Shown here: positions 1 through 24,309 of the stretch, in pieces
Numbering within the stretch: position 1 is the first letter of the stretch
Layout of the letters: each line of letters begins with the position of its first letter
Virus record (IMG/VR): IMGVR_UViG_3300037961_004406
Location: 29,643 to 53,951 of that record
Source: a virus
Strand: one strand, 5' to 3'
Length of the DNA stretch: 24,309 nt
Made by a program: the position numbers and the translations under genes
The notes under the pieces: model-generated
What the model saw: the letters and a program-made list of their open reading frames with translations, nothing else
The model's database searches: none
Told to the model about the DNA's origin: nothing

Positions 1-760
1 GTTCGCCATCTTCAAGAATAGCAGGAAAAGAAATCTTAGACCATTTATCTGCTTTTGGTTCGTCTTCTGCTTTTGTTAGGAGACCTGTTAAATCATTAGT
101 GGCCCATCTTGTCATAACTAAAACAATTGATCCGCCAGGTTGCAAACGCTGTCGGGGCCCACTTAAATACCAATCATATGTTCTAGGAAAGGATTGTTTA
201 TTATGTGCATCCTGTTCTGTATGAGGATCATCAATAATTAAAAGATCAGCACCACGACCTGTAATCGAGCCTCCTACACCAGCTGCAAAATATTCTCCCC
301 CATGATTTGTTTCCCACTTAGATTTTGCTTTAGCATCAGGTCTTAAAAATACATCTCCAAATATTTCTTTATATTTTGGTGTATCCATTAAGTTTCTTAT
401 TTTAGCACCAAACCTTGCTGATAGTTCTGCGTTGTGTGTTACTTGCATAATTTTCATTTTTGGAAACTTCCCTATCATCCAAGCAGGGTACAAAAATGAG
501 GCGAACTCAGATTTAGTATGTCTAGGTGGCATATTGATAATGAGCCTCCCTTTTTTCTGAGTTGCTATCTTAGTAAACTCATGAGCCATAATTTGATGGT
601 GTCCCCAATCATCAGGATTCTTCTCCTGTTTCATAACTATATCGGGCCAAACTTCTTTTACAAAATATAAAAAATTATCCTGGCACAACTTTATGTGTTC
701 TAGCCAAAGCTTCTCTACTTTTAGTCTTAATGCATCAGTTGGTATGTTTTTTGCTTCCAT
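1..760 (-). CDS. terL: Terminase large subunit (TerL), 3' part cut off by window edge
   Basis: This is the ATPase motor and nuclease that packages phage DNA into the prohead. About 253 residues are visible, read leftward from ATG at 760, and the frame is still open at base 1. Seen: a Walker A-like MPPRHTKS at about residues 77-84, a Walker B LLIIDDPH at about 173-180 with its acidic pair, and a coupling motif VLVMTRWA at about 213-220. These are the ATPase motifs of the large terminase family. The C-terminal nuclease domain lies outside the window. AAGGTTC precedes the start as a modest ribosome site. The small terminase is not adjacent: a TerS-like gene lies about 5.7 kb away, with accessory genes between. 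Identification is firm; the exact family within TerL is not resolved. Confidence 0.95.
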   Translation of the reverse strand, partial: MEAKNIPTDALRLKVEKLWLEHIKLCQDNFLYFVKEVWPDIVMKQEKNPDDWGHHQIMAHEFTKIATQKKGRLIINMPPRHTKSEFASFLYPAWMIGKFPKMKIMQVTHNAELSARFGAKIRNLMDTPKYKEIFGDVFLRPDAKAKSKWETNHGGEYFAAGVGGSITGRGADLLIIDDPHTEQDAHNKQSFPRTYDWYLSGPRQRLQPGGSIVLVMTRWATNDLTGLLTKAEDEPKADKWSKISFPAILEDGE

Positions 761-790
761 GAACCTTAAATTTTTTATGCCTACTTGCGT

Positions 791-803
791 GTAAGTAACT
801 TAC
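791..803. repeat. Short near-perfect palindrome upstream of terL
   Basis: GTAAGT and ACTTAC are separated by a single A, giving a 13-base palindrome about 30 bases upstream of the terL start codon. It could be an operator or processing site near the terL transcription start. No protein partner can be named from the sequence. Confidence 0.4.
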
Positions 804-835
804 GAATCCACACATGGCAAACGTATTTTATAATA

Positions 836-1059
836 TTTTTGCGTGAATTTCTAGGAATTTATAAAAATGATTTTTCAAAAGAATATTGAGCCTTGTAAAT
901 TTATTCTTATTTTTTGCCCCACGCCCAAAGAATTTATGTGAGTTTGTAAGTAGTGATAATAGATGATTACAGCGTCTAATATTTTCACGCAAAAAAATTA
1001 ATAGTTTTTTATTGCGTCCCAAATTTTTTGAAGCCCTGACCTTGATTTTTTTTGCGTGA
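836..1059. repeat. Three copies of TTTTTGCGTGA (two direct, one inverted)
   Basis: The 11-mer TTTTTGCGTGA occurs on the plus strand at 836-846 and 1049-1059 and on the minus strand at 985-995. The first two form an inverted pair bracketing about 138 bases between the nuclease gene and terL. The third lies inside the nuclease gene. Three copies in 224 bases is far above chance. A regulatory or replication role is possible. A weak reading frame beginning with TTG at 1022 and ending at 828 spans the interval, but it has no ribosome site and is not called. Confidence 0.5.
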
Positions 1060-1372
1060 TTATGTGAGAAAAAACCCCACGCCCACCGATTTTAAAAAGT
1101 TTTAAGGCTCTTTGCTTTTGGTATAAAACTAAGATAAATGAACGCCCTGAAGCCTGAGAAAATTTTATATGCCATTTAATTTGATATTTATTAAGCCCTA
1201 AATTTTCAAGCTTATTACTATTAATTTGTTTTAATTCAATGAACGCTGTTAAGCCCTCAATAACGCTCAAAAGGTCAGGAATTCCATTTGTATAATTGCC
1301 CTCAATACGTTCTAAATAAATGTTTTCTGAGTTGTTTTTAATCCAATTATAAAACTGATTTTCTTTTTTCAT
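998..1372 (-). CDS. VRR-NUC-like PD-(D/E)XK endonuclease
   Basis: A 124-residue protein with the compact nuclease core seen in VRR-NUC and Holliday-junction-resolvase-like phage enzymes. Seen: R22/E24 in the first helix, then GIPD with D33, then ELK with E46 and K48, and a following Q64 in KYQIKW. That order matches the family pattern G-x-PD, E-x-K, Q. Such enzymes cut branched or flap DNA during phage replication, recombination or packaging. Its position between ArdC and TerL fits a role just before packaging. The start is the first ATG. No clear Shine-Dalgarno is visible, and a very AT-rich stretch upstream may contain its promoter. The catalytic class is fairly sure; the substrate is inferred. 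Confidence 0.8.
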   Translation of the reverse strand: MKKENQFYNWIKNNSENIYLERIEGNYTNGIPDLLSVIEGLTAFIELKQINSNKLENLGLNKYQIKWHIKFSQASGRSFILVLYQKQRALKLFKIGGRGVFSHIITQKKSRSGLQKIWDAIKNY

Positions 1373-1443
1373 TCAGGTTAATTATCATAATTTATAATAA
1401 AATATAATAACTTGAATTTTTTAATTTTGGTTATGCTCAGGGC

Positions 1444-1477
1444 AAAAAAAAGGGGCTTTCAATGAAGCCCCTTTTTA
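1444..1477 (-). terminator. Bidirectional intrinsic terminator after ardC
   Basis: GGGGCTT (1452-1458) pairs with AAGCCCC (1465-1471) around a six-base loop. It is flanked by an A-run on the left and a T-run on the right, so it works as a rho-independent terminator on either strand. On the minus strand it lies just after the ArdC stop codon. It probably isolates ArdC from the nuclease and TerL genes downstream. Confidence 0.85.
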
Positions 1478-1495
1478 ATTTATTAACTTGAATTA

Positions 1496-2476
1496 CTAAG
1501 CTGTTTTAATAGCCTTAACTGGTTTATTTGGATTTAAAGCCACTGGATTTTTTAAATTTTCTTTTAAAAAATTAACAGCTTGACCTGATTGAGTTAAAGC
1601 CTTTATTAAAAATAACTCATCATTTTTAAGCCTTGATATCCATGATTTTAAATAAGCTAAACTATTCTTATTAATAGTCTTTTGAATATCAAATTTACAG
1701 CAAAGAATATTACTGGATATTTCAGCAATTAATTCTTCTAATGCATATTCTAATTGAGCGTCATTATTAAAATATTTTTTATTCTTCTCAAATCTATTAA
1801 GTCTTTTTTCATGACCTGACCAATGACTTAATTCATGTAATAGAGTTGAATAATATTCTAATGTTGCTGACGTTCCATTTTTAGTAGGCTCAAAATTAAA
1901 TTTATTACTCATACTAATATAATCCAAACTAACATTATAAAAGCATCTAGCGTCATTTGAGAATTGCAAATTTAAGCCCATTTGATTTTTAATAAAATTT
2001 TCAATTTTATCATTATCATTAACTTGATTTACAATTTTTTTAGGCTCAGGCTGTTTCCACGTTGAATTTGTCAAATCAACCTGATTAGAATTATAAACCC
2101 ATGAAACCTTTAAAAATCTAAAATTTTTAGATTTTTCTTCACCAGTTTTTTTATCTTCAACCTTTTTAGCCATTTGCCCCCAATAAAAGACCTGAATACC
2201 TTTTTTAGAGTGTTCAGGTTTTATTGAAGCCCCCACTGATTGCCACGCCTTTTTTGTAGCATAATAATTATTACTATAATTATTATCAATAACGTCAAAA
2301 CCTAAATTCCACCAGTTTAAACCCTGATAATTTTTTTGAGTTATTGCATTTTTTGGGGCGTTAGCTTCAACCTTAGACGTAAAAGATTTAAGCCATTTTA
2401 ACCCCTCATCATTAAGCCCCTTAGCAATTTTACCACCCAAAGACCTTAATTCATTTCTAGTTATTTCTGAAAACAT
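1496..2476 (-). CDS. ardC: ArdC-like antirestriction protein (ssDNA-binding domain plus zincin-like peptidase)
   Basis: A 326-residue protein with the two-part layout of ArdC. The N-terminal ssDNA-binding-type domain covers roughly residues 1-130, with a conserved-looking NYQGLNWWNL segment. The C-terminal part is a zincin-like metallopeptidase-type domain. Seen: HELSHWSGH with H214, E215 and H218, followed by ALEELIAEIS near 245-254, which supplies the likely third metal ligand. Known of the family: ArdC-type proteins come from plasmids and phages and protect incoming DNA from host restriction. The gene stands alone with its own strong promoter (2528-2555), a good AAAGGGGG ribosome site and a terminator behind it. 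That arrangement suits early expression. The family is confident; protective activity in this phage is inferred. Confidence 0.88.
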   Translation of the reverse strand: MFSEITRNELRSLGGKIAKGLNDEGLKWLKSFTSKVEANAPKNAITQKNYQGLNWWNLGFDVIDNNYSNNYYATKKAWQSVGASIKPEHSKKGIQVFYWGQMAKKVEDKKTGEEKSKNFRFLKVSWVYNSNQVDLTNSTWKQPEPKKIVNQVNDNDKIENFIKNQMGLNLQFSNDARCFYNVSLDYISMSNKFNFEPTKNGTSATLEYYSTLLHELSHWSGHEKRLNRFEKNKKYFNNDAQLEYALEELIAEISSNILCCKFDIQKTINKNSLAYLKSWISRLKNDELFLIKALTQSGQAVNFLKENLKNPVALNPNKPVKAIKTA

Positions 2477-2522
2477 AAAAAACCCCCTTTCAATAATTTA
2501 TTAGTTTTTATAATTTTCATAA

Positions 2523-2579
2523 CTCTTATTATAATAATGGCGTTTTTAGTGTCAATTAAATAATGGGATATAATAAGAG
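2523..2579. promoter_or_regulatory. Divergent control region with 11-bp inverted repeat
   Basis: CTCTTATTATA (2523-2533) is the exact reverse complement of 2569-2579. The left arm contains the ardC -10 box. The right arm contains TATAAT at 2569-2574 on the plus strand, with a poor -35 (TTTAGT region) upstream. The repeat could therefore pair two divergent -10 elements, or be an operator that silences both. The AATGGGATAT motif (2562-2571) overlaps the right arm and recurs near 5.74 kb. Confidence 0.55.
2528..2555 (-). promoter_or_regulatory. Sigma70-like promoter of ardC
   Basis: On the minus strand, TTGACA (2550-2555) and TATAAT (2528-2533) are separated by 16 bases, an essentially consensus promoter. 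It reads into ardC, whose start is about 50 bases further on. A consensus host promoter suggests expression early after entry by host RNA polymerase. Confidence 0.8.
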
Positions 2580-2828
2580 CCATTTTAAGCCCTTTTAAGC
2601 CCCCTTTATTTTGGGGCTATGTAGGTATCAAAAAACCCTGAAATCTTAATATATGGGCTTCTATGGGACAAATTAAAACGCTCAAAAAAGGCTTATTTTA
2701 ACTTATTTTTAAAAAACCCTATATTTTGGGCTTTTTTCAAAAAAGCTTTATTTATTTATTATTTGAGTTTTCTTATTAAATCTTATAAATAATGAGATAT
2801 AACAACTAACAAAAAAGGATTAAAAAAA
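2580..2828. other. Gene-free leader of the 2.8-4.3 kb operon with repeats
   Basis: No convincing reading frame is present here. The stretch holds a hairpin, AGCCCC (2598-2603) with GGGGCT (2613-2618). It also holds two copies of an element made of AAAAACCC, a short AT spacer and TGGGCTT (about 2627-2662 and 2711-2738). Inside the first copy, TATGGG is repeated ten bases apart (2652-2657 and 2662-2667). A weak promoter may lie near 2763-2800. It ends with AAAGGA, the ribosome site of the first small gene. Confidence 0.5.
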
Positions 2829-2972
2829 ATGAGTGAAATAATAATATTAATTTTAATAGGTTATTTAATAGGCTTTTTTATTATTGCATATTTTGGAATA
2901 ACTGGAACACTTGAACTAATTGAATTTAAAAATAATCAAATAAAAAAACAATTAAATGAAAAAAACAAATAA
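2829..2972 (+). CDS. Small membrane protein, unknown function (47 aa)
   Basis: Not recognised. The first 25 or so residues are strongly hydrophobic (IIILILIGYLIGFFIIAYFG) and form one membrane segment. A charged tail rich in Lys and Asn follows. AAAGGA lies at good distance before the ATG, and the next gene begins inside its end, as in an operon. Single-span phage proteins of this kind include inhibitors of superinfection and lysis accessories, but nothing here separates those options. Confidence 0.65.
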   Translation: MSEIIILILIGYLIGFFIIAYFGITGTLELIEFKNNQIKKQLNEKNK

Positions 2973-3111
2973 TTTAAATATTAAAGAAATAGAAAAAAAA
3001 ATTATTAAATTAGTAAAAGAAGACGCTGAGATACCTTTAATATCTTATGAAAAAACTGATTTAATAAATGCAATAAAAAAAATTTTTAAACAATATGAAA
3101 AAAACAAATGA
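2956..3111 (+). CDS. Small Lys-rich protein, unknown (51 aa)
   Basis: Not recognised. It is a charged, probably helical protein with many Lys, Ile and Asn residues and no Cys. It starts 17 bases inside the preceding gene and ends in an ATGA overlap with the next one, so translation is coupled. The 15-mer beginning ATGAAAAAAACAAAT occurs both at its start (2956) and near its end (3095). Either low sequence complexity or a small duplication could explain this. Confidence 0.6.
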   Translation: MKKTNNLNIKEIEKKIIKLVKEDAEIPLISYEKTDLINAIKKIFKQYEKNK

Positions 3112-3437
3112 TTTATAAAACTAAATCAGGCTTATACTCAAAAAATAGATTTTCAAATGTGATAGCTATATCATATTTTGAATATAGTAAATTAACTGAA
3201 GATGAAAAATATAAAGTATCTACAAAAAATCAATGGGGTTATGGTGTAAGAGATTTTAAAACTCATAAATTATATTTAATAGAGTTTATAAGTTCAGGAC
3301 GTTGGAAATTTTTAAATAAACATTTTAATAAATTAGATGATATTAATAATGTAAAAGCCAAATTAATAAAGAATTTTTGCAAACGCAAAAATAATTGTAC
3401 AAATAAATCAACAAACTATGAAAGGGGGATTTTATGA
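3108..3437 (+). CDS. Hypothetical phage protein (109 aa)
   Basis: Not recognised. It begins with an ATGA overlap on the previous gene and ends with another on the next, so it belongs to the same operon. It is basic (tail KNFCKRKNN) and aromatic-rich in the middle (NQWGYGVRDF), with no membrane segment. Its composition matches its neighbours. Confidence 0.65.
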   Translation: MIYKTKSGLYSKNRFSNVIAISYFEYSKLTEDEKYKVSTKNQWGYGVRDFKTHKLYLIEFISSGRWKFLNKHFNKLDDINNVKAKLIKNFCKRKNNCTNKSTNYERGIL

Positions 3438-4000
3438 GTACAAGAAGCAACATAGCCATTGAATTAGATGATAAAACTATTTTAAGCGTTTATTGTCATT
3501 CTGACGGCTACATCTCAGGAGTTGGAAAAACACTATTGGAAAATTATAATAGTTTTGATAAGGCTCTTAAATTAATCAAAATGGGTGGAATAAGTTCTTT
3601 AGGTGTTAATCTAAATGAAACATCTTTTTATTGTAGAGATTGGGGACGTAAAGAAGAAAAAAAACCTGTCAAATACAATAATGAATTTTGTAAAATGTAT
3701 GAGATGACTGGTTCAGGTATGATTGAATTTATTTACCTGTTCAAAAATAATCAATGGTATGTGAGTTCAAGCGAGTACATAAGCAAAAATAAATTACATA
3801 AGGACGCTTACGACTTAGGAATTGCATACTGGAAAAACTTTAAACTTGTATCAGAATTCAGAAATGAATTAGATTATAAGCCCAAAATGACAGAAGCCGA
3901 AATGGTAAGTAGTATAGGTAAGATGTTAAAAAAATCTTTTGGTGCAGATAATTTAGTTGTGCAAGGTGTAAAAGCAAAGACAAGAAAGGAGGTTAATTAA
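3434..4000 (+). CDS. Conserved phage protein of the MSTRSNIA type (188 aa)
   Basis: The N-terminus MSTRSNIAIELDD, followed by VYCHSDGYISGVGKTLLENY and a GGISSLG segment, matches a family found in many tailed phages. Those members read roughly MSTRS-IA, YCHWDGY, GxxLLEHY and ISSLG. The family's function is not known to me. It probably acts in the cytoplasm early in infection. A strong AAAGGGGG ribosome site lies within the end of the previous gene, and an ATGA overlap couples them. The C-terminal 40 residues look like a separate basic tail. Confidence 0.75.
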   Translation: MSTRSNIAIELDDKTILSVYCHSDGYISGVGKTLLENYNSFDKALKLIKMGGISSLGVNLNETSFYCRDWGRKEEKKPVKYNNEFCKMYEMTGSGMIEFIYLFKNNQWYVSSSEYISKNKLHKDAYDLGIAYWKNFKLVSEFRNELDYKPKMTEAEMVSSIGKMLKKSFGADNLVVQGVKAKTRKEVN

Positions 4001-4288
4001 ATGTCAACTGGCGATTATGATGATGTTATTGCAGATAATTTAAAAAATATTGAAACTGAATTATCTAATTTAACAGAAACGCAAAAAGTAAGATTAGATA
4101 GAAGATTAAAAGATTTAAATGTTGCAATAATTGGATTACATAACCAATTTGCTAAAATGAATAAAAATCTTGAAATCCAAAATTTAATTTTAATTGCAAA
4201 CTCAGATACTTTGAAAAAAAATAATCCTGATACGATTGCAAATTTAAGAAATAATTTTAAAGATATAATTAAAATTTTAGAAAATTAA
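4001..4288 (+). CDS. Hypothetical coiled-coil protein (95 aa)
   Basis: Not recognised. It is mostly predicted helix, with heptad-like spacing of Leu and Ile from about residue 10 to 70, suggesting a dimer. The ribosome site AAAGGAGG is nearly perfect and overlaps the end of the preceding gene. It is the last gene before the strong terminator at 4306. Confidence 0.65.
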   Translation: MSTGDYDDVIADNLKNIETELSNLTETQKVRLDRRLKDLNVAIIGLHNQFAKMNKNLEIQNLILIANSDTLKKNNPDTIANLRNNFKDIIKILEN

Positions 4289-4305
4289 GAAAAATTTTTA
4301 ATTTA

Positions 4306-4338
4306 GGGGGGCGTTAGAAATAACGCCCCCCTTTTTTT
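4306..4338 (+). terminator. Strong intrinsic terminator of the 2.8-4.3 kb operon
   Basis: GGGGGGCGTTA (4306-4316) pairs perfectly with TAACGCCCCCC (4321-4331) around a GAAA tetraloop, followed by seven Ts. It ends the rightward operon. The T-run overlaps the stop codon of the leftward gene at 4337, so the hairpin may also help end that transcript. Confidence 0.92.
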
Positions 4339-4687
4339 ATTCTTTTACTAATTGATTGGTTTCTACTAAATGATTATAAACAGCAGAATCAGTTGGATAA
4401 TACCAATGACGCTCAAAACCATTTGATTCATTTTCTCTTATTCTAATGGTTTCTTTTATATTATTAATGTCCACAGATTTATCTAAAACGTAAGGTTTTT
4501 CAATTTTACCTATGAAATTAATAATACGCTCAGAAAAAATATTCCAAAAACTATTCATGCAATTTAATGTACAAAAAAATCCATGATAGGAATTAGAATA
4601 AACTTTTCTTGTTTTCCATTTACCTTTTTTAAGCCTGTCATTTGTCGTATTAGTATGGCAAAGAGGGTTCTGACAATAATTAGCCAT
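4337..4687 (-). CDS. Putative zinc-binding protein (116 aa)
   Basis: Not recognised as a named family. Starting at MANYC, there are paired cysteines C5-x4-C10 (H11 next) and C39-x3-C43 (FFCTLNCMNSFW). This spacing resembles small treble-clef or TRASH/FCS-like zinc sites. The start at 4687 is preferred over an upstream in-frame ATG. It forms an ATGGCTAA overlap with the preceding gene's stop, and the upstream extension would lie wholly inside that gene. It is probably co-transcribed with the 325-residue gene. A DNA- or protein-binding role is only inference. Confidence 0.65.
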   Translation of the reverse strand: MANYCQNPLCHTNTTNDRLKKGKWKTRKVYSNSYHGFFCTLNCMNSFWNIFSERIINFIGKIEKPYVLDKSVDINNIKETIRIRENESNGFERHWYYPTDSAVYNHLVETNQLVKE

Positions 4688-5657
4688 GAGAAACCTCACT
4701 TGTTTTAATTCCATAAATACGTTCAAGTTTTTCGGCTTTAGTTTCTTTTGCTTTAGGTTTTAAATCATCAAGCATAGCAGAAACATTTTTTGGATTGAAA
4801 ATAGTTAATGACGTACTTTCAATTTCGCAATCATGAACAGAAATATTTACCTTTTGATTATCAGCAAGTTCTTTTACCTCATCAAAAGATGAATAATTTT
4901 TTAACGTATCTTCTACAACCTTAACCCTTTTAATTATGTTAGATTGCCATTCATCATAGCGTTGTCCTACGTTTTCTTTTGCAATCAAATAATCTCTAAA
5001 GATTGAAAATTCATCTTTATTGACTTCAAAAAATCTTGAATTGCAATAATGGGAACGCATAATTACATTCAGTTTGTAATTATCATACCACTCTTTTGAT
5101 TTATTATTCATACTTTCATAAGAACATGATGTTCCCCCAAGTTCAGAAATACAACTATCTCTTAATTCAGTATGAAATGGATTGTCTTTTTTATCACCCT
5201 GAAGCTGAAAAACATTAGGGGTTAAGCCCTTTTGTTTTAAATAATCATGGTAATAAGCTAAGGCAAATAATTCATCTCTTTTATTAGAATAATTACCTGA
5301 GCTTCCAAAAAGATTGAAATTGATATGTTCTTCATCAAAAACTTCTTTTTTATTTCCATGATAGTCTTCAGTCATTCTTCCTGTATTAAGTTTGACATGA
5401 AAACAACAATCAGGATTTACTACATCAAGGTCAAATTTTCTTTGATATTTAAGTAAGCCCTCAATGTCCTCAGTTGAGTAATTGCGTTCAATAACATTCT
5501 TCATGGTATTGTGTGCTAACTCAGTAGTATTCTTAAACACTTCTTTAGAAGAATAATAATTTTCTTTTAAAATATTATCTTCATTCTGATAGTGCTTTTC
5601 GAACACTTTAGTCGCTAGTTTTCTTTTACTAGCATTTAGTTTTACTTTTTTCGTCAT
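4680..5657 (-). CDS. Hypothetical phage protein (325 aa)
   Basis: Not recognised. It is a soluble protein with a basic N-terminus (MTKKVKLNASKRK), an aromatic- and Cys-containing middle and a Lys-rich tail. No membrane segment or catalytic motif is identifiable. The frame is open further upstream, but the start at 5657 is chosen. GGAGGA lies six bases before it, a consensus promoter sits at 5692-5720, and the extension would run through that promoter. It overlaps the zinc-finger-like gene by eight bases. Confidence 0.7.
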   Translation of the reverse strand: MTKKVKLNASKRKLATKVFEKHYQNEDNILKENYYSSKEVFKNTTELAHNTMKNVIERNYSTEDIEGLLKYQRKFDLDVVNPDCCFHVKLNTGRMTEDYHGNKKEVFDEEHINFNLFGSSGNYSNKRDELFALAYYHDYLKQKGLTPNVFQLQGDKKDNPFHTELRDSCISELGGTSCSYESMNNKSKEWYDNYKLNVIMRSHYCNSRFFEVNKDEFSIFRDYLIAKENVGQRYDEWQSNIIKRVKVVEDTLKNYSSFDEVKELADNQKVNISVHDCEIESTSLTIFNPKNVSAMLDDLKPKAKETKAEKLERIYGIKTSEVSHG

Positions 5658-5691
5658 TTTATCCTCCAATAGTTTTTTAACGAATAATTGT

Positions 5692-5720
5692 GTTTTAAGG
5701 GTATTTTTCTGTGTTGTCAA
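5692..5720 (-). promoter_or_regulatory. Sigma70-like promoter for the 325-aa gene
   Basis: On the minus strand, TTGACA (5715-5720) and TAAAAC (5692-5697) are 17 bases apart. Fifteen bases upstream of the -35 lies ATATCCCATTA. The same 11-mer sits five bases upstream of the -35 of the ardC promoter. The ten-base difference is one helical turn, which would suit a shared bound regulator. Confidence 0.65.
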
Positions 5721-5736
5721 GAAAATAATAAGATTT

Positions 5737-5785
5737 AATGGGATATTACCCCTTGAATAAAGTCCCATAAAAGCCTATATAATGA
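5737..5785. promoter_or_regulatory. ATGGG-type operator candidates in the 5.7 kb divergent region
   Basis: AATGGGATAT lies at 5737-5746. On the minus strand, 5764-5785 reads ATTATATAGGCTTTTATGGGAC. That matches 2645-2668 on the plus strand in 17 or so positions. In both regions the long element points toward the gene set downstream of it. The plus-strand TTGAAT (5753-5758) and TATAAT (5778-5783), with 19 bases between, could be the promoter of the regulator at 5806. Confidence 0.5.
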
Positions 5786-5805
5786 AGAAATAAGGAGTAA
5801 TTAAC

Positions 5806-6075
5806 ATGAATAAAAAAGAAAAAAAACTACATATTGGTTCTTTAGATAGTGTTAAAGGTTTTAAAAATATTTCATTAGATTTAAACACCTATGAAAGAAT
5901 TTTTAATTTATCACAGAATAACCCTTTGGGAGTTTCTTTATCTGTTGCAAAAACAATTAGTTTTTTGGAAAGATATTATAATAAAAATGAAACTAACAAA
6001 ACACAAAAAGAGTTAATTGAAAAAGAATTAAAAGATGTAAAAGTCGCTAAACAAAAAAAATTAGTAAGACTTTAA
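5806..6075 (+). CDS. Ribbon-helix-helix-like DNA-binding protein (89 aa)
   Basis: It resembles small ribbon-helix-helix repressors. A short polar/hydrophobic strand at about residues 20-26 (KNISLDL) is followed by helix A (NTYERIFNLSQ, about 27-37), a turn (NPLG) and helix B (SLSVAKTISFLERYY, about 44-58). A Lys-rich tail follows. Members bind DNA as dimers with the strand in the major groove, usually at short repeated sites. The gene faces a divergent region carrying repeated ATGGG motifs, so it may regulate itself and the neighbouring operons. TAAGGAG is a good ribosome site. The fold call rests on pattern only, and binding is inferred. Confidence 0.55.
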   Translation: MNKKEKKLHIGSLDSVKGFKNISLDLNTYERIFNLSQNNPLGVSLSVAKTISFLERYYNKNETNKTQKELIEKELKDVKVAKQKKLVRL

Positions 6076-6368
6076 ATTTTTTTAATTGATACGATAACGC
6101 AGTTGGGAATAATTGTAGTATTCCCAATTTCGTTAATTTCATTATTATTATCCACTGAGTAATCTCCAAATATTCTAGTTATTCCATTTTTTTGAGATAA
6201 TAAATGTCCTTTGGTTATACATTTTGGTAATTTTGAATTTTGTAAATCTTTCATAGAACACCACCCTGAAAAACTTTCAATATCATTCCACTCACAAGAA
6301 ACCATTGGATAGTTTTCTATTGCAGATAAACTTTTATTTTTTCTTTTTAGTATTATTCTTTTTTTCAT
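6072..6368 (-). CDS. Small conserved phage protein (98 aa)
   Basis: The pattern VSCEWNDIESFSGWCSMKDL, then SQKNGITRIFGDYS, ending IIPNCVIVSIKKI, is that of a common small phage protein. Other members typically read W-D, GW-, GxLLxEx and end IPKxxIxxIxxL. It is a compact, probably beta-rich domain of unknown function. It overlaps the end of the regulator gene tail to tail by four bases. AAAGGT upstream is the likely ribosome site. It lies downstream of the TerS-like gene on the same strand. Confidence 0.65.
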   Translation of the reverse strand: MKKRIILKRKNKSLSAIENYPMVSCEWNDIESFSGWCSMKDLQNSKLPKCITKGHLLSQKNGITRIFGDYSVDNNNEINEIGNTTIIPNCVIVSIKKI

Positions 6369-6411
6369 CTGTCATTACCTTTACCTGACCTACGTTTGTT
6401 GATAAATGAGA

Positions 6412-6435
6412 GTTGTGTATTTCATTAAACACAAC
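6412..6435 (-). other. Hairpin between terS and the downstream gene
   Basis: GTTGTGT (6412-6418) pairs with ACACAAC (6429-6435) around a ten-base loop, just after the terS stop codon on the minus strand. There is no T-run, so it is not a standard terminator. It could be an mRNA-stabilising or partial termination structure. Confidence 0.35.
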
Positions 6436-6445
6436 AAAGAAATCA

Positions 6446-6955
6446 TTATTCTTCAACAACTTCTTTTGGCGTGATGTTAATAATTTTTTTGTTTTCATTT
6501 ATCTTATCTTCTAGTTCCTCTAATCTTTTTTCCAAGTTTTCTCTACTCATGCCCTCAATTCCAGTAATATTAACTTCTCTTTTGTCCACAAATAGACCAG
6601 CCATTTGACCAGCCCTGAATTGAGCATTTATAGAGGCATTAAATTGTTTTTTATCCTCAGCCTTTTTTTGTAATCGCTCATAAGTTTTATAGTGCCTTAA
6701 CTTATCATTTTCATATTTTTTAAGTTCTTTACTTAGTTGCATTTCAAGATATCTTACTACATGAGGGGATTTGTCAGGGTGTAATAATTGATAAGCATAC
6801 TTACTTGCATTAGTCCTGTCTTTACAATCAAAAACTTCCATAGCAACGTCTTGTTTTGTTTTCTCGCCCCAATTACTTACAAGGGTATCTACAAACAATC
6901 TTTGTTTAGGTGTAAGGTCAGTAATAGTTTTTAGGGTATTAGGTTTTCTAGCCAT
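6446..6955 (-). CDS. terS: Probable terminase small subunit (TerS-like, 169 aa)
   Basis: The layout fits a small terminase. There is an N-terminal DNA-binding helical region after LTPKQRLFVDTLVSNWG (about residues 14-30). It is followed by a helix with alternating hydrophobics around KYAYQLL and HVVRYLEMQLSKEL, and a long C-terminal coiled coil (about 115-150). TerS proteins form ring oligomers that recognise the packaging site and activate TerL. The ATG at 6955 is used. A GTG at 6970 is in frame but sits directly on the only GAGAG ribosome-site-like sequence. The neighbour is a 508-base non-coding stretch, which could carry the packaging site. The identification is by pattern, not by a catalytic motif. 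Confidence 0.65.
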   Translation of the reverse strand: MARKPNTLKTITDLTPKQRLFVDTLVSNWGEKTKQDVAMEVFDCKDRTNASKYAYQLLHPDKSPHVVRYLEMQLSKELKKYENDKLRHYKTYERLQKKAEDKKQFNASINAQFRAGQMAGLFVDKREVNITGIEGMSRENLEKRLEELEDKINENKKIINITPKEVVEE

Positions 6956-7100
6956 TATGTATTGTACCACTCTCTATAAAGCAAAAATATATATTATAAA
7001 AAATTTTATAATTTTTGTTTAAATATTTTAGTCCTTTAGTATTTTTAGATTTTATATAATATTTAATTAAAATTGTGAATAATGTGTGAATTTATTGGTT

Positions 7101-7272
7101 TTCCTATTTTTTAGGAAATATTCCTAGTTTTTTCCTAGTTTTATTTGATAGAAAAGCCAGTAAATACAGGGGTTTTAGACCATTTTTCCCAGTTTCCTAG
7201 AAATTTCCCCACGAAAAAAAAAATAAATTTTTTTTGTGTGAGATTTGCCCCTTATAGTAAGACTTTTAGGAA
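7101..7272. repeat. Cluster of six TTCCTA/TAGGAA hexamers
   Basis: TTCCTA starts at 7101, 7121, 7132 and 7194, and its reverse complement TAGGAA at 7112 and 7267. Four copies fall in 37 bases, and three of those continue with G (TTCCTAG). Chance would give well under one copy in this length. The repeated short sites resemble iterons or an operator array. Confidence 0.55.
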
Positions 7273-7327
7273 AAACCTTTGATTATGGGCTTTTTTTAAA
7301 AGTTTATTTTCTATTTTTCAGGAAAGG

Positions 7328-7346
7328 GGGAGGGGTTGTCCCTCCC
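7328..7346. other. GC-rich hairpin GGGAGGG/CCCTCCC
   Basis: Seven perfect GC-rich pairs (7328-7334 with 7340-7346) enclose the loop GTTGT, in a region otherwise about 75-80% AT. No T-run follows directly on either strand. It could be a weak terminator for minus-strand transcripts or a structural landmark of an origin or packaging site. Confidence 0.5.
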
Positions 7347-7352
7347 TATGAT

Positions 7353-7378
7353 TTATTTTTTCATGAAAATTACCTCCT
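7353..7378 (-). other. Perfect ribosome site before a three-codon frame
   Basis: On the minus strand AGGAGGT (7372-7378) lies eight bases before ATGAAAAAATAA (Met-Lys-Lys-stop, 7364 to 7353). The GC-rich hairpin follows immediately. This could be the remains of a gene, or a minimal leader frame whose translation influences the hairpin. No transcript start is obvious. Confidence 0.3.
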
Positions 7379-7444
7379 AATATGTTTATTTCCGCATTTT
7401 TTTATTTTTCAATATGAGGTGTGAAATTATGGGAAGATTAAATG

Positions 7445-7472
7445 TTGTAAATTATTTATCCCACTATATATA
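7445..7472 (+). promoter_or_regulatory. Promoter of the 7.5-9.2 kb operon, possibly giving a leaderless transcript
   Basis: TTGTAA (7445-7450) and TATATA (7467-7472) are 16 bases apart. The ATG of the first gene lies only six bases after the -10 element, so transcription would begin at or near the start codon. No Shine-Dalgarno is present. Confidence 0.5.
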
Positions 7473-7478
7473 AGATTT

Positions 7479-7664
7479 ATGACTATTGAAACAGGATTAG
7501 GGCTTTTATTTACGGGGCTAGTAGCAATATTAATTGCTTCTTTGATAGCTTATCCAATTATTAACAAGGTTTTAAAAGATAGAGAGTTTGAGAAGGGTAT
7601 AAATAATTGTAAGACAGGTAAAGATATAGAAGAATTTCTAAAAAAATGGAGTGATAATCAATGA
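7479..7664 (+). CDS. Small membrane-anchored protein, unknown (61 aa)
   Basis: Not recognised. A single membrane segment spans about residues 6-29 (GLGLLFTGLVAILIASLIAY), followed by a charged cytoplasmic-type tail ending in a short helix. It has no ribosome site, and a promoter -10 lies six bases before the ATG. It overlaps the next gene by ATGA. It heads the rightward operon of small genes. Confidence 0.6.
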   Translation: MTIETGLGLLFTGLVAILIASLIAYPIINKVLKDREFEKGINNCKTGKDIEEFLKKWSDNQ

Positions 7665-7843
7665 AAGTAAAAGAGATTAGAAAATTAATAGCCCAAGTTT
7701 TTTGGGATTTAAAAAGAGATTTTTATAGTGATATGGAAACAAGAGATATCTATTATGATACAGGGTACATGGTATCTTTATGTGTTTCTATTGGCAAAGT
7801 TAAATTAGGGCAAAAAATACACGATAAATTTTGTTTAAAATAA
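7661..7843 (+). CDS. Hypothetical small protein (60 aa)
   Basis: Not recognised. It is soluble, mostly helical and rich in Lys and Tyr. The start overlaps the preceding stop (ATGA), with GGAGTGA as ribosome site inside the previous gene. It is one base away from the next gene, consistent with coupled translation. Confidence 0.55.
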   Translation: MKVKEIRKLIAQVFWDLKRDFYSDMETRDIYYDTGYMVSLCVSIGKVKLGQKIHDKFCLK

Positions 7844-7844
7844 T

Positions 7845-8033
7845 ATGGTAGACCAAACGCAACACGAAATCGCAGAAGTAATTTTAAAAAATTCTGTTAA
7901 ACGACACCAAAACCAAACAAAAAAAATGTTTGATGATTGGTTAAAAGATTGCCCTGTAAAAAATTATTTAAAATCTAATGAAAGTGATAACGATATACAA
8001 ACAATAATCTTCAGAATAAAGGATAGAAAATGA
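7845..8033 (+). CDS. Hypothetical small protein (62 aa)
   Basis: Not recognised. The protein is charged and helical (QTQHEIAEVILKNSVKRH, then a DDWLKDC segment). It starts one base after the previous stop without its own ribosome site, so it probably depends on reinitiation. It ends in an ATGA overlap with the next gene. Confidence 0.55.
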   Translation: MVDQTQHEIAEVILKNSVKRHQNQTKKMFDDWLKDCPVKNYLKSNESDNDIQTIIFRIKDRK

Positions 8034-8374
8034 TACCTGAGAAAAAAAGTGAAGCGATAAATGTAGAAATACGAGTAGAACACTATGGATTTTATTCTAA
8101 TGATAGATGTTTAGGTGATGTATCAAAATCTTATAGAGATTGGGTAGAAAAAACCACAGGAATAAAATGGGACGATTATAATTGTGGCGATTGGGCTACT
8201 GATATAGAAATGATTGACCAATGGATAGTAGAAACAGGACAACCCTACGATACATTATGGAGTGAAAAAGATGATGGTATTTATTTAGTTTGTCAAGATT
8301 GGTCAAAAAGAATTTATGAAGCACAAGTTAAATACAACCAATACGTAGAACATACCAAAACTGAGCAGGGATAA
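8030..8374 (+). CDS. Hypothetical acidic protein (114 aa)
   Basis: Not recognised. It is notably acidic and rich in Trp and Tyr (DWVEKTTGIKWDDYNCGDWATD, abbreviated here to its core WDDYNCGDW). AAAGGATAG precedes the ATG. Small acidic phage proteins sometimes mimic DNA to block host enzymes, but nothing specific supports that here. It overlaps its neighbours by ATGA and TAATG. Confidence 0.6.
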   Translation: MIPEKKSEAINVEIRVEHYGFYSNDRCLGDVSKSYRDWVEKTTGIKWDDYNCGDWATDIEMIDQWIVETGQPYDTLWSEKDDGIYLVCQDWSKRIYEAQVKYNQYVEHTKTEQG

Positions 8375-8703
8375 TGAGTAAAAAATTTACTTTGGTAAAA
8401 TTTAGTGTCAGGGACGGGGAGTATGAATACTTTGATTACTATTCTTTTTTAACCAGTGACGCTCAGAAAATGACAGACGGGCAATTAGTGTCTTATTTCT
8501 TCGAATGTAAAATAAAAAAATTAGATAAAATGGATAATCATACATACTATATTAATAAAGGGGAACGAACAGCTTTTGTTTATTCTAAAAAACCTATTAA
8601 TTTAACTGAACACGAAATATTAGAAAAATTTGGAATTCTTTTTGATAAGCCAGTTTTAATTTTTAAAAAGACTAATAACGTCATACAATTAAGGAAAAAA
8701 TAA
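8374..8703 (+). CDS. Hypothetical protein (109 aa)
   Basis: Not recognised. It looks like a beta-rich globular protein (FTLVKFSVRDGEYEYFDYYS at the start, a HTYYINKGERTAFVY strand pair in the middle). It starts in a TAATG overlap with the acidic gene. A gap of 54 bases with a possible promoter follows it. Confidence 0.6.
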   Translation: MSKKFTLVKFSVRDGEYEYFDYYSFLTSDAQKMTDGQLVSYFFECKIKKLDKMDNHTYYINKGERTAFVYSKKPINLTEHEILEKFGILFDKPVLIFKKTNNVIQLRKK

Positions 8704-8706
8704 TTA

Positions 8707-8735
8707 TTGATTTTTGTTTCATCTTATGATATCCT
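8707..8735 (+). promoter_or_regulatory. Weak internal promoter candidate
   Basis: TTGATT (8707-8712) and TATCCT (8730-8735), 17 bases apart, lie in the only sizeable gap inside this operon. It would serve the 51-residue gene and possibly the structured RNA further on. Matches to consensus are moderate. Confidence 0.3.
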
Positions 8736-8757
8736 AACTTTTTGAAAAGGAGTTAAA

Positions 8758-8913
8758 ATGATAATAAGAAAAACTGAAAAAGAAGCGAGAGATGAATACA
8801 ATAATCTAAGAAATGATGATCCTACTTTTGCAGAGTGTTGGCAAGATGATGACCATGATTTTTATGAGTGGTGCTCAGGATATTTGGATTATAAACATAT
8901 TAAAAGAAAATGA
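8758..8913 (+). CDS. Small acidic protein, unknown (51 aa)
   Basis: Not recognised. It is strongly acidic in its centre (ECWQDDDHDFYEWCSGYLDY), with two Cys and two Trp. AAAAGGAG is a strong ribosome site at correct spacing. It ends in an ATGATGA overlap with the next gene. Like its neighbours, it has no visible catalytic motif. Confidence 0.65.
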   Translation: MIIRKTEKEARDEYNNLRNDDPTFAECWQDDDHDFYEWCSGYLDYKHIKRK

Positions 8914-9149
8914 TGAACGATAAAGACGTAGAAGAATACCATAAAAATATTGAAGTATTGACCAAGCAACAACAAAACTTAGTCAAAGACACTCAAAAAA
9001 ATATTCTTACAAACAAAACATTTGTAGCTTTAGAAAATTTATTCAATGTAGTTGATGTTGAAATAAAAAGATTTAATCAATCTAATATGATGAAGTCAGC
9101 TATGGAAAATGCTTACAATATTATACAAGAAAATAAGAGAAAAAAATAA
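8910..9149 (+). CDS. Hypothetical coiled-coil protein (79 aa)
   Basis: Not recognised. It is almost entirely helical, with Gln-, Lys- and Asn-rich heptads (EEYHKNIEVLTKQQQNLVKD) and hydrophobic positions suggesting an oligomer. It is coupled to the preceding gene by the overlapping start. It is the last sizeable gene before the structured RNA region. Confidence 0.6.
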   Translation: MMNDKDVEEYHKNIEVLTKQQQNLVKDTQKNILTNKTFVALENLFNVVDVEIKRFNQSNMMKSAMENAYNIIQENKRKK

Positions 9150-9185
9150 GTATAAAATAATTATGAAAATGTTAGAGTTAATTTA

Positions 9186-9242
9186 ATGGGGCATGACATA
9201 TTAATATTTGCAATTTTTGTAATATTAGCCCTGTTGTTATAA
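9186..9242 (+). CDS. Possible 18-residue membrane peptide
   Basis: The frame MGHDILIFAIFVILALLL is a single hydrophobic segment. It starts inside a TTTAATGG overlap with an even shorter frame. Its ribosome site is weak (GAGTTAA). An inverted repeat TAATATT/AATATTA lies within it, so it may instead be part of a structured RNA leader. Confidence 0.3.
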   Translation: MGHDILIFAIFVILALLL

Positions 9243-9250
9243 CTATGGTA

Positions 9251-9439
9251 CTTGACTAAGATTGTATCGCTAAGGAGGTTGTCAAGCGAAGTTTTGTTCC
9301 AGGATACAATATGAGAAAAAAGCCATTTAAGAATTTAGTTCCGTGAGCCGTGTATAACAGACTTATGGTTCTAATGCCCTCATGTGAGGACGCAGTGCGA
9401 TAGGGTAGGATAGGTAGGGGTACTTGTTCTACCCTTTTT
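9251..9439 (+). ncRNA. Candidate structured RNA with pseudoknot and terminal hairpin
   Basis: About 190 non-coding bases lie between the operon and the convergent genes. ATTGTATC (9261-9268) pairs with GATACAAT (9303-9310). CTTGAC (9251-9256) pairs with GTCAAG (9281-9286), crossing the first helix as in an H-type pseudoknot. Further helices are possible: GAGCC with GGTTC (9345-9371) and CCTC with GAGG near 9378-9389. The end is an intrinsic terminator. TAAGGAGGT (9271-9279), the full complement of the 16S tail, lies in the pseudoknot loop with no reading frame after it. It matches no RNA family I recognise. Confidence 0.55.
9416..9439 (+). terminator. Intrinsic terminator of the structured RNA, with alternative pairings
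   Basis: AGGGGTA (9416-9422) pairs with TACCCTT (9430-9436), followed by Ts. AGGGTAG (9402-9408) can pair instead with CTACCCT (9429-9435), and GGTAG (9413-9417) with CTACC (9429-9433). AGGG at 9402 can also pair with CCCT at 9377. Competing pairings of this kind are a feature of attenuators, but the ligand or trigger is unknown. Confidence 0.65.
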
Positions 9440-9440
9440 A

Positions 9441-9561
9441 ATTTAAGAGTTGCATTTAATCAAGACCCATGATAATTTATTTAGGAAGTAGTTTTTCATT
9501 AACTGCTCCCTTTCAATAGTTGTTTAAACATGGTGTTAGAGGCGGGAGACTGCCTCTTTCA
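9441..9561. other. Non-coding gap with two hairpins
   Basis: AGTAGTT and AACTGCT (around 9485-9507) form one hairpin. AGAGGC (9538-9543) and GCCTCT (9552-9557) form another just beyond the stop of the leftward gene at 9562. The second has only a short T-run on the plus strand, so it may be a weak terminator for transcripts arriving from either side. Confidence 0.4.
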
Positions 9562-10008
9562 TCAAATCTTAATCGGTTTATTAGTTGAGTTAAAAACAAG
9601 TTTTCTTAAATACTCTACAATTTCACGAAGTTTTTTTCTTTCTTCTTTATTCTTTTCTTCTTTTAATTTTTGATAATTGTCATTGTATTTACTCCACTTG
9701 TACTGACGATCAGTAAAAATTATTTTACCTCTTTTAATCGCTCTTAAATATTGAAGTCTTATGTTTTCAGGATCAAGGTCAGCGTAATAACAAACTTTTT
9801 GAAAATCATCAGTATTGTTTGTAATCCAATAATGAGCGTCCATTTTCTGAATTGATGATTTACGATCATTTAAATTTATTGTAGCGTCACCAAGAGCGTT
9901 ATTGATAACTGCCCTCCAAAGTTTAACCTCGTTAGGTTTATTTTGCTGAACCATTTCGGTAGCAAAATTAATGCCCATAAGTTTTAACAAGTCTTGATAA
10001 TAACTCAT
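9562..10008 (-). CDS. Conserved-looking phage protein with LDPENIR motif (148 aa)
   Basis: The pattern LWRAVINNALGDA, then AHYWITNNTDDFQKVC, then ADLDPENIRLQYLRAIKRGK resembles phage proteins with a WL-x-DF-x-VC-x-LAGLDP-x-x-V/IR core. I know no established function for them. It is a helical, basic protein that could bind DNA. It starts 41 bases inside the end of the preceding gene without a strong ribosome site. The C-terminal third is Lys- and Glu-rich coiled coil. Confidence 0.6.
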   Translation of the reverse strand: MSYYQDLLKLMGINFATEMVQQNKPNEVKLWRAVINNALGDATINLNDRKSSIQKMDAHYWITNNTDDFQKVCYYADLDPENIRLQYLRAIKRGKIIFTDRQYKWSKYNDNYQKLKEEKNKEERKKLREIVEYLRKLVFNSTNKPIKI

Positions 10009-10180
10009 GATAGTATCTTATTAACTTTGGTGGAGCGTAAGAATCCGTAAGAAATTCATAGTCAGCATGAATTTCGTGCATGAGTTCATTTATTTCTTGA
10101 CGATCACGAGTAGCTACTTTTTCTTCAAATTGTTTCAAGTAATCATCGCTTAAATAATCTTCGAGTTCTTTTTTGGACAT
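9968..10180 (-). CDS. Hypothetical small acidic protein (70 aa)
   Basis: Not recognised. It is an acidic helical protein (KKELEDYLSDDYLKQFEEK). The start at 10180 is preferred. On the minus strand TTACAA (10210-10215) and TATACT (10187-10192) are 17 bases apart, and the -10 ends six bases before this ATG, so the message may be leaderless. An in-frame ATG at 10207 would add nine residues and would lie upstream of that transcription start. Neither start has a Shine-Dalgarno. Confidence 0.55.
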   Translation of the reverse strand: MSKKELEDYLSDDYLKQFEEKVATRDRQEINELMHEIHADYEFLTDSYAPPKLIRYYHELLSRLVKTYGH

Positions 10181-10230
10181 ACGAATAGTATAAATATTAT
10201 TGATCATAATTGTAAGACGTTGACAAAAAA

Positions 10231-10416
10231 TTAATTTAATAATTTTTTCTTAAGTCTTAACAATTTTTTTATAATATTTTGTAAGAAAATACAACGATTT
10301 GTGTAATAGATGAGATTATGGCGTGTGTCATTAAGTTCTTCAAGAAGATTTTTATTTTCCTCTTGAAGAGACCTAATTTCCTTGTGAAATGGGTTAGGGT
10401 TTACCATTTTTTCCAT
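10231..10416 (-). CDS. Hypothetical coiled-coil protein (61 aa)
   Basis: Not recognised. Residues about 12-35 (IRSLQEENKNLLEELNDTRH) form an obvious coiled coil, followed by a hydrophobic patch and a basic end. It starts 23 bases inside the regulator gene, with GGAAAA close before a second in-frame ATG at 10407 that may be the true start. It is probably co-transcribed with the regulator. Confidence 0.5.
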   Translation of the reverse strand: MEKMVNPNPFHKEIRSLQEENKNLLEELNDTRHNLIYYTNRCIFLQNIIKKLLRLKKKLLN

Positions 10417-10600
10417 TTAGTAGTTTTTTCTTATAAGCTTCTACACTAACTTTTTCTTTTTTAGCTTGAAAACCTATGTAATCGTTTACGAGTTTACTAA
10501 TCATTGAAGCAGGAGCCCTAAATTTATTTTTAGAGATTGCTTTTAAAACTTCATAATCGTCTTTTCTAACTGCAACGGATTTCCATTTATTGATATCCAT
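10394..10600 (-). CDS. Second ribbon-helix-helix-like protein (68 aa)
   Basis: From the chosen start, residues 5-12 (KWKSVAVR) could be the DNA-binding strand. KDDYEVLKAISKNK would be helix A and ASMISKLVNDYIGFQ helix B, the arrangement of ribbon-helix-helix repressors. A basic tail follows. The start at 10600 is preferred over an upstream in-frame ATG because AAAGGAG lies at ideal distance. A TTTACA-18-TATAAT promoter at 10628-10657 also leaves room for a leader. It lies in a divergent region, so self-regulation is likely by analogy. The fold call is by pattern only. Confidence 0.55.
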   Translation of the reverse strand: MDINKWKSVAVRKDDYEVLKAISKNKFRAPASMISKLVNDYIGFQAKKEKVSVEAYKKKLLNGKNGKP

Positions 10601-10627
10601 AATTACTCCTTTGATGTCCCACCTTTT

Positions 10628-10657
10628 ATTATAAATAGCAAGAGATATCAATGTAAA
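10628..10657 (-). promoter_or_regulatory. Promoter of the ribbon-helix-helix gene at 10.4 kb
   Basis: On the minus strand TTTACA (10652-10657) and TATAAT (10628-10633) are separated by 18 bases. GGTGGGACATC lies in the leader between promoter and ribosome site. It shares GGGAC with the operator-like elements near 2.66 and 5.76 kb. Confidence 0.55.
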
Positions 10658-10680
10658 AAATTCTGTGATATTCTTACATA

Positions 10681-10923
10681 ATGTTTGAATATTTTATTAT
10701 GCTGGGCACACTTTGTACTGCTCCTTTCAATTTACCCACTGCTATTAAATGCATAAATTTCTATGATAAACCTGCGATATACTATGAAAATAAGGAAAAA
10801 TGTGTTAATAGAGCTAAAGAATTTACCAAAGAAGTTGAAATAAGATTAAATGAAAAAAATTTATTTATTGTTGGAATTCAAATTTATTGTCAGCCTGTTA
10901 AGAAGGTTGACGTACCCACCTAA
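10681..10923 (+). CDS. Small Cys-containing protein with hydrophobic N-terminus (80 aa)
   Basis: The first 20 residues are hydrophobic with little charge (YFIMLGTLCTAP) and may be a signal or anchor. The rest has Cys residues in KCINFYDKP, KCVNRAKEF and IYCQPV, suggesting disulfides outside the cytoplasm. The layout resembles small phage proteins with a C-x-F/Y-E and C-x-x-R-A pattern of unknown function. There is no ribosome site. An extended -10-like TGATATTCT just upstream suggests a leaderless message. Confidence 0.55.
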   Translation: MFEYFIMLGTLCTAPFNLPTAIKCINFYDKPAIYYENKEKCVNRAKEFTKEVEIRLNEKNLFIVGIQIYCQPVKKVDVPT

Positions 10924-10936
10924 AATAGTATATATT
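10907..10936 (+). promoter_or_regulatory. Promoter just upstream of the 10,942 gene
   Basis: TTGACG (10907-10912) and TATATT (10931-10936) are 18 bases apart. The following start codon begins six bases after the -10, so the message would start at or next to the ATG. The -35 lies inside the end of the preceding gene. Confidence 0.55.
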
Positions 10937-10941
10937 ATCTC

Positions 10942-11205
10942 ATGAAGACTTATCGTGTCCAATGTCGTCAAGGAGGATATCTGATTGTCTCAGAATTCAA
11001 AGGACAAAGTGACGAGACGATACAACAAGACTTCATAAAGGAATTAGAAAATGGAAATTTTAAGGTTGTCGAAGAAGGAGTTTATAGACCTGATTACCAA
11101 TTCTTTTTCTACGAGGAGAAAAAAAATGAACCCAACAGCGAACAAGGAATTGTTAGCCAAGAAGATGGAGTTGGAAAACAGTTGGAATCAAAAGTATCTA
11201 CTTGA
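10942..11205 (+). CDS. Hypothetical small protein (87 aa)
   Basis: Not recognised. The first 60 residues look like a compact alpha/beta domain (TYRVQCRQGGYLIVSEFKG at the start, FKVVEEGVYRPDYQFFFYEE at its end). The last 27 residues lie in DNA that also encodes the next gene in another frame and have low-complexity composition. It has no Shine-Dalgarno and is probably leaderless. Confidence 0.6.
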   Translation: MKTYRVQCRQGGYLIVSEFKGQSDETIQQDFIKELENGNFKVVEEGVYRPDYQFFFYEEKKNEPNSEQGIVSQEDGVGKQLESKVST

Positions 11206-11350
11206 GGGTAGAGTGACTGTGGACATGAAACCAATTGAAGAACAAATCCGAACAGTAAGAAAAAAAATGGTTTTGGCTGACGTTGAACATTGTAGATTGG
11301 CTCATAAAGATTACGATCCTGACAATCAAAAGTTAGTAGCTAACTTATAG
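11126..11350 (+). CDS. Hypothetical helical protein (74 aa)
   Basis: Not recognised. It is a charged helical protein (LLAKKMELENSWNQKYLLEG, then PIEEQIRTVRKKM). The start at 11126 is chosen because GAGGAGA lies seven bases before it, although the frame is open for 25 codons upstream. It overlaps the previous gene by 80 bases in a different frame, which is long even for a phage. It ends 59 bases before the convergent polymerase gene. Confidence 0.6.
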   Translation: MNPTANKELLAKKMELENSWNQKYLLEGRVTVDMKPIEEQIRTVRKKMVLADVEHCRLAHKDYDPDNQKLVANL

Positions 11351-11409
11351 GTTCGATAATTTTTAAAAAACAGTTTTTCTGTACGGGGGTTCTGTCGCTC
11401 TAATATAAT

Positions 11410-13278
11410 TTAAGAAGTTTCACCCCAATTTTCACCAATAGCAACATCTACAACACTAGGTACTTTTAGTTGCATACACTCTTCCATAGTTTTTTTAATA
11501 TTTTTTTCATCTTCTTCTGATTCAACATCGAAACAAAGTTCATCATGTATTTGTAACTTTGGAATATAACCTTGTTTGTAACATTCAACTACTGCAAGTT
11601 TAGTTTGATCGGCAGCCGAACCCTGAATTAATCTGTTCAAGGCCTTATAAGTTTTAGCTCTTTTAATATTATCTTTACCATATTTAGCAACAGCATTTTC
11701 AAAAGATTCTGAAGTCCAAAGTCCCCAGTCTCGTGGTTCCCATTCATCGAATCTACACTTACGTCCAAGTTTAGTTCGTATCACACCCTCTGCATCAGCT
11801 TTCTGCATACATCGGTCAGATAATAATTTAACAAAAGGTACTTTACGATTATACTTTGCAATAATTTTATCGCCCTCTTCTCTATCCAGGCCAAGAGAGT
11901 TTGCTAATTTATTTTTTCCCATTCCATACATTAAACCTAGTCCAATTGTTTTAGCTTGTTTACGATCAATACCAACTAGATCAGCAACAGTTTGATGAAA
12001 ATCTGCTGAAGCATTTGCATAAGCTTCAACAAGTTCATTTGAACCTTCATAGCCTTCACCTATTGATGAAGCATAATGAACCACAAGTCTTGGTTCTTGT
12101 TGAGAATAATCGAAAGAACCCCACTTACAGCCATCATTCGGCATAAACAATCCTCTAATTTTAGGTGCAAACTCTTTATTTCTTGCAGGAAGTTGTTGTA
12201 GGTTTGGGTTAGACATAGACAATCGACCTGACACAGTGCCTCCTGTATCTGATCTTAATTGATTTATTTCTGCATGTATTCTACCATTATTTTGAAATTT
12301 AGTTATTCCTGTTAAAAATGTATTGTGAAACTTGTTTACTTCTCTAGCTTGTACTATAACTTTTGATATTTCATGAGGAGAATTAAACAAATAATTTTGA
12401 GTGAATGATGGTTCTTTTGTTTTTTGAGTTCTTGGATACTCTATACCAAGTTTATCGAAAGCTTCGCCAATTTGTCGAGCAGCCCATATATCTATTTCTT
12501 TACCCACTAACTTTTTTATTCTGTGTAGTAGTTTTTTTTCTTGCTCTGCAAATTCTTTTTTTAGTAGTTCAGCTTTTTCTAAATTGACCTGAATACCCTC
12601 AGACCTCATTTGAATCAGTATTGGTAATAGATCAGATTCTAGTTTCCAAATAGTTTCTAGGCTTTGTGTTCTAATTTCTGTTTTAAATCTCTGCCAAAGA
12701 AGGAGCGTGAGACGTGCATCTTGTTCAGCGTAATGGCCAACATGCTCAGCAGGTAACTTCCACATTTCTGATTTAGCATCTACACCATGACTAGCTGCCG
12801 CTTCTTTTAAATCAGTCTCAGCTTTTACTTCACCCAAGTAGTCCACTGATAAAGCGTTTAAAGAATAAGACCAACGATTCTCATTAATTAAGGCTGCCGC
12901 TATCATTGTATCTACTATTTGTCCGTTGACCGTGATTCCTGAAGCTTTTAACCAACCGACATCGTATTGAGCATTATGAAATATTTTAGTTGATGGTAAA
13001 GCACACACATCTTTCATGTATTTTTTTACTTGCTCAGGTATTAAATTACCTCCACCAAAATGACCAAAAGGAAAATATCCTTGCCAACCTTCTACTGCAA
13101 CAGCGAAACCAATAATCTCACCACGTTTAGTTGCCCAACCTGCACCAAGATTATTATTTATACCATCGTCTTTAGTTTCAAGGTCAATTGCTATTTCAGA
13201 ATATCCTGATAAGTCTTTAAATTCTACTGGTGCTGTCCACATATGTTTTTTAAAATTCATTGTTAATTGTAAACTCAT
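11410..13278 (-). CDS. polA: Family A DNA polymerase with 3'-5' exonuclease domain
   Basis: This is the replicative polymerase of the phage (622 aa). The N-terminal proofreading exonuclease keeps its acidic residues: IDLET (D32, E34), HNAQYD (D106) and HYAEQD (Y183, D187). The polymerase domain has TVSGRLSMSNPNLQQLP near 348-364, motif A FDYSQQE (D390, E395), motif B RKQAKTIGLGLMYG (R439, K443, Y451) and motif C HDE (578-580). By alignment to E. coli Pol I, the Phe762 position is Leu447. There is no 5' nuclease domain, as usual for T7-like phage enzymes. It is the last gene of the leftward replication operon and overlaps the preceding gene by ATGA. Confidence 0.96.
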   Translation of the reverse strand: MSLQLTMNFKKHMWTAPVEFKDLSGYSEIAIDLETKDDGINNNLGAGWATKRGEIIGFAVAVEGWQGYFPFGHFGGGNLIPEQVKKYMKDVCALPSTKIFHNAQYDVGWLKASGITVNGQIVDTMIAAALINENRWSYSLNALSVDYLGEVKAETDLKEAAASHGVDAKSEMWKLPAEHVGHYAEQDARLTLLLWQRFKTEIRTQSLETIWKLESDLLPILIQMRSEGIQVNLEKAELLKKEFAEQEKKLLHRIKKLVGKEIDIWAARQIGEAFDKLGIEYPRTQKTKEPSFTQNYLFNSPHEISKVIVQAREVNKFHNTFLTGITKFQNNGRIHAEINQLRSDTGGTVSGRLSMSNPNLQQLPARNKEFAPKIRGLFMPNDGCKWGSFDYSQQEPRLVVHYASSIGEGYEGSNELVEAYANASADFHQTVADLVGIDRKQAKTIGLGLMYGMGKNKLANSLGLDREEGDKIIAKYNRKVPFVKLLSDRCMQKADAEGVIRTKLGRKCRFDEWEPRDWGLWTSESFENAVAKYGKDNIKRAKTYKALNRLIQGSAADQTKLAVVECYKQGYIPKLQIHDELCFDVESEEDEKNIKKTMEECMQLKVPSVVDVAIGENWGETS

Positions 13279-13436
13279 TTTTTCTTCACTTTGTTTAGTG
13301 CTCTATTTAAATAAACTTGTCGCCAATCTTTATCTTTAGTTTCTTTTGCTTGTTTAGAACATTCTTTAGCTTCTTTACTAAAGCCATTCTTTTCTAACCA
13401 TTCTGCGTGTATTTCCAAAATTTTATTTATTAGCAT
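13275..13436 (-). CDS. Small helical protein upstream of polA (53 aa)
   Basis: Not recognised. The frame MLINKILEIHAEWLEKNGFS continues with a Lys-rich helix and ends YLNRALNKVKKK. It is supported by its place: it begins 14 bases inside the preceding gene and its stop overlaps the polymerase start as ATGA. This is the same coupling used through the operon. Its composition is normal for a phage protein. Confidence 0.7.
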   Translation of the reverse strand: MLINKILEIHAEWLEKNGFSKEAKECSKQAKETKDKDWRQVYLNRALNKVKKK

Positions 13437-13617
13437 TTTTAAATTTTGTCATCCACAACCAATTCCAAAAAGAACCTGACCATCTACCAAATCTACAAAG
13501 CCAAGATTTATTATCCATGTTATCTATTTCTTCTATCTCATGCTCTACACGTAGTTTTTTACGTTCTTCTTTAGGCAGTTTCATAAAAATTTGATATGCC
13601 TTACGATTGTTTTTCAT
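13423..13617 (-). CDS. Trp-rich small protein (64 aa)
   Basis: Not recognised. The N-terminal half is a charged helix (KLPKEERKKLRVEHEIEEID). The C-terminal half holds five Trp residues (SWLCRFGRWSGSFWNWLWM). That segment is unusual and might bind membrane or protein surfaces. GGAGGG precedes the start, which overlaps the DUF3310 gene's stop as ATGA. Confidence 0.65.
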   Translation of the reverse strand: MKNNRKAYQIFMKLPKEERKKLRVEHEIEEIDNMDNKSWLCRFGRWSGSFWNWLWMTKFKNANK

Positions 13618-13862
13618 TTTTTTCCCTCCATGTCATTTAACTTTTTTATTTCTAATTCACAATAATGTTTAATTTTTTCTAAATCTTCGACACCATTCTT
13701 ATAGTTATATCTACAAACATATTTAATTACGTTACCTTGAAAAAACGTAAGATTATTTTTAGATATAAATTCATAAGGTTGAATGGTAAAAAATTTATAA
13801 TGTGAACCTCCTACCTGCCTGTCTTGTGGAAAGGCATCGTCAAATAAACCTTTATCTGTCAT
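13614..13862 (-). CDS. DUF3310 family protein (82 aa)
   Basis: It matches the DUF3310 phage family. GGSHYKFFTIQPYEFISKNN (about residues 18-37) is followed by FFQGNVIKYVCRYNYKNGVEDLEKIKHYCELEI (key residues F41, V45, K47, R51, K55, L61, H66). The family is widespread in phages next to nucleotide and DNA metabolism genes and sometimes labelled a nucleotide kinase, but its activity is not established. The start at 13862 is used because it overlaps the preceding stop. An in-frame upstream ATG would lie inside that gene. Confidence 0.85.
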   Translation of the reverse strand: MTDKGLFDDAFPQDRQVGGSHYKFFTIQPYEFISKNNLTFFQGNVIKYVCRYNYKNGVEDLEKIKHYCELEIKKLNDMEGKK

Positions 13863-14064
13863 CTTGGTAACTTCTAAGTATTTCTTTTTTTTCTTCTGCA
13901 TTTGATATTTTTTCAATTAACTTATCTGCTTCATCAACATGTTGTGGGTGTTCACCAATAGCAACTGGTTTTTCAAGATATATTTTTAAAGTAGCCTCAG
14001 CTTCTGATATTTGAGCATTATATTTATCTTCTAATGCTTGTAATATTAATTGTTTAAACGTCAT
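13852..14064 (-). CDS. Small conserved phage protein with GEHPQHVDE motif (70 aa)
   Basis: The segment VAIGEHPQHVDEADKLIEKI, followed by AEEKKEILRSY, matches a short protein recurring in phages, where it reads much the same. No activity is known to me. It consists of two helices around the motif. GGAGGA precedes the start, which overlaps the helicase stop as ATGA. Its end overlaps the DUF3310 gene by 11 bases. Confidence 0.7.
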   Translation of the reverse strand: MTFKQLILQALEDKYNAQISEAEATLKIYLEKPVAIGEHPQHVDEADKLIEKISNAEEKKEILRSYQDDR

Positions 14065-15692
14065 CTTGTTTCCTCCAAATAAATTAAATAATCTCTTCCA
14101 ATTGGATAGTGATACTTATAATCAGTTGACAGGATATGTAAAGTATTTTTTGCTCTAGAAGCCCCTGTATAATAAACTTTTCTTTCACCACTTTGATCTA
14201 ATTTATTTTTTCTACTAAAATCAGAAGCATAATCATTCTTACTTGCAAGAACAACGTGATCTGCTTCACCACCTTTTACACTGTGTATAGTATCAATAAT
14301 TATTTTTGGTTCTTCATCTAATTGTTTTTGTCCGTACCTTTTTAATAATCTTATAAAATAAATTTTTTGCCTCGATGTAAAATTTCTTCTTAATATCCAC
14401 CACCATTCTTTGTTTCTTTTTTCATCAGGTATTGTAAGACCGCACCATTCTTTTAGTTCTGTAAAGTTATAAGTTTTAAAATCAGGCTGCCCCATCCAAA
14501 ATTTATCTTGTCTAAAAGCGTCCTTCTCTAAGTCTCTGATATATTTGAACATTATTTCTGCATCTGATTTGTTAATAGATTTATCTTTTGTGATTGCTGT
14601 CCACGATTTAATTGCTAACCATTGTTTTCTATCAAAAGATTTATTATTTTTATTGTCACCAAAATATAACCCAGCTTCTTTGGCTGCCATTCTCAATTCG
14701 TTTACAACTTTATTAACTCGTCCTAATATATACCAAGTGCCCTCTTTGCTAAAATCTATTTCTTTAAAATTTAAATATCTTTTTACAAAGCCTTCTTTGT
14801 TAGAGGGTAGATATTCTTTTTCTTCTGAATCTATAATCCCTCTTCTAATTATTTCAGTAAAATGATGAATAGCTTCTCCAAATCTTCTTGTTTTTCTTAA
14901 GACCACCTTTCTTCCAGGAAAGTAAGTTGTAAAGTATTTTGAATCTGCACCATTCCATTGATAGATACCTTGATCATCATCACCTGCTAAATAAATTTTG
15001 TTAGAATTGTTGGCTAATTTAAATAAAACTGACCATTGTAAAGGAGTAAAATCTTGTGCTTCATCTAAAATTAAAATATCTAATGGAGGAAAATCTATTT
15101 CATCTATGGCTTTTTCAATCATATCTGTAAAATCTATAAATGATCTTTCGCCACCTCCTGTTTTATAATGTTCGTAAGTAGCTATTTTTCTTTGAAAAAC
15201 ATCTATGTTATCTTTTTTGTAAGACTCTTGTTTATATACTTTTATTGGGTCTTCCATCCTGTTTCTTGCCTTATCATAAATAGATAAAGACCAATCTTTA
15301 TATACGAAGTCATCATCTTCTAATCTGTTGTCTGATCTTTTGATAATACTTTCTTGTAAAGCGTAATCAATCATACAGCTTTTAATATCAAATACTTCTT
15401 CTGAAAAATATCTTCTACAATACTTGTGTAAGGTTTTAAATCTTGTAAAATTTTCTATGGTATATTGTGGAAAAGCAGCAAGAGCTCTTTCTATTGCAGT
15501 GTTAACAGCTTTATTAGTAAAAGATATAAAAGCAATTTTTTCAGGACGGATACCATTTCTTAAATGTTTTTTTAATATTCTTTCTATTAAAGTGTAAGTC
15601 TTTCCTGTTCCTGGTGGCCCATAAATTTTTATTGTTTTTTTATGAAGTTGTTTTAGTTTTTGAATCTCTGAATTTTCCTGTATGGTATCCAT
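14061..15692 (-). CDS. UvrD/Rep-like superfamily 1 DNA helicase (543 aa)
   Basis: An ATP-driven helicase for phage DNA replication or repair. Seen in order: Walker A GPPGTGKT (25-32), motif Ia SFTNKAVN (about 57-64), motif II DEAQD (210-214) and motif III AGDDDQGIYQW (236-246). Motif V DTIHSVKGGEADHVVL lies near 467-482 and motif VI YYTGASRAKN near 507-516. These place it in the UvrD/Rep group. At 543 residues it is shorter than cellular UvrD, as expected for a phage form. It starts 53 bases inside the primase gene, with GGAGAT before its ATG. It probably acts alongside the primase and polymerase. Confidence 0.93.
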   Translation of the reverse strand: MDTIQENSEIQKLKQLHKKTIKIYGPPGTGKTYTLIERILKKHLRNGIRPEKIAFISFTNKAVNTAIERALAAFPQYTIENFTRFKTLHKYCRRYFSEEVFDIKSCMIDYALQESIIKRSDNRLEDDDFVYKDWSLSIYDKARNRMEDPIKVYKQESYKKDNIDVFQRKIATYEHYKTGGGERSFIDFTDMIEKAIDEIDFPPLDILILDEAQDFTPLQWSVLFKLANNSNKIYLAGDDDQGIYQWNGADSKYFTTYFPGRKVVLRKTRRFGEAIHHFTEIIRRGIIDSEEKEYLPSNKEGFVKRYLNFKEIDFSKEGTWYILGRVNKVVNELRMAAKEAGLYFGDNKNNKSFDRKQWLAIKSWTAITKDKSINKSDAEIMFKYIRDLEKDAFRQDKFWMGQPDFKTYNFTELKEWCGLTIPDEKRNKEWWWILRRNFTSRQKIYFIRLLKRYGQKQLDEEPKIIIDTIHSVKGGEADHVVLASKNDYASDFSRKNKLDQSGERKVYYTGASRAKNTLHILSTDYKYHYPIGRDYLIYLEETR

Positions 15693-17208
15693 CGTCCATC
15701 TCCGTTAGTTTCTCTTCTTTTTTACTTGGTTTATTTCTTTTTATTTCTTGATGATTAATAAACTCAGGCATATCTACTGACCAAATGTTTTTCTCTCCTT
15801 CATAATATTCATGTCTAGTACAATTCAATAATCTTAATGCTTCCATAGAATTGTTAAATGCTTTATTCATTTTCTTTTTCATCCAATTATCTAGCGTTGT
15901 TCTTTTAAAATAACAAATATTTGTTTTAGAATCTAACACAACATAACCATCTTTTAATTTTTTAAAATCATCTTGCTCAATTGTATCTTCAAAAAATTCT
16001 TTTAATGTTTGATATCTCATATCTTCAAGAGTTTCTGCATAATTAAATTCTTCTGACTCTTCTGCTTTCTTAACAAATGCATCAAGAAATAAATCCCACA
16101 TATTAACTTTTTGTCTTCTAGGTAATGTTTTCCATAAAATTTTATAATTTAATAATTTCTTTTTAAAATTTAATTCAGAAGCAAGGTCTTCAGGTTTGAC
16201 CATAATTTTTTCTCCTTGATAATTAAACTGATAAAAAGATTCTTTTATGTCTCTGATAAACATTACATTATCAAACTCATCAATCATAGCAGGAGTTTCC
16301 TGCATAATACCTAATTTTCTTGTGCAACATTTTTCTTTATCGCATAAAGGAGTTTTACATCTTAAATTATAATCTTTTTTACTAACTGATTTTACAACTG
16401 TATTTATAACTTCTTTTTCATCTAAAGGATTAGAAAATATCTGTTTGTTTCTTTGTAATAAAATATCTGTAATTTCTTTTTTGGATAGATTACCATCTAC
16501 CTTTCTCATTTCTAAAACACCAACATTGAATAATAAATCGTTTCTATGATTACCTGACCATTTTTCTTGTATCATTTTTTGTACACAGGGAGGATAGTCT
16601 TTCCAACCCTCTTCAGGTTCATATGAAGTTGCTTTTAAGTTTTTTATTTGTTCTAAAGTTGTGCGTTTAAGTTGTGCCAATTCTAAAAAAGCTTCAACCA
16701 TAACTGGTGTCCCGTCATCGTTGTATGCAAATTCAGTTGTCATTTTTGCATTGAAGTAAGGCATACCCAATGCTTTATTCATAGGAAATACTTCGTTAGC
16801 CATAAAGTATTCGTTATTCCATTTATGTAAAACTTTTAAAACTTCTGCTTTGTCCTCCCAATCTTTTAAAAATAAAAAAATATGAAGGCCTCCTGATTTT
16901 GATCTAACAGGTATTAAGGGTAGTTTGTAATCTTTTATGATATCAATATATTTTTTTGAATTATAATTTTTATAACTTTGAGGATCAACATCTATACATC
17001 CCCATTTAATTTTGTCATCCCGTTCAGGCCTAAGACCAATTACATATTTACCCTGTAAATGATCTTGCCATAAATCGGCAGTCACTGGTTCGTGGAGCGT
17101 GAGGTAATCAGCTTTTCTCTTACCCCTTTCATCTTGGTCACCCGTTAAGGTGACCTTGATGAACTGCTTAGAGTCGCCCTCGAACAACTCTAATAGTCTA
17201 TTTTGCAT
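15640..17208 (-). CDS. AEP-type DNA primase with C-terminal zinc-binding region (522 aa)
   Basis: It has the archaeo-eukaryotic primase core. WGCIDVD (D73, D75) gives the first metal-binding acidic pair. VRSKSGGLHIFLF (S105, H109) gives the S-G-G-x-H nucleotide-binding motif, and FAYNDDGTPV near 160-169 follows in the usual place. Next is a helical PriCT-like segment (GNHRNDLLFNVGVLEM, 219-234). A cysteine cluster C284, C289, C294, C295 probably holds zinc. The last 200 residues are unassigned. Known of the superfamily: primer synthesis, often with polymerase ability. It starts in a TAATG overlap with the preceding gene and is coupled to the helicase. Confidence 0.85.
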   Translation of the reverse strand: MQNRLLELFEGDSKQFIKVTLTGDQDERGKRKADYLTLHEPVTADLWQDHLQGKYVIGLRPERDDKIKWGCIDVDPQSYKNYNSKKYIDIIKDYKLPLIPVRSKSGGLHIFLFLKDWEDKAEVLKVLHKWNNEYFMANEVFPMNKALGMPYFNAKMTTEFAYNDDGTPVMVEAFLELAQLKRTTLEQIKNLKATSYEPEEGWKDYPPCVQKMIQEKWSGNHRNDLLFNVGVLEMRKVDGNLSKKEITDILLQRNKQIFSNPLDEKEVINTVVKSVSKKDYNLRCKTPLCDKEKCCTRKLGIMQETPAMIDEFDNVMFIRDIKESFYQFNYQGEKIMVKPEDLASELNFKKKLLNYKILWKTLPRRQKVNMWDLFLDAFVKKAEESEEFNYAETLEDMRYQTLKEFFEDTIEQDDFKKLKDGYVVLDSKTNICYFKRTTLDNWMKKKMNKAFNNSMEALRLLNCTRHEYYEGEKNIWSVDMPEFINHQEIKRNKPSKKEEKLTEMDDGYHTGKFRDSKTKTTS

Positions 17209-18032
17209 TAGAATGGTGTTGCTTCTGCGTTTACTTTCTTAGGTTCAGCTTTACCATCATCATCAAATGCAACTTTACTAAAGATGTCTTGTTTTTTACA
17301 ACTCTCATAAAAAGCTTTTGATGTTTGTAAAGCGTCTAATTGTTTTGCAGGATCAAGAATTGAATCAAATTCAATTAACCAACCATACCAAGAATTTTGA
17401 CTATTAGATTCTTTAGTCGCTTTAAGTCTATAAACTTGCGACCAAGAAGGCGGAACGAATAAACCATTCTTACCTTTTATTTTTCTACTAATAATCATTG
17501 AATTCCACAACTTAGATTTTTTCTTTTGTGTAGATTTCATGGGAATAAGAGCCATTTCAATAGGTTCATAATTCTCATTTAGTAATTGTACAAAGTGGTT
17601 ACCAGTGTCTTCAACATAATTACCATTCTGTAATCTGTCTTTACCGTCATCACCCTTTGTAGTTTTGGTCATGATAGTAGGATCAGTGTGAATGTTTACT
17701 GGTCTACCCAAACTTTCACCTCTATCTTGCCATTCGTTAAAAGTGTTATTGTAGTGACAAGGCACTGCAAGTACACCTTCTTTTGCTTTATACAAAGATT
17801 GAGTAATCTCATTATAGATATCACCCTGCTTTGCTTTCTCATTATACTTACCATCATCTTCATCTAGTACAGGTGAATTTGAATAAAGTATTTTCAGTAA
17901 AGGTAATCTAGTATCACGAGATGTAATATTTTCCATACCTTGTCCTGATAAAGCTTCTAAGTCCATTTTTACTGGAACCTTAGCTTCTTTTTTTGGTGCT
18001 ACTTCTTTAGTAGCTTTTTGTGCTTCAGACAT
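17208..18032 (-). CDS. Probable replication-associated (possibly ssDNA-binding) protein (274 aa)
   Basis: Not assigned to a named family with certainty. The N-terminal 20 residues are Lys/Ala-rich linker. The central part has beta-rich stretches (GDIYNEITQSLY, GVLAVPCHYNNTFNEW, IEMALIPMKSTQ). The end is FDDDGKAEPKKVNAEATPF. Its acidic run and terminal Pro-Phe resemble the tails of ssDNA-binding proteins. Its place just before the primase, at the head of the replication operon, suits such a role. The start follows AAGGAGG and overlaps the preceding stop as TAATG. The function is inferred from tail and position. Confidence 0.6.
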   Translation of the reverse strand: MSEAQKATKEVAPKKEAKVPVKMDLEALSGQGMENITSRDTRLPLLKILYSNSPVLDEDDGKYNEKAKQGDIYNEITQSLYKAKEGVLAVPCHYNNTFNEWQDRGESLGRPVNIHTDPTIMTKTTKGDDGKDRLQNGNYVEDTGNHFVQLLNENYEPIEMALIPMKSTQKKKSKLWNSMIISRKIKGKNGLFVPPSWSQVYRLKATKESNSQNSWYGWLIEFDSILDPAKQLDALQTSKAFYESCKKQDIFSKVAFDDDGKAEPKKVNAEATPF

Positions 18033-18577
18033 TATTTGTCCTCCTTCTTAATGGTTACACGATTAGCAACGTAAACTCCAAACATATCGTTTGGAACTTG
18101 TTTACCTTCTTGGATTTGTTCTCTTACAAATGTTCTAAGAGTAGCCCAATGAACACCTTCTTTCTGTTTTACATTGTAGCCTTTTTCTTGGGCATCCTGT
18201 ATTACAGCTCTAGCTTGTTCATCTTGACCTTTTCCAAATTCAAGAGTCACGTTGTTTTTGATTAAGTCTCCATGTCCGTTATCTCTCAACCAATTGTGAG
18301 CACGTTCTCTGAAAGACTCTGTGATGTTAGCTTGATAATAAGGTTTAACTTCAACCGAACTACCATCGTTTAGTTTTAACAGGCTTATACCTGCTTCTCG
18401 CATTAAGTTTGGAATTAAATTGTCAGAAAGATTTCTTTCAGCTTCTTTAAGTTTGCTAATTTCTTCTTCAGCCGTTTTTATCTGTTTCTGAGTTTCCAAA
18501 AGCTTATTGCAAGTTTGTGCGATGTCCGCAGACTTCGCTGTATCAACCGTTATGGTTGACTCTGCTTCTAAGTCCAT
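18032..18577 (-). CDS. Coiled-coil protein heading the replication operon (181 aa)
   Basis: Residues about 20-60 form a coiled coil (LETQKQIKTAEEEISKLKEA). A beta hairpin with DGSSVEVKPYYQANI follows. The conserved-looking region is HNWLRDNGHGDLIKNNVTLEFGKG and EGVHWATLRTFVREQIQEG. Similar proteins (W-L-R-x-x-G-F/H-G-D-L-I-K, G-V-H-x-x-T-L) occur near phage single-strand binding or recombination genes, without known activity. AAGGAGG precedes the ATG, and the promoter at 18598-18626 reads directly into it. It is the first gene of the seven-kilobase leftward operon. Confidence 0.65.
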   Translation of the reverse strand: MDLEAESTITVDTAKSADIAQTCNKLLETQKQIKTAEEEISKLKEAERNLSDNLIPNLMREAGISLLKLNDGSSVEVKPYYQANITESFRERAHNWLRDNGHGDLIKNNVTLEFGKGQDEQARAVIQDAQEKGYNVKQKEGVHWATLRTFVREQIQEGKQVPNDMFGVYVANRVTIKKEDK

Positions 18578-18597
18578 ATTAGAACCTCCTTGCGAGG

Positions 18598-18626
18598 TGT
18601 ATAAATTATTTGTTTACTTAAAGCAA
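18598..18626 (-). promoter_or_regulatory. Sigma70-like promoter of the replication operon
   Basis: On the minus strand TTGCTT (18621-18626) and TATACA (18598-18603) are 17 bases apart. The expected start is near 18591, leaving a short leader with AAGGAGG. No terminator hairpin is evident between here and 11,410, so it could drive the whole replication block. Confidence 0.65.
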
Positions 18627-18656
18627 GAAATAAAATAAAAATATTTTTGTTTAAAC

Positions 18657-20066
18657 ATGAAATATATTTACAAGACAAAACCTTTTGAACATCAAAGACA
18701 AGCATTAATAAAAGGTGCTGAGTCAAATAATTTCGCATATTTTATGGAAATGGGTACAGGCAAAACAAAAGTTGCAATTGATAATGCATCTTATTTGTTC
18801 ACACAAAATAAAGTAAAAAATGTTATAGTGATTGCTCCTAATAGTGTTTACTTAAATTGGAAAAAAGAAATTGAAACACATTGTTCTGTTCAGTTTAAAA
18901 TATTAGCACATAAAATTGATAAAATGTTAGACCCACAATTTAACGATCCATTAGATTTAACTTGGTACTTATTTAATGTTGAAGCCATGAGTCATAAGTC
19001 AGGTTTAAAAAAAGTAAAAGAATTATTAACAGCAGCAAATCAAACTATGATGGTTATTGATGAGGCCACAACCATAAAAAATAGAACTGCTAAAAGAACT
19101 AAAAATATTATTGAACTTGGAAAAACTGTTGCTTTTAAAAGAATTTTGACAGGTTCACCAGTAACTAAATCACCTTTAGATTTATATAGTCAGGTTGCAT
19201 TTTTAGACAGAGATTTATTAGGGCATCAATCATTCTATACATTTAGAGCCAGGTACGCTGTCATGCATGAAATTGATATGGGAGGTAGATCAGTTTTATT
19301 ACCTAGATATTATACTAACTTAGAAGAACTAGAACAAAATTTAAAAAAATTTTCTTATAGATGTAGAAAGATAGAGTGTTTAGATTTACCTGATAAATTA
19401 TATACTCAACATTACATTAATTTAAAAGATGACCACAAAAAAGCATACGAACAATTAAAGAGGAATGCGTGGGCCGTGATTCAAAACGAAGAGGTTAGTT
19501 ATTCAAATAAATTAACTGAGATACTTAAATTACATCAGTGTGTAAATGGCCATGTTAAAACTGACGATCATAAAATAATAGAATTTGATGATCCTAAATT
19601 AGATCAATTGTTAGAAGTAATAGAAGAAAACGAAGGTAAATTTATTATATGGGCTAACTACATATATAATATAGAAAAAATTATTAATATTTTAAAGGAT
19701 AGGTATGGAAATGATTCAGTAGTTAGTGTATACGGTGCAGTAGATGCCCGACAAAGAATTAGAAATGTTAAACTCTTCGAAACTTCAGATACTGTCCGTT
19801 TTTTTGTGGGTAATCCTAGTACTGGTGGCTATGGCCTTAATCTTGTTTCTGCCTCCTATGTTGTCTATTATTCTAATTCTTATAATTTGGAAGTGCGTGA
19901 ACAAAGTGAAGACAGAGCTCACAGAATTGGGCAAGATAAAAACGTCTTGGTAATAGACTTACTTGTTAAAGACACAGTAGATGAAATGATTATATCTGCA
20001 TTAAAAAATAAAATTAAACTAAGTGCTAAAACTTTAGGGGAAGAAGCTAAAAAATGGCTTTCTTAA
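18657..20066 (+). CDS. SNF2-type superfamily 2 helicase/translocase (469 aa)
   Basis: A double-stranded DNA translocase of the SNF2/RapA type. Seen: Q-motif-like FEHQRQAL (10-17), Walker A EMGTGKT (31-37), motif Ia VIAPNSVYLNW, motif II DEAT (135-138) in place of the usual DEAH, motif III LTGSP (164-168), motif V GGYGLNL and motif VI EQSEDRAHRIGQ (415-426). Phage members are thought to help replication or remodel protein-bound DNA. The gene runs opposite to the replication operon from an 80-base divergent region. It lacks a Shine-Dalgarno, the bases before ATG being GTTTAAAC, and its -35/-10 elements are poor. Confidence 0.93.
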   Translation: MKYIYKTKPFEHQRQALIKGAESNNFAYFMEMGTGKTKVAIDNASYLFTQNKVKNVIVIAPNSVYLNWKKEIETHCSVQFKILAHKIDKMLDPQFNDPLDLTWYLFNVEAMSHKSGLKKVKELLTAANQTMMVIDEATTIKNRTAKRTKNIIELGKTVAFKRILTGSPVTKSPLDLYSQVAFLDRDLLGHQSFYTFRARYAVMHEIDMGGRSVLLPRYYTNLEELEQNLKKFSYRCRKIECLDLPDKLYTQHYINLKDDHKKAYEQLKRNAWAVIQNEEVSYSNKLTEILKLHQCVNGHVKTDDHKIIEFDDPKLDQLLEVIEENEGKFIIWANYIYNIEKIINILKDRYGNDSVVSVYGAVDARQRIRNVKLFETSDTVRFFVGNPSTGGYGLNLVSASYVVYYSNSYNLEVREQSEDRAHRIGQDKNVLVIDLLVKDTVDEMIISALKNKIKLSAKTLGEEAKKWLS

Positions 20067-20188
20067 AAATTATTTTAATTTTATTATTTTTGTCAGGTTG
20101 TGCAATTAAAGACTATAATTTAAATCCTTGGACAACTATTATGAATCAATTGATAAAGGTGCAACATGGAACTGATAATACTAAATGA
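20054..20188 (+). CDS. Small lipoprotein (44 aa)
   Basis: The frame MAFLKIILILLFLSGC is a textbook lipoprotein signal. It has a Lys after the start, a hydrophobic core and the lipobox LSGC with the lipidated Cys at residue 16. The mature part is only about 29 residues (AIKDYNLNPWTTIMNQLIKV and a short polar end). It begins 13 bases inside the helicase gene and ends inside the next gene. It could be a small outer-membrane spanin-like protein or a superinfection-exclusion lipoprotein. No inner-membrane spanin partner is visible nearby. Confidence 0.7.
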   Translation: MAFLKIILILLFLSGCAIKDYNLNPWTTIMNQLIKVQHGTDNTK

Positions 20189-20372
20189 TGGTTTGTATCA
20201 ACTAATACCAGTTACAAAAGAATTATTAAAAGACATAGTTATTACTGGCGATGTAGATTGTTTTGAATTGTGTGACATACTTAGATTAAAATTAACAGGT
20301 TATGTTGATACATTAAATTTACATATTATGAATGATGGTAGTGGTGCTTTTTATGGTTGTATGTGCCGATAA
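20166..20372 (+). CDS. Hypothetical small protein (68 aa)
   Basis: Not recognised. It is a small acidic alpha/beta protein (LIILNDGLYQLIPV, then DIVITGDVDCFELCDILRLK) ending CMCR, with four Cys. AAAGGTG lies before the start, within the lipoprotein gene. Its last 22 bases overlap the exonuclease gene tail to tail. Confidence 0.55.
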   Translation: MELIILNDGLYQLIPVTKELLKDIVITGDVDCFELCDILRLKLTGYVDTLNLHIMNDGSGAFYGCMCR

Positions 20373-21070
20373 AATTTTTCAATTTTTTCAAACCATTTTT
20401 CTTCATATTCTGCTAAAGTTGATTCGTCCATTATAAATCTTTGAAAAACTAAATTTGGAGTACACATAGCAATCACTCCTTGTTTGATATCTCCATATTG
20501 TTTTTTATGTGCTAATGAGTAAGCAGCAATTTGATAATAATAATCTTCTATCCATTCTTCTCTTTTAGGTTTATTAGATTGTTTAAAATCTAGTATTGTA
20601 GGTTTTCCCTTAAATTCACATACTAAATCTGTTGAACCAGCCCATTTATTTTCATATGCTAAAGATACCTCAGAACCAAATACTTTTGTTAGTTCAGGTA
20701 AACCTTTTACTACCTCATGTGCCATTAAACGGGCCTCAGCCCCTTTCTCAGAGAGATTTAGATATCCTATGCCATTTATATAGTTTTCTAAAACATAGTG
20801 CATCTCCGTGCCTCTCAGGGCTGCTTTTTGAGTGATTCTAGCCGCTTCTGTGTATCCTACACGTTCTCTCCACTCATCTAATTTTTTTCGCTTGTCTTCA
20901 GATTGTGTTTTTGATAATATTGTAGTTACTGATGGAACATTATATTCTCCGACCTGGTAAAGGCGTGACCCAGTTTCATCGGTCTCTCTATTATATTTTG
21001 CGTAATTATAAGATGCATCCCACTTGAACCCTTTAACGGTGAATGCCGTTCCGTTCTTAATTAATTCCAT
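20351..21070 (-). CDS. RecB/Cas4-like PD-(D/E)XK exonuclease (239 aa)
   Basis: A nuclease of the RecB/Cas4-like group used by phages in recombination and DNA end processing. Seen: VPSVTTILS (45-53), ALRGTEMH (H91), AGSTD (D148), ILDFK (D161, K163) and QIAAY (Q180, Y184). This gives the order H, D, D-x-K, Q-x-x-x-Y expected for the family. No iron-sulfur cysteine cluster is visible, unlike true Cas4. It lies between the virion genes and the divergent SNF2 gene. It starts 12 bases after the preceding stop without its own ribosome site, suggesting read-through translation from the structural transcript. Confidence 0.88.
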   Translation of the reverse strand: MELIKNGTAFTVKGFKWDASYNYAKYNRETDETGSRLYQVGEYNVPSVTTILSKTQSEDKRKKLDEWRERVGYTEAARITQKAALRGTEMHYVLENYINGIGYLNLSEKGAEARLMAHEVVKGLPELTKVFGSEVSLAYENKWAGSTDLVCEFKGKPTILDFKQSNKPKREEWIEDYYYQIAAYSLAHKKQYGDIKQGVIAMCTPNLVFQRFIMDESTLAEYEEKWFEKIEKFYRHIQP

Positions 21071-21082
21071 TCGGAATCTATA

Positions 21083-21259
21083 CTACATATGATTTGAAAG
21101 TACAGCTAAAATTATTGCAGCCAAACCACCAACAATCCATTTTTCAATTCTAGCAATTCTTGCTTCCATTCTATCTATTCTTTCGAAAGTTTGTTTCTGC
21201 ATTATACGACAAAGTTTTTCGTGATATTCTATTTTTTGTAATGCAGTTTTTTTAGGCAT
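21083..21259 (-). CDS. Coiled-coil plus membrane-anchor protein, holin/XhlA-like (58 aa)
   Basis: Residues about 15-40 form a charged coiled coil (FERIDRMEARIARIEKW). A single membrane segment follows (IVGGLAAIILAVLS, about 41-54), with a short tail. That layout is shared with XhlA-like and holin-associated phage proteins, so a role in lysis or as a membrane anchor is plausible. It starts in a TAATG overlap with the ejection protein gene and is surely translated with it. Length and topology are clear; the function is inferred. Confidence 0.65.
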   Translation of the reverse strand: MPKKTALQKIEYHEKLCRIMQKQTFERIDRMEARIARIEKWIVGGLAAIILAVLSNHM

Positions 21260-23691
21260 TATATTATCTTTCTATTAGCGATTGCTTGTCCTAAATTATC
21301 TTGTGGGAATAAATTAGAAAATTGTTGTGGATTAGTAACTTGTGTATTAACAGGTGTTGGAGATTTTGGAGGCACTGGAGCTACGTTAGCTCTTAATGTT
21401 TCCTCAGCTCTTTGATTTTCTTGTTGCATTTGTTCTTTATCTGCATCGTCTTGTGCTTTAGATGTTTGTTTCATAATTTCTAAATATTGATTTGTAAGGT
21501 CAGCAGTATCACTATCTGACATGGCAGCAACAAGACCTAATTTAGCTATATGTTCTAATACACCATCGAAACCTTCATTACCTGCAATCTTAACTCCTTG
21601 TGATACCCACTGCATAAATGCAGGGTTAGACATAGCTCTTAAAGCAAAAGCACCACCATAACCAAATATAGGTATACCTAATAAGAATAAAGGATCACCC
21701 GTACCAATAGTTGCGGCAGCACCACCACCAATTAATAGTCCAGTACCCGCAGCACCTTTCGTAGCTGTTTGTCCTAAATCTTTGAATGGGTTTTGTCTTT
21801 CTATGTATGTAGCTAAAGCATTAACTTCTTTTAATGATTTGTTTAGAGTTCCATAACTTTTTCCTTTGAACATAGGATTTGCAAATAAAGTATCTTTTGC
21901 TGCATCTGATAGTTCATCAAAGTTTTTAATAAACTGTTGAGTATTAAATAAGTTAGTTCTACCTAAAGCACCTAATTGTCCAGTTGCAGGAACCTGTCCC
22001 ATTCTCTTAATTATTGAAGAAATTAAAACTGCACTTCTATCAGGGCCAAGTTCAGTCATTAAAGTTTTTAATGTTGTATCTCCTGCTTTGGATTTATTTA
22101 TTAATTGCGTTACAATATTATCTATGTCTGCTTTTTTAGCTATTGGTTCTATAAACTTATCAATAACTCTAATTTGTTGATTATAATAATTATTAGCTTT
22201 GTTTACAGCTTTCATTATTTCTTTTCCGCTAGTTCCTTTAATCTTACCTAAAGAAACACTTATGTCGTCTGTAATATTTTTATATAATGCTTTATAGACA
22301 GATCGTGGTAATTGTTCATACAAAACTGGATCAGATAATTTTTGACCAACTGCTTTTCTAAATGCATCAACTGTTTCATAAGAAGCTACTCCTTTTGTTT
22401 TTTTAGTTGCTTCACTTAATGTTTGATACATTCTATTTATTTTTGGATCACCAAGTAAACCCATAAATTTTTCAAAACCTTTAGGGGATGCAGATTCTTT
22501 TTGTAAAAATTCTAAAGTTTTAGTTAAGGCAATATTTTTTTGAGCTGCTGGTGTTTTTTGTAATATATCTTTTATTGCACCATAATTAACATTGTTTACA
22601 TTTCTAAATCTCTGAATAGCACCTACTGCATTTCCAATACCGTAGTTAAGATCACCAACATCCATTGTATCTTTTGCTTTTCTAGTTAGTCCTCTTCTGA
22701 TAACTCCTGCTGTTTCTGCTCTAGATGCAAGTTTTGGTATGTTTAAAGATTTTACAACATTTTGAGTAAATACTGATCCTAAACTATCTTGTGCTTTTTC
22801 AGCAGACCGTCTTAAAATTTGTGCTGCAAAAGGAACGTTTGAAAAAGTTGTTTCTAAAGTATCAATAACAGGATTCTCTGTTGCTTGTCCCAAGGTAGGT
22901 TGAGTTCTGTATTTGTTAAATAATTTTAATCTATCCGCCATATTTAATTGTAAATCTTTTGCAATTTTTTGATCAAGAGAAAGAGCATTGTAAGCTTTCT
23001 TACCATCCTTAACTCCTAATTTTGCTGCCGCATCAGCATAGATACCTTTTTCTTTTCCTCTAAAAACATATTTTGTTCCTCTTAACAATAATGGCCCAGC
23101 AGTTTGAGCAACTGCTCCAAGTGTAAATTCTAAACCTCTTGTAGTAAGATATTCGCTCATATCTCTATCTATTTCTGCACCAGCTATTTGACCTATTCTT
23201 TCATAAAGTTCTGAACCTCCTGCCAGTCCTGCTCCTGATCCAGCGATTGTTCCCGCAGGGCCTCCTACTGAACCAACAATAGCTCCTGCTGTTGAAGTAA
23301 CTGCTTGAGTTATACCTTTACCTTCGTCTATTACATCTTTTAAATTAGTTTTAGATTTGTCGTCTAAGATAAATGTTTTTCCATTAGAATCTGTAACAAT
23401 AAAGTTTGTAGGATCGTATTCATCTTGTACAACTTTAGGAAAAAATTTTTGTAATGTTGCTACTTTTGATTTAAAATTTGGTGCAGCAGATACAGCAAAT
23501 CTTATTCTGCTGTCTACTTCAGGTAAATTATAATAACCTGTTTCAGGATTTATTTGTTCATCAGTTACACCTGAAGGATTTAAATTACTTGTATATTCTT
23601 TTTTTAGGTCTTGAATAAAATCAAATTCTTCTTTAGATATTTCATCACCTGCGATTTCAATTTCAACACCTTCAACTTTGATTTTTCCCAT
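21259..23691 (-). CDS. Large internal virion / DNA ejection-type protein (810 aa)
   Basis: It is probably a virion protein delivered into the host with the genome. Seen: a Gly- and Ala-rich hydrophobic stretch at 126-160 (GAIVGSVGGPAGTIAGSGAG) and another at 646-687 (GTGLLIGGGAAATIGTG, then LFLLGIPIFGYGG). Between them is a long helical, Lys-rich body with no enzymatic motif. The end is Gln- and Pro-rich (EQMQQENQRAEE, PVPPKSPTPV). Glycine-rich membrane-active segments are typical of ejection proteins of short-tailed phages. AGGATGCT gives the ribosome site. It sits directly after another virion gene and before the small membrane protein. Confidence 0.75.
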   Translation of the reverse strand: MGKIKVEGVEIEIAGDEISKEEFDFIQDLKKEYTSNLNPSGVTDEQINPETGYYNLPEVDSRIRFAVSAAPNFKSKVATLQKFFPKVVQDEYDPTNFIVTDSNGKTFILDDKSKTNLKDVIDEGKGITQAVTSTAGAIVGSVGGPAGTIAGSGAGLAGGSELYERIGQIAGAEIDRDMSEYLTTRGLEFTLGAVAQTAGPLLLRGTKYVFRGKEKGIYADAAAKLGVKDGKKAYNALSLDQKIAKDLQLNMADRLKLFNKYRTQPTLGQATENPVIDTLETTFSNVPFAAQILRRSAEKAQDSLGSVFTQNVVKSLNIPKLASRAETAGVIRRGLTRKAKDTMDVGDLNYGIGNAVGAIQRFRNVNNVNYGAIKDILQKTPAAQKNIALTKTLEFLQKESASPKGFEKFMGLLGDPKINRMYQTLSEATKKTKGVASYETVDAFRKAVGQKLSDPVLYEQLPRSVYKALYKNITDDISVSLGKIKGTSGKEIMKAVNKANNYYNQQIRVIDKFIEPIAKKADIDNIVTQLINKSKAGDTTLKTLMTELGPDRSAVLISSIIKRMGQVPATGQLGALGRTNLFNTQQFIKNFDELSDAAKDTLFANPMFKGKSYGTLNKSLKEVNALATYIERQNPFKDLGQTATKGAAGTGLLIGGGAAATIGTGDPLFLLGIPIFGYGGAFALRAMSNPAFMQWVSQGVKIAGNEGFDGVLEHIAKLGLVAAMSDSDTADLTNQYLEIMKQTSKAQDDADKEQMQQENQRAEETLRANVAPVPPKSPTPVNTQVTNPQQFSNLFPQDNLGQAIANRKII

Positions 23692-23697
23692 AGCATC

Positions 23698-24309
23698 CTA
23701 CTTTTTCTTTTTAGGTTTTTTCTTTCTTACTAATTGATTTGATTTAAAATCAATTACGTATGGTATTCCACCAATAAAAGTTGTTTGTTGACCATCAATA
23801 TCTAAGAAATTCAAACCTTCGACTACTGGTCTAGGTAAACCTTCAGCACCTATTCTCATTTGCATGGCTTTTGGTACTGTATAAAAATTTACAGCTCCAT
23901 CTTCTAAATATCTTTTTACAGCTTTTGTATCACCAAAACTTGAAAGCACTTCAACTTTTTCTTTTTCGATAGCAGTCCTTGCATCTGCTAATGCAGATAG
24001 TAAAACAGCTTCATTAGTTGTTGTTTCACCTCCTGCTAATTCTTCCATAAATCTATTTAATTCTGATTCAGTTACAGCTGCACCTGATCTTTCTTTTAAT
24101 CTAATGTTTGAAAACTGTGCTATTAATTGTCTTAATTTTTTACCTTCTGCACTTGTAAATACTCCAGGGGTTCTACCACCTAAAGTTCCAACTCCTGGTA
24201 AATTTCCCATTTGACCTTTTTTAGCTAATAAAGAAATATAATTTTCAATTTGTCGTAAAGCTTGGTCTGATCTCTGTAATCCTCTATCTTTAAAAACTTT
24301 TGTAATTTT
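23698..24309 (-). CDS. Virion-associated protein, 5' end beyond window edge
   Basis: The frame stays open from the stop at 23698 to the right edge, so about 203 residues are visible and the true start lies outside. An internal ATG at 24210 is less likely. The codons before it encode a clear helix (LQRSDQALRQIENYISLLAK) that leads into GNLPGVGTLGGRTPG, a typical helix-then-PGVG layout in phage internal proteins. The C-terminus is a Lys run. Its coupling to the ejection protein gene suggests a partner in the same virion assembly. No enzyme motif is seen. Confidence 0.7.
   Translation of the reverse strand, partial: KITKVFKDRGLQRSDQALRQIENYISLLAKKGQMGNLPGVGTLGGRTPGVFTSAEGKKLRQLIAQFSNIRLKERSGAAVTESELNRFMEELAGGETTTNEAVLLSALADARTAIEKEKVEVLSSFGDTKAVKRYLEDGAVNFYTVPKAMQMRIGAEGLPRPVVEGLNFLDIDGQQTTFIGGIPYVIDFKSNQLVRKKKPKKKK

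Follow-up and report, generated by a model that had tools for sequence, protein, structure and literature searches.

The DNA analysed here, called the window throughout, is a stretch of 24,309 nucleotides corresponding to bases 29643-53951 of a virus record of 53,951 bases. The DNA polymerase of this phage and its counterpart in Pelagibacter phage HTVC023P share 72% identity, which makes the phage a relative of the HTVC023P-type pelagiphages; by this kinship, its host would be of the SAR11 type. A BLASTN comparison with annotated phages gave matches at chance level only, and no description of a pelagiphage non-coding RNA was found in the literature searched, which excludes most subscription journals.

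The region of interest is bordered by small genes that run rightward, up to position 9242, and by a leftward replication operon. The final gene of this operon (9562-10008, minus strand) converges on the region and served as the anchor for finding relatives. On the other side, the last conserved gene is an ORF for a hydrophobic peptide of 18 residues (9186-9242, plus strand), MGHDILIFAIFVILALLL in the window and MWHNVLIFSLFLILAILL or MSHDLLIFSLFLALAIIL in relatives, which falls below the size of usual gene calling. It is followed by a variable slot, a structured RNA with a terminator (RNA1), a putative promoter (P2) and a second, probable small RNA (RNA2).

RNA1 and its covariation in relatives

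RNA1 (9332-9438, plus strand) folds far better than its shuffles (z -3.87, none of 200 as good). The initial annotation had placed a structured RNA at 9251-9439; this is borne out for 9332-9438 but not for 9245-9331, whose fold is no better than after shuffling (z -0.96, with 30 of 200 shuffles as good). All helices of RNA1 can form together. The outer hairpin, H1 (9335-9374; arms 9335-9347 and 9362-9374), has an interior of about 25 to about 85 nt across relatives and contains a heptamer motif, CGTGAGCCGTG, at 9342-9352. The short hairpin H2 (9378-9389) is formed by CCTC/GAGG in the window and by CCGTG/CACGG, ACCU/GGGU or ACUCAC/GUGAGU in relatives. H3 (9391-9399) is a weakly supported mini-hairpin of 3 bp, CGC/GCG in the window and CUC/GAG or ACC/GGU in relatives, misplaced in some rows by the automatic alignment. 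H4 (9402-9440), whose stem is kept in relatives, has the form of an intrinsic terminator, as the initial annotation had recognized: a stem-loop at 9402-9435 with 15 base pairs and a GGGG loop, then the U tract TTTTTAATTT. It is situated at the predicted end of a transcription unit, 3' of the rightward genes and ahead of the convergent gene. The AAUGC between H1 and H2 is invariant, and the GGG of the H4 loop is conserved while the stem changes.

Tandem copies of the heptamer, CGTGRNY (CGTGAGCCGTGATT and so on), are scattered in these phages (53 of 146 loci), mostly in intergenic positions. The window has such repeats at 9342-9352 and 19468-19478, and CGTGRNYCRTG is found twice in it against 0.02 expected from shuffles. 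A heptamer inverted repeat with a T run occurs at about 5044-5090 of locus L006.

Relatives were collected through the anchor protein: a single-sequence search gave 11 loci, and a search with an alignment gave more, of which the best 80 of 133 were taken. One of them, L003, is the same phage (99.9% identity). In all other close relatives that cover the site (64-81% protein identity), similarity to the window begins at about 9332, and about a dozen distinct relatives carry RNA1 in this same position, facing the end of the anchor gene. Folded individually, most homologues give H1, H2 and H4, and many also H3; L012, L013 and L084 favour other folds for the 5' part of RNA1.

An alignment of 12 distinct sequences, some closely related, covers the part from AAUGC to the terminator. 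Standard pairs occupy 90% of its cells, versus 80.7% in shuffles and 41-51% when the partners are slid, and 29 cells hold two-sided changes, versus 13.1 in shuffles. The covariation score is 0.374 against 0.217 for column shuffles, which ignore kinship (none of 500 as high), and ten of the 23 pairs display two-sided changes, a count made without tree correction. Further pair types are no more numerous than in shuffles (23 versus 23.6). RNAalifold draws 17 pairs, 8 of them with two-sided changes. The covariation test suggested by the initial annotation is thus positive for RNA1. Since the variable interior of H1 prevents column-by-column alignment, this hairpin was tested by swapping arms between phages: 5' arms, chosen by hand, were paired with 3' arms from the same or from other phages, kinship being ignored. 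Cognate arms of H1 gave a mean of -11.9 kcal/mol and swapped arms -6.0; the corresponding values were -6.4 and -3.1 kcal/mol for H2, and -19.3 and -14.7 kcal/mol for H4.

RNA1 has no counterpart in Rfam, nothing coming near a gathering score even at E values up to 5. This agrees with the initial annotation, which had recognized no known family, and the marine phage setting that it assumed is supported as well. A covariance model detects one true copy of RNA1 per genome, plus weak echoes of the terminator on the opposite strand, and finds it in this clade only, among the remote contigs, phage records and bacterial loci searched. No copy was present in the remote contigs, weak partial matches in L128 aside, in the searched parts of four annotated phage records, or in the searched part of HTVC027P. 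Nor did the model (R1) match any of 80 bacterial loci listed by a DNA pattern that proved too loose to be of use; for another loose pattern, most of 50 listed matches appeared by eye to be due to chance. A further scan added no members.

The variable slot upstream of RNA1

The segment that precedes RNA1 (9245-9331, plus strand) is absent from every relative except L003, the contig of the same phage. It contains all the words on which the initial annotation was built: CTTGAC (9251-9256), ATTGTATC (9261-9268), GTCAAG (9281-9286) and GATACAAT (9303-9310), arranged as in an H-type pseudoknot, with the nine-base Shine-Dalgarno-like word TAAGGAGGT (9271-9279) inside the arms. Such an arrangement is not rare. 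With a pseudoknot defined as a pair of perfect stems, each of 6 bp or more and with 14 bp or more in total, spanning no more than 70 nt, the plus strand of the window held 16 that equal or exceed this one, versus 14.2 +/- 4.7 in shuffles, so that the pseudoknot does not rise above chance. A local shuffle (101 nt) produced one in only 10 of 2000 cases; the site was, however, selected from 24 kb. The description of TAAGGAGGT as a Shine-Dalgarno sequence without a reading frame is accurate insofar as no start codon stands at a usable spacing behind its GGAGG, but the word is not part of the conserved element. It occurs once in the window, and AAGGAGG five times, counting both strands, an excess that is mild at most. 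The word can equally be codons: in frame it reads GCT AAG GAG GTT (A-K-E-V), and the 28-codon open frame around it (9260-9346, plus strand; DCIAKEVVKRSFVPGYNMRKKPFKNLVP) has no start codon near its beginning and stops inside H1.

The slot between the 18-residue ORF and RNA1 measures 89 nt in the window and almost nothing in L005; a gene of 65-70 residues fills it in L008, L022 and L063, and other genes do so in L009 and L012. It is possible, if somewhat doubtful, that 9245-9331 is likewise a decayed or short coding sequence, TAAGGAGGT being codons rather than a ribosome-binding site. Genes do occupy the slot in most relatives, and the frame ahead of RNA1 ends with LVP and the same stop codon (TGA, 9344-9346) in the window and in L063. 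However, the letters shared with L063 start only at RNA1, so that the common LVP-stop ending may simply come with RNA1. The rest of the frame is without a homologue (tblastn with the 28 residues gave no match), between it and the closest ATG upstream (9245) stands an in-frame TAA, and open frames of 28 codons are not rare; the frame is a remnant or due to chance. Such a coding origin, which concerns the 5' segment only, is compatible with the explanation of RNA1 favoured below. It is, on the other hand, highly improbable that 9251-9439 forms one small RNA or switch in which the pseudoknot offers ribosomes the anti-Shine-Dalgarno match or governs read-through, as had been proposed. The complementary words and the nine-base match exist, but the 5' part is missing from the relatives and folds like shuffled sequence, and pseudoknots of this kind occur in the window at chance frequency. 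Nothing supports a contact with ribosomes. A read-through switch is equally unsupported: none of the RNA1 helices excludes another, and, with a convergent gene next, there is no sense-oriented gene downstream to be switched.

The preQ1, SAM-II and SAM-V pseudoknot riboswitches have short crossing helices near a Shine-Dalgarno-like sequence, and in this the 5' segment resembles them. Unlike them, it has no Rfam match (E up to 5) and no gene behind it, and it is not conserved; 9251-9310 is not a conserved pseudoknot holding the Shine-Dalgarno sequence of a following gene. Since the segment is missing from all relatives but the contig of the same phage, the pseudoknot and its Shine-Dalgarno-like word lie outside the conserved RNA; they look like chance, in unrelated filler of a variable slot. 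The interval 9251-9439 joins two unrelated pieces, and 9332-9438 are the proper limits of the conserved element, a correction that separates a chance pseudoknot from a real element.

RNA1 as the probable end of the rightward operon

RNA1 probably closes the rightward operon, a set of small phage genes, as its structured 3' untranslated end with terminator. This is the simplest reading because the genes ahead of RNA1 vary while RNA1 stays, and frames end inside it (within H1 in the window, L063, L022, L009 and L012), because no conserved promoter precedes it, and because the next gene is convergent. A scan with a consensus promoter found none on the plus strand between 8802 and 9984, but it misses P2 too. 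Transcription would leave the last rightward gene, whose stop codon often sits in H1, pass H1, H2 and H3, and stop at H4 just before the convergent replication operon; RNA1 would then not be transcribed separately. Folding of the 3' end by the covarying helices would most likely make for efficient stopping and shield the mRNA end from 3' exonucleases, while P2, 3' of the terminator, would start a separate small RNA. Two observations fit this model less well: the upstream gene stops before RNA1 in L005 and L008, and three covarying hairpins exceed what a terminator needs.

With an intrinsic terminator and structured 3' UTR, RNA1 shares its place at an operon end, a G+C-rich hairpin with U's behind it, a nearby stop codon and compensatory changes in the stem. 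It differs from a plain intrinsic terminator in having H1-H3 at fixed places ahead and the invariant AAUGC between H1 and H2. RNA1 is best read as a further example of a structured 3' end with an intrinsic terminator, one without an Rfam entry. A few letters of H1 (GAGCCGT...GGTTC) recall group II intron domain V; this candidate was dropped, there being no Rfam match, and unlike domain V the interior of H1 is not conserved.

The main rival holds that RNA1 is a trans-acting phage small RNA, processed from the 3' end of the operon and acting via the exposed AAUGC and the G-rich loop of H4. Small RNAs derived from 3' UTRs, of type I or II, are known from enterobacteria, and RNA1 resembles them as a conserved, structured mRNA 3' end closing in the operon terminator. 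A small RNA of this kind would be a discrete transcript, processed or independently initiated, and would be expected to have a processing site, an Hfq site and a target. The covarying hairpins, the invariant AAUGC and the GGG retained in the terminator loop despite changes in the stem would suit such a role, but the lack of a conserved promoter does not, and a terminator plus 3' UTR already explains both position and form; we thus regard a processed small RNA as unlikely. An element acting at the DNA level is a more improbable alternative still. Here H1 would be a scattered heptamer-repeat (CGTGRNY) hairpin, mobile or bound by protein, with RNA structure secondary. The tandem motif is indeed present in 53 of 146 loci, sometimes as inverted repeats. 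Nonetheless, H2 and H4 covary without carrying it, L006 retains the H1 stem although its motif has changed, and the U tract of H4 is one-sided, as befits a rightward terminator. The 3'-end RNA described here is an unlisted covarying RNA with a defined end and a conserved promoter behind it, hence a concrete target for RNA-seq during infection.

P2, RNA2 and the short reading frames

P2 (9450-9478, plus strand) is a putative promoter, TTGCAT-17-TAATTT, with an extended -10 (TG at 9470-9471). The motif TTG-N20-TGNTA stands directly 3' of the terminator in 15 of 15 aligned sequences, in which the intervening letters differ. The predicted start point falls at RNA2 (about 9487-9558, plus strand; z -2.77, one of 200 shuffles as good), a second, hairpin-forming small RNA that P2 probably drives. 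RNA2 comprises a 5' hairpin, CTCCCTTTC, the palindrome TGTTTAAACA and a 3' hairpin; the last letters of its pyrimidine stretch are CCTTTC. Two-sided changes are seen in the 3' hairpin (-14.2 kcal/mol for cognate and -6.9 for swapped arms), and the 3' end is uncertain, because the U tract is poor.

The border of the convergent operons might accommodate a regulatory pair of RNAs, RNA1 from the operon end and RNA2 from P2, in which the pyrimidines of RNA2 would bind mRNAs of the phage or its host at their Shine-Dalgarno sequences, a proposal that we consider speculative and quite unlikely. The stretch proposed as exposed is CUCCCUUUC, with UCCUUUC or ACCUUUC in relatives, and it resembles the 3' end of 16S rRNA. 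A kissing contact of the G-rich RNA1 loop with the C-rich part of RNA2 was examined by hand and discarded, no joint change being seen. A leftward short ORF behind GAAAGGGAG, the reverse complement of the pyrimidine stretch, was also rejected: its peptides vary and L009 and L012 lack its ATG, which indicates that the hairpin is conserved and not the ORF. In L006, CTACCTTTCGT of RNA2 is, by eye, an 11-base perfect complement of the Shine-Dalgarno region ACGAAAGGTAG of a small gene that lies some 0.8 kb upstream and has the same orientation; the homologous gene of the window (8910-9149) does not have this Shine-Dalgarno sequence.

In other relatives, short ORFs occur at the place equivalent to RNA2. 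HTVC023P has one that ends in Pro-Pro-stop and is not annotated (L015, about 10690-10775, minus strand). Similar ORFs are found in L085-L090, L093-L095, L098, L101, L102, L104-L107, L112, L113, L116, L120-L122, L124, L132, L134, L135, L140 and L145, a rate that is biased, as the search itself was for Pro-Pro-stop. They comprise 12-37 codons and fall into at least six unrelated-looking types, for instance MFHIYHMIPFCLEGGDCSLPSKLKFWYPP, MHLFAYFLPRGLVNTAGDRNPRRIPP, MCSLKRLHKFIKLSFRPP and MFLILNVRRVPP, each ending at its stop codon. Their ATG lies a few bases behind the -10 box, leaving no room for a Shine-Dalgarno sequence, so that they are perhaps leaderless. The motif CCNCCNTGA is absent from all loci without a Pro-Pro-stop ORF. 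In L129, L139 and L143, and also in L137 and L146, the equivalent place has a Shine-Dalgarno sequence followed by ATG AGT TAA or by an ORF of 5 codons. This start, located in a 5' hairpin, is minigene-like and stands in place of the Pro-Pro-stop ORF.
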